Shown piece after piece: positions 1-61,859 of a DNA stretch of 61,859 bases (positions are counted from its first letter, which is position 1; every line of letters begins with the position of its first letter). The notes under the pieces are model-generated. The model searched no databases and was not told the DNA's origin. It saw only the letters and a program-made list of their open reading frames with translations. The stretch is taken from NCBI GenBank assembly GCA_026126125.1, contig JAHCJW010000005.1:1-61859 (forward strand), in the 5' to 3' direction. The position numbers were made by a program, and so were the translations under genes. The stretch comes from Devosia sp. (lineage in GTDB: Bacteria > Pseudomonadota > Alphaproteobacteria > Rhizobiales > Devosiaceae).

Positions 1-2
1 TG

Positions 3-503
3 CCGGCCGCGGGCGAAATGGTGCTGTTCGACCGCTCCTGGTATAATCGCGCCGGGGTCGAGCCGGTGATGGGCTTTTGCTCGCCCGAGCAAACCGAGCT
101 GTTTCTCGAGGAAGCCCCGCAATTTGAAAAACGCCTGACGCGCGACGGCATGCGCCTGTTCAAATTCTGGCTCTCCATCGGCCGGGAAATGCAGCTCAAG
201 CGCTTTCACGAGCGCCGCCACGACCCGCTCAAGACCTGGAAATTGTCGCCGGTCGATCTCGAGGCGCTCAACAAGTGGGACGCCTATTCCAAGGCACGCG
301 ACACCATGCTCGAGCGCACCGACAGCACCCACGCGCCCTGGACGGTGATCCGCGCCAACGACAAGAAACGTGCCCGCCTCAACGCCATCCGCACCGTGCT
401 CAACGGCTTCGATTATGCGGGCAAGGACCCGGACGAAATCGGCCGCATCGACAGAAAGATCGTCCTCAGCGCCGAGGAATTCCTGGCGATAAAGGGGGAG
501 TAG
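3..503 (+). CDS. ppk2: Polyphosphate kinase 2 (PPK2) family, C-terminal part
   Basis: The reading frame is already open at the window edge (P-A-A-G-E before the first Met), so the true start lies upstream and only about 166 C-terminal residues are visible. PPK2 enzymes transfer phosphate between polyphosphate and nucleotides in the cytoplasm. The visible [12 protein letters not shown] segment is the conserved PPK2 lid/phosphate-binding region. The [31 protein letters not shown] and [15 protein letters not shown] segments are typical of the family C-terminus. The Walker A part is outside the window, so the subclass (ADP- or AMP-preferring) cannot be told. It converges on the kinase gene at 522. 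Confidence 0.93.
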
Positions 504-521
504 GAGCGCTTTGCGCGCCCC

Positions 522-1433
522 CTAAACCAGCAAGTCCGGGGCCACCAGCGCGCCCTTGTGACCGATGACCACGCCGGCCACCCGATGGGCATTCTCCGCC
601 GCCTCGCGGATGGATTTGCCCATCAGCCGGGCCGAGAGATAGCCGCCGTTGAAACTGTCGCCCGCCCCGGTCGCATCCACCACCTTGGTCCCGGCGGCCG
701 GGGCGATCTTCACCCGCTCATCGGCGGTGGCGATCAGCGCCTCCTTGGCGCCGTCCTTGACCACCACTTCCTCCACCCCCAGTTCGAGATAGCGCTCGGC
801 GGTCTCTTCCACCGATTTGTCGCCGAAGAGCGGCGCTTCGTCCGAATGGGTGGGCAAGACGATGTCACAAAGGCTGGCCGCCGCCGTCAGCACCGAGGCC
901 ATGACGCGTTCGCTCGACCACAGCGCCGGCCGCAGATTGGTGTCGAAGGCGATTTTGGCGCCATTGTCGCGCGCCTTGACGATGGCGCCGAGCAGCCGGC
1001 CGCGCGCCTTGGGCGCCAGAATGGCCAGGGTAATGCCGGAGAAATACACCAGGCTCGCCCCCTCGACCGCCTGGCTCAGCGCCGCCTTGTCGTCGGCCAG
1101 CAGCTTGGCGGCCGAACTGTCGCGCCAATAGGTGAAGTGCCGGTCGCCCTTTTCCTGATGGATCATGTAGAGCCCCGGCCGCCGGTCGGGAATGGTGCCG
1201 ATATGGCTGGTGCCGATATCGTTGTCCGAGAGAAAGGCGCGGATATCGTTCGAATAGCGGTCCTTGCCGAGCGCCGTCATATAGTCGATGACGAAATCCT
1301 TGCCGAGCAGCGCGCGCAGATACCAGGCGGTATTGAGCGTATCGCCCGCGTAACCCAGCCGGTACAGGCGGTCTTCGCCGCCGCTCATCTCGATCATGCA
1401 CTCGCCGATGCTGACGATGCGCTTTTCGGCCAT
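522..1433 (-). CDS. kdgK: PfkB-family sugar kinase, likely 2-keto-3-deoxygluconate kinase
   Basis: This 303-residue protein has the ribokinase/PfkB fold. It shows the N-terminal ...SIGECMIEM and GYAGDTLNTAWYL sugar-binding segments, and a C-terminal DATGAGDSFNGG motif at about 253-264 with catalytic base D259. Family precedent favours phosphorylation of 2-keto-3-deoxygluconate with ATP, a step in sugar-acid catabolism. The ATG at 1433 is preferred over a longer frame because GGGAGA lies 7 bases upstream. It is divergent from a mannitol/fructuronate dehydrogenase gene, which supports a hexuronate or related sugar-acid pathway. Exact substrate is inferred. Confidence 0.88.
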   Translation of the reverse strand: MAEKRIVSIGECMIEMSGGEDRLYRLGYAGDTLNTAWYLRALLGKDFVIDYMTALGKDRYSNDIRAFLSDNDIGTSHIGTIPDRRPGLYMIHQEKGDRHFTYWRDSSAAKLLADDKAALSQAVEGASLVYFSGITLAILAPKARGRLLGAIVKARDNGAKIAFDTNLRPALWSSERVMASVLTAAASLCDIVLPTHSDEAPLFGDKSVEETAERYLELGVEEVVVKDGAKEALIATADERVKIAPAAGTKVVDATGAGDSFNGGYLSARLMGKSIREAAENAHRVAGVVIGHKGALVAPDLLV

Positions 1434-1526
1434 AATCCTGTCTCCCACCACTTTCCCCAAAGGCTTATGCCGCTCCGGCCTTGCCCCGGCAAGGGCCCCA
1501 TTCTAAACATCGGACACCAGGCGCAC

Positions 1527-1544
1527 CATCTTCCATACAAGATG
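1527..1544. promoter_or_regulatory. Palindrome in divergent promoter region
   Basis: Arms CATCTT and AAGATG flank a 6-base spacer (CCATAC) in the 156-base region between the divergent kinase and dehydrogenase genes. The ATACAAG half resembles half-sites of FCD-type GntR regulators, which commonly control hexuronate genes. An operator role is inference from symmetry and position only. Confidence 0.35.
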
Positions 1545-1589
1545 AAAAGTCACTATGCTGCGCGCCACACTGCTTTTCCGGAGACGAAT

Positions 1590-3062
1590 GTGACCCACCA
1601 GCGCCTCAGCCTCTCGACCCTTGCCGCGCTTACGGCCGCAACCACCCGGCCCGGCTATGACCGCGCCGGGGTGACGCCGGGCATCGTGCATCTGGGTATC
1701 GGCGCCTTTCATCGCGCCCATATGGCGGTCTATGTCGACGATCTGCTTGACGAGGACCCGAGCTGGGGCATTGTCGGCGCCAGCCTGCGCCGCCCCGACA
1801 CCAAGGAGGCGCTGGAGAAGCAGGACGGGCTCTATACGATCGCGGTGCGCGACGCGGCCGGCACCCATCCGCGTGTCATCGGCTCGATCCTCAAGGTGAT
1901 GGACGCCAATCAGGAGCGCGCGGCGCTGCTTGACCTGATGGCCAGCCCCGCCATTCGCATCGTCTCGCTCACCGTCACCGAGAAGGGCTATTGCCACGAT
2001 CCGGCCACCGGCGAACTCGATGAGCGTCATCCCGATATCGTGCACGACCTTGCCAATCCCGGCGCGCCCAAATCGGCGCCGGGCATGCTGGTCGAGGCTC
2101 TGGCCCGCCGCAAGGCGGCCGGCATTGCCCCGTTCACGGTGATGAGCTGCGACAATCTCCCCGCCAATGGCCAGACCGCCAAGCGCATCGTTAACCGCTT
2201 CGCCGCCTTGCGCGACGCGGAGCTCGGGCGCTGGGTGCAGGATGTCGCCTTCCCCTCGACCATGGTCGACCGCATCGTCCCCTCGACCACCGATGCCGAC
2301 CGGGCCGAGGTCGCCGGCCTGATCGGCGCCGAAGACGCCTGGCCGATCATGACCGAGCCGTTCACCCAATGGGTGATCGAGGATCATTTTCCCGCCGGCC
2401 GCCCGGCCTTCGAACGGGCCGGCGCGCAGCTGGTCAAAGATGTCGAGCCGTTCGAGTTGATGAAGCTGCGAATGCTCAACGGCGCGCATTCGACCATGGC
2501 CTATCTGGGCTATCTGGGAGGCTATGAGTATATCGCCGAGGTGATGGGCGACCCGTCCTATGTCAGGCTCATCCACGCATTGATGACCGAGGAGGCCATG
2601 CCGACGCTGGACATGCCGGGCACCGATCTTGGCGCCTATCGCGACCAGTTGCTGGAGCGCTTCCGCAATCCCGCGCTCAAGCACCGCACCTGGCAGATCG
2701 CCATGGATGGGTCGCAAAAACTGCCCCAGCGTCTCCTCGGCACCATTCGCGACCGGCTGGCACGGGGCCAGGACATCACCCGTCTCGCCCTCGGCGTCGC
2801 CGGCTGGATGCGCTATGTCACCGGCGTCGCCGAGGATGGCGGCGAGATCGATGTGCGCGATCCGCATGCCCTTAAAATGCACGCCATCGCCGCCGATGCG
2901 GGCGACGATCCGGGGGCCCTGTTCGAGGGGCTTGTCGCCCTCAGCGAGGTGTTCGGCACCGATCTGGCCACCAATGCGCCGTTCCGTGACGCCGTGACAG
3001 GCCATCTCGAAAGCCTGTTCGACCATGGCGCGAGGGCCACGGTCGCCAAGGTTGCGGGATAA
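1590..3062 (+). CDS. Mannitol 2-dehydrogenase / fructuronate reductase family
   Basis: A 490-residue long-chain polyol dehydrogenase that interconverts a ketose (fructose, fructuronate or tagaturonate) and its polyol or aldonate with NAD(H). GIVHLGIGAFHRAHMAVY near residues 31-48 is the Rossmann nucleotide site. KLRMLNGAH at 292-300 is the family catalytic signature K-x4-N-x2-H. The GTG at 1590 is chosen because GGAG lies 6 bases upstream and N-termini of this family start close to the TLAAL segment. An in-frame ATG at 1542 lacks such a site. The divergent KDG-type kinase suggests uronate use (UxuB-like), but mannitol dehydrogenase activity is equally possible. Confidence 0.9.
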   Translation: MTHQRLSLSTLAALTAATTRPGYDRAGVTPGIVHLGIGAFHRAHMAVYVDDLLDEDPSWGIVGASLRRPDTKEALEKQDGLYTIAVRDAAGTHPRVIGSILKVMDANQERAALLDLMASPAIRIVSLTVTEKGYCHDPATGELDERHPDIVHDLANPGAPKSAPGMLVEALARRKAAGIAPFTVMSCDNLPANGQTAKRIVNRFAALRDAELGRWVQDVAFPSTMVDRIVPSTTDADRAEVAGLIGAEDAWPIMTEPFTQWVIEDHFPAGRPAFERAGAQLVKDVEPFELMKLRMLNGAHSTMAYLGYLGGYEYIAEVMGDPSYVRLIHALMTEEAMPTLDMPGTDLGAYRDQLLERFRNPALKHRTWQIAMDGSQKLPQRLLGTIRDRLARGQDITRLALGVAGWMRYVTGVAEDGGEIDVRDPHALKMHAIAADAGDDPGALFEGLVALSEVFGTDLATNAPFRDAVTGHLESLFDHGARATVAKVAG

Positions 3063-3176
3063 GGAAAGCCCCACCCCGCGCGGCGCCGTTCAAACCCGCC
3101 GCGAGCCGCGATAAAGGCAGTTGCACCACTCGTTGCGCCATGAGATTTTGTTTGCCAGTCAAGGGAGACAAGACTT

Positions 3177-4007
3177 ATGGCCCAGAGTGCTGACCGTATC
3201 GCGGTCTCCACCTGGTCGTTGCATCGTCTGTTGGGCACGACCTATCCGCATGACCTATCCACCCCCGCCATCGGTCCGGGCGAGGAGACCTATGGCGAAG
3301 GCAGCGAGTCGCTGCTGGGCCTGCCCTCGGTCCTCGCCAATCACGGCTATCACCGGCTCGAAATCGTTTCGTTCCACATGCGCAGCCGCGACCCCGTCTA
3401 TCTGGGGGAGCTGCGCGACCAGCTCAAGGTTTCGGGCGTCACCCTGCAGACCCTGCTGATCGATGCCGGCGATATCACCGACCCCGAATGGGGGGCGCGC
3501 GATGCCGCCTGGATCGAAGGCTGGATCGATGTGGCCAATGAGCTGGGCGCGGAACATGCGCGCATCGTCGCCGGCAAGCGTCCGCCGACCCCCGAGGCCA
3601 TCGAGCGCTCGGTCGCGGCGCTGACGCGCATGGCCGCGCACAATGCCGGCTCGCCCCTGCGCCTCGTCACCGAAAACTGGCACGATCTGCTCTCCACCCC
3701 GCAGGCGGTGCATGAGGTGCTCGACCGGCTCGAGGGCAAGATCGGGCTGCTCGCCGATTTCGGCAATTGGAGCGGGGCGAGCAAATATGACGATCTCAAA
3801 TCGATCTTCGCCCGGGCCGAATTGTGCCACGCCAAGGCGAGCTTTACCAAGGGACAGCTGGACGAGGCCGATTACGGCTCCTGTCTCGCGGCGGCGGAAG
3901 AAGCGGGCTATCGCGGCCCGTACACGCTGATCTTCGATGCCGAGCATCCGGGCGAATGGACAGGATTGGGAATAGAGCGCGACTTCATTCTCTCTCGCCT
4001 CGAATAG
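3177..4007 (+). CDS. TIM-barrel sugar phosphate isomerase/epimerase
   Basis: A 276-residue protein of the xylose-isomerase-like/AP endonuclease 2 superfamily. It has an N-terminal strand VSTWSLHRLLG and metal-ligand-like segments LVTENWHD (about 161-168), LLADFGNW and LCHAKASF, and ends in FDAEHPGEW. The acidic and histidine residues fit divalent metal coordination in a cytoplasmic ketose epimerase or isomerase. GGGAGA precedes the ATG at good spacing. It follows the polyol dehydrogenase on the same strand after a 114-base gap that probably holds its own promoter. Substrate cannot be read from the sequence. Confidence 0.82.
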   Translation: MAQSADRIAVSTWSLHRLLGTTYPHDLSTPAIGPGEETYGEGSESLLGLPSVLANHGYHRLEIVSFHMRSRDPVYLGELRDQLKVSGVTLQTLLIDAGDITDPEWGARDAAWIEGWIDVANELGAEHARIVAGKRPPTPEAIERSVAALTRMAAHNAGSPLRLVTENWHDLLSTPQAVHEVLDRLEGKIGLLADFGNWSGASKYDDLKSIFARAELCHAKASFTKGQLDEADYGSCLAAAEEAGYRGPYTLIFDAEHPGEWTGLGIERDFILSRLE

Positions 4008-4017
4008 GATCGGTGCC

Positions 4018-5760
4018 ATGAGCCTGGCCCGAGCCGCCCAGCGGCGCCTGGCGCGGGCGCGCAAGACGCAACGCAGCGCGCCGGTGCTCTCGCAACTGGC
4101 CGAGGTGGCGCCCGTCGGCATGCTGGTCACCGGGCTCGAAGGGCGGGTGCGCTATCTCAACCCCGCCTTTACCCGGCTTCTGGGCCATCGGCTTGACGTA
4201 GCGGCGCCGCTCGATGGCTTCGGCCTGTTTCACCCGGACGATACCGGCGCGGCGCGGCAGCATCTGGAGCGGCTGGCGCGGGGCGAGACGGCGCGCTATC
4301 GCGGCGAACATCGTCTCGCCAACGCCAATGGCCATCCGATCTGGGTCATGCTCGCCGCCTCGCTGGCGCGGGACGCCGAGGACCGGCCCGATTGCCTCAT
4401 CATCCAGGTCACCAGCATCGAATTGCAAAAGCGCGCCGAAGAGGCGCTGGCCTATTCGGAAAGCCGATGGAATTTCGCGCTGGAAAGCGCGCGCCAGGGC
4501 GTGTGGGATCACGACATCGTCAAGGACACGATGTTCTATTCGCGCATGTGGCGGATGATGCGCGCCATTCCGCCCGACGAGGCGATCGGCAAGGACTATC
4601 AGGAGCAATGGCTGGCGCGCATCCACCCCGACGACCGCGCGCATATCATGGCCAATCTCCACCGCCAGGACGCGGGCGACGAGACGCTCGACGCGCTGGA
4701 ATATCGCGAACTGACGCGGGACGGGCGCTATATCTGGATCCTCAGCCGCGGCCGGCCGGTGGAGTGGGACGAGCACGGCAATCCCATCCGCACCCTGGGC
4801 ACCGATACCGACATCACCCATCTCAAGGCCATCGAGCATGAGCTGTCGGCCGAAAAGGAACGGCTGCGCGTGACCCTTGAGGCCATGGCCGATGGCATGA
4901 TCGCCACGGATGCCAAAGGCTGCGTCACCTTCATCAATGCGGCCGCCGAGCGCCTCATCGGCTATCGCGATGCGCAGGCGCGCGGCATCAGCGTCGATGC
5001 GATCTTTCCTGTGCGGCAGGCCGGCTCGGGACAGGTCGCCCAATGCCCGGCCCGGCTTTGCCTCGAGGAGGGGCGCACGGTGGCGGTCGAGGACGAATTG
5101 GTGCTGGTGGGGCAGGACGGCGTCCACCGCGACATCCGCTGCTCGGCCTCGCCGGTGATTTCGGGCGGGCGCATCGAAGGGTCGGTGCTGGTGTTCCAGG
5201 ATGTCACCCAGAGCCGGGCCCTGCAGCGCCAGCTGGCGCATTCGGCCAGCCATGACGCCTTGACCGGCCTGCCCAACCGCGCCGCCTTCGATCGCGCGCT
5301 CAGCGCCGCTATCGTTTCGGCCAAGAGCCGCGGCCGCCGCCATTGCCTGCTCTATATCGACCTTGATCGCTTCAAGCCGGTCAACGACACCGCCGGCCAC
5401 GCCGCCGGCGATGCTCTTTTAAAACAAGTCGCGCAGACCATTCGCGGCGTGTGCCGCGAGCATGATTTCGCCGCCCGCATCGGCGGCGACGAATTCGCCG
5501 TGCTGTTGGAGGATTGTCCGCTGGCCAATGGCATGGTGGTGGCCGAAAAGATCGTGCGGGCCATCGGGGCGCTGGTGTTTTCCTGGGTCGGGCGCGACTA
5601 TCGGATCGGCGCCAGCGTCGGGGTCACCGCCATCACCGACCAGCCCGCCTCGGCGCTGGGTTTCATGGGCGAGGCCGATGCGGCCTGCTACGCCGCCAAG
5701 GACAAGGGCCGCGGCACCGCCGCCAGCTATGCCCAGATCGCGGCGAGGCCGGAGCAATAA
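4018..5760 (+). CDS. PAS-PAS-PAS-GGDEF diguanylate cyclase
   Basis: A 580-residue soluble signalling protein. It has three PAS-like sensor segments (about 25-130, 147-265 and 280-400; the second ends in a PAC-like GTDTDITHLKAIE) followed by a GGDEF domain (about 405-575). GGDEF is intact at 489-493. An R-x-x-D inhibitory site (REHD, 480-483) sits five residues before it, so feedback by c-di-GMP is expected. There is no EAL domain, no transmembrane segment and no signal peptide. The start is 10 bases after the isomerase stop, so co-transcription is likely although no functional link is obvious. Confidence 0.93.
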   Translation: MSLARAAQRRLARARKTQRSAPVLSQLAEVAPVGMLVTGLEGRVRYLNPAFTRLLGHRLDVAAPLDGFGLFHPDDTGAARQHLERLARGETARYRGEHRLANANGHPIWVMLAASLARDAEDRPDCLIIQVTSIELQKRAEEALAYSESRWNFALESARQGVWDHDIVKDTMFYSRMWRMMRAIPPDEAIGKDYQEQWLARIHPDDRAHIMANLHRQDAGDETLDALEYRELTRDGRYIWILSRGRPVEWDEHGNPIRTLGTDTDITHLKAIEHELSAEKERLRVTLEAMADGMIATDAKGCVTFINAAAERLIGYRDAQARGISVDAIFPVRQAGSGQVAQCPARLCLEEGRTVAVEDELVLVGQDGVHRDIRCSASPVISGGRIEGSVLVFQDVTQSRALQRQLAHSASHDALTGLPNRAAFDRALSAAIVSAKSRGRRHCLLYIDLDRFKPVNDTAGHAAGDALLKQVAQTIRGVCREHDFAARIGGDEFAVLLEDCPLANGMVVAEKIVRAIGALVFSWVGRDYRIGASVGVTAITDQPASALGFMGEADAACYAAKDKGRGTAASYAQIAARPEQ

Positions 5761-5810
5761 GGGCGGCGGCGCTTTCTCCGCGTGCCCCAGCGCCTGCGGA
5801 CACCCTCACC

Positions 5811-6569
5811 TTAGCCGTAATAGACGCTGATCAGTTGGCCGCCGATGGTGTGGACGGAAATGTCCATCTCATAGATATCGGACAGCACTTCGGGGCGGAT
5901 CATCTCGGCGACCGGCCCCTGCGCCGCCACCTTGCCGTGCTTCATCGCCACGATATTGTCGGAATACCAGGAGGCGAAATTGATGTCGTGCAGCACCAGC
6001 ACCACGGTCTTGCCCAGATCGTTGGCGGCCTGGCGCAACAGCTTCATCATGCCCATGGCATGTTTCATGTCGAGATTGTTGAGCGGCTCGTCGAGCAGCA
6101 CATAGTCGGTGTCCTGGCAGAGGACCATGGCGACAAAGGCACGCTGGCGCTGGCCGCCGGACAGCTCGTCGAGAAAGCGCTCGGAGAGCGCTTCGAGATC
6201 GAGATAGCGCAAAGACCGCTCGATATGGGCCTTGTCGTCCGCCGTCAACCGGCCCTTGGAATAGGGATAGCGGCCGAAGGAGACGAGATCGCGCACGGTC
6301 AAACGCGCGGTCATGTGGTTGTCTTGCCGCAGGATCGAGAGCCGCCGCGCCAGCACATCGCCCGGGGTCTTGCTGACATCGAGCCCATCGACGGTGACGC
6401 TGCCCTTGTCCATCGCCATCAGGCGGCTGATCATGGAAAGCAGCGTCGATTTGCCGGCGCCATTGGGGCCGACGATGGACGTAACACCGCCCTTGGGCAG
6501 GCTGAGCGTGACCCCATCGACCACACAAGTCTCGCCATAGGCCTTGGTGACCTCGGAAGCAATGATCAT
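5811..6569 (-). CDS. Ferric-siderophore ABC transporter ATPase
   Basis: A 252-residue FecE/FhuC-type ATPase of a type II importer. Walker A GPNGAGKST, signature LSGGQRQR, Walker B YVLLDEP followed by LNNLD, and H-loop VLVLHD are all present. NHMTARLTVRDLVSFGRYPYSKGR is the typical Q-loop and helical region of iron-chelate importers. Its start overlaps the permease stop (ATGA), so it is the last gene of the four-gene uptake operon. The closest style is the catecholate/petrobactin group (YclP, VctC, FatE); the exact chelate is not known. Confidence 0.93.
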   Translation of the reverse strand: MIIASEVTKAYGETCVVDGVTLSLPKGGVTSIVGPNGAGKSTLLSMISRLMAMDKGSVTVDGLDVSKTPGDVLARRLSILRQDNHMTARLTVRDLVSFGRYPYSKGRLTADDKAHIERSLRYLDLEALSERFLDELSGGQRQRAFVAMVLCQDTDYVLLDEPLNNLDMKHAMGMMKLLRQAANDLGKTVVLVLHDINFASWYSDNIVAMKHGKVAAQGPVAEMIRPEVLSDIYEMDISVHTIGGQLISVYYG

Positions 6570-7564
6570 CGCGTGGCTCCACGCAGAACGAAGATAATGA
6601 AAATGATACCGCCCAAAAACTCGATGATGATCGAGAGCGCGGTATTGAACGAGAAGACCCGCTCAAGCAAGGTCTGGCCGCCCACGAGGCAGATGATGCC
6701 CAAAAGCACGGCGGCGGGTATCACCCATCTGTGCTTGCTGGTGCCGACCAGCAGATAGCCCAGCGTCGCCACCAGCAGTCCGAAAAAAGTGCGCGGGCCG
6801 ACCAGCGCGGTCGAAACCGAAACCATGACCGACACGATGACGAGCAGCGTCACCACGACCCGCTTGTAGTCGAGCCCGAGATTGACCGCGGTGGGGCGCC
6901 CCAGCGAGAGCACATCGAGCGTATGACGCATGCGGAACAGCACGAAGGACGCCACGGCGACGATGGCGTAGGAGACGATCAACAAGGAGGTGTCGACACT
7001 GCCGAAACTGGCAAACAGCGTGTCCTGCAGCACCTGGAAGGCATTGGGGTCGAGCATGCGCTGCATGAAATTGGAGAGGGAGCGGAAAAACACCCCCATG
7101 ACGATGCCGACCAGGATCAAGAGGTAGAGGCTGCGGTCGCCGCTCAGGAACAGCCACTGAAACAGAACGCCCGAAAAGCCGATCATCAGCACCAGCTTGA
7201 GGGCGAAGGCCATATTGGGGTCCATCAGCGCCAGAACCTGCGCGCCCAGGAAATAGGCGATAGCGGTCTGGATCAGGATATAGAGCTGGTCGAACCCCAT
7301 GATCGAGGGCGTCAGGATGCGGTTATTGGCAATGGTCTGGAACAGCACCGTCGATACCGCGATCGAGTAGGCGACGAGGATCAGCGCCAGGAGCTTCTTG
7401 CCGCGGAAGGGAATGACGAAGTCCCAGCCGCCCCGCGCCCCGAGCGTCATGAACAGCACGATCGAGGCCAGCGCCAAAACGGCCAATATGATCAGCACCA
7501 GCACCGGGCGCGACACGGCGAAGGCGGGACGTCGTGAGGGAACGGGCGCGCTGATCTCAGCCAT
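6566..7564 (-). CDS. Iron-chelate ABC transporter permease (second subunit)
   Basis: A 332-residue FecCD-family inner-membrane permease with about nine or ten hydrophobic helices, for example VLIILAVLALASIVLFMTLG near the N-terminus. The ATG at 7564 overlaps the end of the preceding permease gene by 8 bases, so translational coupling is likely. This start also removes an implausible Ser/Cys-rich extension that would be antisense to its neighbour. PTAVNLGLDYKRVVVTLL and TFFGLLVATLGYLLVGTSKHRWVIP match the CeuC/YclO type. Confidence 0.92.
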   Translation of the reverse strand: MAEISAPVPSRRPAFAVSRPVLVLIILAVLALASIVLFMTLGARGGWDFVIPFRGKKLLALILVAYSIAVSTVLFQTIANNRILTPSIMGFDQLYILIQTAIAYFLGAQVLALMDPNMAFALKLVLMIGFSGVLFQWLFLSGDRSLYLLILVGIVMGVFFRSLSNFMQRMLDPNAFQVLQDTLFASFGSVDTSLLIVSYAIVAVASFVLFRMRHTLDVLSLGRPTAVNLGLDYKRVVVTLLVIVSVMVSVSTALVGPRTFFGLLVATLGYLLVGTSKHRWVIPAAVLLGIICLVGGQTLLERVFSFNTALSIIIEFLGGIIFIIFVLRGATR

Positions 7565-8573
7565 TGGCGGCCCCCCGCTTGGAACGCAGCAGCATATAGA
7601 GGAAAATGAAGCTGCCGATGGTACCGACGACGACACTGATCGGAATTTCATAAGGATAGCGGATGACGCGGCCAAGAATGTCGCAGGCCAGCACGAAGCC
7701 GGCGCCCCCGATTGCGACCCAGGGCACGGTGCGGCGCATATTGTCCCCGATCAGCAGGCTCACCACATTGGGGACGATCAGCCCCAGAAACGGAATCGAT
7801 CCGACGGTGACCAGCACCACGGCGCTGACCAGCGACACGATGACCAGCCCCAACGTCATCACCGCCTTGTAGTTGACCCCCAGATTGGTGGTGAAATCCT
7901 CGCCCATGCCGGCCACGGTCAGCCGATCGGCCGAGATATAGGCGAGAATGGTGCCGGCCAGCCCAAACCAGAGCAGCTCGAAACGCCCGCGCAGCACGCC
8001 GGAGAAATCGCCGACCTCCCAGGCGAGAAGCGAGGCAAGCAGCTCGAAGCGATAGCCGAAAAACGTCGTCACCGCGCCGATCACGCCGCCGAGCATGATG
8101 CCGACAAGCGGCACGAGCAGAATATCGCGCAGCGGCACATAGCGCAGAATGCGCAGGAACAGCGCCGTGCCGGCCAGGGCGAACAGAGCCGAGACGACCA
8201 TCTTGGCCATCAAAGGCCAGCCGGGGGCGAAAATTGTGACGACGAGAAAGCCCAGCGCCGCTGATTCCATCGTGCCGGCCGTCGAGGGTTCGACGAAACG
8301 GTTGCGCACGATGATCTGCATGACGAGGCCGGAAATGGCCAGCGCCGATCCGGCCAGGACAACAGCCAGGGTGCGCGGGATGCGGCTGATCAGCAGCACT
8401 TCCATGGCGCGCCCGTCCAACCCTCCCGACACCAGGGTGGCGAGGGTGACGTCGCTGACGCCGACGAACAGGCTGACGACAGCCAGCACCAGGGTCGCCA
8501 CAAAGGCGAGGATCAGCATGCGCACGGGGCCGAGCGCCTCCGGAATCAAAATACCAAAGGCCCGGCGGGACAC
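7557..8573 (-). CDS. Iron-chelate ABC transporter permease (first subunit)
   Basis: A 338-residue FecCD-family permease. ISRIPRTLAVVLAGSALAISGLVMQ is the hallmark N-terminal segment of BtuC/FecC-like proteins. GSIPFLGLIVPNVVSLLIGDNMRRTVPW is the conserved segment before the final helices and includes the ATPase-coupling region. The frame opens with GTG at 8573 without a clear ribosome site; an ATG at 8519 is an alternative. The gene lies 27 bases after the binding-protein gene and overlaps the second permease, so the transport pore is a heterodimer made from one transcript. Confidence 0.91.
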   Translation of the reverse strand: MSRRAFGILIPEALGPVRMLILAFVATLVLAVVSLFVGVSDVTLATLVSGGLDGRAMEVLLISRIPRTLAVVLAGSALAISGLVMQIIVRNRFVEPSTAGTMESAALGFLVVTIFAPGWPLMAKMVVSALFALAGTALFLRILRYVPLRDILLVPLVGIMLGGVIGAVTTFFGYRFELLASLLAWEVGDFSGVLRGRFELLWFGLAGTILAYISADRLTVAGMGEDFTTNLGVNYKAVMTLGLVIVSLVSAVVLVTVGSIPFLGLIVPNVVSLLIGDNMRRTVPWVAIGGAGFVLACDILGRVIRYPYEIPISVVVGTIGSFIFLYMLLRSKRGAANG

Positions 8574-8600
8574 CCGCCGGACCGAAGAGCCTGAGCTCGC

Positions 8601-9524
8601 TTAGCCGTTGAGGCCGGCGATGACCTGGTCGAGCAGCAGCATCACGCCCTGATAGCCGTGCATCGAGATATAGGAAGCCTGCGGATCAAGATAGACGATC
8701 TGGCCTTGCTTGGCAGCGGTGGTCTGGTTGAACAGTTCGTTGTCGAGCAGGGCCGCGGCGGCGCCGGCATTTTCACCGGTGCCGGCGTCGCGGTCGACCA
8801 CGAAGACCCAGTCGGGGTTCACTTCGAGCAGGAATTCGAACGAGACGGCGTCGCCGCCGTGATCGCCGTCCTTGACCGCGTCGAGCGCCGAGGCCAGACC
8901 AACTTCGTTATAGACCCAGGAAACGCGCGAATCGGGACCATAGACACCGAGCTTGCCGGCATTGGTCACCAGCACCAGCGCGGTGCCCTTGCCTTCGGCG
9001 GCGGCCTTGGCCTGGGCAAGCTTGGCGTCGAGCGCGCCGTTGAGTTCGCCGGCCTTGGCTTCAAGCGCGAAAATATCGCCGAGCAGGGTGATATTGTGCT
9101 GCAAGCCCTCGATGATCGAGCCGTTGTTCACCGACAGATCGATGGTGGGCACGATGTCCTTGGCGGTCGGATAGGCGGCGGCCGAGCGGCCGGCGATGAA
9201 ATAGACATCGGCTTCCGAAGCGGCGATGCCCTCGAAATCGGGCTCGAACAGCGAACCGATCTGGGCGGCGTCGGCGGCAATCTTGCTCGAGAGATAGGAC
9301 GGAGCATTGGAGGCCGGCACACCGGCCACGGCGATGCCGAGCGCGTCGAGATCGTCGAACACGGCCCAATCCTGGGTCAGCACCTTGGCCGGCACGCCGG
9401 CGAGGGTGGTTTCACCCTGGGGATGGGTGATGACCTTGTCCTGGGCGAAGGCGGCGGGCGCGAGAGCCACTGCACCGGCGAACAGCGCCGCGACAACAGA
9501 GGAAGAGCGGAAAAGCGACGTCAT
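8601..9524 (-). CDS. Periplasmic siderophore-binding protein
   Basis: A 307-residue class III solute-binding protein of the FatB/CeuA/YclQ group. A Sec signal peptide (TSLFRSSSVVAALFAGAVAL then APAAFA) is cut before QDK. No lipobox cysteine is present, so it is soluble in the periplasm. Segments VPAKVLTQDWAVFDDLDALGI, EADVYFIAGRSA, ALVLVTNAGKLGVYGPDSR and NPDWVFVVDRDAG are typical of the family. It is first in the operon binding protein-permease-permease-ATPase. Iron repression by RirA or Fur would be expected, but I could not recognise a clear box in the 141-base upstream region. Confidence 0.92.
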   Translation of the reverse strand: MTSLFRSSSVVAALFAGAVALAPAAFAQDKVITHPQGETTLAGVPAKVLTQDWAVFDDLDALGIAVAGVPASNAPSYLSSKIAADAAQIGSLFEPDFEGIAASEADVYFIAGRSAAAYPTAKDIVPTIDLSVNNGSIIEGLQHNITLLGDIFALEAKAGELNGALDAKLAQAKAAAEGKGTALVLVTNAGKLGVYGPDSRVSWVYNEVGLASALDAVKDGDHGGDAVSFEFLLEVNPDWVFVVDRDAGTGENAGAAAALLDNELFNQTTAAKQGQIVYLDPQASYISMHGYQGVMLLLDQVIAGLNG

Positions 9525-9665
9525 GGAGAGGTCCAATCGAGTTTGCCTGCATCGAGGCGCCACAAAGTTGATGGCGCTTGTCCAGTTCCCTAGCCATGGT
9601 GTCGGCAAGAGTCAAAAGAAAATGTGACGCATCCTGTCCGCTTTTCCCAAGGTCAGGCGGCAAGG

Positions 9666-10577
9666 TCACGCGGAGGGCGCGTAGGTTTCGGCGCACAGGG
9701 CGATAAAACTCTTCATCGCCGCCGAGAGCGGGCTCGACTTGCGCCGCGCCACCAGCAATTGCCGCATGGCCCAGGGCTCGGCCAGCGGCGCGCAGACCAG
9801 GTCCGTTCCGGCCAGCAGATGCAGGCTGGTCGAGCGCAGAAAACCGATGCCGAAGCCGGCTTCGATCATGCGCACCAGGGCCGGAAAGCTCTCGACCCGC
9901 AGCGATTCCTTCAACTGCTGGCCGAGGGCGCCGGCCGCCTCGCCCAACAGGCGATCGAGCGAGCCGGAATGGTGCACCCCGACAATGGGATGGGGCAGGA
10001 CGGAGGCGAAGGGCAGCGCCTTGCGCGGCTCGATTCGCTGGGCCAGGGGATGTTCGGGCGGCGCCAGCACCCACACCCGCTCATCCTCGAAGGGGCGAAT
10101 ATCGAAGCGGGAAAAATCGTAATTGTCCGAGACGATGGCGACATCGGCCCGCCCCTCGTCGAGGGCCAGCAGCGCCTTGGCCGCGCCCATTTCGCCGATG
10201 GCGATCTCGATGCCGGGATATTTTTGCGCATAGCGCGCCAGAAGTTCGGGCAGGCGCCCGGTAAGGGCCGAACCGGTGCAGGCGAGCCGGAGGCTGCCGC
10301 GTTGCCCGGCGCTGAAATCGGCCATGGAGGCGTCGAGATCGGCGATGGCGCGCAGCACGGTGCGGCAGCCCTCGGCATAGGCCTCACCGGCCGTCGTCAG
10401 CCTGACCCCATGGGCCGAGCGGTCGAACAGGACGACGCCCAGGCGCGCCTCGAGATCGGACACCCGGCGGCTGACGGCCGACGAGGCGATGCCCTCGCGT
10501 TCGGCGGCCCGGCCGATCGATCCGGTCTCGGCCAAAAGCAGGATAAGGCGTGCGGTTACGCTGTCGAAAGGTGCCAT
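9666..10577 (-). CDS. LysR-family transcriptional regulator
   Basis: A 303-residue regulator with an N-terminal winged helix-turn-helix (about 1-60: LILLLAETGSIGRAA, SSAVSRRVSDLEARLGVVLFDR). The effector domain has the LACTGSALTGRLPELLARYAQKYPGIEI segment. The ATG at 10577 is preferred because GGAGA lies 6 bases upstream; seven extra residues would be possible otherwise. It lies 26 bases downstream of the TauE/SafE gene on the same strand and probably shares its transcript. Its target may be that exporter, which is inference from adjacency. Confidence 0.92.
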   Translation of the reverse strand: MAPFDSVTARLILLLAETGSIGRAAEREGIASSAVSRRVSDLEARLGVVLFDRSAHGVRLTTAGEAYAEGCRTVLRAIADLDASMADFSAGQRGSLRLACTGSALTGRLPELLARYAQKYPGIEIAIGEMGAAKALLALDEGRADVAIVSDNYDFSRFDIRPFEDERVWVLAPPEHPLAQRIEPRKALPFASVLPHPIVGVHHSGSLDRLLGEAAGALGQQLKESLRVESFPALVRMIEAGFGIGFLRSTSLHLLAGTDLVCAPLAEPWAMRQLLVARRKSSPLSAAMKSFIALCAETYAPSA

Positions 10578-10603
10578 GTCGTCTCCCGACGGCACCATAG
10601 CGA

Positions 10604-11347
10604 TCAGGCTCCAAGAACCAAGGACAATCCGCGCGCCAGATAAAAAATGCCGATGAAAGTCACGATCCAGCGCGTCCAGGCGCGGAACCCCTCATCGGTG
10701 AGGCGCTGCAGGATATGGTAGCCCAGATTGGTCCCGGCGATGGCGAAGGGCGCCGCGATCAGCACGGTCAGCCAGTCCCCCGCCGCCATGGCCGAGGCGG
10801 CGGCGCCGTAAAACACCACCTTGGCGGCATGCGAGACCACCTGCGTCGCCGCCTTGGTGGCGATGATGGTGCGCCGGTCCATCTGGGTGCGGATGAAAAA
10901 GATATCCACAGTCGGCCCCGACACGCCGACCGCCAGGTTCAGGCCGCCGCCGAGAAAGCCGCAGAGAAAGCCATGCAGGGGCTTGCTGGCATCGAGCGCC
11001 AGCCATTGCTTGGGCATCCAGACCAGGATCGGCATCAGGCCGATGGCGACGCAGACCGTGGCCAGGTCGGGCGTATAGCGCAGGATGAACAGCAGAACGG
11101 CGGCGGCGGCCAGGCCGAGGCAGATGGTGCCCAGGATGCGCCAGTCGATATAGTGCCGCGAGAAAATGGCGCGCGAGCCATTGGCGACGATCTGGATGGC
11201 GCCCTGCACGGCGATGGCCGTGGCCACCGGCAACACCGTCAGCAGCGCGGCCAGCAGCACCAGCCCGCCCGCCATGCCGAAGACGCCCGACAGCGTCGAG
11301 GTGAAAAACACGGCAATGGCGATGAAGGCGAGAAGCAGCGGTGACAT
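10604..11347 (-). CDS. TauE/SafE family membrane exporter
   Basis: A 247-residue protein made almost entirely of about eight hydrophobic segments. The first half reads FTSTLSGVFGMAGGLVLLAAL and the second half has GFLCGFLGGGLNLAVGVSGPTVDIFF, the duplicated Gly-rich motif of the TauE/SafE (DUF81) family. Members export sulfite, sulfoacetate or related organic anions across the inner membrane. The following LysR gene suggests substrate-dependent control. Nothing here identifies the anion. Confidence 0.88.
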   Translation of the reverse strand: MSPLLLAFIAIAVFFTSTLSGVFGMAGGLVLLAALLTVLPVATAIAVQGAIQIVANGSRAIFSRHYIDWRILGTICLGLAAAAVLLFILRYTPDLATVCVAIGLMPILVWMPKQWLALDASKPLHGFLCGFLGGGLNLAVGVSGPTVDIFFIRTQMDRRTIIATKAATQVVSHAAKVVFYGAAASAMAAGDWLTVLIAAPFAIAGTNLGYHILQRLTDEGFRAWTRWIVTFIGIFYLARGLSLVLGA

Positions 11348-11526
11348 GGCTCATGTCATGACCGAGCCCGGAAAACGCCACCAGCGCCGCTTGGGCAAGG
11401 GGGCTTGCCGTCCGCGCGGCGCCTCCCTGCGGGGCGTGTCTGCCCTGGCCGGATCGCTCAGGCTCGGCCCGGCGCGTGGGTCATGCGCTGGCCAATGGCC
11501 AGCAGTGCTCAAAAATCCCTTCCCTC

Positions 11527-12519
11527 TCAGGGGAGGCGGGGCGCCCCCTGCTCCTCGAGCAATTCCGGATAGATCAGCGCCGAGCATTGCCGGTTATTGG
11601 CTTCGAGCCGGGCCTGGTCACCCGCCGAGATGACGCCGGAAAAGACCGGCTCCCACAGATCGTCGCGAATGATGCCCTCGAGCCCGCACTGGCAATAGGT
11701 GGTGCAGAGCGGCGCCGTGGTGCCGCCCGCTTCGCAGGTGAGCTGGCACGAGGCGAGAAAATCGCGCTCGCGCAGCCCCGCCTCGCTCCCCGTCAGCATC
11801 GAGAGCGGCACGATCATCGCCAGCAGCACCGGCTGGTGGATGAGATAAAAGGGCAGGCTCCAGCGTCCGAGCCAGGCCAGAAGACGGGCCAGAGGGTTGC
11901 GCGGCTGGAAATGGGCCAGTTTGGGCACAAGGCGGCGGCGCGCCAGCCGCGTGACGATGACCCCGGCGAGGACGGAGCCGAACCAGGGAAACACCGGCAC
12001 CAGATCATTGGTGATTGGCGGCTCGACCCAGAAGCCGAGCCAGGAAAACAGTTTTTCGTTGAACAGCGGATGGGTAAAGAACAGCGGCGGCACAATGAAA
12101 AGCGCTGCCGCCAGCGTTGAAACCCAGAGCGGGGTGAACAGAAAGGGCAGAGCCAGCGGCATGAACAGCGCGATGGCGTGCAGCACGCCGAAATAGACAA
12201 AACTGTCGGGAAAGGTCAGCCCGGTGCCCAGCGTGATCGCCAGCGCCCCGGCCAGCACGAACAGCCAGCGCCGCCCGAACCCGCGCCAGCGCATCCCCTC
12301 GCCATGGCCGAGCACCAGCCCGACGCCGACGAGAAACAGGAAACTGGCCAGAATCGAGCGGGCAAAGAACACCCAGCCCGGATCGAAGCCGATGTCGGCG
12401 GCGATGAAGCCGAAATACCACAGATCCCAGCACAAATGATAAAACGCCATGAAGAGGATGGCGACGCCGCGGGCGATGTCGATGACCGGCAGGCGGGGGC
12501 GTTTGGCAGTCTCAGACAT
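11527..12519 (-). CDS. DUF1624 / heparan-alpha-glucosaminide N-acetyltransferase-like membrane protein
   Basis: A 330-residue integral membrane acyltransferase-like protein. VIDIARGVAILFMAFYHLCWDL at the N-terminus carries the conserved Arg and His of the HGSNAT catalytic (DUF1624) family. Several hydrophobic helices follow, and SLPFYLIHQPVLLAM closes the core. Odd features are a cysteine-rich tail (FLASCQLTCEAGG, CTTYCQCGLE) after the last helix, and a C-terminus and stop codon that sit inside a half copy of a dispersed palindrome (11522-11535). Substrate unknown; cell-surface sugar acylation is the family-based guess. Confidence 0.83.
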   Translation of the reverse strand: MSETAKRPRLPVIDIARGVAILFMAFYHLCWDLWYFGFIAADIGFDPGWVFFARSILASFLFLVGVGLVLGHGEGMRWRGFGRRWLFVLAGALAITLGTGLTFPDSFVYFGVLHAIALFMPLALPFLFTPLWVSTLAAALFIVPPLFFTHPLFNEKLFSWLGFWVEPPITNDLVPVFPWFGSVLAGVIVTRLARRRLVPKLAHFQPRNPLARLLAWLGRWSLPFYLIHQPVLLAMIVPLSMLTGSEAGLRERDFLASCQLTCEAGGTTAPLCTTYCQCGLEGIIRDDLWEPVFSGVISAGDQARLEANNRQCSALIYPELLEEQGAPRLP

Positions 12520-12571
12520 CGCGGCTCCCTTTGACGAAGATGGGCACAGACCCTCACGCCCGCCAGCCCAG

Positions 12572-12688
12572 TCCCCTCGCCCCTCAGGGGAGAGGGCTAG
12601 GGTGAGGGGTGAAGACCCCTCGGCAAAAATACGAAACTGAACCCCTCACCCGGCCCTGCGGGCCACCTTCTCCCCCCAGGGGAGAAGG
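12572..12688. repeat. REP/BIME-like double palindrome
   Basis: Two GC-rich hairpins lie between RecQ and DUF1624: CCCTCGCCCCT/AGGGGAGAGGG near 12574-12596, and a perfect 10-base stem CCTTCTCCCC/GGGGAGAAGG at 12666-12688. Between them is a spacer containing GGCAAAAAT and CCCCTCACC. The same arrangement recurs at 15199-15288. Confidence 0.75.
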
Positions 12689-12705
12689 AAAGCGCAGAAA
12701 TTCCG

Positions 12706-14553
12706 TCACCCCTCAAACCCGCGCACCACCGCCAGAAACGCCTCGCCATAGCGATCGAGCTTGCCCTGGCCGACGCCGGGCAGGTTGAGCATGTCGTGCG
12801 GATGGGTCGGCTCGGCCAGCGCCATGGCGCGCAGGGTGGCGTCGTGGAAAATCACATAGGGCGGCACGCCCTGGCTCTTGGCAATTTTCAGCCGCTCGGC
12901 GCGCAAGGCGTCGAAAAGCGGCCGGGCGTGATCGGGAATGTCCACCGCCTTGGCCAGCGAGCGCCGCACCTCGAGCGATTTTTTCGGCCGGTCCTTGCGC
13001 AGGGTGACGACGCGCTCGCGCTTGAACACCGAATGGGCGCCCTCCGACAGGGTCAGCGCACCATGATTGGCGTGATCGACCACGATCAACCCCATCGCCG
13101 TCAATTGCCGCAGCACCGATTGCCAGGCCTTGGCGTCGAGTTCGCGCCCCTGGCCGAACACTTTTTGATGCTGATGGCCGAAGCGGGTGACCTTCTCGGT
13201 TTCCTTGCCCACCAGAACGTCGATGATATGGGCGGCGCCGAAGCGCATGCCGGTGCGATAGATCGCCGCCAGCGCCTTGATCGCCGCCTCGGTGCCGTCC
13301 CAGCTTTCGACCGGCGAGCGGCAGGTGTCGCAATTGCCGCAATCGCCGGGATAGGCCTCGCCGAAATGGTTCAAAATCGCCTTGCGCCGGCATTCGGCGG
13401 TTTCGCAGACGCCCAACAGCGCGTTGAGCTTGCCGTGTTCGAGGCGCTTCACCTCGTCGGGCGCGCCGCCCTCGTCGATCATGCGCCGGCGCTGCACCAC
13501 ATCGGCCATGCCATAGCTCATCCAGGCATCGGCCGGCTGGCCGTCGCGCCCGGCGCGACCGGTTTCCTGATAATAGGCCTCGATGGAAGAGGGCAGGTCC
13601 ATATGCGCCACATAGCGCACATCGGGCTTGTCGATGCCCATGCCGAAGGCCACCGTGGCGACGAGGCAGAGCCCCTCTTCCTTCAGGAACGCGTCCTGAT
13701 TGGCGCTGCGGAGTTCGGCGCTCATCCCGGCGTGATAGGGCAGCGCCCGGATCCCCTTGCCGCTGAGCCAATCGGCCACATCCTCGACCTTGGCGCGGCT
13801 GAGGCAATAGACGATGCCGCTTTCCCCTTTGTGGCCGGAGAGGAAATCGAGCAATTGATCGCGCGGCTTGTCGCGCTCGACGATGGAATAGGAAATATTG
13901 GGGCGGTCGAACGAGGTGGTGAATACCCGCGCCTGTTCGAGCCCCAGCCGCTCGATGATGTCCTCGCGCGTCGTCGGATCGGCCGTGGCGGTCAGCGCGA
14001 TGCGCGGCACGCCGGGGAACAGCTCGACGAGATGGATCAGCTCGCGATATTCGGGCCGGAAATCATGGCCCCACTGGCTCACGCAATGGGCCTCGTCGAT
14101 GGCGAACAGCGAAATATCGACGCCCGAGAGCATATTGGCAAAGCCCGGCGTCGCCACCCGTTCGGGCGCCACATAGAGAAGATCGAGCGCGCCGCGCCGC
14201 AATTGCCGGCGCACATCGGCAGCCTCTTCGGCGCTGAGCGCGGAATTGAGCGCCGCCGCCGCCACGCCCGCCTGGCGCAGCGCCTCGACCTGATCGCGCA
14301 TCAATGCGATCAGCGGCGAGACGACGATGCCGACGCCGGGGCGGCAGATGGCCGGGATCTGGAAACACATGGACTTGCCGGCGCCGGTGGGAAACAGCAC
14401 CACCGCATCGCCGCCGCCGACCAGGTGATCGACCACTTCGGCCTGCTGGCCGCGAAAGCCCTTATGGCCGAAAACATCGCGCAAGACGACGAGCGGGGTT
14501 GGCCGCTCGGGGCGTTGGGGCGAGAACAGGTCGGAGGACTCAAGGCTTTCCAC
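12706..14553 (-). CDS. recQ: ATP-dependent DNA helicase RecQ
   Basis: A 615-residue 3'-5' DNA helicase of recombination and repair. Domain order is standard: superfamily 2 core with FRGQQAEVV (motif 0), PTGAGKS Walker A at 55-61, [18 protein letters not shown] (DEAH plus the RecQ aromatic loop), TATADPTT, and [10 protein letters not shown] motif VI. A zinc-binding RQC region (CETAEC...CGNCDTC) and a C-terminal HRDC domain (about 530-610) follow. Translation seems to start at GTG 14553; no in-frame ATG lies near. It is transcribed in the same direction as its neighbours but is not tightly linked to them. Confidence 0.96.
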
Positions 14554-14661
14554 GCCCTTCTTGAATCATGGCAACGGGCGGGGCGCAACCGAGCAAAACG
14601 GGTTTTGCCCGGGGTGTGACGGAAGGGATCGGGCGAGTGGATGATCTCGCCTGCACCCCTC

Positions 14662-14979
14662 TCAATGATGCGCCGCATGTTCGGCATTGCGTTTTCGCGT
14701 CGCCGCCGCTTTCCTCGCCGAAGCCGAGCGCTCGGCGGCAGGGCGGCTGGCGGATGCCGCGCCGCCCATCTTGCCGCCCTTGTGGGCGGCGGGATGGCCG
14801 GTATCGGCGCCGCGGCCGGCGCCGGATTTCTTGCCGCCGCCATCATCCTTGTTCACCGTGGCTCAGGCGCGGCGCTCGGCCTCGTCATGGCTCACGCCCT
14901 TTTTCTCGTAGCTCTCTTCAATATGCTCGGCCTTGCGCTTTTGCTTGTCGGTATAGGCGCGCTTGTCACCCTGGGGCAT
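14662..14979 (-). pseudogene. Small basic 'plasmid stabilization'-type protein gene interrupted by in-frame TGA
   Basis: AAGGAGG, 6 bases before ATG 14979, opens a frame MPQGDKRAYTDKQKRKAEHI...DEAERRA that meets TGA at 14863-14865. The same frame then continues ATVNKDDGGGKKSGAGRG...HPAAHKGGKMGG...RKAAATRKRNAEHAAHH to 14662. From memory of this family (about 100 residues, DNA-binding-like Lys/Arg/Ala-rich tail), the two halves are one protein with Trp (TGG) where TGA now stands. So a single G-to-A change splits it into a 38-residue N-terminal piece and an untranslated or reinitiated tail. Alternatives are a sequencing error or stop read-through. Function of the family is poorly known; 'stabilization' is only a database label. 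Confidence 0.8.
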
Positions 14980-15198
14980 GACAGCCTCCTTGCTTGCACG
15001 GAAGAAGGCGCGGTGCGGATGGGATAGAGGCTCGGCTGCCCTTTCGTTGGCCGGGCCGGGAAACCGGAAAAACCAGCCCGTTCCTCCTGCCATCGCGTCC
15101 GGTTGACACGCACCGCCCTTCAGGAAAGGGAAACGGAGCGGCGGGACCGAGGTTGCAGGGGCAGCGATCACAAAGGGAAACTCGACTGCCAACGTTCT

Positions 15199-15288
15199 CC
15201 CTTCTCCCCTGAGGGGAGAAGGGTTCAGCCTCTTGGCGAAAATCGATGGCCTTTACCCCTCACCCTCTCCCCTGAGGGGCGAGGGTGA
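15199..15288. repeat. REP/BIME-like double palindrome
   Basis: The first hairpin has perfect 12-base arms CCCTTCTCCCCT/AGGGGAGAAGGG around one G (15199-15223). The second has 14-base arms with one mismatch (15260-15288). The spacer carries GGCGAAAATCGA and CCCCTCACC, as in the copy at 12572. It abuts the stop codon of the glycosylase gene. Confidence 0.78.
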
Positions 15289-15855
15289 TCACATTGCGCC
15301 TGAGGGGTTCTCCATCCGCTTGCTCAAAAACCCCGAGCCTTTCGCCACGAAGCGCCAGGGCGTCTCCAACCCTTTGGTGATGCCGATGCGCGGCCCCGTG
15401 ACGATCTCCTGCGCCGCCCCCATCCGCACCTCGAACGGCGCCGCATCCAAGGGCAAGCCATTCTGGCGCAGATCGAGCCCCAGCGCCTGGGCCAGCTTGC
15501 CCGGCCCCGAGCAGAGCTGTTTTTCCGCCACCGTCCCGCGCCGCGCCTGCATCCGCTCCAGCCCGGCGATGGGTCGCAGCGCCCGGATCAGCACGGCGCT
15601 GCCGGGGAGGCAGACGAAGTTGAGGCAGAAATGGATGCCGTAGATCTTGTAGAGATAGGCGTGCCCCGCCGGTCCGAACATCGCCTGGTTGCGCGGCGTC
15701 ATCCCGCGAAAACTGTGCGAGGCCGGATCGGTCTCGTCATAGGCCTCCACCTCGACGATCTCGCCACCCACCCCATCGACCAGCAGCGTCGCCCCGATCA
15801 ACGCCGGCGCCACGTCGAGAACAGGGCGATCGAAAAAGGCGCGGGGAAGGATCAT
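15289..15855 (-). CDS. 3-methyladenine DNA glycosylase (AAG/Mpg family)
   Basis: A 188-residue monofunctional base-excision repair glycosylase that removes alkylated purines. Family signatures are visible: [63 protein letters not shown], with catalytic Glu in VEVEAY and the YGIH tyrosine, plus [14 protein letters not shown] and the closing GPRIGITKG. Length is normal for bacterial members. The stop TGA directly adjoins a REP-like palindrome. It lies 22 bases downstream of the PLP-enzyme gene, but a shared function is not implied. Confidence 0.93.
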
Positions 15856-15877
15856 GATGGGTTTGACGGACAGGTCC

Positions 15878-16942
15878 TCAATCCACCCGCCCGCGCGCCG
15901 CCACCGCCACCACTTCGACCACCTCCTCGCCGCGCACCAGCGTGACGCTGTCGAAAAGATTGCTCACCGGGCAGCAGTGGTTGGGCACGATGCGGATCAC
16001 CTCGCCGATCTTCGGCTTCACCTCGCAGGCCGAAACATCGAGGGTTCCGTGTTCCTCGCTGAGGCCGACGATCCGCGCCTCGGGATAGTTGAGCACATAG
16101 CCATGCCCCTCCATCCCCAGCAGATCGCTGGTCAGCGTCTTGGAGCCGGCATCGATGATCGCCCGCCCCTCCGTTGGCCGCGACACCACGGTGGCCAGCA
16201 CGGTGAGCGCGCAGTCGTCATAGCTGGCCGCCCCGGCCACCACCTGGGAGCGATCCATATAGATGTAGGTGCCGGGCCGGTATTCGGTGGCGACGCCCGC
16301 CTCGCGCATATGCCAGATATCGGGCGTGCCGCCGGTGGTGATCTCGGGCAGCGCCACGCCCTCGGCCGCGAACAGCGCCTTGGCATCGGCCAGCCATTGC
16401 GCCGCCTGCCGATATTTCCCCGCCGCCGGATAGGTCATCAGCCCGGCAAAGCCGAGGCCCGGCGCGGCGAGAATGGTCCGGGCGAGCGTCAAGGCCGCCT
16501 CGGGCGATTGCACCCCGCAGCGCCCCATGCCGGTGTCGCATTCGACGAAAACGCCCAGATGATCGAGCGGATCGCGGAAGGTGGCGGCCAGCCCGGCCAC
16601 CGTCTCGGCGCTGTCGGCGACGACCCTGATGGTCACCCGCTCATGCAGCGCCTTGAGCCGCGCCAGCTTTTTTGCGCCGACGATATTGAAGGTCAGCAGC
16701 ATGTCGGTGAGCCCGGCATCGGCCATCACTTCGGCCTCGCCCAGCTTCTGCACGGTAATGCCCACCGCGCCCAGCTCGACCTGGCGCTGGGCGAAGCGCG
16801 GCAGCTTGTGGGTCTTGATATGGGGACGCAGTTTCAGGCCGGCCGCGTCGGCGGCGTCCTGCGCCCGGCGCAGATTGTGCTCGACCTTGTCCAGATCGAC
16901 CAGCACGACCGGCGTTTCCAGCTCGAAAATCGTCTCGCTCAT
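15878..16942 (-). CDS. DSD1-type PLP enzyme (D-serine dehydratase / D-threonine aldolase fold)
   Basis: A 354-residue fold-type III PLP enzyme related to alanine racemase. LRPHIKTHK (38-46) holds the PLP lysine, most likely K43. [10 protein letters not shown] (134-143), [10 protein letters not shown] and [11 protein letters not shown] line the cofactor site. NHCCP at 321-325 gives an H-x-C metal pair (H322, C324), as described for D-serine dehydratases; D-threonine aldolases usually show H-x-D. I therefore favour dehydration of D-serine or D-threonine-like substrates to 2-keto acids. Its start overlaps the SDR stop by ATGA, and RidA lies just upstream. Confidence 0.85.
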
Positions 16943-17712
16943 TTGCCTCTCAGGACCTCATCGACAAACCGCAGATTGCCCGCCGTCAGCCCGGCATCGA
17001 CCGGCAGCAGCGTGCCGGTAATGCCCGAGGCGGCATCCGAGCACAAGAACAGCGCGGCATGGGCCACTTCCTCGGGGCTGACCATGCGGCCGAGCGGATA
17101 ATGGGGCAGCACATTGTCGAGCAGGGTCGGATCGGCCTTGAGCCGATGGTCCCAGGCCGGGGTGCGCACCGAGCCGGGCGCCACCACATTGGCCCGCACC
17201 CCCTCGCCCCCGCGCTCGACCGCGATGGCCTTGGCATAGGCCACCAGCCCCGCCTTGGCCGCCGCATAGGCCGGATTGCCGTAATGGGCGATGGCGTTGA
17301 CCGAGGAGATGAACACCAGCGCCCCGTGCCCGCGCGCCGCCATGGCGGCAATGATCGGGTCGGTCAGCGCATAGGCGCCGTTGAGATTGATGGCCATTTC
17401 GCTGGCCCAGATCTCGTCATCGAGATGGTCGAGATGTTCGGCGCGGGTGAAACCGGCATTGGCCACCACGGCGTCCGGCGCGCCATGGGCCGAAATATAG
17501 GCGTCGATGGTGGCGCGGGTCGCCTTGGCGTCGGCCTGGTCGAACAGCACCTGCCCGGCGAGCGGCAGGCCCTCGAGCATGGCCGTCTGCCGGTCCGCGC
17601 CGATCACCGCCGCCCCGGCGGCATGAAACACCGCCACCAGCGCCCGCCCGATGCCACCACCGGCGCCGGTGATCAGTACGGATTTGCCATCAAGCCGAAA
17701 GGGGGAAGTCAT
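16939..17712 (-). CDS. Short-chain dehydrogenase/reductase
   Basis: A 257-residue classical SDR oxidoreductase. TGAGGGIG is the NAD(P)-binding glycine motif, VVANAGF the NAG motif, SSVNA the catalytic serine strand and YAAAKAG the YxxxK catalytic motif. GSVRTPAWDHRL and GITGTLLPVDAG are typical of the substrate-loop and C-terminal regions. ATG 17712 is preferred to an upstream Met because GAGGAG lies at good spacing. It is coupled to the DSD1-type gene by a 4-base overlap, so it may act on the same compound class. Substrate not identifiable. Confidence 0.91.
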   Translation of the reverse strand: MTSPFRLDGKSVLITGAGGGIGRALVAVFHAAGAAVIGADRQTAMLEGLPLAGQVLFDQADAKATRATIDAYISAHGAPDAVVANAGFTRAEHLDHLDDEIWASEMAINLNGAYALTDPIIAAMAARGHGALVFISSVNAIAHYGNPAYAAAKAGLVAYAKAIAVERGGEGVRANVVAPGSVRTPAWDHRLKADPTLLDNVLPHYPLGRMVSPEEVAHAALFLCSDAASGITGTLLPVDAGLTAGNLRFVDEVLRGK

Positions 17713-17750
17713 CCTGGTTCTCCTCAATCAAGGATCGGGGCTTGCTTCCC

Positions 17751-17786
17751 CTCCCCGCCCTCTCCCTTGAAAGGGAGGGCGGGGAG
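17751..17786. repeat. REP-like palindrome
   Basis: A stem-loop lies between the SDR and RidA genes: CTCCCCGCCCTCTCCCTT opposite AAGGGAGGGCGGGGAG, with a 2-base bulge and a short GA loop. It belongs to the same CT-rich palindrome style as the elements at 12572 and 15199. It could act as a transcript-stabilising or attenuating hairpin between co-directional genes. Confidence 0.6.
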
Positions 17787-17813
17787 GAGCTGCCGGCCAA
17801 TGCCAAAAACCCG

Positions 17814-18197
17814 TTACGGTCCCTTATACGCCACCAGGTCGATCTCGACCTTGCAATCCACCATCATGCGGCTCTGCACGCAGGCGCGGGCCGGCGGGTG
17901 CTCGCCGAAATAGCTCTTGTAGACGCCGTTGAAGCTCCAGAAGTCGCGCGGATCGTCGAGCCACACCCCGACGCGCACCACATGTTCGAGCCCGTAGCCG
18001 GCCTCTTCGAGAATGGCGAGCACGTTCTTGATGGTCAGATGCGTCTCCTCGACGATGGAGCCCTTGACGATTTCGCCATCCTTCATCGCAACCTGCCCCG
18101 AGACATGGAGCCAGCCGCCCGCCTCGACGGCGCGGGCGAAGGGCAGGTTCTGGCCGCCGGCGCCAGACTTTTCGGCACCATAACGCTTGATGGGCAT
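17814..18197 (-). CDS. RidA family enamine/imine deaminase
   Basis: A 127-residue YjgF/YER057c/UK114 protein. LPFARAVEAGGWLHVSGQVAMKDGEIV is the N-terminal core. NVLAILEEAGYGLEHVVRVGVWLDDPRDFWSFN is the conserved helix-strand, and PPARACVQSRMMVDCKVEIDLVAY ends with the arginine and EID active-site region. RidA enzymes hydrolyse 2-aminoacrylate and related imines released by PLP dehydratases, which fits the DSD1-type gene two genes downstream. GGAG sits upstream of ATG 18197. It is divergent from the M81 gene across a 193-base AT-richer promoter region. Confidence 0.9.
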   Translation of the reverse strand: MPIKRYGAEKSGAGGQNLPFARAVEAGGWLHVSGQVAMKDGEIVKGSIVEETHLTIKNVLAILEEAGYGLEHVVRVGVWLDDPRDFWSFNGVYKSYFGEHPPARACVQSRMMVDCKVEIDLVAYKGP

Positions 18198-18390
18198 GAA
18201 GCTCTCCTCAAGAATGAAACTGAATTTCTTTTTTGGCCGAGTTTTGGTCGGTCCGGAAGCGAAATTGCCGAGAAACCCGCGGCGAAAATGTAAATTTCTT
18301 ACGTGATTGCCGGCAAGGCTTTGTGCTAGCCTGCGCCATGGCGGAGTGCAGGCTCCTCCCGTCTTTCTCTCGATTGCTGGATATTCCCCC

Positions 18391-19848
18391 GTGCGTCTGT
18401 TCACCGCAGCCCTTGCCACCGAGACCAATACCTTCTCGCCCATCGCCATCGACCGGCGCGCTTTCGCCGCCTCGCTCGATGCCGGCCCGGGCGAGCACCC
18501 CCCGACACCCACCTTGTGCACCGCCCCGATCACCGTGGGGCGGGAAATCTGCGCCCGCGAGGGGTGGACGCTGATCGAGGGCAGCGCCAGCTGGGCCGAT
18601 CCGGCGGGCCTCGTCGCTCGCGCCACCTATGAGGAAATGCGCGACGCCATTCTCGAGCAGTTGCGCGCCGCCCTGCCCGTGGACGGGGTGGTGATGGGCC
18701 TGCACGGCGCCATGGTGGCGCAGGGTTATGACGACCCCGAGGGAGATCTGCTGGCCCGCATACGCGAGATCGTCGGTCCCGATGTGCTGGTCTGCGCCGA
18801 GCTCGATCCGCACAGCCATCTCACGCAGAAGCGCGCGGCGGCCGCCGATTTCTTCGTCTATTTCAAGGAATTCCCCCATATCGACTTCGTCGATCGCGCC
18901 CGGGATCTGTGGGAGATCGCGGTGCGGACGCTCAAGGGCGAAATCAGGCCGGTGATGAGCATTTTCGATTGCCGGATGATCGATGTCTTCCCCACTTCCA
19001 AACAGCCGATGCGCGGTTTCGTCGACAAATTGATGGCGCTGGAACAGAGCGAGCCGGGCCTGCTCTCGCTTTCGGTCGTGCATGGTTTCATGGCCGGCGA
19101 CGTGCCGGAGCTGGGCACCAAGCTCGTCGCCATCACCGACAATGACGCGGAAAAGGGGGCGGCGCTGGCCGAAAAGCTCGGGCGCGAGCTCTATGCCATG
19201 CGCGGCACTTTCATGGTCGCCCAGGTGGATGAAAAGACCGCCGTGGCCAGCGCCATGGCCGCCCCGAGCGGCCCGGTGGTCATCGCCGATGTCTGGGACA
19301 ATCCGGGCGGCGGCACGGCGGGCGACGCCACCGTGCTTTTGGCCGAGCTGATCGCGCGCGGCGCCACCGATGTCGCCGTCGGCACCATCTGGGACCCCAT
19401 TGCGGTGCAGATCTGTTTTGCCGCCGGGGAAGGCGCCGAAATCGCCCTGCGCTTCGGGGCCAAGTCGGCGCCCGATACCGGCCAGCCGATCGACAAGCGC
19501 GTCGTGGTCAAAAAACTGGTGCGCGACGCCCAGATGCGGTTCGGGGAAAGCTACGCCCCCTTCGGCGACGCCGCCTGGATAAGCTTTGACGGCATAGAGG
19601 TCATTCTCAATTCGACCCGCGCCCAGAGCTTTGACCCGAGCCTGTTCTCCGCCCTCGGCATCGACCCCAAAGCCAAGAAGATCCTCCTGATCAAGTCGAC
19701 CAATCACTTCTACGACTCGTTCTCGAGGATCGCGTCGGAGATTATCTATTGCTCGGCCGGCAAGCCCTATCCCAACCGCCCGGCGGAAACCAACTACCGC
19801 AAGGCCCGCAAGGACATCTGGCCGATGGTGCAAGATCCCTGGCGTTAG
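18391..19848 (+). CDS. M81 family metallopeptidase (MlrC-like)
   Basis: A 485-residue MlrC/DUF1485 protein. The start RLFTAALATETNTFSPIA is conserved, so GTG 18391 is chosen although its ribosome site is weak. Metal-site-like segments are ELDPHSHL (D-x-H) and EFPHIDFVDRA. The C-terminal MlrC domain begins with IADVWDNPGGGTAGD. The best studied member linearised-peptide-cleaves microcystin breakdown products; most members are uncharacterised and may act on peptides or lactams. No signal peptide. Its TAG stop lies in the edge of a dispersed repeat. A paralogue is at 30803. Confidence 0.88.
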   Translation: MRLFTAALATETNTFSPIAIDRRAFAASLDAGPGEHPPTPTLCTAPITVGREICAREGWTLIEGSASWADPAGLVARATYEEMRDAILEQLRAALPVDGVVMGLHGAMVAQGYDDPEGDLLARIREIVGPDVLVCAELDPHSHLTQKRAAAADFFVYFKEFPHIDFVDRARDLWEIAVRTLKGEIRPVMSIFDCRMIDVFPTSKQPMRGFVDKLMALEQSEPGLLSLSVVHGFMAGDVPELGTKLVAITDNDAEKGAALAEKLGRELYAMRGTFMVAQVDEKTAVASAMAAPSGPVVIADVWDNPGGGTAGDATVLLAELIARGATDVAVGTIWDPIAVQICFAAGEGAEIALRFGAKSAPDTGQPIDKRVVVKKLVRDAQMRFGESYAPFGDAAWISFDGIEVILNSTRAQSFDPSLFSALGIDPKAKKILLIKSTNHFYDSFSRIASEIIYCSAGKPYPNRPAETNYRKARKDIWPMVQDPWR

Positions 19849-19951
19849 AGCATGTCTGCCGAAAGCGGCCCCGGTTTCGGGATAAAGACATGCGCAAAAA
19901 CAAAGGGTTAAAGCGCAGGGAGCGAATCTGAAAGATCGCGACGCGCTTTAA
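19845..19951 (-). repeat. Long dispersed repeat, copy A (reverse orientation)
   Basis: An element of about 105 bases. Read on the minus strand it runs TTAAAGCGC...GCGCTTTAACCCTTTG...ATGTCTTTATCCCGAAACCGG...AGACATGCTCTAA. It is nearly identical to copy C at 50147-50253. Two nested palindromes (TTAAAGCGC/GCGCTTTAA, and CCCGAAA with CTTTCGG inside ATGTCT/AGACAT) can fold. The M81 stop codon is formed by its edge (TTAGAGCATG). The rest of 19849-20153 holds only two hairpins and no gene. Confidence 0.85.
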
Positions 19952-19987
19952 GCCGCCGCATAGGCTGACGCAGCACGCGAAAGCAAG

Positions 19988-20010
19988 ACCACCCGGACAA
20001 GCCGGGTGGT
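19988..20010. other. Perfect 9-base stem-loop
   Basis: ACCACCCGG and CCGGGTGGT flank a 5-base loop in the convergent space between the M81 and hexosaminidase genes. No strong T-run follows on the plus strand; on the minus strand TCTTGCTTT follows. It may stop read-through in either direction. Confidence 0.45.
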
Positions 20011-20103
20011 GACGGACGACAAACAGTGCTGGTGATCGGCGATGGCGGGTAGCCACCAGCCCCCTGTTCCCCTGCACCGCTCTCAACGCGAACAGTCCGC
20101 TAA

Positions 20104-20133
20104 CGAAAAGCCGCCGTTTCACCACGGCGGCTT
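20104..20133 (-). terminator. Intrinsic terminator of the hexosaminidase operon
   Basis: Perfect 10-base arms AAGCCGCCGT and ACGGCGGCTT (20108-20133, 6-base loop), followed on the minus strand by TTTTCGTT. It lies about 20 bases after the GH20 stop codon, where the minus-strand locus ends. Confidence 0.75.
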
Positions 20134-20153
20134 CCCCTTGTTGCGGTATCGGG

Positions 20154-22166
20154 TTACTCGGCGGCCCAGTTTCCATAGAGGATCGGCATCAGCCCGGCCA
20201 TCGCCTTGAACCGCTCCCAGCTCTTGCGCTCGGGCGTCGTCCAGCCTGCCTCGGCAACGGCGGAAAGCCTTGGAAAAACAAGACGATCGAAGATGGCGCG
20301 GTCGGTCATCGATTCCGACCAGATGCAGCTTTGAATGCCCAGGAGATGGCTCAGACCCTGCTCGGAAAAGCCGGCGCGCGCCTCGAATTCATAGGTTTCC
20401 TGCGGCCCCGACCACCCGGCCCAGCCGGCACCCGGCTCAGCCCAGGAAATTGAGTTCGCCATATCAAGGTAATAGCGCTGTCCGGGCGAGACGACGATGT
20501 CGAAACCGCGCTCGGCCAGCGCCGCGTTGATCTCGACATTGCGCCAGCCGATGACATAGGACTTGTCCTTGTCCACCGCATCGCCATGCGCCGCCTCTTC
20601 CCAGCCGCCGGTAATGGCGCCCTTGGAAGAAATATAGTCGTGAACCCGGCGCAGGAACGCCGCCTGCAGGATCGCGGTGGGCGAGCCTTCGATTTCGTCG
20701 GCGCCGTGATGATTGCCCAACTGGTTGAATTGCTTGACATGTTTGTCACGCATCGCCTTGCCGGCGAGCTTTTCCAGCATGTCGAGCGCCAGCGGCGAGC
20801 CTGACCAGGCCGCCAGCGGCACCTCGTCGGCACCGAGATGGAAAACGCCGCCGGGGAACATTTCCAGCACCTCGTCGACCACCGTTTCGACGAACTTATA
20901 CACGGGCTCATGCGCCGGATTTAGACTGTTGTTCGGAAAGCCCTGTACCGACTGGTATTCGCCGGTTTCATTGGGGTCCCGCAGTTCGGGGAGGGATTGC
21001 AGCGCCGCATAGAAATGGCCGGGCATGTCGACTTCGGGGATAACCTGGATAGCCAGGCGATCGGCCAGCGCCACGATCTCGCGAATGACGGCTTTGGAAT
21101 AATAGCCGCCCGTGGGCTGCGGGCCCGAGCCCAGCAGCGGCGGCAGGGCCTTGCCATGCCCCCGCCAGGCGCCGATTTCGGTCAGTGCCGGATAGGCGTC
21201 GATTTCGATGCGCCAGGCCTCGTCTTCGGTCAGGTGCCAGTGGAACTTGTTCAGCTTGTTCCACGCCATGATCTTGATCAGCCGGCTGACTTCGGCGCCG
21301 GTATAGAATTGCCGCGCCACGTCCAGATGGGTGCCGCGGAACGAAAAGCCCGGCGCGTCGGTGATGGTGCCGCCGGTCGGCCAGGTGAAGGTGTGGGGGT
21401 GGAGCTTGGCGCCGCGCAGCATCTGTCCGAGCGTCACCAGGCCATAAAACATGCCCTGCCGCGTGCTAGCCGAAATTGCTACACCATTGTTTTCAAAAGC
21501 AATTTCATAATCTTCCGGTCCCAAACCGACCTTCTCGCCGATCTCGACCGCCATGCCGGCTTCCGAGGCCGGGCGCACCAGCGCCTCGAGCGGGAACAGG
21601 TCGGCGACCAGCTCGGCAAAGGCCTTTCCAGCCGCCTGGGCCAGCTCCCCCTGCGGCTTGAGGTCGAGCCCGGCCGGAGCGATGCGATCGCCCGTGGTGG
21701 CGACGTGGCGCGGCCAGGGAATGATGGAATGGGCGACCGGCGCCTTGGCCGGCACGGGGAAGCGGGCCGCGCCCTTGAGCAGGGGCGCATTGTTGCCCTT
21801 GCCCTGGGTCGGGGCGGTCGGAATGGTGATGACCGTGCCGTCTTCGAGTACGACATAGGCCGAATTGGCCCCGTCGCTCCAGTGGCGCAGGCCATAAGAA
21901 AGGCCGCGCGCCGTCGCGGTCCAGGTGGCGCCCGGCTCGAGCACATAGTCGTCCGGCGGCGCGATCAGCGTATGATTGGACAGACGCTTCAACAGCTTGC
22001 CGTTTTCCAGCGTCGCATGCGGATCGACGCGGGCCGGCCCGGAAAAGCCGAGCTGGAAATTGGCGACCGGTGCATCGCCGATATTGGTCAGCTCCAGCCC
22101 ATAACCGAGCGGCTCGCTGTCCGAGGCCGGGGTCCAGGTGGTAACGAGAGAAAATTTAGCAGTCAT
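20154..22166 (-). CDS. GH20 beta-N-acetylhexosaminidase
   Basis: A 670-residue glycoside hydrolase family 20 enzyme. Residues 1-125 resemble a carbohydrate-binding CHB_HEX-type domain. About 130-270 is the GH20b alpha/beta domain, and the TIM barrel starts at FRGTHLDVARQFY. NKFHWHLTEDEAWRIE and the catalytic pair D447-E448 in FHLGADEVP are intact, so substrate-assisted cleavage of terminal GlcNAc or GalNAc is expected. No signal peptide is visible, so it probably acts in the cytoplasm on sugars imported by the ABC system upstream. The ATG at 22166 is chosen over a TTG at 22184. A terminator follows. Confidence 0.92.
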   Translation of the reverse strand: MTAKFSLVTTWTPASDSEPLGYGLELTNIGDAPVANFQLGFSGPARVDPHATLENGKLLKRLSNHTLIAPPDDYVLEPGATWTATARGLSYGLRHWSDGANSAYVVLEDGTVITIPTAPTQGKGNNAPLLKGAARFPVPAKAPVAHSIIPWPRHVATTGDRIAPAGLDLKPQGELAQAAGKAFAELVADLFPLEALVRPASEAGMAVEIGEKVGLGPEDYEIAFENNGVAISASTRQGMFYGLVTLGQMLRGAKLHPHTFTWPTGGTITDAPGFSFRGTHLDVARQFYTGAEVSRLIKIMAWNKLNKFHWHLTEDEAWRIEIDAYPALTEIGAWRGHGKALPPLLGSGPQPTGGYYSKAVIREIVALADRLAIQVIPEVDMPGHFYAALQSLPELRDPNETGEYQSVQGFPNNSLNPAHEPVYKFVETVVDEVLEMFPGGVFHLGADEVPLAAWSGSPLALDMLEKLAGKAMRDKHVKQFNQLGNHHGADEIEGSPTAILQAAFLRRVHDYISSKGAITGGWEEAAHGDAVDKDKSYVIGWRNVEINAALAERGFDIVVSPGQRYYLDMANSISWAEPGAGWAGWSGPQETYEFEARAGFSEQGLSHLLGIQSCIWSESMTDRAIFDRLVFPRLSAVAEAGWTTPERKSWERFKAMAGLMPILYGNWAAE

Positions 22167-22264
22167 GGCAAGGTCCTGAGGCAAACGGCTATTTTTTTTG
22201 GGGTGGTCATTGCCCGGCCCGGCCGGGTGATGACAAAGAAGCGCAATTGCCGCCGCATGGATGA

Positions 22265-23131
22265 TCAGTCCCCCAGCGGCTGGGCGTCGTCCCCGTCACG
22301 GTTGACGACGAGCTGGTGCTTGATACGGCGCATGCTGGCGACGGCGGTGGGGCCGAGGCGGGTGGCGACCGTCTGGGCCAACACATCCACCGTGGCGAGA
22401 AAGGCATAGCGACCCGGCGTGGGGCGCAGAATATCGGCATCCTCATGCCAATTGACCGGCAGCAGAATATCGGCCTGGGCCGAGACCAGCGAGGCGGAGC
22501 GGGTGACGACGATACGGGTCAGGCCATATTCGCCGGCCACGGTCAACGCCTTGGCCAATTGCGCATTGTTGCCGGAAAGGGAAAACGCGACGATGACGGT
22601 ACCCGGCGGGGCCGCGGCGGCGCGCATCATCTGCAATTGATGATCCTCGCTCGAGGCGACCTTGAGGCCGAGACGGAACAGCCGCGTCTCGATCTCGCCC
22701 GCCATCATCGAGGAGGCGCCGCCCGAGCCGAAGGCGAGGACATGGCTGGAGGCGGCAATGCTCTCGGCGGCGCGCTCGACAGCGTTGAAATCGAGGCGCT
22801 CGAATGTCTGGTAGATGATCGACTGGATGCCGTTGACCACGCCCTGGGCGATTTCCTGCACGCTGGTCGGGCCGGCGGCGGGCGCCAGATAGCGTTGACC
22901 GACGAAGCGCGACTGGGCCAGCCGCACCTTGAAATCGGCATAGGAATCGCAGCCCAGGCGTCGGCAGAAGCGGGTGACGGTGGGCGGGGAGACATCGGCC
23001 TGAGCGGCCAGATCGACGATGCTCATCTTGAGCACGCCATCGACATCGGCCAGGACGATATCGGTCAGGGCGCGTTCGGACCGGGTGAAACCGTTCTTTT
23101 CGGTCTGCAACAGGCCAACAATGTCCAGCAT
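22265..23131 (-). CDS. RpiR/MurR-family regulator with SIS domain
   Basis: A 288-residue regulator. The N-terminal HTH_6 (about 1-77) contains FTRSERALTDIVL and VSPPTVTRFCRRLGCDSYADFKVRLAQ. A C-terminal SIS sugar-phosphate domain (HVLAFGSGGASSMMAGEIETRLFRLG, VIVAFSLSGNNAQL) follows. SIS ligands in this family are often amino-sugar phosphates, which fits the hexosaminidase 98 bases downstream. ATG 23131 has GGAGG nine bases upstream; the longer frame is less likely. It probably represses the locus until a GlcNAc-6-phosphate-like ligand appears (inference). Confidence 0.91.
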   Translation of the reverse strand: MLDIVGLLQTEKNGFTRSERALTDIVLADVDGVLKMSIVDLAAQADVSPPTVTRFCRRLGCDSYADFKVRLAQSRFVGQRYLAPAAGPTSVQEIAQGVVNGIQSIIYQTFERLDFNAVERAAESIAASSHVLAFGSGGASSMMAGEIETRLFRLGLKVASSEDHQLQMMRAAAAPPGTVIVAFSLSGNNAQLAKALTVAGEYGLTRIVVTRSASLVSAQADILLPVNWHEDADILRPTPGRYAFLATVDVLAQTVATRLGPTAVASMRRIKHQLVVNRDGDDAQPLGD

Positions 23132-23202
23132 CGGCGCTTTCCTCCGCCTCGCGCCCATGCGCGAATGGTACACTCCGGATGATGAAACGGCGGCGGGCCG
23201 AA

Positions 23203-23221
23203 GGGCGGCGCTCTGCCGCCC
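23203..23221 (-). other. Hairpin between ABC ATPase and regulator genes
   Basis: GGGCGGC and GCCGCCC flank GCTCT just after the ATPase stop. There is no clear T-run, so partial termination or mRNA 3'-end protection is more likely than a full stop. Confidence 0.4.
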
Positions 23222-23230
23222 GAGATCCGC

Positions 23231-24307
<1,077 letters not shown>

Positions 24308-24341
24308 GGTTCGCGTCTCCGGCGATGCATTTTGCTGGGGT

Positions 24342-24365
24342 GCCGCCGCCCCGAAGGGCGGCGGC
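24342..24365 (-). promoter_or_regulatory. Very stable UUCG-capped hairpin between binding-protein and ATPase genes
   Basis: Perfect 10-base arms GCCGCCGCCC/GGGCGGCGGC. On the transcribed (minus) strand the loop is TTCG, an exceptionally stable tetraloop. It lies directly after the solute-binding-protein gene. By analogy with other ABC operons it probably protects the upstream mRNA, raising binding protein over ATPase. Confidence 0.6.
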
Positions 24366-24386
24366 CAGTTCGGTCGGAGGAGGACC

Positions 24387-25607
24387 TTACTTGTACTGTT
24401 CGAGCTCAGCAGCGGCGCGTTCGAGCGCGGCCTGCGGCTCGGCGGCGCCGGTGACGACCGACTGGACCATTTCGATCATGACGTTCTGCAGACCGATATA
24501 GTCATTGAACAGCGGCTCGGGACCACCGAATTCGATGCCGTCGAGGAAAGGCTTCCAGTAGGGCTTTTCGGCAAGCAGAGCAGCGGTCTGGGGTTCGAGC
24601 GGGCGCAGCGGGGTCAGGCCCTGCAGCATTTCGGCGTCCCACTGGCGTTCGCCATCGGTCAGGAACTTGGCAAGGCTGATGGCCTGATCTTCAACGCCGG
24701 TGCCCTTGAACACGGCCAGAGCGTCGGTGATCAGCAGCGTGCCCGGGCCCTTCGCGTCCGGCCCGAGCGGCAGGTCGGTGACGCCCCAGTTCAGGCCTGC
24801 ATCGGTGGCGCGGATGGCGGCGCCGGGGGAGGCTTCGATCATGGCGACACCGCCGTCGAGCCAGATGGCGCGCACTTCGTTCTGTTCGTAGGCGGTCGGG
24901 CCTTCTTCCGAATAGGGCACGATGTCGCGCAGCGCGGTCAGGGCAGCCAGGACCTGCGGCGAGTTCAGCGTGATGTTGCCATCGGCGTCGATCACCGAAC
25001 CATTATTGGTGTAAACCCAATGCAGGAACTGGTGCATGGTGTTGTCGAAGGTCTTGGCGACCAGGCCATAGCCGGCCGCATCGGTGTTCTCGGTGATCTG
25101 CTTGGCGAAAGCGATCTTTTCTTCCCAGGTCTTGGGCGGGGTTTCCGGATCGAGGCCGGCGGCGGCGAACAGGTCCTTGTTCCAGAAGAAGGCCTTGGTC
25201 GAGAAGGCGACCGGAATGCCCCACTGGGTGCCATCGAAGGTGACGGTGTCGGGGACGTAGTTGTAATAAGCAGCCTTTTCAGCGTCGCTCATCGGCACCG
25301 GCACGATGAGGTCGTTCATGGCGAACTGCTTGAGGGTACGCGAGCCGACATAGGCGAGAGCGACCGGCGTGCCGGCAGCGGCGAGCGTGGTCACCTTGTC
25401 CTGGCACTGGCCCCAGCCCACGATTTCGGGCACGACCTTGAAACCGGGATTGGCGGCTTCCCACTCGGCGAAGCTCTCGGCATAGCCCTGGGTCAGGCTG
25501 TCGCCGCAGTTGATGAAGGTGATTTCCTTGTCCTGCGCAAAGGCGGCAGGCGTCGCGCTGGCGAGCGCCAGCATCGATACGGCGACCAGACCGAAAGTCT
25601 TATTCAT
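24387..25607 (-). CDS. Sugar ABC transporter solute-binding protein (family 1)
   Basis: A 406-residue periplasmic binding protein. Signal peptide [18 protein letters not shown] then PAAFA, cut before QDKE; no lipobox. The mature part has [65 protein letters not shown] and [16 protein letters not shown], all typical of CUT1 binding proteins. It is the likely specificity subunit of the transporter. Genomic context (GH20 enzyme, RpiR-SIS regulator) suggests GlcNAc-containing oligosaccharides; this is inferred. Confidence 0.93.
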
Positions 25608-25640
25608 TGTAGTCTCCCTTGAATGCGGCCCCTCGGGCCC

Positions 25641-26573
25641 TTACTGCTTCACGGCGCCTGCGGTGAGACCGGCGACGAGATAGCGCTGCAGGAACACGAT
25701 CACGATCATGACCGGCAGGATTCCGACGAAAGACGCCGCCATCAGCTCGTTCCAGATCACTTCCTGCTTGCCGAAGAAGGCGAAGAGCCCGATCGGCAGC
25801 GGCATGAACTCGGTCTTGGAGTTGAAGGTCAGCGCGAAGATGAATTGCTGGGCGTAGGCGCCGATGAAGGTCATGATGGCGACCACGACGATGCCCGGCA
25901 TGGCCAGCGGCAGGATGACCCGGCGCAGGGTATAGAGGCGCGAAGCGCCGTCGACCCAGGCGGCTTCGTCCAGCTCGCGCGGAATGCGCAGCATATAGGT
26001 GCGCAACAGCCAGATGGACGAGGGAATGAGGAACGCGGCGCCGGGCACGATCATCGCCCAATAGGTATTGAGCAGGCCCATGGCGCGCATCAGGCGGAAC
26101 AGCGGGATCAGCAGCACCGCGCCCGAAAACATGTTGACCGCTAGGAACCCGGCAAGCAGCAGGCCAGCGCCGGTGAAGTTGAAGCGGGCGAAGGCATAGG
26201 CGGCCGGCACCACCACGGCGATGACGATGAGGGTCACCACGCTGGAGATGAAGAAGGAGTTGAAAATATGCAGGCCCAGCGCCGGCACCGAGGTCCACAT
26301 CGAGACATAGGCCTCGAAGGACCATACCCGCGGAATGAAGCTGTAGGGCCGCGAGAAGAGCTGCGCCAAAGGCTTCAATGAGACCAGGAAGCCTTCGATG
26401 AAGGGCGCCAGCACAAAGAACAGGAATACCGCGATACCGGCGTAAAGCGCGGCGATCTCGTACCATTTGTAGCGATCGATCATCGGCTTGGCCGAGCGGA
26501 CCTTCGTCTTTGGCTTGACGGTGGCCGGACTATCGGCAGCGGCGATCTCGGTCGAGCGGGCGACGTCGGTCAT
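25641..26573 (-). CDS. Sugar ABC transporter permease (MalG type)
   Basis: A 310-residue inner-membrane permease with six hydrophobic helices. It carries the EAA loop ELDEAAWVDGASRLYTLRRVILPLAMPGI that docks on the ATPase. A hydrophilic N-terminal stretch of about 30 residues precedes the first helix. Its start overlaps the stop of the partner permease by ATGA, so the two subunits are made in a coupled way. It ends 33 bases before the solute-binding-protein gene. Confidence 0.93.
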   Translation of the reverse strand: MTDVARSTEIAAADSPATVKPKTKVRSAKPMIDRYKWYEIAALYAGIAVFLFFVLAPFIEGFLVSLKPLAQLFSRPYSFIPRVWSFEAYVSMWTSVPALGLHIFNSFFISSVVTLIVIAVVVPAAYAFARFNFTGAGLLLAGFLAVNMFSGAVLLIPLFRLMRAMGLLNTYWAMIVPGAAFLIPSSIWLLRTYMLRIPRELDEAAWVDGASRLYTLRRVILPLAMPGIVVVAIMTFIGAYAQQFIFALTFNSKTEFMPLPIGLFAFFGKQEVIWNELMAASFVGILPVMIVIVFLQRYLVAGLTAGAVKQ

Positions 26574-27457
26574 TTGGCTTCTCCCTGCTGCAGCTTACGG
26601 ACGGCCCGGAAATAGGTGATGCAGAAGATGATGACGAAAATCGAGATCACCACGGCGCGGGCGGCACCCTCACCATATTTGCGGCTGCCCATGGCGGTCT
26701 TGTAGGTGTCGATGATCATGGTGGTGGTCGAGCCGGACGGTCCGCCCTGGGTGAGGATCCAGATGATATCGAAAGAGTTGAAGGTGGCGATGAGCGAGAG
26801 CAGGCTCATGGTGATGATGGCCGGCACCATCAGCGGCATGGTGATGCGGCGGAAGCGATAGAAGCGCCCGGCGCCATCGGTCCAGGCGGCCTCGTAGAGA
26901 TCCCGGGGGATCGACTGCATGGCGGCCAGGAAATAGATGGTGACCATGGGCACGCCGATCCACACGTCGGTGACGATGGTGGCCCAGAAGGCGGTGTGAC
27001 CATAGGCGAGGAAGGCGATGGGGCCGGAGGTGAGGCCCATATTCTCCAGAAGGCCGGAAATCATGCCGAACTGGCCGTTATACATCCAGGCCCACATATA
27101 GATGCCGATGGCCATGGGCACGATCCAGGGCGGCATGGTGAGGATGCGGAAGAGGGTCTGGCCGGGAATGGCGGCGTTGAGCAATACCGCGCCGCACATG
27201 CCGATGATCATCTTCATCGACACCGAGAAGAAGGTCCACACAAAGGTGCGGATGATCACTTCAGTGAAATTGCCGGCAGTGAAGATGCGCTGGTAGTTCG
27301 CCCAGCCGACAAAATCGTATTCCTGGCGCAGCGAGGCGTTGGTGAAGGAGAGGACGATCGTGTCGAACAGAGGATAGGCGACGATCGTCAGGATATAGAT
27401 GAGTGCCGGAGCCAGCAGGGCGAAGGCGAAGAGTGTGGCGCTACGGGTGCTGGTCAT
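26570..27457 (-). CDS. Sugar ABC transporter permease (MalF type)
   Basis: A 295-residue permease with six helices, starting TSTRSATLFAFALLAPALIYILTIVAYPLFDTI. The EAA motif is PRDLYEAAWTDGAGRFYRFRRITMPLMVPAI. ATG 27457 is chosen because GGGAGA precedes it and it starts directly before the first helix. A longer frame would overlap the oxidoreductase gene. It lies 13 bases after the Gfo/Idh gene, which ties that enzyme to this transporter. Confidence 0.92.
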   Translation of the reverse strand: MTSTRSATLFAFALLAPALIYILTIVAYPLFDTIVLSFTNASLRQEYDFVGWANYQRIFTAGNFTEVIIRTFVWTFFSVSMKMIIGMCGAVLLNAAIPGQTLFRILTMPPWIVPMAIGIYMWAWMYNGQFGMISGLLENMGLTSGPIAFLAYGHTAFWATIVTDVWIGVPMVTIYFLAAMQSIPRDLYEAAWTDGAGRFYRFRRITMPLMVPAIITMSLLSLIATFNSFDIIWILTQGGPSGSTTTMIIDTYKTAMGSRKYGEGAARAVVISIFVIIFCITYFRAVRKLQQGEAK

Positions 27458-27470
27458 GGACTTGTCTCCC

Positions 27471-28625
27471 TCAGATCTTTCGTCCCAGCGCGGCGTCGAA
27501 GCGCTGCCAGATGGGGGCCATGTCGACCACGCTCTTGTTGCGCATCGCCTCGTCCATGGCGAGCGCCAGGAGCCCGGCTTCGAGCGCATCGGTAACCGAA
27601 ACCGGCAGCGGCGCGCCATCGATCAGGTGCTTGAGAATATCTGCGGCCATCTGCTCGTCGGCACCGTAGTGCTGGGAGAGCGAGCTGGTCTTGTAAGACT
27701 TGTCCTCGAGCCGCTCGGAGGTGCGACTATCGGTGACTTTGAAGTAATTGCGGATGAAGTCGCCTTCCGCCATGCCCTTGGCGCCGATCACGGCAAAGCG
27801 GCGGAAATCGTCCGGCACGTTGATATTGGTGTGAAAGGTCAGCGCGGCGCCGTTCTCGTACTGAACGATGGCGGTCTGAAAATCGATGATGTCGCCATCG
27901 CTGTCGAACACCTTGTCCGAACCGTTCCAGCCCGAAGGCTTGCGGTGATAGACATTGAGGTCGTTGACGCCCGCATCCTGGGGCGCATTCTTGGGCACGA
28001 AGCTGCGGCGCCCGCCGAAACTGGCGACGTGGCGCGGCCGGCACCCCATGACCCCATTGTAGAGGTCGAGGTCATGGCAACATTTTTCCAGCATGAAGCT
28101 GCCGGCATATTTTTCGTAGCGCCGCCAGTCGCGCATGAAGAAGGCGCCGTGATAGGGCGGGATGTGCTCGGAAGCCTCGATGGAAGCGATATCGCCCAAT
28201 TTGCCTTCGGCCTGCGCCTTGCGCAGATCGACATAAAGCGGAGCATAGCGCAGGACGAGCCCGACCATGACCCTGTCCGAACCGTATTTCCCGAGCAACT
28301 CGGCCAGCGCCAGCGTATCCTCGATCGTCGTCACCACCGGCTTTTCGGCAAAAATCTTGACGCCACGTTCGAGGCCGGTGCGGATGTGATCAAGATGGAG
28401 ATGGTTGGGCGAACCGACCATGAGCAGGTCAAGATCTTCGGCGTCGAGCAACGCCTCGAGGCTATCATAAGCTGAACCGACGGACACGCCGTGTTCGGTC
28501 GCATAGGGCAGACCCGCCGGGGCGGGATCGACATAGCCGACAATGGTGAAATCGCTGTTGGCGGCGGAAAAGATCCGCGCCAGATAACCCAAGCGGTAGC
28601 CGAGGCCGATAATACCTACCCGCAT
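27471..28625 (-). CDS. Gfo/Idh/MocA family oxidoreductase
   Basis: A 384-residue NAD(P)-dependent sugar oxidoreductase. The N-terminal Rossmann strand is VGIIGLGYRLGYLARIF and the EKP catalytic/cofactor motif is in FAEKPVVTT. The C-terminal alpha/beta substrate domain includes CCHDLDLYNGVMGCRP, with an H-x-x-D-like pair. Family members oxidise or isomerise sugars or amino sugars in the cytoplasm, and some are glycosidases. As first gene of the minus-strand locus, 13 bases before the permease, it probably modifies the imported sugar. Exact reaction unknown. Confidence 0.9.
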   Translation of the reverse strand: MRVGIIGLGYRLGYLARIFSAANSDFTIVGYVDPAPAGLPYATEHGVSVGSAYDSLEALLDAEDLDLLMVGSPNHLHLDHIRTGLERGVKIFAEKPVVTTIEDTLALAELLGKYGSDRVMVGLVLRYAPLYVDLRKAQAEGKLGDIASIEASEHIPPYHGAFFMRDWRRYEKYAGSFMLEKCCHDLDLYNGVMGCRPRHVASFGGRRSFVPKNAPQDAGVNDLNVYHRKPSGWNGSDKVFDSDGDIIDFQTAIVQYENGAALTFHTNINVPDDFRRFAVIGAKGMAEGDFIRNYFKVTDSRTSERLEDKSYKTSSLSQHYGADEQMAADILKHLIDGAPLPVSVTDALEAGLLALAMDEAMRNKSVVDMAPIWQRFDAALGRKI

Positions 28626-28742
28626 GTTTCTAACACCCTGACTGCCGCCAATCTCTTCCGGATCGGTCGGGAATTCTGTAAACGATTTTCAAGACTAGGC
28701 GCCTTCTTGACACATTGTCAACACAGATTCCGCACACTGACA

Positions 28743-28879
28743 ATACCAATTTAAGCCACCTTGCAGGCCCGCCCGCAACCGCGGCACTTTGCTGGATTTA
28801 TAGCCTTTTAATTCACATTTCTTGGCATTCCCCATGTGGACAAAGCCCCGGAAATGACGCAGCCTGTTGCAATTGGTAT
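28743..28879. promoter_or_regulatory. Inverted ATACCAATT half-sites in the AT-rich promoter region
   Basis: ATACCAATT at 28743-28751 and its reverse complement within AATTGGTAT (28871-28879) face each other in the 375-base gene-free region 28626-29000, between the divergent sugar locus and the NTF2-like gene. The gap is clearly AT-richer than the surroundings and contains no gene that I can support. A regulator binding both sites with looping is possible (inference). Confidence 0.4.
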
Positions 28880-29000
28880 CCATGTGGCCTCTTTTAAAAT
28901 GTCGCAAATGGATGTCAGCCCTGAAAATTTGATACAGAGTTGGCCGGCGGTCATTTCATCTTCCCGGCAGCACTGAAATCCATCTCGCGCGAGACCTCCG

Positions 29001-29489
29001 ATGAGCCTTTCTGCCAATCCCTTTCCTGCCGATCCCGACCGCTCCGCCATTTGGACCATGCTGGTGCCGCGCGACATTACCGCGTACATCGCCGCGGACT
29101 GGTCGATTGTCGAAGGCGATTTCATTGCCGAAGACTTCATGGGCATCAACGGCAACCGCACCGACAATCCCGATGGCTGGACCATCAGCTTTCCAACCCT
29201 TGCCCATTATCGCGACGAATGGCTGCGCCAGGCCCAGGAGGGTCAGAAAGTGGCCTATGCCGAAGATGTGGAAGCGGGCATTCACCGGGCGACCAGCCTC
29301 ACCGAGATCGAGATCTCCGGCGAGCGCGCCATCGCCCACAAGAAATTCGACGGCACGATCAAAATGGCCGATGGCGGCCTCGACCGGCTGAACTGGCAGA
29401 CGCTGTATTTCTGCCGCAAGGTCGAAGGCCAATGGAAGCTGACCGGTTTTGTGGGCTATCTGCCCTATCCGATGGGCAAGGCCGGCTAA
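29001..29489 (+). CDS. SnoaL/NTF2-like hypothetical protein
   Basis: A 162-residue soluble protein without signal peptide or membrane segment. DITAYIAADWSIVEGDFIAEDFMGINGN and the strand-rich second half (ISGERAIAHKKFDGTIKMADGGLDRLNWQTLYFCRKVEGQWKLTGFVGYLPYP) fit the cone-shaped NTF2/SnoaL fold. That fold hosts many enzymes and binding proteins. No catalytic motif can be named. It starts a plus-strand group with the MFS transporter and second M81 protein, so it may take part in the same uptake or degradation pathway. Confidence 0.7.
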   Translation: MSLSANPFPADPDRSAIWTMLVPRDITAYIAADWSIVEGDFIAEDFMGINGNRTDNPDGWTISFPTLAHYRDEWLRQAQEGQKVAYAEDVEAGIHRATSLTEIEISGERAIAHKKFDGTIKMADGGLDRLNWQTLYFCRKVEGQWKLTGFVGYLPYPMGKAG

Positions 29490-29594
29490 CGAGCGCCGGT
29501 CGGCGCGCCAAGCCTGCGTCCTGCCCGCTCTGGGCAGGACCACTCCCTATCGTCGCCCGCAGCAGCGCGCGGGTGCAAGCCAGCTGAGCACTCC

Positions 29595-30803
29595 ATGACC
29601 TTCCTGTCGTCCCAGCGCCTCACCATGCTGGTTTTTTTCCTGCAACCGATTGCCTTTGGCTCCTGGCTGCCCCGCATCCCCGAAGTGCAGGCAGCCTTGG
29701 GCCTGGGGCCGGCTGCCTTGGGCCTGGGGCCGGCTGCCTTGGCCCTGGCCTTGCTGGGCATGCCTTGCGGCACGCTGTTGACCCTGCCCTTTGCCGGTCC
29801 CCTGGTGGGCCGGATCGGCGGGCGCGCCGCCATCATTTCCGGCTTCGTCTTCTATTCCCTTGCCGTGAGCCTGCCGGCGCTGGCGCCCGACATCATATTC
29901 CTGTTCCTGGCGCTGATGCTGGCCGGCTCGGCGATTTCCTTCGTCGAGCTGGGGCTCAACGTGCAGGCGGACCTGGTGGAAAAGTCCACCGGTACCATGA
30001 TCATGAACACTTCGCACGGATGCTGGTCGCTGGGCATCATGGCCGGCAGCCTCATCGGGTCGGGCCTGGCCGCACTCGGTTTGCCTGCCCCGTTCGCCAT
30101 TCCGCTCGTCGCCTTCGCCGTCTTGCCGCTGGCGCTGGCGGCCGGCATTGCCCTGCCCGCTTTGTCCGATGCCCCGGCCCCGGGCAGCGAGCGGAAATCG
30201 GCCTGGTCCATGCCCAGCTGGGCGCTGGTCGGCATTTGCGCTTTCGTCTTCGGCATCACCATGACGGAAGGGGCGATGGCGGACTGGTCGGCCATCTTCC
30301 TGCGCGATGCGCTGGGCTCGGAAGGCGGGCTGGTGGGCCTTGGCTATTCGGTCTTCGCCCTTCTCGTCGCCACGGGCCGCTTTGGCGGCGACCTGCTCAA
30401 GCGCCGCCTGGGCGCAGTGGGCACGGCACGGCTGTGCGGCACGCTCGGCGTGGTGGGCGGGGCGGTGCTGTTCCTCGCGCCCAATATACCGATGGCGCTG
30501 TTCGGCTTCGGCATTATCGGGCTCGGCGTTTCGGTGGGCTTCCCGCTGGCGGTGACGGCGGCAGCGAGCCTGGGCGATCGCTCGGCCTCGGCCAATGTCG
30601 CGGTCTTGTCCTTCGTCGCCCTGACCGGTTTTCTCATCGGGCCGCCGCTGATCGGTTTCGTCGCCGAACATGCCGATATTCGAACCGGCATCGCCTGCGT
30701 CATTCCCGTTCTGGCGCTCAGCCTGTTTCTGACCGGGCAGCTCAACCCGCGCCCGGCCAAACCCGTCACCAATCCTGAAGCACAGGTGCCTGGAGTTCTC
30801 TGA
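29595..30803 (+). CDS. MFS transporter
   Basis: A 402-residue major facilitator protein with about 12 helices. AIISGFVFYSLAVSLPAL and the conserved MIMNTSHGCWSLGIMAGSLIGSGLAALG segment (helices 4-5) place it with fucose-permease-like/YbjJ-type transporters. A perfect 21-base tandem duplication near residues 34-47 repeats ALGLGPA at the end of the first helix region. Its TGA overlaps the ATG of the M81 gene by one base, which suggests that it imports or exports the substrate of that enzyme. Confidence 0.87.
   Translation: MTFLSSQRLTMLVFFLQPIAFGSWLPRIPEVQAALGLGPAALGLGPAALALALLGMPCGTLLTLPFAGPLVGRIGGRAAIISGFVFYSLAVSLPALAPDIIFLFLALMLAGSAISFVELGLNVQADLVEKSTGTMIMNTSHGCWSLGIMAGSLIGSGLAALGLPAPFAIPLVAFAVLPLALAAGIALPALSDAPAPGSERKSAWSMPSWALVGICAFVFGITMTEGAMADWSAIFLRDALGSEGGLVGLGYSVFALLVATGRFGGDLLKRRLGAVGTARLCGTLGVVGGAVLFLAPNIPMALFGFGIIGLGVSVGFPLAVTAAASLGDRSASANVAVLSFVALTGFLIGPPLIGFVAEHADIRTGIACVIPVLALSLFLTGQLNPRPAKPVTNPEAQVPGVL
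29694..29735 (+). repeat. Perfect 21-base tandem duplication inside the MFS gene
   Basis: Two identical in-frame units (29694-29714 and 29715-29735) each encode ALGLGPA. A diverged third partial copy (ALALAL) follows. The reading frame is kept. Confidence 0.9.
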
Positions 30804-32236
30804 TGCGTATCGCCGTTGCCGGACTGCATACCGAATGCAGCACCTATAATCCCGTTCTCGCCCGCGAGGCCGATTTCCGCGTGCTGCGCGGGCCCGGCAT
30901 GCTCAAGGATGGCTATTTCGACTTCCTGACGCATTTTCCGGCCGAGTTCATCACCATCCTTCACGCCCGCGCCATTGCCGGAGGCCCGGTAGAACACGGG
31001 CTCTACCAGCGCTGGAAGGGCGAAATCCTCGACGGGCTCAAGGCGGCGCTGCCGCTCGATGGCGTCTATCTTGCGCTGCATGGCGCCATGTTCGTCGAAG
31101 GCATGTTCGACGCCGAGGGCGATTTCATCGCGGCGGTGCGCGAGGTGGTCGGCCCCGAGGTGATCATTGCCACCAGCTACGACCTGCACGGCAATGTCAG
31201 CCAGCGCATTATCGACAATCTCGATATATTTTCCACCTATCGCACTGCCCCCCATATCGACGTTCCCGACACCATGCGCCGGGCGGTGACCATGCTGGTG
31301 CGCGCCCTCTCCACCGGCGTTCGGCCCAAACTGGCCTGGGCGCCGGTGCCCGTGCTGCTGCCGGGCGAGCGCACCTCGACCCAGGACGAGCCGGCGCGCA
31401 GCTTTTATGCGCGCATGCACCAGATCGAGGAGCCGACCGGCATCTGGGACGCCTCGTTCCAGGTCGGCTATGTGTGGGCCGACGAGGAGCGCGCCACCGC
31501 CTGCGCCATCATTACCGGCACCGACCGTACAGCGATGGAAGCTGCAGCACGGCAATTGGCCCAGGACTACTGGGATGCGCGCGAAAAATTCGTTTTCGGC
31601 ATGGAGACCGGATCGATCGAGGACTGCGTGGCCCGGGCCATCGCCAGCCCGACCGGGCCAGTGGTGCTGGCCGAATCGGGCGACAACCCCACGGGCGGGG
31701 GCGTGGGCGACCGCGCCGAAATGCTGGCCGCCTTGATGGCCGGCGGGGCGCAAGGCTGCATCTTTGCCGGCATTGCCGACCAGGCCGCCACCGAGACCGC
31801 CTATCAGGCGGGAATCGGCGCGCGTGTGCGGCTGCATATCGGGGCCAGCCTTGATCCGTCCAGCACGCCGGTCGAGGCTGAAGCGGAGGTTCGCTTCCTT
31901 CTCGAAGGCACGAGCGCGCTGTTCCGCGAGGCGGTGGTCCGCATCGGCGGCATCGATCTGGTGCTGACGGCGCGGCGGCGTCCCTTCCACAATATCGCCG
32001 ACTTCACCCGGCTCGGGCTCGACCCGCGCGCGGCAAAGATCGTGGCGGTGAAGTCGGGCTATCTTTCGCCCGAGCTGGGGCCCATCGCCAATCCCGGCAT
32101 CATGGCATTGTCGCCCGGCGTGGTCGATCAGTTCGTCGAACGCACCGAGCGCCGGCATACGCCGCGCCCGAGTTATCCTTTCGATGTCGATTTCACCTAT
32201 GTGCCGCAGGTGCGCTGGTCGGCGCTGGCCCGCTAA
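30803..32236 (+). CDS. M81 family metallopeptidase (MlrC-like), second copy
   Basis: A 477-residue MlrC/DUF1485 protein starting RIAVAGLHTECSTYNPV. Candidate metal ligands are in SYDLHGNVS (D-x-H) and TAPHIDVPDTMRRA. The C-terminal domain opens with VLAESGDNPTGGGVGDRAE. It differs clearly from the copy at 18391 (separate subfamilies by eye). It is translationally coupled to the MFS gene and followed by a DeoR regulator and a hydratase, so a catabolic module is likely. Substrate unknown; family members hydrolyse peptides or possibly cyclic amides. Confidence 0.88.
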   Translation: MRIAVAGLHTECSTYNPVLAREADFRVLRGPGMLKDGYFDFLTHFPAEFITILHARAIAGGPVEHGLYQRWKGEILDGLKAALPLDGVYLALHGAMFVEGMFDAEGDFIAAVREVVGPEVIIATSYDLHGNVSQRIIDNLDIFSTYRTAPHIDVPDTMRRAVTMLVRALSTGVRPKLAWAPVPVLLPGERTSTQDEPARSFYARMHQIEEPTGIWDASFQVGYVWADEERATACAIITGTDRTAMEAAARQLAQDYWDAREKFVFGMETGSIEDCVARAIASPTGPVVLAESGDNPTGGGVGDRAEMLAALMAGGAQGCIFAGIADQAATETAYQAGIGARVRLHIGASLDPSSTPVEAEAEVRFLLEGTSALFREAVVRIGGIDLVLTARRRPFHNIADFTRLGLDPRAAKIVAVKSGYLSPELGPIANPGIMALSPGVVDQFVERTERRHTPRPSYPFDVDFTYVPQVRWSALAR

Positions 32237-32307
32237 AGCCGCATTGGGGGCGCTTGCCCGCTCCAAAGGCTTTCGCTAAGCACGGTGCGACAGCGTAGGC
32301 TCCCCCG

Positions 32308-33096
32308 ATGACCCCTTCCATGCGCCAGACCCAGATCGTTGAGCTCGCCCGGCAAAAGGGCGGGGTGAGCGTCGAGCAACTGGTCGCGGTGTTCGCGGTG
32401 ACGCCGCAGACGATCCGCAAGGATCTCAACCTGCTGTGCGAACGCGGCACGCTCCTGCGCACCCATGGCGGGGCCATCCACCCCTCCGGGGTCGAGAATA
32501 TGGAATATGAGGCGCGTCGGCAGATCGCCACGGCCCAGAAACAGGCCATCGGCCAGGCCGCCGCCGCTCTCATCCCCGACGATGCCTCCTTGTTCATCAA
32601 TATCGGCACCACTACCGAAGCGGTCAGCCAGGCACTCAGTGGCCATCACGGGCTGATGGTGATCACCAACAATATCAATGTCGCCAATCGCCTGCGCACC
32701 GTGCCCAGTATCGAGGTGGTGATCGCCGGCGGGGTGGTGCGCCCTGCCGATGGCGGGATCGTGGGCGAGGCCGCAGTGGATTTCATCCGCCAGTTCAAGG
32801 TGGATTTCGCCGTGATCGGCGTTTCGGCCATCGATGCCGATGGCGCCCTGCTCGATTTCGACTTTCGGGAGGTAAAAGTGGCGCAGGCGATCATCGCCAA
32901 TGCCCGCCATGTCATCGTCGTCTCGGATGCGACAAAATTCGCGCGTACGGCTCCGGTGCGGATCGGCCATCTCAGCCAGGCGCACACATTCATCACCGAC
33001 CACTGCCCGCATGCCTCGATCCGGCAGATCTGCGCCGAACACGGCATCAGCCTGATCGAAACGGGGCTTCTGGCCGATACTGGAGACACGGCATGA
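32308..33096 (+). CDS. DeoR-family transcriptional regulator
   Basis: A 262-residue repressor. The N-terminal HTH is QTQIVELARQKGGVSVEQLVAVFAVTPQTIRKDLNLLCERGTLLRTHGGA. The effector domain shows LFINIGTTTEAVSQAL, ITNNINVANRL and VEVVIAGGVVRPADGGIVG-like segments, typical of DeoR proteins sensing sugar phosphates. It overlaps the start of the hydratase by ATGA. It probably controls the MFS-M81 module (inference from position). Confidence 0.92.
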   Translation: MTPSMRQTQIVELARQKGGVSVEQLVAVFAVTPQTIRKDLNLLCERGTLLRTHGGAIHPSGVENMEYEARRQIATAQKQAIGQAAAALIPDDASLFINIGTTTEAVSQALSGHHGLMVITNNINVANRLRTVPSIEVVIAGGVVRPADGGIVGEAAVDFIRQFKVDFAVIGVSAIDADGALLDFDFREVKVAQAIIANARHVIVVSDATKFARTAPVRIGHLSQAHTFITDHCPHASIRQICAEHGISLIETGLLADTGDTA

Positions 33097-33833
33097 TTTC
33101 TACGCCCGAGGAACTGGCCCGCCGCCTCGCCGCCGCCCATGACGGTGGAGAGCCCGTCGGCGCGGTGTCGCCGGACCTGATCCCGGCGGACCTCGTGGGC
33201 GTCTATGCGTTGCAGGATCGGATCATGGCCCTGTTGGGTCCGCTGGGCGGCTGGAAGATCATGGTCGGGTCCGAGGGCGAACCGCTGTGCTCGCCCATCC
33301 CTCTCAGTCGGTATTTGCCGGACGGGGCTGACATCGACGCCGGTCGACATCGGCTGATCATCGCGGAAGTGGAGGTGGCGGTGCAATTGGGGGCGGACCT
33401 TACCCCCGGCTCCGAGGTCGAAGCGGCTATCGCCAGCCTTCATCCGGTGCTGGAGTTCATCGGCGATCCCTTTGCCGACCGCGGCAGGGCCGAACGCAAT
33501 CTGCAACTGGGCGATTTGCAGAGCAACGGCCTTGTCGTGGTGGGTCCGGCGCTGGATCGCAGCGTCATCGGCGCTCTATCCACGCTGCCGGTCGGGCTCG
33601 ATTATGACGAGCAGACGGTCAAGACCGGCGAAGGCGGCGCCAGCTGGAACGATATCGTCGCCGCCCTCACCTGGCTCGCTTCGCATGCCGCCGGGCGTGG
33701 CCTGCCGCTGCGTGCCGGGCAGATCATCATCACCGGCGCGCGCCTTCTGGCACCCCTGACGGGCGCGCGAATGATCGACGGGACGCTGGGCGAGTGGGGC
33801 CGCGTCACGGCAAAATGCCGCTTTACAGCATGA
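33093..33833 (+). CDS. 2-keto-4-pentenoate hydratase-like protein
   Basis: A 246-residue member of the fumarylacetoacetate hydrolase/MhpD superfamily. LGGWKIMVGSEGEPL, IIAEVEVAVQLGADLTPG (acidic metal ligands E-x-E), HPVLEFIGDPFAD, LQSNGLVVVGPALD and a Gly-rich C-terminus match hydratases that add water to 2-hydroxy-dienoates. The family normally has about 260 residues. Start coupled to the DeoR stop. Its 3' end overlaps the convergent che-operon terminal gene by 11 bases. It may process a keto acid made by the upstream module. Confidence 0.82.
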   Translation: MISTPEELARRLAAAHDGGEPVGAVSPDLIPADLVGVYALQDRIMALLGPLGGWKIMVGSEGEPLCSPIPLSRYLPDGADIDAGRHRLIIAEVEVAVQLGADLTPGSEVEAAIASLHPVLEFIGDPFADRGRAERNLQLGDLQSNGLVVVGPALDRSVIGALSTLPVGLDYDEQTVKTGEGGASWNDIVAALTWLASHAAGRGLPLRAGQIIITGARLLAPLTGARMIDGTLGEWGRVTAKCRFTA

Positions 33834-35550
33834 AGTCGGCCATATCGAGATCCGCCTCTGGCTCTGCCTGAAGCGCAGAGGCCGGCGCCCCGAACAGACC
33901 GGCATGGATCGTGCGCTCGGCCTCCATCGTATAGGCCTTGCGCAAGGCTTCAAGCAGCGCGGCGAGACCGGCCGAGGGGCTTGAGGGGGGCGGCGTTGGC
34001 GACAGCGCCGCAATCTGCAGCGCGATATCGGCCATGCCTTCGGCCAGCGCCGCCTGGCCCTGCATGCCCGAGGCCGCTGCCCGCAGAAGCGCGATGACCT
34101 TGGGGCCATCGGCATTGAGACTGTCGAGCGCCTCGACGAGACGGTCGTCGAGACTGGTCAACAGGGTCAGGGCATGGCTGGCCTGCTGTTCGAGCCGCCC
34201 GATCTGACCGGCATTGTCCCCGGCCGCTGCGGCGCCGAATGCCTGGGCCAGCGCCGAGGATTCATCGAGCTGGGTCATGGCCGCCTCGGCCGCCACCACA
34301 GTCTCGCTGGTCAATTCGCGCAACTGGGTGGCAATGACGGTCAGCGAAGCGCCCCTGGGCCCTAACTGGGCGCAGCGGACCGCTGCATTGAGGCTGACGA
34401 GCCGCATATTGGCTTCGATATCCTGCACGGCGGCCACATGGCCAAGAAGCACGGTGACCGTGTCGTGCACGGCGGTGGCGACCGCTTCGAGCTTGGAGCG
34501 CTCGATTTCGCAATCGCGCAGAATGGCCGAGGCGGTGCGCAATTGCGCGTTGAGCGTGGCCATGACCGAGGTGCTGCCCTGGTCGCTCCCATAAAGGTCG
34601 CGGCTGCGCGCCATGATCACGCCGGCGTCACTGGACAGAGCGTCGAGCGCTTTTTCGGCCTCTTCGACCTCCTCGACGAAGCTGGCGGCCGCGCCGCCCA
34701 ATTGCGCTTCAAGCAAGGCGGCGAGAGCGGAACGAACCTCATCGCGTTCCCCCTCGGCGAACACCGTCTCGCCGACAGCATGACCACCGAGCACAGCGCC
34801 CAGCCTCGTCAGCCCATCCTCGATATGCTCGAGGCGCTGGCGGGTGGAATCGCCCACCTGCAAGGCCATGACGGCATTGCCGATCCTTCCGACGATCTGG
34901 CGCGACACCCTTCCGGTCTCGGCGCTCCCCGCCGCCGCCGCCTCGCGCTGATGGCCCAGCGCCTCCAGCGTCTGTTCGAGGCTGCGCGACAATTCGGTCA
35001 GCGTATTGGCGTGGCTTTCTTCGAAGCGGGCGCGCTGACTGGCGGCCTTGGCCACCTCGGCGGTCAATTGCCGATAGACCTGGGAAAATTCCTGGATGGT
35101 CTGGCTGGCCGTGGCCGAGAGCGTGGAGATATCGGTGGTGAACACGTCGAAATCATCGCTGTCGCCGACAATGCCGGCCGCCGTGACCCGGGCGTTGACC
35201 GAGACGATGCCCATCATCTTGACGGCCCGGCGCAAGTCGCCGATCGGCGCGTTGGCGGCGGCCACCACATCGACGAGGCGCGACAGGTCCGCCTTTTCCT
35301 GAACGAAATTTTCGGAAAGCTCGCCCGCCTTTTGCGCCACGGCCCGCAACTGGGCGCTGGCTTCCTCGACTTCGGCCCCTTGCAGGGCGTTGGGCAGGGC
35401 TTCGAAAAGCCGCGTCAATTTATTGAGCATTGAGGCGCCTTCGGTGAGGCGCGCCCCCACCGAGACGAAGGCATTTTCGATCTGCTGGCGCGGCTGGGCC
35501 AGCGCTTCGGCAAGGCGGGTGACATCGGCGGGGGCGGGCGTCCGGGTCAT
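33823..35550 (-). CDS. Soluble MCP-like protein with CheZ-like D-x-T-x-Q motif
   Basis: A 575-residue, mostly helical protein without transmembrane or signal segments, last gene of the che operon (ATGA overlap with cheB). Two degenerate receptor-tip-like hairpins are visible: [31 protein letters not shown] (115-145) and [30 protein letters not shown] (384-413). They recall the [17 protein letters not shown]...[10 protein letters not shown] segment. Between them [19 protein letters not shown] (229-247) has D234-x-T-x-Q238, the spacing of the CheZ phosphatase motif DLTGQ. The protein ends in an acidic peptide DLDMADFML, reminiscent of the CheY-binding tail of CheZ. A CheY-P phosphatase or scaffold role is inferred. 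Confidence 0.8.
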
Positions 35551-36674
35551 GAGCTGGCTCCGGTGGAACGGGGGGCATTGCGGGCAAAGGCGGTGATCTC
35601 GCCCGCCATTTTCGACAGGGGCAGCACACGGGCGGCGGCACCGCGCTGGATCGCCTCCTTGGGCATGCCGAAAACGACCGAGCTTTCTTCGTCCTGGGCG
35701 ATGGTGTGAGAGCCCATCTGCCGCATTTCGAGCAGGCCGCGCGCGCCATCGTCGCCCATGCCGGTGAGCAGCATGCCAAGCGCATTGCGGCCGGCCGCCT
35801 GGGCGGTGGAGCGGAACAGCACGTCGACCGAAGGGCGGTGACGCGAAATATGCGGTCCCTCGAGGATCCTCACCGTGTAGCGATTGGCGTTGCGGACCAG
35901 TTGCATATGCACATTGCCCGGCGCGATCAGCGCGCGACCGGCCATGACCAGATCGCCGTCCTCGGCTTCCTTGACCTCGACGGCGCAGCCGGCATTGAGC
36001 CGCCGCGCGAAGGCGGTGGTGAATTTTTCGGGCATGTGCTGCACGATGAGAATGGCCGGGCTGATGGCGGGCAGGGCTTCGAGCACTTCGCGCAGCGCCT
36101 CGGTGCCGCCGGTCGAGGCGCCGATCGCAACGAGGGGCTCGGTCACCGGCATGCGGGCGATGACGCTCTCGCGGCGCGTGTCGGACAGGGGCGGAATGAT
36201 GGCGTCGGCGGTGAGCTTGGCTTCCACCGTCAGCGCCGGCGCCGCCTTTTTGCGGCCGCGCAGCTTGGCATGGGCCGCCGCCTTGGCCGCATCGCAGATG
36301 CGCATGCGCGATTCCTGCAGGAACTGCGCGGTGTCGACGCGCGGCTTGGCCACCACATCGACCGCGCCCGCCTCGAGCGCCTGCATCAGCGTGTCCGACC
36401 CCGCCTGCGCCAGGCTCGAACAGATCACCACCGGAATGGGACGCTGCGACATGATCTTCTTGAGGAAGGTGATGCCATCCATGCGCGGCAGCTCGATATC
36501 GAGAAACATGACATCGGGCACTTCCTGGCGGATGCGCTCGACCGCGACATAGGGATCGGCAGCGGTGCCCATCACCTCGAGATCGGGATCGGCGGAGATG
36601 ATCTCGCTCAATGTCGTGCGCACCGAGGCGCTGTCATCGACGATGAGGACGCGGATCTTGTTGGAGGCGGACAT
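35547..36674 (-). CDS. cheB: Chemotaxis response regulator / protein-glutamate methylesterase CheB
   Basis: About 375 residues. The receiver domain (1-120) has phospho-acceptor D59 in [13 protein letters not shown] linker of about 55 residues precedes the methylesterase domain with catalytic triad S187 (IGASTGG), H213 (VQHMPE) and D309 (GMGDDGARG). It demethylates or deamidates receptor glutamates and is activated by CheA phosphorylation. The frame also opens four codons earlier at a GTG that overlaps the cheR stop; neither start has a convincing ribosome site. All catalytic residues are intact. Confidence 0.96.
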
Positions 36675-36682
36675 CGGCGGGC

Positions 36683-37561
36683 TCACACGCGCTGGAACAC
36701 GGCAGGCGCAACCTGCCGCACGGGAATGGATGTTCCGATCATGGACTCGGAATGACCAAGAAGAAGATAACCGCCCGGACGCAAATGGCCGACGAGCCGG
36801 CCGATCACCGCCGCCTGGTCGGCCTTGTCGAAATAGATCAGCACATTGCGCAGCAAGATGATGTCGACATCACGGTCGAAGGGATAGGCGTCGTCCATGA
36901 GATTGAGCCGCTGAAACCGCACCAGTCGGCGCAGCTCGGGCACGATGCGGACCTCGGGGCGCAGGTCGGGCTTGCGCGACCACATCAGGTAACGCGCCTG
37001 CAGATCCTGGGGCACGGGCACGATCTGTTCGGCAGGATAGATGCCGCGCCGCCCCTGGTCGAGGACATCTGTCGACACATCGGTCCCCAGAATGGCGAAG
37101 CGAAACCCGGCCCGCTCCCGCGCCATCTCGGCCAGAACCATGGCAGTTGTATAGGCCTCGGCCCCGGTCGAAGCCGCCGCGCTCCACACTTTGAGCATCG
37201 GATTGCGCTCCCGGCTGCGGGCCGCAAGCAAGTCCGGCACCAGCCGCGAGCGCATCAGCCCGAAATGCTCCGGCTCGCGGAAGAAATCGGTCTTGTTGGT
37301 GGTCACTACATTGATGAGATAGACCAGTTCCTCCTCGAGCCCGTCCTTGCGGAAAATATAGTCGCAATAGGCCGAAAAGCTGGGCAAGGAGAGCGCACGC
37401 AGGCGGCGGCGAAGCCGTCCTTCCACCATTGTGCGCTTGGCCGGCGGCAGGCGAATCCCCACTTCCTGGCCGATCAGCGTGGCGATCCTGCCGAAATCGG
37501 CAGCACTGAGATGGTCATCTTCGGCTTGCAGAAGACGGGCTGGCGAAGCTGAGGCCACCAT
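36683..37561 (-). CDS. cheR: Chemotaxis protein methyltransferase CheR
   Basis: A 292-residue SAM-dependent methyltransferase that methylates receptor glutamates. The N-terminal helical domain includes [23 protein letters not shown] and [15 protein letters not shown]. The Rossmann domain has [21 protein letters not shown] (SAM-binding loop) and [13 protein letters not shown]. The visible MCP has no C-terminal pentapeptide tether, so CheR must dock on the receptor directly. GGAG is placed four bases before the ATG. It lies between cheW and cheB. Confidence 0.96.
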
Positions 37562-37609
37562 AAACTCCGTGGATAAAGAGCCAGCGCCGCGACGCTGGCC
37601 CGTTTCAGG

Positions 37610-38068
37610 TCAGGCGGCCGACAACACGGCGCTATGGCCCAGAAGCCGATCGAGATCGAGCACGGTGACGAACTCGCCATTGCGCCGGCCGATCCCCTCG
37701 ATGCAATGCCCGCTCCAGGCCGCATTGACCGCCGGGGGCGGATCGAGCTCGTCGCTATCGAGCACCGTGACCTCAAAGACCCGGTCGGCGCGCAGACCCA
37801 GGGTCACCGGACCCGAAGGGCCGGTGATCGAGAGCACGACGATGCGCGTGTTTTCCGTGTCGGTGGCCGGCTCCATGCCCAGGGTCAGGCGCAGGTCGAA
37901 CACCGGCACCCCCTGCCCGCGCACATCGATGATGCCGAGAAAGTTTTCCGGCGCCCGTGGCAGGCGCGAGATCATGCGCATATCCAGGATTTCCTGGACC
38001 TTGGTGACGGGCGCGGCGAATTTTTCATTGCCCACCCCGAGCGTCACATATTGGTTCTGGTCAGGCAT
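37610..38068 (-). CDS. cheW: CheW coupling protein (first of two)
   Basis: A 152-residue SH3-like adaptor linking receptors to CheA. QYVTLGVGNEKFAAPVTKVQEILDMRMISRLPRAPENFLGIIDVRGQGVPVFDLRLTLGM is the standard CheW pattern. The ATG at 38068 is taken because GAGAGG precedes it and the earlier Met would add an unlike extension. Located between the mcp gene and cheR. It differs from the second CheW at 40215, so the two may couple different receptors. Confidence 0.95.
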   Translation of the reverse strand: MPDQNQYVTLGVGNEKFAAPVTKVQEILDMRMISRLPRAPENFLGIIDVRGQGVPVFDLRLTLGMEPATDTENTRIVVLSITGPSGPVTLGLRADRVFEVTVLDSDELDPPPAVNAAWSGHCIEGIGRRNGEFVTVLDLDRLLGHSAVLSAA

Positions 38069-38136
38069 ACTGCCTCTCACTGGGCCGAATTGCGAACGAA
38101 GGCGCGCCACTCTCGCGGCGCGCCCATAAGGATCGG

Positions 38137-40218
38137 TCAGGCAGCGCCGCGGCGCGAGAAGTCGTCGTCGAGCTCGTCCGCGCCACCGTCGAGATCGAGG
38201 TCGAAGCCGCCGGAGCCGGTCCTGGACTTGGTCGCCTTGCTCATATGCGGGGCGGAGGCCATGACGGCGGCGCGCAGGTCGCGCTTGGCCGGCTTGGCCG
38301 CTGCCGTGGCGATGACCGTCGAGGAAGCATCGAGCCGGAAATAGGCGATGGCGGCCTGCAGCTGTTCGGCCTGGCTGGCCAGTTCCTCGGCCGTGGAGGA
38401 CATTTCCTCGGCGGCCGAAGTGTTCTGCTGGGTCACCTTGTCGAGCTGCTGGATGGCGGTGTTGATCTGGGCGGCACCGGCATTCTGTTCGCGGCTGCCG
38501 GCGGAGATCTCTTCCACCAATTCGGCCGTGCGCTGAATATCGGGCACCAGCTTGCCAAGCATGTCGCCAGCCGACTGGGCGGCCTTGACCGTGGTGCCGG
38601 ACAAGGTCGAGATTTCGGCGGCGGCGGCCTGCGAGCGCTCGGCCAGCTTGCGCACTTCGGAGGCGACGACGGCAAAGCCGCGGCCATGTTCGCCGGCGCG
38701 CGCCGCTTCCACCGCCGCATTGAGGGCGAGCAGATCGGTCTGACGGGCGATTTCCTGCACCACCATGATCTTTTCGGCGATGGTCTGCATGGCAGTGACG
38801 GCGTTGTTGACCGCTTCGCCCGAGGCGATGGCATCGGCCGCGGACTGGCGGGCGATCTTTTCGGTCTGGATGGCGTTGTCAGCCGACTGCTTGATGGTCG
38901 CGGCCATTTCTTCCATCGAAGCGGAGGCTTCCTCGGTCGAGGAGGCCTGCTCGGTGGCGCCCTGGCTCAACTGCTCGGCGGTCGCTGACATTTCGTGGCT
39001 GCCAGCGGCGACGTTGCGGGTCGCGGCGGTCACTTCGGCCACCACTTCGCGCAGCTTGCGCGTCATCATGTTCAGAGCCTTGATCAGATCGCCGACTTCG
39101 TCGTCGCCCTTGACGTCGGCCGTGGCCGAAAGATTCCCCGCGGCCACGTCGTCGGCCAGACGCACGGCGCTGGAGAGAGCCTTGGAGATGCTCATGACGA
39201 TCCAGGTTGCGGCGACGGCAGCGATCAGCACCGAGACGATAAGCAGACCGATGAGGAAGAGGCGGGTCTGTTCGTAGAGGCTTTCGGCATCCTCCAGTGC
39301 CTTGGCCGTGGTCTGCGCGTTACGGTCAATAATGCGATCGAGTACAGCGACCGCCTCGAGCCGCAACGGCGCGCTGCGGGTGTTGGCGATTTCCGTAGCG
39401 TTGTATTGTGAGCGCTGGATGGCAACGGCGTTGCCCTTGTCCATCGCGGCAAACATCTGATCGAAATCCGCGCGCAATTGCTGCGCGACCGCCGCTTCGG
39501 ACGGCCCCAGCAGCCGGGTCAGCCGGTCGATATTGGGCTCGATACGCTTGCGTACCCCGTCGAAATCGCCAAACCACTGGTCCTGCTTGGCCGGGTTGCC
39601 CGAAGCCAGCAGCACGTTGCGGTGCTGACGGAATATGTCGCTGGCGTCGAGCAGCAGGCTATTGGCCGCTTCAAAGGCGGGGAAGGCCGAAATATCGCCA
39701 TTGAGGACGCGCTGCGACAGCACCGGCAGCAGCTTCTCCATGGTGTTTTCGACGGCGGTGATGGCCGCGCTGCCTTCCGAGGTGGTGATGGCGAAGGCGA
39801 CCGTTTCGGAATTCTTCATCGCCTGCGCCCGCGCGTCGATCAGGGTCAGCCAATAGGCGTCGAGCGTGGTGAGGAAAACCTGCATGTCGCTGACATTGTC
39901 AGCATTGGTGAAGGTGCTCGCCAGATCGGTCGCGAAGGTCTTGATCTGGTTGAAGTTGGTCTGCATGGAGCTTTCCAGCGCACTCAACTCGGCATCGTCG
40001 GTGCTGAGCATCATGGCCCGCATGTCGTTGGCCATGGAAGTCAGATCGGCCTCGACATCCTTGAGCTTCTGGGCGCGCTGCACGGGACCGTTGATGACGG
40101 TGCCCATGGACTGGTTGATCCCGCCCAAGCCCTGCAACGCCAAAAACATGCTGGCGCCGGACAGGACCACAACGGTCGTGAACACAGCGGCCAGTTTTGT
40201 CTTGATAGTCAATCTCAC
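38137..40218 (-). CDS. Methyl-accepting chemotaxis protein
   Basis: A 693-residue transmembrane receptor. TM1 at about 9-31, a large periplasmic helical sensor (32-318, four-helix-bundle-like), TM2 at about 320-342, HAMP 343-395, then the cytoplasmic hairpin with the conserved tip [41 protein letters not shown] (about 489-529). The C-terminus is Arg/Asp-rich ([16 protein letters not shown]) and lacks an NWETF-type pentapeptide. It is coupled to the upstream cheW by ATGA, so it is the dedicated receptor of this operon. Ligand unknown. Confidence 0.96.
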
Positions 40219-40727
40219 GGTGCAGACCTTTCTTCTGAAGCCGCTGCGGGCGCGCTTCTGCCGCCCGATGTTTCGAAAATACGTTCCATATCGGGAATGA
40301 TGATGAAGCCGCCATTGCGCTTGCCAATGCCCTTGACGAATTCGGGGCGCCAGCGCATGCCGACCTTGGGGGCCTCCTCGATGGAGGCGGCCTCGATGTC
40401 GGTGACGTCGTGAACCTTGTCGGCCAGAATGCCGGCAATGGTGGGCTCGCCATCGATGTCGACTTCCATGACGACGATGCGGGTATCCTGGTCGGGCTCG
40501 GGCCGCTCCATGCCGAACATCACCCGCAGGTCGGCCAGGGGCACGACGCGCCCCCGGACATTGATGAGGCCGCCCACAAAGGCGGGGGCATTGGGCACTT
40601 CGGTGATGGGCACGAGGTCGAGGATTTCCCGGACCCGGCTCGCCTCGACCGCGAAAAGCTCGTCTTCAAGACGAATGGTCAGCGCCGTCATCGGCGCATC
40701 CGGCCCGCCTGCTTGGATCGTGCTCAT
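40215..40727 (-). CDS. cheW: CheW coupling protein (second)
   Basis: A 170-residue CheW protein. [58 protein letters not shown] is diagnostic, followed by [22 protein letters not shown]. It overlaps cheA upstream and mcp downstream by ATGA, so CheA, CheW and the receptor are produced from coupled cistrons. It is longer than the copy at 37610, with Pro/Ala/Glu-rich ends. Confidence 0.95.
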
Positions 40728-42763
40728 GCGGCCCTCCCCATGGCTAGATTGTTCTCGACATAGCTCTGGCCCGACGCCACCAGATGCGCGGTGTCGAGGA
40801 TCAGGGCCACGCTGCCATCGCCCAGGATCGTCGCGCCGGAGAACGACTTGATGGCCGAATGCAGCTTGGACAGTTGCTTGATGACGGTCTGGTTGTTGCC
40901 GATGATCTGATCGACCACCAGGCCAACGCGGCCTTCGCCGGAAGAGACGATGACCACCTTCTGGTGCTCATCGGCGGCACCCTTGAGCCCGAAGACCTCG
41001 CGCAGACGCAGATAGGGCACGAGGGAGCCGCGTATATCGAGGAAATTGCGCCCCTTGGCATAGGCCTCGATCCCGCCGGGCAGTTCGACGCACTCCTCCA
41101 CCGCCGCCAGCGGGATGGTGTAGCGGCCATTGCCGACGCGGACGAGCATGCCATCGATGATGGCGAGGGTGAGCGGCAGACGCAGGGTGAGCGTCGAACC
41201 CTGGCCGGGCCTGCTGACCAGGTCGATGGTGCCGCGCAGCCCGTCTATGGTGCGCTTGACCACGTCCATGCCCACGCCCCGCCCAGAAAGTGCGGTGACC
41301 TCCTTGGCGGTCGAAAAACCCGGCGCGAAGATCAGGTGGTGCAGTTCCTGCTCGGTAAGCTTGGTTTCGGGGGTGATGATGCCGTTTTCCTCGGCCCGAG
41401 CGCGAATGCGCGCCACATCGAGCCCGGCCCCGTCATCGGAGACGGAAATGGCCACCTCGGCTCCCGAATAGACCGCTGAAAGCCGCACCGTGCCCAGGGG
41501 CGACTTGCCCGGCGCCGCGCGTTTTTCGGCGCTTTCCAGGCCATGATCCACCGCGTTGCGGATCAGGTGCACCAGCGGATCGGCCAGGCGCTCGATCATG
41601 GTCTTGTCGAGCTCGGTGTCTTCGCCGGTGGTGATGAATTCGATCGGCTTGCCCAGCTCGCCCGACAGATCGTGCACGAGGCGGCGGAAGCGGCTGAACA
41701 GCGTGCCGATGGGCACCATGCGGATGCCCATCGTGGTGTCGCGCAGGCCCGAAGACAGGCGTTCGAGCTCTTCGGCGATGGTCTTGAGATTGATATCGGC
41801 GCTGGAGGCGGCGATCTGGGTCAGGCGCGCCTGGGCGATGACCAGTTCGCCGACCCGATCCATCAATTCATCGAGCCGTTCGGCCGGCACACGAAGCGAA
41901 GTGGCGGCAGGCTTATCATCGGAGGGCTTATCCGCCGGCTTGGCGCGCTTGGGTGCCACGGCGACCGGCGCGGCAGCGGCAATAGCGACGGAAGGCTCGG
42001 GGGCGACCAAGGGCTCCGGCTCCGGCAGCGTGGCCTCCTCTTCCTCGTGCAGCGGCTCGAGGCTCAGCTCCATCGTGTCGCGCAGGAACAGGAACACATC
42101 ATCGATCGCCGCAGCCGGATCATCGGCGGTCAGGTCGACCTGCCAGCCGATATAGGCGTTTTCCGGCTCGAGCAGGTCGAGATTTGGAATGCGATCGGTC
42201 AGCGCCGTGACGACCACGGGCCCGATCTGCGCCAGCTCTTCGAGCAGCAGCAAGGGGTTGGTGCCGTAGATGAGGGCATCGGCCGGCAGGTGGAAGGTGA
42301 GACGCCAGCGCTTGCTCGCGGTGGCACCGCCCTTGGCGGCCGTGGAGAGAGCCTTCGCAGGCACGGCCTCGGCGGGAGCGGTAGGGAAAGCGTCGCCATC
42401 GACGATGGCGCGCAGTTCGGCAAGAATACGCACGCCGCCATCCACGGGCGCATCGGGCGTTTCGATCAGCAGATGGATATGGTCCTTGGCATCGAGCGCC
42501 ACGCCGATCAGCGCGGTGTCGACCTGGCTCTGACCCTTGCGCACCCGATCGAAGGCGGTTTCGAACTCGTGCACGAACTCGGCCACCGCCGTGAAGCCGA
42601 ACATGGCGCCCGAACCCTTGATGGTGTGCAGCGCGCGAAAGGTGGAATTGATGAGATCGTTATTGGCCGGATCCTGTTCCAGATCCAGAAGGCCCGCTTC
42701 GAGCTGATCGAGCAGCTCGCGCGCCTCCTGACGGAACGTCTCGGTCGGATCGGAAATGTTCAT
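40724..42763 (-). CDS. cheA: Chemotaxis histidine kinase CheA
   Basis: A 679-residue kinase with P1-P5 layout. The Hpt domain has phospho-acceptor H46 in RALHTIKGSGAMFGF. A P2-like region (RWRLTFHLPADALIYGTNPLLLLEEL, about 147-235) follows an Ala-rich linker. P3 dimerisation (VPAERLDELMDRVGELVIAQARL) and P4 ATPase (HLIRNAVDHGLE N-box, DDGAGLD G1, GRGVGMDVVK G2) are intact. The P5 regulatory SH3-like domain ends GDGSVALILDTAHLV. It phosphorylates CheY and CheB. Overlaps cheY upstream and cheW downstream. Confidence 0.97.
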   Translation of the reverse strand: MNISDPTETFRQEARELLDQLEAGLLDLEQDPANNDLINSTFRALHTIKGSGAMFGFTAVAEFVHEFETAFDRVRKGQSQVDTALIGVALDAKDHIHLLIETPDAPVDGGVRILAELRAIVDGDAFPTAPAEAVPAKALSTAAKGGATASKRWRLTFHLPADALIYGTNPLLLLEELAQIGPVVVTALTDRIPNLDLLEPENAYIGWQVDLTADDPAAAIDDVFLFLRDTMELSLEPLHEEEEATLPEPEPLVAPEPSVAIAAAAPVAVAPKRAKPADKPSDDKPAATSLRVPAERLDELMDRVGELVIAQARLTQIAASSADINLKTIAEELERLSSGLRDTTMGIRMVPIGTLFSRFRRLVHDLSGELGKPIEFITTGEDTELDKTMIERLADPLVHLIRNAVDHGLESAEKRAAPGKSPLGTVRLSAVYSGAEVAISVSDDGAGLDVARIRARAEENGIITPETKLTEQELHHLIFAPGFSTAKEVTALSGRGVGMDVVKRTIDGLRGTIDLVSRPGQGSTLTLRLPLTLAIIDGMLVRVGNGRYTIPLAAVEECVELPGGIEAYAKGRNFLDIRGSLVPYLRLREVFGLKGAADEHQKVVIVSSGEGRVGLVVDQIIGNNQTVIKQLSKLHSAIKSFSGATILGDGSVALILDTAHLVASGQSYVENNLAMGRAA

Positions 42764-43128
42764 GCTCCCGTGACCTTCTTGATGACCGCCAGCAGCTGAT
42801 CCTGCTTGAACGGCTTGACGATCCAGCCGGTGGCCCCGGCCTCCTTGGCCTGACGCTTGAGTTCCTCATCGGACTCCGTGGTCAGCAGGATGATCGGAAT
42901 GCCCTTGCTGGCCGGGTGCTGGCGATATTTGCGAATGAACTCGATGCCGTTGAGAACCGGCATATTGAGGTCGGTGATCACCGCATGGACCGTATTGGTC
43001 GTGGCCTTGTCATAGCCGTCCTGGCCATTGACGGCCTCGATGACATCAAGGCCCGCGCCCGTGAGGGTCATGGCCACCATCTGTCGGATGGAGGCGGAAT
43101 CGTCGATTGTCAGAATAGTCTTGCTCAT
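42760..43128 (-). CDS. cheY: Chemotaxis response regulator CheY
   Basis: A 122-residue single-domain receiver. Acidic pair in TIDDSASIRQM, phospho-acceptor Asp in AVITDLNMPVLNG, Thr in ILLTTESDEE and Lys in WIVKPFKQDQL are all present. It should bind the flagellar switch when phosphorylated. It is the only CheY in the window. Two-CheY systems use a phosphate sink; here no second copy is in the operon, which makes a dedicated phosphatase of interest. Overlaps cheA and the STAS gene by ATGA. Confidence 0.96.
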   Translation of the reverse strand: MSKTILTIDDSASIRQMVAMTLTGAGLDVIEAVNGQDGYDKATTNTVHAVITDLNMPVLNGIEFIRKYRQHPASKGIPIILLTTESDEELKRQAKEAGATGWIVKPFKQDQLLAVIKKVTGA

Positions 43129-43460
43129 GGCGTCGAGGCCCCGATTGTCTGATGAGATTGGCCAGCCCAGAACGTCGCCGTCGCCTCTGCCGCCAGCAGG
43201 CCGGCCGCCTCGAGCACACGGCGCAAGGGCTCGGCGATCGGGGCCAGCATCACCAGGGCCTTGCCTTCCGCGCCGGCCTTGATCCGGGCCGACAGGAGCG
43301 CCTGCACCGTGGTGAGGTCCGCGCCGGTCATGGTCTGGGTATCGATGCCGATATCGGCATGCGCATCGAGCGCCTGTCGCAGGGCGGCAGCCACGTCCTG
43401 CGCCGCCTTGATGGTGGCATCGCCACCCAGAATGAGCGTGTAAGAGCGGGCGTCGGTCAT
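43125..43460 (-). CDS. STAS-domain protein, first gene of the che operon
   Basis: A 111-residue protein of STAS/anti-sigma-factor-antagonist fold: SYTLILGGDATIKAAQDVAAALRQALDAHADIGIDTQTMTGADLTTVQALLSARIKAGAEGKAL. The usual D-S-S-G phospho-serine site is replaced by ADLTTV, so phospho-control by a kinase is doubtful. Such proteins often lead che operons in alphaproteobacteria; their role is not well defined. Start ATG 43460 has no good ribosome site; a TTG at 43478 is the alternative. The operon promoter should lie just upstream. Confidence 0.78.
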   Translation of the reverse strand: MTDARSYTLILGGDATIKAAQDVAAALRQALDAHADIGIDTQTMTGADLTTVQALLSARIKAGAEGKALVMLAPIAEPLRRVLEAAGLLAAEATATFWAGQSHQTIGASTP

Positions 43461-43478
43461 GACCGCGACCCAGGGCAA

Positions 43479-44027
43479 AGGTAAATTAACGGTAACAATC
43501 TGCTTCTCCGCGGCAAGGCGAATAGAGAAATGATGGGCGAAGTGAAGTCATCAGGCGGAACAGGCGTCCGTCTGTAAAATGATCTGGAGGTGTCTGGAGC
43601 CGTATCCTCATCCGGCGCACTGCCACATTTCCACACATGGCTTAACCGATGGTTACAAACCCTTATCGGCCCTAAGTATTATCTCGAAATTTACAATGTT
43701 GATTTCGTGCCCATTAAGCAAAAGATCAACAATCTTGACCGAGACGACTCTGAATCAAGAGCCGAAACACTTGAATCTTCGGCTCAGGGACATGAATCGT
43801 CCCCGAGTCTTCCTGTAACGAATACTGATCGATTCACTTGCCCGAGAGGCAATAAGCCCGAAAAACCGCCCAAAGCGCAGAGGATTGCCGGCCATCCACG
43901 CCAAGGCGGGACGGCGGGATCACCGCTGCTCTTGGCGCGCGGGCAGACCCTGCCAGCGCCATTGTGATGTGCGGCAAATTATTCCGTCGCTGTCACGGTC
44001 AGGAAGATTGCGGCCAGAGGCGGCGGA
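43479..44027. other. Gene-free, relatively AT-rich region upstream of the che operon
   Basis: No supported gene; short open frames here lack ribosome sites and protein-like composition. The 43480-43560 part likely holds the che promoter (minus strand; GGTAAATTAACGGTAAC carries a GGTAA direct repeat). The 43735-43850 part contains a hairpin GAGCCGAA/TTCGGCTC (43759-43785), then GGGA/TCCC (43787-43803), and a recurring TGAATC motif. A small RNA or regulatory leader is possible but unproven. Confidence 0.4.
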
Positions 44028-45080
44028 TCAGCGGCCGGCGAGCCAGGTGAATTTGGGCGAGGCGATCATTTGCAAATCCCGGGTTTCGCCCCCCACACGG
44101 CGCAGCAGCAATTGCCCCAGATTGCGGCCGGCTTCGGCAAAGTCCTCGAATACGGTTTCCGCCTCGGGCTGAAACTGCATGAACATGGACGAAGCCTGTT
44201 TGGTGACGACATGGGCGTTACGGCCCACCACCAGTCCGGCCTCGTTCAACCCGCCGATAATGGCCAGAGCCGAAAGTTCGGACGCGCCCACATAGCCATC
44301 GGGCCCATCGGGACGCTTGGCGCGCTTGATGACATAGTTGCGGATGGCATCGGTGGCGCTGCTCAGATTGACGTCGGCGGCGAATTCATGGGCGATGCCC
44401 AGCTCGCGCGCCGCCCGCTCCATGCCCGCCTTGAGATGTTCGGTATAGGTCAGGGCGCTGTCGGGCAGGACGATCGACACCTTCTTGCAGCCCTTCTCCG
44501 CCAGGCGCCGGGTGGCGCCATAGGCAAAGGCCTCATTGTCGAAATCGACGAAGGGATGGGGTTCGGGCCAGTGGCTGCGGCCATGGCTGACAAACGGAAA
44601 ATCATTGTCGAGCAGGAAGCGGATGCGCTCGTCGAAGGGCTCGGTCTTGGAAAAAATCACCCCATCGGCCATGCGATTGCGCACGATGTGACGGATCGGC
44701 TCGATCGGCTGCACATTGCGGAATAGCGGTGTGATGACCAGGTGATAGGCCGTGTCGCGCAGGGCCTCGGTAATGCCGGTCACCAGCGAGGTGCCGAACC
44801 CATAGATCTGCTCGTCGGGCTCCAGGATCAGCGCCACGACATTGGTGCGTCCGGTCTTGAGGCGGAGGGCGGCGCGATCGGGCAGATAGCCGATTTCGGC
44901 CGCGATCTTCTGCACCCGGTCGCGGGTTTCCTGCGCCAGCTCTGGGGCATTGTTGAGTGCCCGCGAAATGGTGGTCACGGCCAGGCCCGTCATTTGGGCG
45001 ATGGTCTTCAGGGTCGGTTTGCCCGATGGCTTGACGCCACGCTTGCCTCGCGCAGCGGGCGGCAAATGGTCTTGCGGCAA
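44028..45080 (-). CDS. LacI-family transcriptional regulator
   Basis: A 350-residue repressor. HTH at about 22-75 (TLKTIAQMTGLAVTTISRALNNAPELAQETRDRVQKIAAEIGYLPDRAALRLKTGRTNVVALIL) and a periplasmic-binding-protein-like effector domain (GFGTSLVTGITEAL, NRMADGVIFSKTEP, PFVDFDNEAFAYGATRRLAEKGCKKVSIVLP). The frame apparently starts at TTG 45080, with GAGGGGAA about nine bases before it; no in-frame ATG exists before the HTH. Neighbouring genes do not reveal its target. A long palindrome about 100 bases upstream may be an operator. Confidence 0.9.
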   Translation of the reverse strand: MPQDHLPPAARGKRGVKPSGKPTLKTIAQMTGLAVTTISRALNNAPELAQETRDRVQKIAAEIGYLPDRAALRLKTGRTNVVALILEPDEQIYGFGTSLVTGITEALRDTAYHLVITPLFRNVQPIEPIRHIVRNRMADGVIFSKTEPFDERIRFLLDNDFPFVSHGRSHWPEPHPFVDFDNEAFAYGATRRLAEKGCKKVSIVLPDSALTYTEHLKAGMERAARELGIAHEFAADVNLSSATDAIRNYVIKRAKRPDGPDGYVGASELSALAIIGGLNEAGLVVGRNAHVVTKQASSMFMQFQPEAETVFEDFAEAGRNLGQLLLRRVGGETRDLQMIASPKFTWLAGR

Positions 45081-45180
45081 CTTGGTCTTCCCCTCGGCCT
45101 GCCACCGAGAGCGGGCGGCGCTTCAAGCCGCCAGAACAACAGATTGCATCGCTCAGTTCAAGCGAAGCAGCATGAAAAAT

Positions 45181-45201
45181 ATATGAATTTTAAATTCATA
45201 T
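45181..45201. promoter_or_regulatory. Perfect 21-base AT-rich palindrome
   Basis: Ten-base arms ATATGAATTT and AAATTCATAT surround one central T. It lies about 100 bases upstream of the LacI start in a GC-rich genome, which points to a protein-binding site. It lacks the central CG of classical LacI operators, so the cognate regulator may be different. The remaining 45081-45581 sequence holds only the candidate small frame at 45355. Confidence 0.55.
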
Positions 45202-45354
45202 TATTAAGTCGCGACGAAAGTCGAGCAGAGTTTTTCGTTTTTTCGTCGCTTTGCGCACGCACAAGCACTGGAATTCGCTGCGGCGCTGCCCTATCTTGGC
45301 CGGGCTGCATGCTTGCGCGATGCCGCTGTGTCCTAAACACCCGCAGGGAGAGGA

Positions 45355-45468
45355 ATGACGATGACGACATCGACAACCATTACCATCCATGCCGTGTGTT
45401 CGACCGTAGTACTCCGACCGCTTGGCGCCAAACGTTGGCAAGGGCCCTGTCGTTCGAAACGAATGTGA
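45355..45468 (+). CDS. Candidate 37-residue Thr/Ile-rich small protein or leader peptide
   Basis: GGGAGAGGA directly precedes ATG 45355. The frame starts MTMTTSTTITIHAVCSTVV and ends KRM at TGA 45468. Seven Thr and two Ile in the first 11 residues recall attenuation leaders such as ThrL, but no thr or ilv gene follows; the next frame is the 71-residue protein at 45582. Coding status rests only on the ribosome site and composition. Confidence 0.35.
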   Translation: MTMTTSTTITIHAVCSTVVLRPLGAKRWQGPCRSKRM

Positions 45469-45581
45469 TCTTTCGTCACATCTCCGTCTCAGAATCCCGA
45501 TAGACCCGCAGCGACCGGAAACAGGCGCGGAATTGTCCGCTGCTTCCTCCTCCGGATTCGCCGCGCAAGTGGAAGTCCACC

Positions 45582-45797
45582 ATGCAGGAAAATAGTCTCA
45601 ACAGGGCCGAAACGCATCGGCCAACCGTTATCGAAGTGGGTGGCGAGCCGCTGGGCGTCGTCGTGCCGGCCGAGGGTGGCTATCGCTTTTTAGCGGTGAA
45701 GCTTCCCGCTTTCGCCGTGGACGGACAGCACTTCCCCAGCATCGAAACCGCCCATCTCGCCGTCAGCGCCGCCGTTCGGAACTCCGACCTCGTGTAA
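45582..45797 (+). CDS. Small hypothetical protein
   Basis: A 71-residue soluble protein: PTVIEVGGEPLGVVVPAEGGYRFLAVKLPAFAVDGQHFPSIETAHLAVSAAV. Its alternating strand-like pattern and normal codon use suggest a real gene, and I have the impression of similar short unnamed rhizobial proteins. A weak GGAAG precedes the ATG. No membrane segment or signal. No function can be assigned. It stands alone, followed by a dispersed repeat. Confidence 0.62.
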   Translation: MQENSLNRAETHRPTVIEVGGEPLGVVVPAEGGYRFLAVKLPAFAVDGQHFPSIETAHLAVSAAVRNSDLV

Positions 45798-45900
45798 AGA
45801 ACGCGGCGATCCGGCCTCTTCGCCCACCCGCTGGAGGCCGGGGGCGGAGGAGCCGACCATTTTGCTGCGCGCCGCGTTTCTTTCAGCTTCGCTCCACTCG

Positions 45901-45970
45901 CTTTAGCGCTTTGTTTTGGCGCATGTCTTTGCCCCGAAACCGGTTTCCACTTTCGGGAGACATGCCCTAA
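45901..45970 (+). repeat. Dispersed repeat, copy B (right part)
   Basis: TTTAGCGCTTTGTTTTGGC, GCATGTCTTTGCCCCGAAACC and TTTCGGGAGACATGCCCTAA match the right two thirds of the long repeat at 50147 and 19845. Its edge supplies the TAG stop of the small gene at 45967. Confidence 0.8.
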
Positions 45971-46170
45971 TCATCATTGGTCGCGTTCAACTGTTCGGGC
46001 CGCTTGCCCTCGGCAAACAGCGGCGCCGCGCTCAACACCGCCTCGACCGCTTCGGTCAGCGCTTCAACATCGACCCGGGTCGTGCCGTGCTCGGCCTGGC
46101 GACGCAACTCGCCGGCGATGGCCGCCGCGAGGGCGGCACGGCGGCCGGGATTGGCGTTAACCGTTTCCAT
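45967..46170 (-). CDS. Small hypothetical protein
   Basis: A 67-residue soluble protein: ETVNANPGRRAALAAAIAGELRRQAEHGTTRVDVEALTEAVEAVLSAAPLFAEGKRPEQLNATNDD, mostly helical and acidic at the end. ATG 46170 lies 14 bases inside the end of the upstream membrane-peptide gene, so translation is probably coupled. The TAG stop is formed by the edge of a dispersed repeat. Function unknown. Confidence 0.6.
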   Translation of the reverse strand: METVNANPGRRAALAAAIAGELRRQAEHGTTRVDVEALTEAVEAVLSAAPLFAEGKRPEQLNATNDD

Positions 46171-46306
46171 CGATGGAAATCCCCTGCCCGTCGACCCTGA
46201 CCTCGATAGCGGGACGGGCCTGTTGTTGCTGATAAATATAGATACCCAACCCGACCACGGCGACCAACAGAAGGGTGACGAGGGCGTAAAGTCCATTGCG
46301 GCTCAT
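46157..46306 (-). CDS. Small single-pass membrane protein
   Basis: A 49-residue protein with one hydrophobic helix (about 6-25, LYALVTLLLVAVVGLGIYIY) and a short polar tail EVRVDGQGISIDGNG. AGGAG lies six to seven bases before ATG 46306, a good ribosome site. Similar short proteins of this layout occur widely in rhizobia without known function, as far as I recall. Overlaps the next small gene. It could sit in the inner membrane with the tail in the periplasm. Confidence 0.7.
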   Translation of the reverse strand: MSRNGLYALVTLLLVAVVGLGIYIYQQQQARPAIEVRVDGQGISIDGNG

Positions 46307-46358
46307 TAAAAACTCCTGACGCTAACGCTCGACCTCAACGCGTGAGCGCGCAAAGAGT

Positions 46359-46925
46359 TCAGCCTTCGGCCAGAGCCCGCAGCGTCAGGACGAAGGCGGT
46401 AACGCCGATGCCGACCGATTTGGAGTTGTCGATGAGAATGGGCTCGACATCGGCCGGCAGCGCCGCCCCTTCGCGTGCCAGGCGCGCGGCGATCTGGTCG
46501 CGGTTCTCCCGCCCGCGCTTGGCTAGGCGCTCGGCGCGCAATGAAATCTCGGCGCTGACCAGCACGACACGGCTGGTCGGATATTTGCTCAGGGCAATCG
46601 GCACGACATGGCGCGAGACATTGGCCACCACGATCCGCCCCAGCGCCAGATCGGTGTCGACGCCGAGCGGCAAGGCATAGTTGAGCCCATGCGCCTCCCA
46701 ATGCAGCGCGAAGCGCCCGCTGGCCAGCGCGGCGGCAAATTCCTCCGGTTCGATGCTCAAATGGTCTTCAAGCTCGATATCGGTCGGACGGGTGACCAGA
46801 CGCCGCACGAAGCTGAAGCGCTTGTCGGCGTCGAGCGCCTGCCGCGCGCCGGTAATCAGCGTATCCTTGCCGACCCCAGAGGGACCGACGACGAGCACCA
46901 ATACCCCTGGAGGACGTTCGTTCAA
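46359..46925 (-). CDS. phnN: Ribose 1,5-bisphosphokinase PhnN
   Basis: A 188-residue guanylate-kinase-like enzyme that makes PRPP from ribose 1,5-bisphosphate in the C-P lyase pathway. Walker A GPSGVGKDTLI is near the N-terminus. RRLVTRPTDIELEDHLSIEPEEFAAALASGRFALHWEAHGLNYALP is the typical PhnN core. Overlaps the phnM stop by ATGA. The C-P lyase core genes that normally accompany it are absent from the window. Confidence 0.93.
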   Translation of the reverse strand: MNERPPGVLVLVVGPSGVGKDTLITGARQALDADKRFSFVRRLVTRPTDIELEDHLSIEPEEFAAALASGRFALHWEAHGLNYALPLGVDTDLALGRIVVANVSRHVVPIALSKYPTSRVVLVSAEISLRAERLAKRGRENRDQIAARLAREGAALPADVEPILIDNSKSVGIGVTAFVLTLRALAEG

Positions 46926-48058
46926 CTGACCCTCTGCCCCTGCCGCCAGACACTGCGCACCACGGGCAGAGGCGTTTCCGCCCCAACCCGAACCAGATCC
47001 GCCCGCTTGCCGAGGGCGATTTCGCCGCGATCATCAAGCCCGGCGGCCCGCGCCGGATTGCTGGTCACGGTGGCCAGCGCCTGCGGCAGGCTTACCCCCT
47101 CGATGCGCCGCGGCAGGATAAACACCGCCTGAAGCAGGGCATAGGGCACGTAATCGGAGCTCAGAATATCGAGAAGTCCGGCCACGACAAGATCGCTGGC
47201 CGAAATATTGCCCGAATGCGAGCGGCCGCGCACCACATTGGGCGCCCCCATCAGAATGGCGAGCCCGGCATCATGGGCCGCCGCCGCCGCTTCCAGCGTC
47301 GTAGGGAATTCGGCGATGGCGACGCCGTCCTCGGCCGCCTCTTCGACATGGGCGATGGTGGCGTCGTCGTGGCTGGCAAGCGCCAGTCCCAGCTCGCGCG
47401 CCCGGGAGACGATGGCCCGGCGATTGGCCGCCGAATAGCGATCATGCTCGGCCTGGCGCGCGTCGAGATAGGCCTGCAGCTCGGCCTCGCTGCGCCCCAT
47501 CTGCTTGGCATAGAAGCGTTTATAGTCTTCGAGCGAGCGGAACTGGCGCTGCCCGGGAGTGTGATCCATCACCGATGCGAGGCGGGTGATCTCGTGGTCG
47601 GCAAAGGCTTCGAAGTGCTGGACCACATCATGGCTAGGCAATTCGCAGCGCAGGTGGATGAAGTGTTCAGAGCGCAGCCAGCCGCCTTCGCTGCCCGCGC
47701 GCACGGCCTCGATCAGCAGCGCGGCATGCGAGAGCATGTCGGGCAGATCCTGGTCCGAGCCGATGCGCACAGCGTCGAACACCGTGGTAATGCCGGAGCC
47801 GGCGATCTGGGCGTCATGCGCGTGCAGCGCCGCCAGAGGATCCCAGAATACGCCGGGCCGGGGGCGGTAGTGATTTTCCAGATGATCGGTATGCAGCTCG
47901 ATGAGGCCGGGAATGAGATAATCCCCGTCCATATCCTCGCCGTGACGGGAGGTTCCGACATCGATGGCGGCGATTTGCCCGTTCTCGATGACGAGGCTGC
48001 CCGAGACAATGCCGTCGGGCAGCACGATCTGCGCGTTGGACAGGATCGTGCGGGTCAT
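46922..48058 (-). CDS. phnM: Alpha-D-ribose 1-methylphosphonate 5-triphosphate diphosphatase PhnM
   Basis: A 378-residue amidohydrolase-fold enzyme. LIPGLIELHTDHLENHYRPRPGVFWDP contains the metal-binding histidines and the PhnM-specific HYRPRP stretch. ASHDDATIAHVEEAAEDGVAIAEFPTTLEAA and LMGAPNVVRGRSHSGNISASDLV form the rest of the active site. It removes pyrophosphate from the phosphonate-ribose triphosphate. Coupled to DUF1045 upstream and phnN downstream by 4-base overlaps. Confidence 0.95.
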   Translation of the reverse strand: MTRTILSNAQIVLPDGIVSGSLVIENGQIAAIDVGTSRHGEDMDGDYLIPGLIELHTDHLENHYRPRPGVFWDPLAALHAHDAQIAGSGITTVFDAVRIGSDQDLPDMLSHAALLIEAVRAGSEGGWLRSEHFIHLRCELPSHDVVQHFEAFADHEITRLASVMDHTPGQRQFRSLEDYKRFYAKQMGRSEAELQAYLDARQAEHDRYSAANRRAIVSRARELGLALASHDDATIAHVEEAAEDGVAIAEFPTTLEAAAAAHDAGLAILMGAPNVVRGRSHSGNISASDLVVAGLLDILSSDYVPYALLQAVFILPRRIEGVSLPQALATVTSNPARAAGLDDRGEIALGKRADLVRVGAETPLPVVRSVWRQGQRVS

Positions 48059-48750
48059 ACCGCTCTCCCCAGCTTGAAATCCTCGAGGCGACGAAAGGAA
48101 CGCCCGGCATCGGGCTCGTGAAACAGCACCAGCCGGTCGAGCACCACCTCCTGGGCAAGCACGGCGCCGAACCAGCCGGCGGCGGCAGCGGCGATTTCCT
48201 CGCGCTCTGCTTCCGGAAGCCGGTCGGTGAGGGTCATGTGGAAGAAAAACTCATCGAAAACATAAGGATAACCATAGGCATCGAGCAGCTCTTCCTGCCG
48301 GGGCGTCAGCCCATGGGCGGCGCGCGCGGCGCGGTCCTTGGGCGAGAGCGGGGCACGGAAAGGCTCGAAATGCTCGACCACATGGGCGGCGAGATCCTGC
48401 AGCGCCGGATTGTCGCCTTCGGGGACCAGCGCCAGAAAACCATCGAGCGAGGCGAGGCGCAGCGGCCCCAGGGGAACCGGCTGCACCGTGGTGGCGAAGG
48501 CGGCGAGCGCCTGGCGCAGCTCATCGGCGCTGGTGCCTGCCGCCAGCGCCATGGGCGATTTGAGGGTGGCGTGAAAGCCGTAGCGATTGGCCGATTGGGT
48601 CAGGTTGAGCAGGCGGTTGCGCTCGATGCCGGCGACCGGTCCGTCGAAAAAATCGCCATTGCCCGAATCGCGGCCGAGCCAGGCGGCGGCCCGGTCCCAT
48701 AGGGCGCTGGTGGCGGAAGGGGCGTAATAAATGGCGAATCGTTCGGTCAT
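48055..48750 (-). CDS. DUF1045 phosphonate-operon protein, 2H phosphoesterase fold
   Basis: A 231-residue protein known from phosphonate operons (DUF1045). Two H-x-T motifs, H60-A-T62 in YGFHATLKSP and H171-M-T173 in FFFHMTLTDR, mark the 2H phosphoesterase superfamily, which opens cyclic phosphates. It could therefore act on the ribose cyclic phosphate made by C-P lyase, replacing PhnP, which is not seen here. That activity is inference. First gene of the three-gene unit, divergent from glycerate kinase across 127 bases. Confidence 0.88.
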   Translation of the reverse strand: MTERFAIYYAPSATSALWDRAAAWLGRDSGNGDFFDGPVAGIERNRLLNLTQSANRYGFHATLKSPMALAAGTSADELRQALAAFATTVQPVPLGPLRLASLDGFLALVPEGDNPALQDLAAHVVEHFEPFRAPLSPKDRAARAAHGLTPRQEELLDAYGYPYVFDEFFFHMTLTDRLPEAEREEIAAAAAGWFGAVLAQEVVLDRLVLFHEPDAGRSFRRLEDFKLGRAV

Positions 48751-48877
48751 GGGAACTCCCTGCGCCTGCCGCTACCGTCTCTATGTGTCTTCGTTTTGAC
48801 GCTGTGGCAAGGCTGGACAAGATCGGACCGGCTGGGCACAAAAGCCGAGGCCCGCTCGGGGGCCGGAGGGGGACGAT

Positions 48878-50131
48878 ATGGACAAAGACCTGCTGCAAGC
48901 CCTGTTCCATTCGGCGGTGGAGCGGGCGCAACCGGCTTTGGCCATTGCACAATTTCTGCCCGAGCGCCCAAGGGGCAGGACAATCGTCATCGGCGCGGGC
49001 AAGGCGTCGGCGCAGATGGCGCGGGCGTTTGAACAGGCCTGGCACGGGCCTTTGAGCGGCCTGGTCGTCACCCGCTATGGGTATGCCGAGCCCTGCCAAC
49101 ATATTGAAATCGTTGAGGCCGCTCACCCGGTTCCGGACGCGGCTGGATTTGCGGCGGCGCAGCGGCTGATGGCGATGGTGTCGGGATTGTCGGAAGACGA
49201 TCTGGTGGTGGCGCTGATCTCGGGCGGGGGGTCGTCGCTGCTGCCGGCCCCGGCGCCCGGAATGAGCCTCGAGGATGAGCAGGCGGTCAATCGGGCGCTG
49301 CTTGCTTCGGGGGCGCCGATCGGGGTTATGAACTTGATTCGTAATCAGTTTTCCCTGATCAAGGGCGGGCGGTTGGCGGCGCTGGCGGCGCCGGCGCGGG
49401 TGGCGACGCTGGTGGTGTCGGATGTGCCGGGAGACGATCCGGCGGTGGTGGCGTCGGGGCCGACCCTGCCGCTGCCGGGCGACCGGGCGCAGGCGCGCAA
49501 ACTGGCGGCGCTCTATCAGTTGAGCCTGCCAGAAACGGCGCAGCAAGTGCTTGATGGCGAAGAGAATTTGTCGCCACGCCCGGACGATCCGGGCTTTGCC
49601 CGCAACACTGTCGCGACCATCGCCTCGGCCTCGCTTTCGCTCGCCGCGGCGGCGGCGGCGGGACGGGAAAAAGGGCTGGAAACAGCGGTGCTTTCGGACT
49701 CCATCGAGGGCGAGGCGCGGGATGTGGCGCAGGTTCATGCGGCGATTGTCAAAGAAATTTCCCTTAGAAATCAGCCTTTTAAGAAGCCCGCGCTGGTGCT
49801 GTCGGGGGGCGAGACCACGGTGACGCTGCGCGGCAAGGGGCGCGGCGGGCGCAATGGCGAATTCGCCCTGGCGCTGGCCATCGCGCTTGACGGGCTCGAC
49901 GGGGTAAGCGCGCTGGCGGCGGACACCGATGGCATTGATGGATCAGAAGAAAATGCCGGCGCCTTCGTCGATGGCAGCTCGGCTCGACGCATGCGCGAAG
50001 CCGGGATCGACCCGCAAGCGAGCCTGGCGCAAAACGATTCCTATGGAGCGTTCGAGGCGATCGGCGACCTGTTCGTCACCGGCCCGACCGGCACCAATGT
50101 CAATGATTTCCGCGCTATCATCGTGCGCTGA
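48878..50131 (+). CDS. Glycerate 2-kinase (MOFRL/GckA family)
   Basis: A 417-residue cytoplasmic kinase making 2-phosphoglycerate from glycerate. TIVIGAGKASAQMARAFEQAW, ALISGGGSSLLPAPAPGMSLEDEQAVNRALLASGAPI, RNQFSLIKGGRLA and SDVPGDDPAVVASGP are diagnostic. The C-terminal MOFRL domain (LVLSGGETTVTLRGKGRGGRNGEFALALA) is complete, ending with GPTGTNVNDF. A strong GGAGGGGG precedes the ATG. Likely serves glyoxylate/hydroxypyruvate or sugar-acid catabolism. Confidence 0.94.
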   Translation: MDKDLLQALFHSAVERAQPALAIAQFLPERPRGRTIVIGAGKASAQMARAFEQAWHGPLSGLVVTRYGYAEPCQHIEIVEAAHPVPDAAGFAAAQRLMAMVSGLSEDDLVVALISGGGSSLLPAPAPGMSLEDEQAVNRALLASGAPIGVMNLIRNQFSLIKGGRLAALAAPARVATLVVSDVPGDDPAVVASGPTLPLPGDRAQARKLAALYQLSLPETAQQVLDGEENLSPRPDDPGFARNTVATIASASLSLAAAAAAGREKGLETAVLSDSIEGEARDVAQVHAAIVKEISLRNQPFKKPALVLSGGETTVTLRGKGRGGRNGEFALALAIALDGLDGVSALAADTDGIDGSEENAGAFVDGSSARRMREAGIDPQASLAQNDSYGAFEAIGDLFVTGPTGTNVNDFRAIIVR

Positions 50132-50146
50132 ACGGTGATGAGCGGG

Positions 50147-50253
50147 TTAAAGCGCTTCGCGATCTTTCAGATTCGCTCCCTGCGCTTTAACCCTTTGTTT
50201 TGCCGCATGTCTTTATCCCGAAACCGGGGTCACTTTCGGGAGACATGCTCTAA
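50147..50253 (+). repeat. Long dispersed repeat, copy C
   Basis: A full-length element, TTAAAGCGC...GCGCTTTAACCCTTTG...GCATGTCTTTATCCCGAAACC...TTTCGGGAGACATGCTCTAA. It is almost the same as copy A in reverse. The left half folds on the TTAAAGCGC arms, the right half on CCCGAAA/TTTCGGG. It lies between the glycerate kinase and sugar dehydrogenase genes. Confidence 0.88.
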
Positions 50254-50402
50254 CGCACTGTTAACGTCGAGCGTAACCTTGGCGCATTGACGCGGTGAAA
50301 ATGTCATAGACGCACAAAAATCATACTTATGCAGCGACAGGGCCTTGGCAGGCGGGGGCGAGGTCTGCTCTAAAACGCGCGAAGCCGGAGCGGGAGAACG
50401 AC

Positions 50403-51341
50403 ATGGCCAAGCGCAAGATCGCGGTGATCGGGGTGGGCAAGATCGCGCAGGATCAGCACCTGCCGGTGATCGAGGCCTCGGAGCATTTCGAGCTGGCCGC
50501 CACCGTTTCGACGCGCGGGGTTTCTCACCGGGGCCTGCCGGTGTTCCGCACACCGGGCGAGCTTTATGCCGCCCGGCCCGAAATCGACCTCGTTTCGGTC
50601 TGCACGCCGCCCGGCGTGCGTCACGCCTATGTGCGCGAGGCGCTCGAGGCGGGCAAGGACGTGATGATGGAAAAGCCGCCGACCACGACGATCTGCGAGC
50701 TGGACGATCTGATCGCCCGGGCGGAAACCTCGGGCCGCGTGCTCTATCAGACCTGGCACAGTCAATATAATGCTGCGGTGGACCGGGCCAAGGCGATGCT
50801 CAGCGCGGAGGGGGTGGCCGCGGCGCGCATCGACTGGCGCGAAAGCGTGCGCAAATGGCATCCGGGCCAGGACTGGGTGTGGGAGCCGGGCGGGTTCGGC
50901 GTCTGCGATCCGGGGATCAACGCGTTCTCCATCTTCACCAAGGTCATGCCGTTTCCGGTTTTCGTCGCGCGCGCCAAGCTGACCTTTCCCGCCAACCGGC
51001 AGACACCGGTGGATGTGGAGATCGGTTTCAAATCGGGCGAGGCGCACCAGCCCAAGCTCTCGGCCGGTTTTAACTGGCTGGAAGAGAGCGGGGAAATCTG
51101 GACCATCCGTTTCGAGACCCTGGCCGGCAACGAGATCAAGCTCGAAGGCGGCGGGCGGCGGCTGCTGGTCAATGGCGCGACGGTGCTCGAGCATGGCGAC
51201 GACGAATATGCCGCCATGTATGCCCATTTCGCCCGCTTGCTGGAGCAGCGGCAGAGCGATGTCGACGCGGCGCCGCTGCGGCTGATGGCCGATGTGTTCT
51301 TGCTCGGCGCCCGCGAGAACGGACCGGCTTTCGAGTGGTAG
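50403..51341 (+). CDS. D-galactose / L-arabinose 1-dehydrogenase-like Gfo/Idh protein
   Basis: A 312-residue NAD(P) sugar dehydrogenase. IAVIGVGKIAQDQHLPVI is the Rossmann strand, EKPPTTT the catalytic EKP motif, and YQTWHSQYNAAVDRA and SVRKWHPGQDWVWEPGGFGVCDPGINAFSIFTKV are typical of aldose 1-dehydrogenases of the non-phosphorylative galactose/arabinose pathway. Length matches those enzymes. It would form an aldonolactone in the cytoplasm. No lactonase or dehydratase is adjacent, so pathway partners must lie elsewhere. Confidence 0.87.
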   Translation: MAKRKIAVIGVGKIAQDQHLPVIEASEHFELAATVSTRGVSHRGLPVFRTPGELYAARPEIDLVSVCTPPGVRHAYVREALEAGKDVMMEKPPTTTICELDDLIARAETSGRVLYQTWHSQYNAAVDRAKAMLSAEGVAAARIDWRESVRKWHPGQDWVWEPGGFGVCDPGINAFSIFTKVMPFPVFVARAKLTFPANRQTPVDVEIGFKSGEAHQPKLSAGFNWLEESGEIWTIRFETLAGNEIKLEGGGRRLLVNGATVLEHGDDEYAAMYAHFARLLEQRQSDVDAAPLRLMADVFLLGARENGPAFEW

Positions 51342-51483
51342 GGTGGAGATGCCCGTCCCGGCGCATTGCTTGAGGGACGCGGGGGCCATTTCCAGATCTC
51401 GGGATGGGTCCCGCGTGACATGCGGCGAATAGCGATGGCGGCGCTGTTTTCGCCCACTATCCACACTTGCTATCGCGCCTCGC

Positions 51484-51530
51484 GCGTCTTTGTCCCAAAA
51501 CCGGTGACCCTTTTGGGAGACATGCTCTAA
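51484..51530 (+). repeat. Dispersed repeat, copy D (right part only)
   Basis: GCGTCTTTGTCCCAAAACCGG and CTTTTGGGAGACATGCTCTAA match the right half of the long repeat. The stem keeps pairing through compensatory change (CCCAAAA/TTTTGGG instead of CCCGAAA/TTTCGGG), which points to selection or to a recently active related subtype. Confidence 0.78.
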
Positions 51531-51566
51531 GTTCACGGCTGCAAGAAAACTGATTCCGTGACCCGT

Positions 51567-53867
<2,301 letters not shown>

Positions 53868-53912
53868 GGTTTGCGGCCGGGCGGAGAGTGATCCCCGCCC
53901 GGCCGGTCCCTT

Positions 53913-55286
53913 TCAGCCCAGCCAGATGCCGTCGCTGATCTGATCGAACACACGCGCCTTGTTCTCGTCGCTCTCGGAGAACTGCACCAGAAGATCGCTG
54001 CGATTGGTCTGTCCGCCATCGAGCCGACCGACCCAATAGTCATAGCCCTCCTGATCGAGATCGCGGCTCAGGGCATGCTTGTACAGCAGCTCGATGAAGC
54101 GGCCATTGGAGACGGTCGTTTCCGTGCCATAGGTCCCGACAAACTCAGGTGAATCGAGGAAACTCCGGGCAATGCTCGCCAGGTTGGTTTCACCAGAATC
54201 CAGTCGATGGATCCAGTAATGCAAGCCCTCGTCGTCCGGCGTGCGGTCGAAGGCGGCCTGATAGAGGCGATAGGCCTGGCCGGCATTGCCATTGATGTCG
54301 ATGGCCAGAAGGCCGGTACCGCCGAAATCGATGCGCTCGATATTGGTCAGCGTATCGGTGCCCCAATCGCCCTTGAGATCGACGACGGTGACGGTGCCGG
54401 TGCCGATACCGGTGATCTTCAGATCGCCCTGGTCGCGATCCCAATAGGCCGCCGTGTCGAGACCGCCGCCGCCATCGATGCGGTCATCGCCGCCATAGCC
54501 GACAATGAAATTGTCCTGGGCATTGCCGATGATGGTGTCGTCATGATTGGAGCCGTGCACGCGGACGAAACCGACCAGCGTATCGACATCGCCATTGGCG
54601 CCATTGCTGGCGCGGCCGGCGGCAAGGTCGATGGTAAAGCCGGTGCCGATTTCCTGGCCCTCGCGCCGATAGTCGACATAGTCGTGGCGGTCGCCGGCGA
54701 TGAGCAGGTCCGAGCCGCCCATGCCCGCCAGCCGCGTGGCGATGCCGTCATTGGCGCCTTCGATGACGTCGTTATAGTGGGTGCCGCGAAATTCCATTTC
54801 GGGCGTGACGGTGATGGTGTCCACCTCGGTGTTGAACTTGTAGACCTTGCCTTCGCCCAACAGGATCTTGACGCCGAAGAAATCGGGGTGACGGGCCATC
54901 GGCTCGTCGCGGCCGTAAAGCCAGTGATAGGAGATCGTCGCCCATTGCGGCGCATCCAAGCTGATGGTGTTGGAGCCGAAGCCGGGATTGACATGCACGT
55001 CGACGCCCTTGCCGAAGCGCAAGATGTCGGAAAAACGCGAGCCCTCGATATCGTTGATATGGGCCAGGGTGTCGGTGTCGCCATGGGTGTCGGTGACGGT
55101 GCCGCTGCCATCGGCGTTGAGCTGCAGCACGATGCCTTTGCGCCCGCCGTCATCACGGTAGGACACCCCGTTCCAGCCGCCCTTGCCGTCGATTTGATCA
55201 TTGCCCGCGCCCAGACGCTCGAACCAGTCGTCCTCGTCGCCTCCGATCAGCCGATCGCTGCCGCTTGTGCCTCTGTAATCAGCCAT
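53913..55286 (-). CDS. RTX-like secreted protein with DUF4214 repeats
   Basis: A 457-residue acidic protein without Sec signal, probably a type I secretion substrate. It starts DYRGTSGSDRLIGGDEDDWFERLGAGNDQIDG, and further hemolysin-type calcium-binding repeats are GGSDLLIAGDRHDYVDY and NAQDNFIVGYGGDDRIDGGGGLDTA. The last 120 residues contain two DUF4214 units (AYRLYQAAFDRTPDDEGLHYWIHRLDSGE, ELLYKHALSRDLDQEGYDYWVGRLDGGQ). DUF4214 occurs in surface and phycobilisome-linker-like proteins. ATG 55286 has GAGGG about ten bases upstream. No secretion genes are adjacent. Gene lies downstream of a CT-N12-AG palindrome and a LuxR gene. Confidence 0.87.
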   Translation of the reverse strand: MADYRGTSGSDRLIGGDEDDWFERLGAGNDQIDGKGGWNGVSYRDDGGRKGIVLQLNADGSGTVTDTHGDTDTLAHINDIEGSRFSDILRFGKGVDVHVNPGFGSNTISLDAPQWATISYHWLYGRDEPMARHPDFFGVKILLGEGKVYKFNTEVDTITVTPEMEFRGTHYNDVIEGANDGIATRLAGMGGSDLLIAGDRHDYVDYRREGQEIGTGFTIDLAAGRASNGANGDVDTLVGFVRVHGSNHDDTIIGNAQDNFIVGYGGDDRIDGGGGLDTAAYWDRDQGDLKITGIGTGTVTVVDLKGDWGTDTLTNIERIDFGGTGLLAIDINGNAGQAYRLYQAAFDRTPDDEGLHYWIHRLDSGETNLASIARSFLDSPEFVGTYGTETTVSNGRFIELLYKHALSRDLDQEGYDYWVGRLDGGQTNRSDLLVQFSESDENKARVFDQISDGIWLG

Positions 55287-55376
55287 TTCTGCATACCCTC
55301 GTCGCGATTGAAAAGCCCACGGCGCCATGGGGCGCCCTGAGGGAAAGGCTAGACGGAGAGGAAACCGGCCGGCCAG

Positions 55377-55392
55377 CTATCAGAACTGATAG
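55377..55392. promoter_or_regulatory. Perfect 16-base palindrome of CT-N12-AG (lux/las-type) form
   Basis: CTATCAG-AA-CTGATAG lies 91-106 bases upstream of the DUF4214 gene, in the 192-base gap after the LuxR-type gene. It matches the CT-N12-AG core of known LuxR-family boxes. A separate GGCGCC-ATGG-GGCGCC hairpin (55321-55336) lies closer to the start codon. Confidence 0.6.
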
Positions 55393-55478
55393 GCGGGGCG
55401 GAAATTCTCTCTCCCGCTTAATCAGCACCAGAGTGTGGGAAAGCCGATAGAAGAGCGATCCGAAAACGGGTCGCGATT

Positions 55479-56594
55479 TCAGATGAGGTTGCGGCGCACG
55501 GCGATGGCGACGGCCGCTTCGCGCGAGCGAGCGCCGAGGCGTCGGCGGGCCGCCATGATGTGAAGATTGACCGTGACGGGGCGGATACCCAGCTGAAAGG
55601 CGATCTGGTCATTGCCCAGGCCTTGCGCCAGCAGGGTCAGCACCTCGGTTTCGCGGCGGCTGAGCCCCGCCTCGGGCCCATCATCCCCGGTGGCGGAGAG
55701 CACCACCAGGGCGAGAGCGTCACCAGCGGCGAAATAATCCTCTCCGCCGCGCAGAGCCAAAACGCGCGGCGCCGGCAGGACGCGAAAACTGCGCGGCCGG
55801 CGTCCCCCCGGCGCGCGCAGCTCGAAGCCTCGCCCCGCCGCCGTCAATTGCCGCTGGCCGAACTGTCCCAGCACACGCGCCAGCCAGCGATCGGCACGCG
55901 CGTCGCGAAAGACCAGACGATCGGCGCGACAATCGAGCGCCGCATCCGCGCCGCAAGCCAGATGCCAGCCCCGCCGGTTCGCGGCGACGATGCGCCGGTC
56001 GGCGGCGATGAGAAATGCCCCGGAGGCGAAGAGTTCGAGCTGTTCGGCCGGTGTTTCCACCCGGTCGCGCCCATGCCGGTAAATGGCGAAGGCGCGCCGA
56101 AGATGGGGCGCCAGCCCGTTGAGCGTATCGATGACAACAGGCTGCAGGCGGTCGCGATCGGCCAGGCGGATATTGCACGAGATGCGAAAGATCCGATGCG
56201 CATCGCGCGCCAGGGTGATGCCGGCGCCGGTGCTGATATCCTCCTGCGGGCGGATCCAGTCATTATACCATTCGGTGCGATAGAGCGCAGCGGGCGGCAG
56301 CAGCGCCTCCGAGGGTTGCGCCACGCCGATGCGGGCCCGCCCCGCCACCTCGGACCACGGGTTGATCGCGGCGTAATGGCGGATGAAGGAGTCGAGATAG
56401 GGCTTGGAATAGCCCACACCCACCATGCCGATATTGCGTTGCTCGAGCGTGTCATGGGCGTGCAGGGCCATATAGGCGTGATCGAAATCGACCCGCAATT
56501 GCGACAGCAGGTCCTGCCAGCCGGCACGGCCGGTGGCGGCCGCATAGATGGTTTCGACCAGATCGCTCAGTCGTTCGGGATCGATGGCAAGCAT
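55479..56594 (-). CDS. LuxR-type transcriptional regulator
   Basis: A 371-residue regulator with a C-terminal GerE helix-turn-helix at about 307-365 (GLSRRETEVLTLLAQGLGNDQIAFQLGIRPVTVNLHIMAARRRLGARSREAAVAIA). The N-terminal 300 residues do not show the usual acyl-homoserine-lactone-binding W/Y/D pattern that I could recognise. A PAS-like middle region (LFASGAFLIAADRRIVAANRRG) is possible. No autoinducer synthase is near, so it is a solo or senses another signal. It ends 193 bases before the DUF4214 gene on the same strand. Confidence 0.88.
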   Translation of the reverse strand: MLAIDPERLSDLVETIYAAATGRAGWQDLLSQLRVDFDHAYMALHAHDTLEQRNIGMVGVGYSKPYLDSFIRHYAAINPWSEVAGRARIGVAQPSEALLPPAALYRTEWYNDWIRPQEDISTGAGITLARDAHRIFRISCNIRLADRDRLQPVVIDTLNGLAPHLRRAFAIYRHGRDRVETPAEQLELFASGAFLIAADRRIVAANRRGWHLACGADAALDCRADRLVFRDARADRWLARVLGQFGQRQLTAAGRGFELRAPGGRRPRSFRVLPAPRVLALRGGEDYFAAGDALALVVLSATGDDGPEAGLSRRETEVLTLLAQGLGNDQIAFQLGIRPVTVNLHIMAARRRLGARSREAAVAIAVRRNLI

Positions 56595-56712
56595 TTCCCC
56601 CCCAAATCTTCTTTACGATCACGCCACAGGAATTGGTTCGACGCAAGATTTATGTTGAAGCCAAGTTGTTTTGCCGCCTTGATTGCAGGCGATGGGGAAA
56701 AGGGAGAAGTCT

Positions 56713-57519
56713 ATGCAAACGCAATCGATCGACACCAGCTATGGGCGCATTGCTTATCGAATGAGCGCGGGGACAGGTCCGACGCTGGTGCTCGTGCACT
56801 CCAATTCGTCCAGCGGCGGTATTTTCGTCCCCCAGTTTTCCGCCTTTGGCGAACGCTTGCGGCTGATCGCACTCGACCTGCCCGGCCATGGAGAGTCGGA
56901 CGATCTGGCGGACCCGTCCGGGTATGGTCTGATGAATTTTGCCGCCTGCGTGGGGGAGGTGCTGGACCGACTGGACATCGACACGCCGCTGGTGGCCGGC
57001 TTTTCGCTGGGTGGCCATGTCGCGCTGGAAATGACGCGCATGCGCAGGCTGGCCGGGGTGGCGATCGTCGGCTCGCCCCCCTTTGCCAAGGACCCCGCGC
57101 GGATCGGCGAGGCCTTTCCACCCGACCCGGTGGGGGCCTTGTCCTTTGTGGGCGAACTCGACGCGACGCAGGTAGCCGCCTTCGCCGATGGGCTGAGCGA
57201 TGGGCGGGGACATGAACCGCCATGGCGGGAACTGGTGCGCCGGACCGACCCTGCCATGCGGGCTGCGCTCGGGGCGAGCCTGTTCGCCCCCGAGGCCGGT
57301 GACCAGCGGCTGTTGGCGGAAACCTGCCCGGTCCCGCTCGCCGTCATCAACGGCGCCAACGACCGCTTCATCGATCTCGACTATATCGATAGCTTGGCCT
57401 ATGCCAATCTGTGGTCGGGCCGCACGCACCGGATTGCCGGCGCGAGCCACGCCCCTTTTCATAGCCGGCCCGATGCCTTCAATGCCCTGCTCGGGCAGCT
57501 GATCGACAGCGTGTTTTAA
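56713..57519 (+). CDS. Alpha/beta hydrolase
   Basis: A 268-residue hydrolase. LVLVHSNSSSGGIF is the oxyanion-hole strand, LDLPGHGESDD follows, and the nucleophile elbow is GFSLGG. AVINGANDRFIDLDY probably holds the acid and ASHAPFHSRPDAF the catalytic His. No signal peptide. ATG 56713 is chosen because GGGAGAAG lies six bases before it. Divergent from the LuxR-type gene; the 118-base gap holds both promoters. Substrate unknown (ester or lactone hydrolase). A quorum-quenching role is possible but untested. Confidence 0.88.
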   Translation: MQTQSIDTSYGRIAYRMSAGTGPTLVLVHSNSSSGGIFVPQFSAFGERLRLIALDLPGHGESDDLADPSGYGLMNFAACVGEVLDRLDIDTPLVAGFSLGGHVALEMTRMRRLAGVAIVGSPPFAKDPARIGEAFPPDPVGALSFVGELDATQVAAFADGLSDGRGHEPPWRELVRRTDPAMRAALGASLFAPEAGDQRLLAETCPVPLAVINGANDRFIDLDYIDSLAYANLWSGRTHRIAGASHAPFHSRPDAFNALLGQLIDSVF

Positions 57520-57567
57520 GGGCAATCTGACGTCGACGCGCCGGAATGGCCGAACCTGGAGTGAGCG

Positions 57568-58905
57568 ATGCGGATTGCCATGATCGGCAGCGGCTATGTG
57601 GGGCTGGTGAGCGGGGCCTGCTTTGCCGATTTTGGCCATGAGGTGATCTGCGTCGATCGCGACGAGAAAAAAATCGCGGCGCTGGATGCGGGACGGATGC
57701 CGATCTTCGAGCCGGGGCTCGATGTGCTGGTGGCCGAAAATGTCAAAGCCGGGCGTCTGCGCTTCACCACGGGGCTGGCCGAGGCGGTGCGCGGCGCCGA
57801 GGTGGTGTTCATCGCCGTGGGCACGCCGTCGCGGCGCGGCGACGGCCATGCCGATCTCAGCCATGTGCATGCGGCGGCGGCCGAAGTGGCGGGGGCGCTG
57901 AGCGGCTTTGCCGTGGTGGTGACCAAATCCACCGTTCCGGTCGGCACGGGCGATGCGGTCGAGGCGATCATGCGGGCGGCCAATCCGCAGGCCGATATCG
58001 CCGTGGTCTCCAATCCCGAATTCTTGCGCGAGGGGGCAGCGATCGAGGATTTCAAGCGGCCCGACCGGATCGTGGTGGGCACCGATGACGCGCGCGCCCG
58101 CGCGGTGATGACCGAAATCTACCGCCCGCTCTCGCTCAACCAGCCGCCGCTGATCTTCGTTGACCGGCGCACGGCGGAATTGACCAAATATGCCGGCAAC
58201 GCCTTTCTCGCCATGAAGATCGCCTTCATCAACGAAATCGCCGATCTGTGTGAAAAAACCGGGGCCAATGTGCAGGACGTGGCGCGCGGCATCGGGCTCG
58301 ACCGGCGGATCGGCGCCGAATTTCTCCATGCCGGGCCGGGCTTCGGCGGCTCGTGCTTTCCCAAGGACACGCTGGCGCTGGTCAGGACGGCGCATGATTT
58401 CGGGAGCCCGCTGCAATTGGTGGAAACCACCATCGCGCTCAACGAGACGCGCAAGGCGGGGCTGGGTGAAAGGGTGATCGCGGCGATGGGCGGGGCGGTA
58501 AGAGGCAAGACCATTGCCGTTCTGGGGCTCACCTTCAAGCCGAACACCGACGATATGCGCGACGCGCCATCGCTGCCCTTGATCGCGGCCCTGCAGGCGG
58601 CGGGCGCGACGATCCGCGCCTTCGACCCCGAGGGCATGGCAATGGCGCAGACGCTGCTGGACGAGGTGAGCTATGGCGAGGACGCCTATGACGCGGCGGC
58701 GGGCGCGCATGGGCTGGTGCTGGTGACGGAGTGGAACGCCTTTCGCTCGCTCGACCTTCTGCGGCTGCGCGCGGCGATGGCGGCGCCCCATTTCATCGAT
58801 CTGCGCAATGTCTATCGAGACAAGGAGATGGCGGCGGCGGGCTTTGCCTATTCGAGCATCGGCCGGCCCGGGCGGGCGGAAGCGCCGGAGGCTGTGGCGC
58901 CATGA
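57568..58905 (+). CDS. ugd: UDP-glucose 6-dehydrogenase
   Basis: A 445-residue enzyme oxidising UDP-glucose to UDP-glucuronate in two NAD-dependent steps. [34 protein letters not shown] is the Rossmann domain, [15 protein letters not shown] and [26 protein letters not shown] the middle domain, and [11 protein letters not shown] contains catalytic C263. [16 protein letters not shown] closes the sugar-binding domain. Overlaps the epimerase start by ATGA, opening a surface-polysaccharide operon. Confidence 0.95.
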
Positions 58906-59924
58906 GGGTGTTTGTCACCGGCACGGCCGGCTTTATCGGCTTTCACCTGGCGCGGCGCCTTCTGGCCGACGGGCATGAGGTGGTCGGCTATGATGGCATG
59001 ACGCCCTATTATGACGTGGCGCTGAAGCGGGCGCGGCACGCCCTGTTGCGCCAATCGAGCGGGTTTGTCGCCATCGAGGCGATGCTGGAGGACAGCGCGG
59101 CCCTCAACCGCGCGGTGGCCGATTTTGCGCCCGAAATCATCGTCCACCTCGCCGCCCAGGCGGGGGTGCGCTATAGTCTGGAGGCGCCGCAGACCTATAT
59201 CGACACCAATCTGACGGGCATGTTCAACCTGCTCGAAGCGGCGCGGCAGGCAAGGCCCAGCCATCTTCTGTTTGCCTCGACCTCCTCGGTCTATGGCGGC
59301 AACGAGGCCATGCCCTTTGCCGAGGTCGACCGCACCGATTTTCCGGTGTCGCTTTATGCGGCAACCAAGAAGGCGGGCGAGGCGATGAGCCATGCGCACG
59401 CCCATCTTCATGGCCTGCCTACCACCTGTTTTCGCTTCTTCACCGTCTATGGCCCCTGGGGGCGGCCGGACATGGCGCTGTTCAAATTCGTTTCGGCCAT
59501 CGAGCGGGGCGAGACGATCGAGGTCTATGGCATGGGGCGGATGCGGCGCGACTTCACCTATATCGACGATCTCGTCGAAGCCATCGTGCGGCTGATGGCA
59601 ACACCGCCGGAAAGCGGGCAGCCGGTGCCGATCGAGGGGGGGCGCGATTCGCTCTCGCCGGTGGCGCCCTGGCGCAGCGTCAATATCGCCGGCGGGCAGC
59701 AGGTGGAGCTGATGGATTTCATCGCCGCCATCGAAACGCAGCTGGGCCGGCAGGCGGAAAAGATCATGCTGCCCATGCAGGCCGGCGATGTGGTGGCCAC
59801 CGAGGCCGATGCGCGCCTCCTCGCAGCCCTGATCGGCTATGTGCCCCAGACCCGGGTCGCCGAAGGGGTCGCAGCCTTTGTCGAGTGGTATCGCGACTGG
59901 CGCCAAGGCGGCGGCGCGGGCTGA
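58902..59924 (+). CDS. NAD-dependent epimerase, likely UDP-glucuronate 4-epimerase
   Basis: A 340-residue extended [33 protein letters not shown] is the NAD site, [11 protein letters not shown] and [11 protein letters not shown] (YxxxK) the catalytic motifs. [52 protein letters not shown] is typical of UDP-glucuronate epimerases. Together with the dehydrogenase it would deliver UDP-galacturonate for polysaccharide or lipopolysaccharide synthesis. The start is fixed by the ATGA overlap. Confidence 0.93.
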
Positions 59925-59943
59925 AGCGAGGAGCGCCCCCCCC

Positions 59944-61050
59944 GTGAAGCTGATGTTCTTTTATCGGGACCTGCAGAATGGCGGCGTGCAGAAGAACATG
60001 CTGCGGCTGGCCGAAGGGCTGGTGGCGCGGGGCCATGCGGTCGATTTCCTCATCGCCCGGTCGGGGCCGAACGAATTTGCCGTGCCCGAGGGGGTGAAGC
60101 TGGTGCGTTGCGCCGGGCACAATCCCGTTTCGCTGCTCATCGAGCTGGTAAAGCAGATCGACCAGCGGCGGCCGGATGTCATCTACACCGCCATGCCGAA
60201 TTACAATGGCGTGGCGCTGCTGGCGCGTCTGGTGTCGCGGCACAAACCCAGGATCGTCATTTCCGAACGCAGCCATAATGGGGCCGAACGGGCCCATGCC
60301 CGGTGGGGGTTCTATAGCCTGTCGCTGTTGGCGGCCCCTTTTCTCTATCCCTTGGCCGACCGTATCCTGGCGGTGTCGGCGGAGACGGCGGAAAGCCTGG
60401 CGCAAAGCACCGGCATGGCCCGGGCGCGCATCGGGGTGCTGCACAATCCGGTGGTCAGCCCGGCGCTCGAGCGGGCGGCCGCGGAGGGGTTGCACCATGC
60501 CTGGCTGGAGCCGCCCTTCGAGCTGCTGCTGGCGGTGGGGCGGCTGACGGGGCAAAAGGATTATCCCACCCTATTGGCCGCCTTTGCCCTGCTTTTGGCC
60601 CAAAGGCCGAATGCACGGCTGGTCATTCTGGGCGAGGGAGAGGCACACGCGGCGCTCCTGGCCCAGGCGAGGGCTCTGGGCATTGCCGAGCAGGTGCAAT
60701 TTGCCGGGTTCGACGCCAATCCCTATCGCTGGATGGCGCGGGCAAGCCTGTTCGTCCTCACCTCGCTCTGGGAAGGCCTGCCGACCGTGATCATCGAGGC
60801 GCTGGCCTGTGGCGCCACCATCGTCGCCACCGACAGCCCCAGCGGGCCACGGCAGATCCTCGGCACGGATGGTCGGCTCGGCTATCTCGCCCCGGTGGGC
60901 GACAGCGCGGCGATTGCCCAGGCGCTGAGCCTGGCCCTCGATCACCGGCTCGATGGCGCCGCCTTGCGCGCGGCGGCGCAGACCTATTCGAGCGAGGCGG
61001 CGGTGCTCGGATTTGACGCCATGCTGGCCGAACTGGTTGGCGCGACATGA
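59944..61050 (+). CDS. Glycosyltransferase (GT4/GT1 fold)
   Basis: A 368-residue GT-B glycosyltransferase. KLMFFYRDLQNGGVQKNMLRLAEGLVARGH opens the acceptor domain. LLAVGRLTGQKDYPTLLAAFALL, ARLVILGEGEAHAALLAQA and LTSLWEGLPTVIIEALACGATIVATD carry the E-x7-E nucleotide-sugar motif. It starts at GTG 59944, with GAGGAG ten bases upstream and a run of eight C in between. Acts on the cytoplasmic face using sugar nucleotides such as UDP-uronate; acceptor unknown. Confidence 0.9.
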   Translation: MKLMFFYRDLQNGGVQKNMLRLAEGLVARGHAVDFLIARSGPNEFAVPEGVKLVRCAGHNPVSLLIELVKQIDQRRPDVIYTAMPNYNGVALLARLVSRHKPRIVISERSHNGAERAHARWGFYSLSLLAAPFLYPLADRILAVSAETAESLAQSTGMARARIGVLHNPVVSPALERAAAEGLHHAWLEPPFELLLAVGRLTGQKDYPTLLAAFALLLAQRPNARLVILGEGEAHAALLAQARALGIAEQVQFAGFDANPYRWMARASLFVLTSLWEGLPTVIIEALACGATIVATDSPSGPRQILGTDGRLGYLAPVGDSAAIAQALSLALDHRLDGAALRAAAQTYSSEAAVLGFDAMLAELVGAT

Positions 61051-61859
61051 AGGTGCTGGCGCTGACCAGCGAATTTCCGCCCTTTGTCGGCGGCATCGGC
61101 ACCTATGCGGCCGAGTTGGCGCGGGCGGCGCAGGGGCTGGGCGTCGAGGTGACGCTGGCGGCGCCCGATTACGGGCTGGACCTTGAGGCATCCGATCGCC
61201 GCGATTTTCCCTTCGCGGTGATGCGCTATTCCGGCGGGCCGCACCGGGCGGCGATGCTGCCGGCCAAATTCGAGGTGACGCGGCGCCTGCTGCAGCGCGG
61301 CGGGTTCGAGCTGGTGCATGCGATGGACTGGCCGTTTTTCCTGCCGGCGGCGCTTTGCGCGCGCCAGCTGCCGCGCCTTCATAGCGTGCACGGCTCGGAG
61401 ATCGCCGTCATGGCGCAGCCGTTGAAGCGGGCTGCCATCGCGGCGGCGGGCGTGTTTGCCGGCGAGAGCCGCGTGCTCGGCGTCAGCCGTTTCACCATCG
61501 AGTTGTTTCGCCGCCAGTTTGCCCAGGTGCCAGCGGCAAATACCGGTTTCGTTCCGCTGGGGGTGGGGCGAGACTGGCTGGCCTATCGCGAGCAGCCGGA
61601 TCGCAAGGCGCTTGGCTTGCCGCAGGACCGGCTGGTGGTGCTGACGCTGGCGCGTCTTACCCGCCGCAAGGGGCATCTGCAGGCGCTCGCGGCGCTCGAA
61701 TGCCTGCCTCAAGCGCTGAAAGCCCGGGTCTTTTATGCCATCGCCGGGCCGGACGGGGAGCCGGACTACAGGCGCGAACTCGACAGCGCCATCGCGGCGA
61801 GCACGGTGCCGGTGGGGCGGTTCGCCGGGCACGACCGGGCGGGCGTGATGGCGCTGTGT
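61047..61859 (+). CDS. Glycosyltransferase, C-terminally truncated by the window
   Basis: Starts with ATG 61047 overlapping the previous stop (ATGA) and stays open to the last base, giving 271 visible residues. KVLALTSEFPPFVGGIGTYAAELARAAQGLGVEVTLAAPDY is a GT-B (GT4) N-terminus. RLHSVHGSEIAVM and VLTLARLTRRKGHLQALAALECLP mark the donor-domain start. The E-x7-E motif would lie just outside. It is the fourth gene of the polysaccharide operon, which probably continues. Confidence 0.9.
   Translation, partial: MKVLALTSEFPPFVGGIGTYAAELARAAQGLGVEVTLAAPDYGLDLEASDRRDFPFAVMRYSGGPHRAAMLPAKFEVTRRLLQRGGFELVHAMDWPFFLPAALCARQLPRLHSVHGSEIAVMAQPLKRAAIAAAGVFAGESRVLGVSRFTIELFRRQFAQVPAANTGFVPLGVGRDWLAYREQPDRKALGLPQDRLVVLTLARLTRRKGHLQALAALECLPQALKARVFYAIAGPDGEPDYRRELDSAIAASTVPVGRFAGHDRAGVMALC

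Follow-up and report, generated by a model that had tools for sequence, protein, structure and literature searches.

The window, i.e., the whole stretch of 61,859 nucleotides that was analysed, holds a chemotaxis operon with the order STAS-CheY-CheA-CheW-MCP-CheW-CheR-CheB-X (Table 1), in which X stands for a 575-residue soluble tandem receptor-like protein, considered here as a putative phosphatase of phosphorylated CheY (CheY-P). The preliminary description, which gave no strand, had this reading frame closing the operon, and we indeed found it there on the minus strand, with its start overlapping the cheB stop by four bases (sequence ATGA) and a convergent gene lying downstream of its end. 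The other features initially described were also recovered: X is free of membrane segments (its Kyte-Doolittle mean over 19 residues peaks at 1.45), D234-S-T-R-Q238 lies inside a stretch of 17 residues, the protein has the acidic end DLDMADFML, and the operon has a single cheY. No Pfam or NCBIfam model recognizes X at its cut-off; the best Pfam match, MCPsignal, covers the second half only and scores 17.7 bits, below the curated cut-off of 34.6 bits for this MCP signalling domain (PF00015). Ten named relative loci, all from Devosia, display 63-78% identity to X in the best segment.

Table 1 Coordinates of the operon genes, of the features within X (aa, residues of X) and of a gene pair in a near relative
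Feature	Position	Strand
X, tandem receptor-like protein, proposed CheY-P phosphatase	33823..35550	-
cheB (Pfam)	35547..36686	-
cheR	36683..37561	-
cheW (second)	37610..38110	-
MCP with 4HB sensor, HAMP and signalling domain	38137..40218	-
cheW (first)	40215..40727	-
cheA	40724..42763	-
cheY, proposed substrate when phosphorylated	42760..43128	-
STAS-domain gene	43125..43478	-
First receptor-like copy, aa 1-262	34765..35550	-
Degenerate receptor tip 1, aa 115-145	35116..35208	-
Segment-profile match in X	34795-34977	-
Proposed catalytic segment (12 residues), aa 231-242	34825..34860	-
D234 codon	34849-34851	-
Q238 codon	34837-34839	-
Second receptor-like copy, linker and tail included, aa 263-575	33826..34764	-
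Degenerate receptor tip 2, aa 384-413	34312..34401	-
Second-copy equivalent of the motif, D and Q replaced (A500, E504), aa 497-506	34033..34062	-
Conserved YTMxxERxxH block, aa 540-549	33904..33933	-
Disordered tail with acidic-hydrophobic end, proposed CheY-binding peptide, aa 556-575	33826..33885	-
Near relative G057, single-hairpin match and CheA pair	G057:C1:814586-814963, G057:C1:816735-817709	

Conservation and genomic setting of X

In a protein with the composition of X, a D...Q pair alone is expected 1.6 times (3 were found, with 0.1 expected for D.T.Q), and conservation was thus used as the test instead. Among 50 loci, 42 sequences were kept after dropping the window itself (L001) and copies identical over positions 21-500, and three sequences were added, leading to an alignment of 45 (the window and 44 others) in which L091 was counted for its first half only. 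D234 and Q238 are invariant in 45/45 aligned sequences, with identities down to about 23%, and eight of the 15 invariant columns fall inside Q231-H242 (Q231, D234, T236, R237, Q238, R239, E241 and H242), this segment (QxGDxTRQRxEH) being the best-conserved 12-mer of X in the alignment. A deeper set of 25 sequences, composed of 12 from the first alignment and 13 loci from a phylum search (L123 being the same gene as L089, L135 trimmed at its N-terminal extension, and 13 of the 25 genes shared with the first alignment), displayed D234, R237, Q238, R239, E241 and H242 in 25/25 cases and T236 in 23/25, as well as Y540, M542, E545 and R546 of the YTMxxERxxH block in 25/25. Conservation among orthologues, on which the preliminary description had staked the phosphatase idea, was thus found in every sequence of both sets, and the reading of the motif as a chance occurrence was rejected, since the conservation of D234 and Q238 goes beyond chance.

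The C-terminus of X behaves differently in its letters and in its type. Following a variable linker, an acidic-hydrophobic end was found in 44/45 sequences, the exception being L091 (G444), a gene on a short contig whose frame is interrupted once the first half has been read and which was therefore rejected as a genuine first-half-only short X. The letters of these ends vary while their type remains constant, i.e., acidic, then hydrophobic, with F or L as the last residue (e.g., DLDALFF, DDIFF and DALF). One orthologue (L045:7134-9131, minus strand, in G052) carries a long tail with several acidic-hydrophobic repeats, which reads as if several CheY-binding peptides had been strung together.

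Matches to X were found in 51 of the 101 relatives at E<=0.001, of which 43 were strong (E<=1e-30) and eight were weak matches to the receptor-like half; 40 of the strong ones fall in the 61 same-genus genomes. X has no match in 21 of the 61 same-genus genomes and is therefore not essential to the genus. An orthologue of the operon CheA (E below 1e-200) occurs in 41/101 relatives, and the two proteins occur together in 41 genomes, X alone in 2, CheA alone in none and neither in 58, a co-occurrence for which the Fisher value is not a probability, the genomes being related. The two X-only cases correspond to a genome with a CheA fragment and to a fragmented, 78%-complete assembly. In addition, X adjoins che genes at 17/17 loci checked for neighbours: at 14 it lies directly 3' of cheB on the same strand, and at three (L043, L164 and L165) it lies on the opposite strand, beside cheB or the STAS gene. 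Note that one genome holds a second, broken X copy with an internal stop (G015:C4:2949-4663), its intact copy lying on another contig, and that the genome of the window has FliM.

Two receptor-like copies and their predicted fold

Despite its PF00015 score below the cut-off, the receptor homology of X was shown by profile comparison, the first-half profile finding solved soluble MCPs (best 3g67, E=1.4e-8). The two halves are also homologous to each other, since residues 60-231 match residues of about 325-497 with the deeper alignment (hhalign Prob 92, E=5.6e-7; E=0.0081, i.e., weak, with the shallower first alignment), and X is therefore an internal duplication. Within this register, D234 and Q238 stand opposite A500 and E504 of the second copy, two columns that are variable among the X orthologues; judging from these alignments, the D/Q site is kept in the first copy and lost in the second.

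The two degenerate receptor tips noticed at the outset were recovered, with 8/28 residues (around N119) and 12/28 residues (around N388) matching the tip of the operon MCP, and X consequently lacks most of the canonical CheA/CheW-binding tip of PF00015. With so few canonical residues left in either tip, the idea of a decoy receptor binding CheA or CheW, also put forward in the preliminary description, is weakened. The degeneration of the tips suggests that docking in the receptor array has been given up by X, in contrast to the single-hairpin forms considered below.

The structure prediction called for in the preliminary description yielded an all-helical AlphaFold2 model (pLDDT 81, pTM 0.52), in which D234 and Q238 are placed in a long helix (132-254) confidence is low over residues 556-575, a tail thus predicted to be disordered, and a short helix is drawn at 570-573. 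When the first half was folded alone, pLDDT dropped to 68 and pTM to 0.34, which fits a packing of the halves together but proves nothing. Foldseek searches of the PDB with the X model gave 629 matches with a cut-off of E<=10, with receptors up to a probability of 1.0, but nothing reached E<=0.001; CheZ was absent among the 50 of these 629 matches that were listed, and nothing useful was obtained against viral models.

Single-hairpin and hairpin-free relatives

At E<=1e-5, a search of the phylum with the first-half profile gave matches in 82 out of 398 genomes. Thirty loci were fetched, among which 17 (L122-L138, L122 being the window itself) were X or its orthologues, all with the D and the Q. 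Eight of the 13 others encode soluble receptor-like proteins that carry the motif [LIF]QF[QE]DxxxQ and terminate in, e.g., DIELF or DITFF, and five (L144 and L146-L149) are without QF[QE]DxxxQ. Taken with wide flanks (L152-L159), seven of the eight single-hairpin proteins, all from other Pseudomonadota, are located among che genes, with cheY, cheW or cheA as neighbours. They resemble X in the DxxxQ segment, the che-gene neighbourhood and the acidic-hydrophobic tail, and differ from it in having one hairpin, the motif QF[QE]DxxxQ and a nearly canonical tip: 18-24 of the 28 residues are kept in 8/8, and MCPsignal was found over its cut-off (55-91 bits) in 6/6 proteins scanned in Pfam. In G057, a near relative of the genome of the window, a single-hairpin match (in a 464-aa frame) was also observed, and a third CheA lies no more than about 2 kb away (Table 1).

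A profile of the motif-to-tail part of these eight proteins, built without X and named A4, found X as its only match in the genome of the window (E=9e-7), and it matched the X segment in 8/8 genomes with E-values of 1.2e-8 to 3.2e-5. At E<=1e-4, A4 matches 126/398 Pseudomonadota genomes, X orthologues and hairpin-free forms being counted. The best 30 loci display QFxDxxxQ in 30/30 cases, an acidic-hydrophobic end in 29/30 and a che gene within the fetched stretch in 29/30; eight of them are members of the profile itself, and motif and tail are partly built into this choice of loci, whereas the che neighbours are not. A PDB sequence search with A4 returned nothing useful. The hairpin-free forms (L196-L203) are proteins of 190-231 aa with a QFxDxxxQ segment, all eight ending in ELF, and none of the seven scanned (all but L201) reached a Pfam or NCBIfam cut-off; they may be further unrecognized CheZ-like proteins.

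The deep X alignment matched A4 at residues 206-254 (Prob 95, E=3.9e-8, hhalign E-values for single pairs being rough) and the hairpin-free set at 207-259 (Prob 93) and 462-575 (Prob 86); the score against the hairpin-free set was reached by 0/60 column shuffles. When the eight columns of the motif were masked, X still matched A4 at 206-254 (Prob 76) and the hairpin-free set at 207-259 (Prob 72) and 462-575 (Prob 81), the latter two with scores of 42.5 and 45.7, while the highest-scoring of 60 shuffles reached 17.1. The link to the single-hairpin segment thus survives the masking of the motif, and therefore the DxxxQ segment of X and of the single-hairpin proteins is, on these profile comparisons, shared by descent.

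CheZ, CheT and the proposed function

Profile searches for the CheZ, CheC and CheX families found no match in the genome of the window, and X itself has no match to CheZ (PF04344) in Pfam at E<=1. The comparison with CheZ profiles envisaged in the preliminary description thus gave no match, and X as a plain CheZ was rejected on this ground. The statement that most Alphaproteobacteria lack CheZ proved too broad here, with PF04344 found in 24/101 relatives, but it holds for the 61 same-genus genomes, none of which has a match; X and a PF04344 match do coexist in a single genome (G094). In the same-order genomes (G062-G100), most of the 24 CheZ-match genomes displayed two to four match pieces, and with several pieces at clearly different places, several CheZ-like genes per genome seem to be common. 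Eight alphaproteobacterial CheZ proteins all carry FQD[LIV]TGQR, five of them ending like SQDDIDALFx and three running on to other tails that end in LFx.

When the X and CheZ profiles were compared, the best match fell at 395-489, outside the motif, and the motif register came second (E=0.025). A4 matched CheZ in the motif register with Prob 79 (0/60 shuffles), a likeness to be read with the fact that its members were picked for QF[QE]DxxxQ; with the motif masked, the score was 15.5, four columns out of register and reached by 3/60 shuffles. Descent of X from CheZ was set aside, these matches being weak or motif-dependent. CheZ may be a distant relative of the segment found in X and the single-hairpin proteins or a convergent match to it, the likeness of X to CheZ itself lying in the motif.

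In CheZ, the catalytic pair is Q147 and D143, and a C-terminal peptide holds CheY. The aspartate, four residues before the glutamine, engages the active-site lysine of CheY, and the glutamine, inserted in the CheY active site, orients water. X resembles CheZ in its DxTxQR within a helix, its acidic-hydrophobic C-terminal peptide, its che setting and the proposed chemistry. In contrast, X is a 575-aa receptor-derived tandem scaffold while CheZ has about 200-250 aa, and the chain of X, a proposed pseudo-dimer, would carry a single site while CheZ is a homodimer. CheC, CheX and FliY carry out the same reaction as that proposed for X, from which they differ in fold and motif. According to PMC7750401, both the DXXXQ site and the region at the C-terminus that binds CheY are retained in the Azorhizobium CheZ, and DXXXQ is the phosphatase motif reported both for CheZ (PMC7750401) and for CheT (PMC12654446).

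According to a review (PMC12654446), CheT of Sinorhizobium meliloti has a DXXXQ motif and a CheZ-like predicted structure, and speeds the dephosphorylation of one of two CheY-P. Like X, it carries this motif and is encoded in a che operon of an alphaproteobacterium, but it is much smaller. The genome of the window holds a second che cluster (G000:C68; STAS, two CheY, CheA, CheW, CheR, CheB and MCP), and beside its cheW, on the strand opposite to the che genes, lies an unnamed 117-aa reading frame (L088:7233-7586, plus strand) that carries LQGQDRIEQRC, ends in GEIELF (i.e., acidic-hydrophobic) and is matched in 56/101 relatives, all of the same genus. By motif, size and place, this protein looks like CheT, to which we liken it by description. 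X compared with the CheT-like set gave weak matches, the first half in the motif register (E=0.19) and the full-length protein outside the motif, and the idea that X and the CheT-like protein are homologous was thus set aside.

Phosphate sinks and CheT are among the answers given to the open question of how systems that lack CheZ, CheC and CheX remove CheY-P. Among the titles listed in literature searches, whose scope lay mostly outside subscription journals, none dealt with a DxxxQ phosphatase of receptor origin, and the passages on CheZ or phosphatases in PMC10542144, PMC7184735, PMC5907407, PMC2577667 and PMC8563088 describe no such protein.

Taken together, X is probably a soluble CheY-P phosphatase of receptor origin, by which signalling would be terminated in this CheZ-lacking che system. 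An invariant pair with the CheZ spacing and a CheZ-type tail make CheY-P dephosphorylation the likeliest function, and we propose by analogy a DxxxQ phosphatase on a receptor-derived tandem scaffold that works most likely like CheZ, without being classed as one. The suggestion of an unrecognized CheY-P phosphatase made at the outset is strengthened by the invariance of D234 and Q238 in both alignments, CheZ profiles nevertheless giving no match to X. It also gains from the conserved CheZ-like tail, from the presence of X in 41/41 genomes with the operon CheA and from the relatives in che operons. As for the mechanism, we infer by analogy the packing of the halves, CheY binding, catalysis and the identity of the substrate. 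The two homologous hairpins of one chain would pack into a single-chain pseudo-dimer, in which the catalytic pair would sit on the first copy, in its returning helix, and the disordered tail would capture CheY-P by its acidic-hydrophobic end, as the CheZ tail does. Q238, like Q147 of CheZ, would then position the water molecule that attacks the CheY phospho-aspartate, and D234, like D143, would hold the active-site lysine of CheY. The operon's CheY-P would be the substrate of the first copy, and the second-copy site, having lost its D and Q, would be dead, leaving one active site per chain.

Other functions have to be weighed against this phosphatase. V. cholerae DosM is a receptor with a double signalling domain. 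Like DosM and the soluble MCP domains that occur naturally as single chains (in Rhodospirillum centenum and others), X has two signalling hairpins in one soluble chain, and this parallel, together with the receptor origin of both of its halves, would suit an array or scaffold protein, i.e., a tandem soluble receptor joining or capping the chemosensory array, with the conserved block serving folding or docking. Such natural single-chain signalling domains exist, that of R. centenum among them, with a role given as unknown in PMC4692393. However, the tips of X are degenerate, unlike those of these proteins and of the single-hairpin relatives, and its best-conserved stretch is the D/Q block and not a tip, so that a scaffold function appears unlikely.

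The conserved acidic-hydrophobic end, and the several such repeats in the long tail of one orthologue (L045), would equally serve a CheY-binding adaptor or sink, in which tail and helix hold CheY-P without faster dephosphorylation; binding alone does not need the exact invariance of D and Q at catalytic spacing, and we consider this function less probable again. A phosphatase acting mainly on another receiver, such as that of CheB or a CheY of the second system, and not on the operon's CheY, has the lowest probability in our assessment. In its favour, X starts in the cheB stop, the second cluster holds two CheY genes, and CheT reportedly acts on just one of two CheY-P (PMC12654446), but X is absent from the same-genus genomes that have the second-system CheA only, and the second system has its own CheT-like DxxxQ protein.

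Beyond the window, the CheY-P phosphatase reading may extend to many proteobacterial che operons, a tentative generalization that we hold to be almost evenly balanced between right and wrong. The signal would be ended there by a receptor-derived phosphatase with a CheZ-type site on the returning hairpin helix and a tail that fetches CheY-P; the tips of the single-hairpin forms would put the phosphatase in the array, while the form found in the window would be a duplicated, array-free chain with one live and one dead site. X provides a concrete candidate, defined by two residues and one peptide, in a protein that the family libraries leave unnamed, and if the proposed function is true, some proteins likely to be annotated as soluble methyl-accepting chemotaxis proteins would be enzymes of signal termination.
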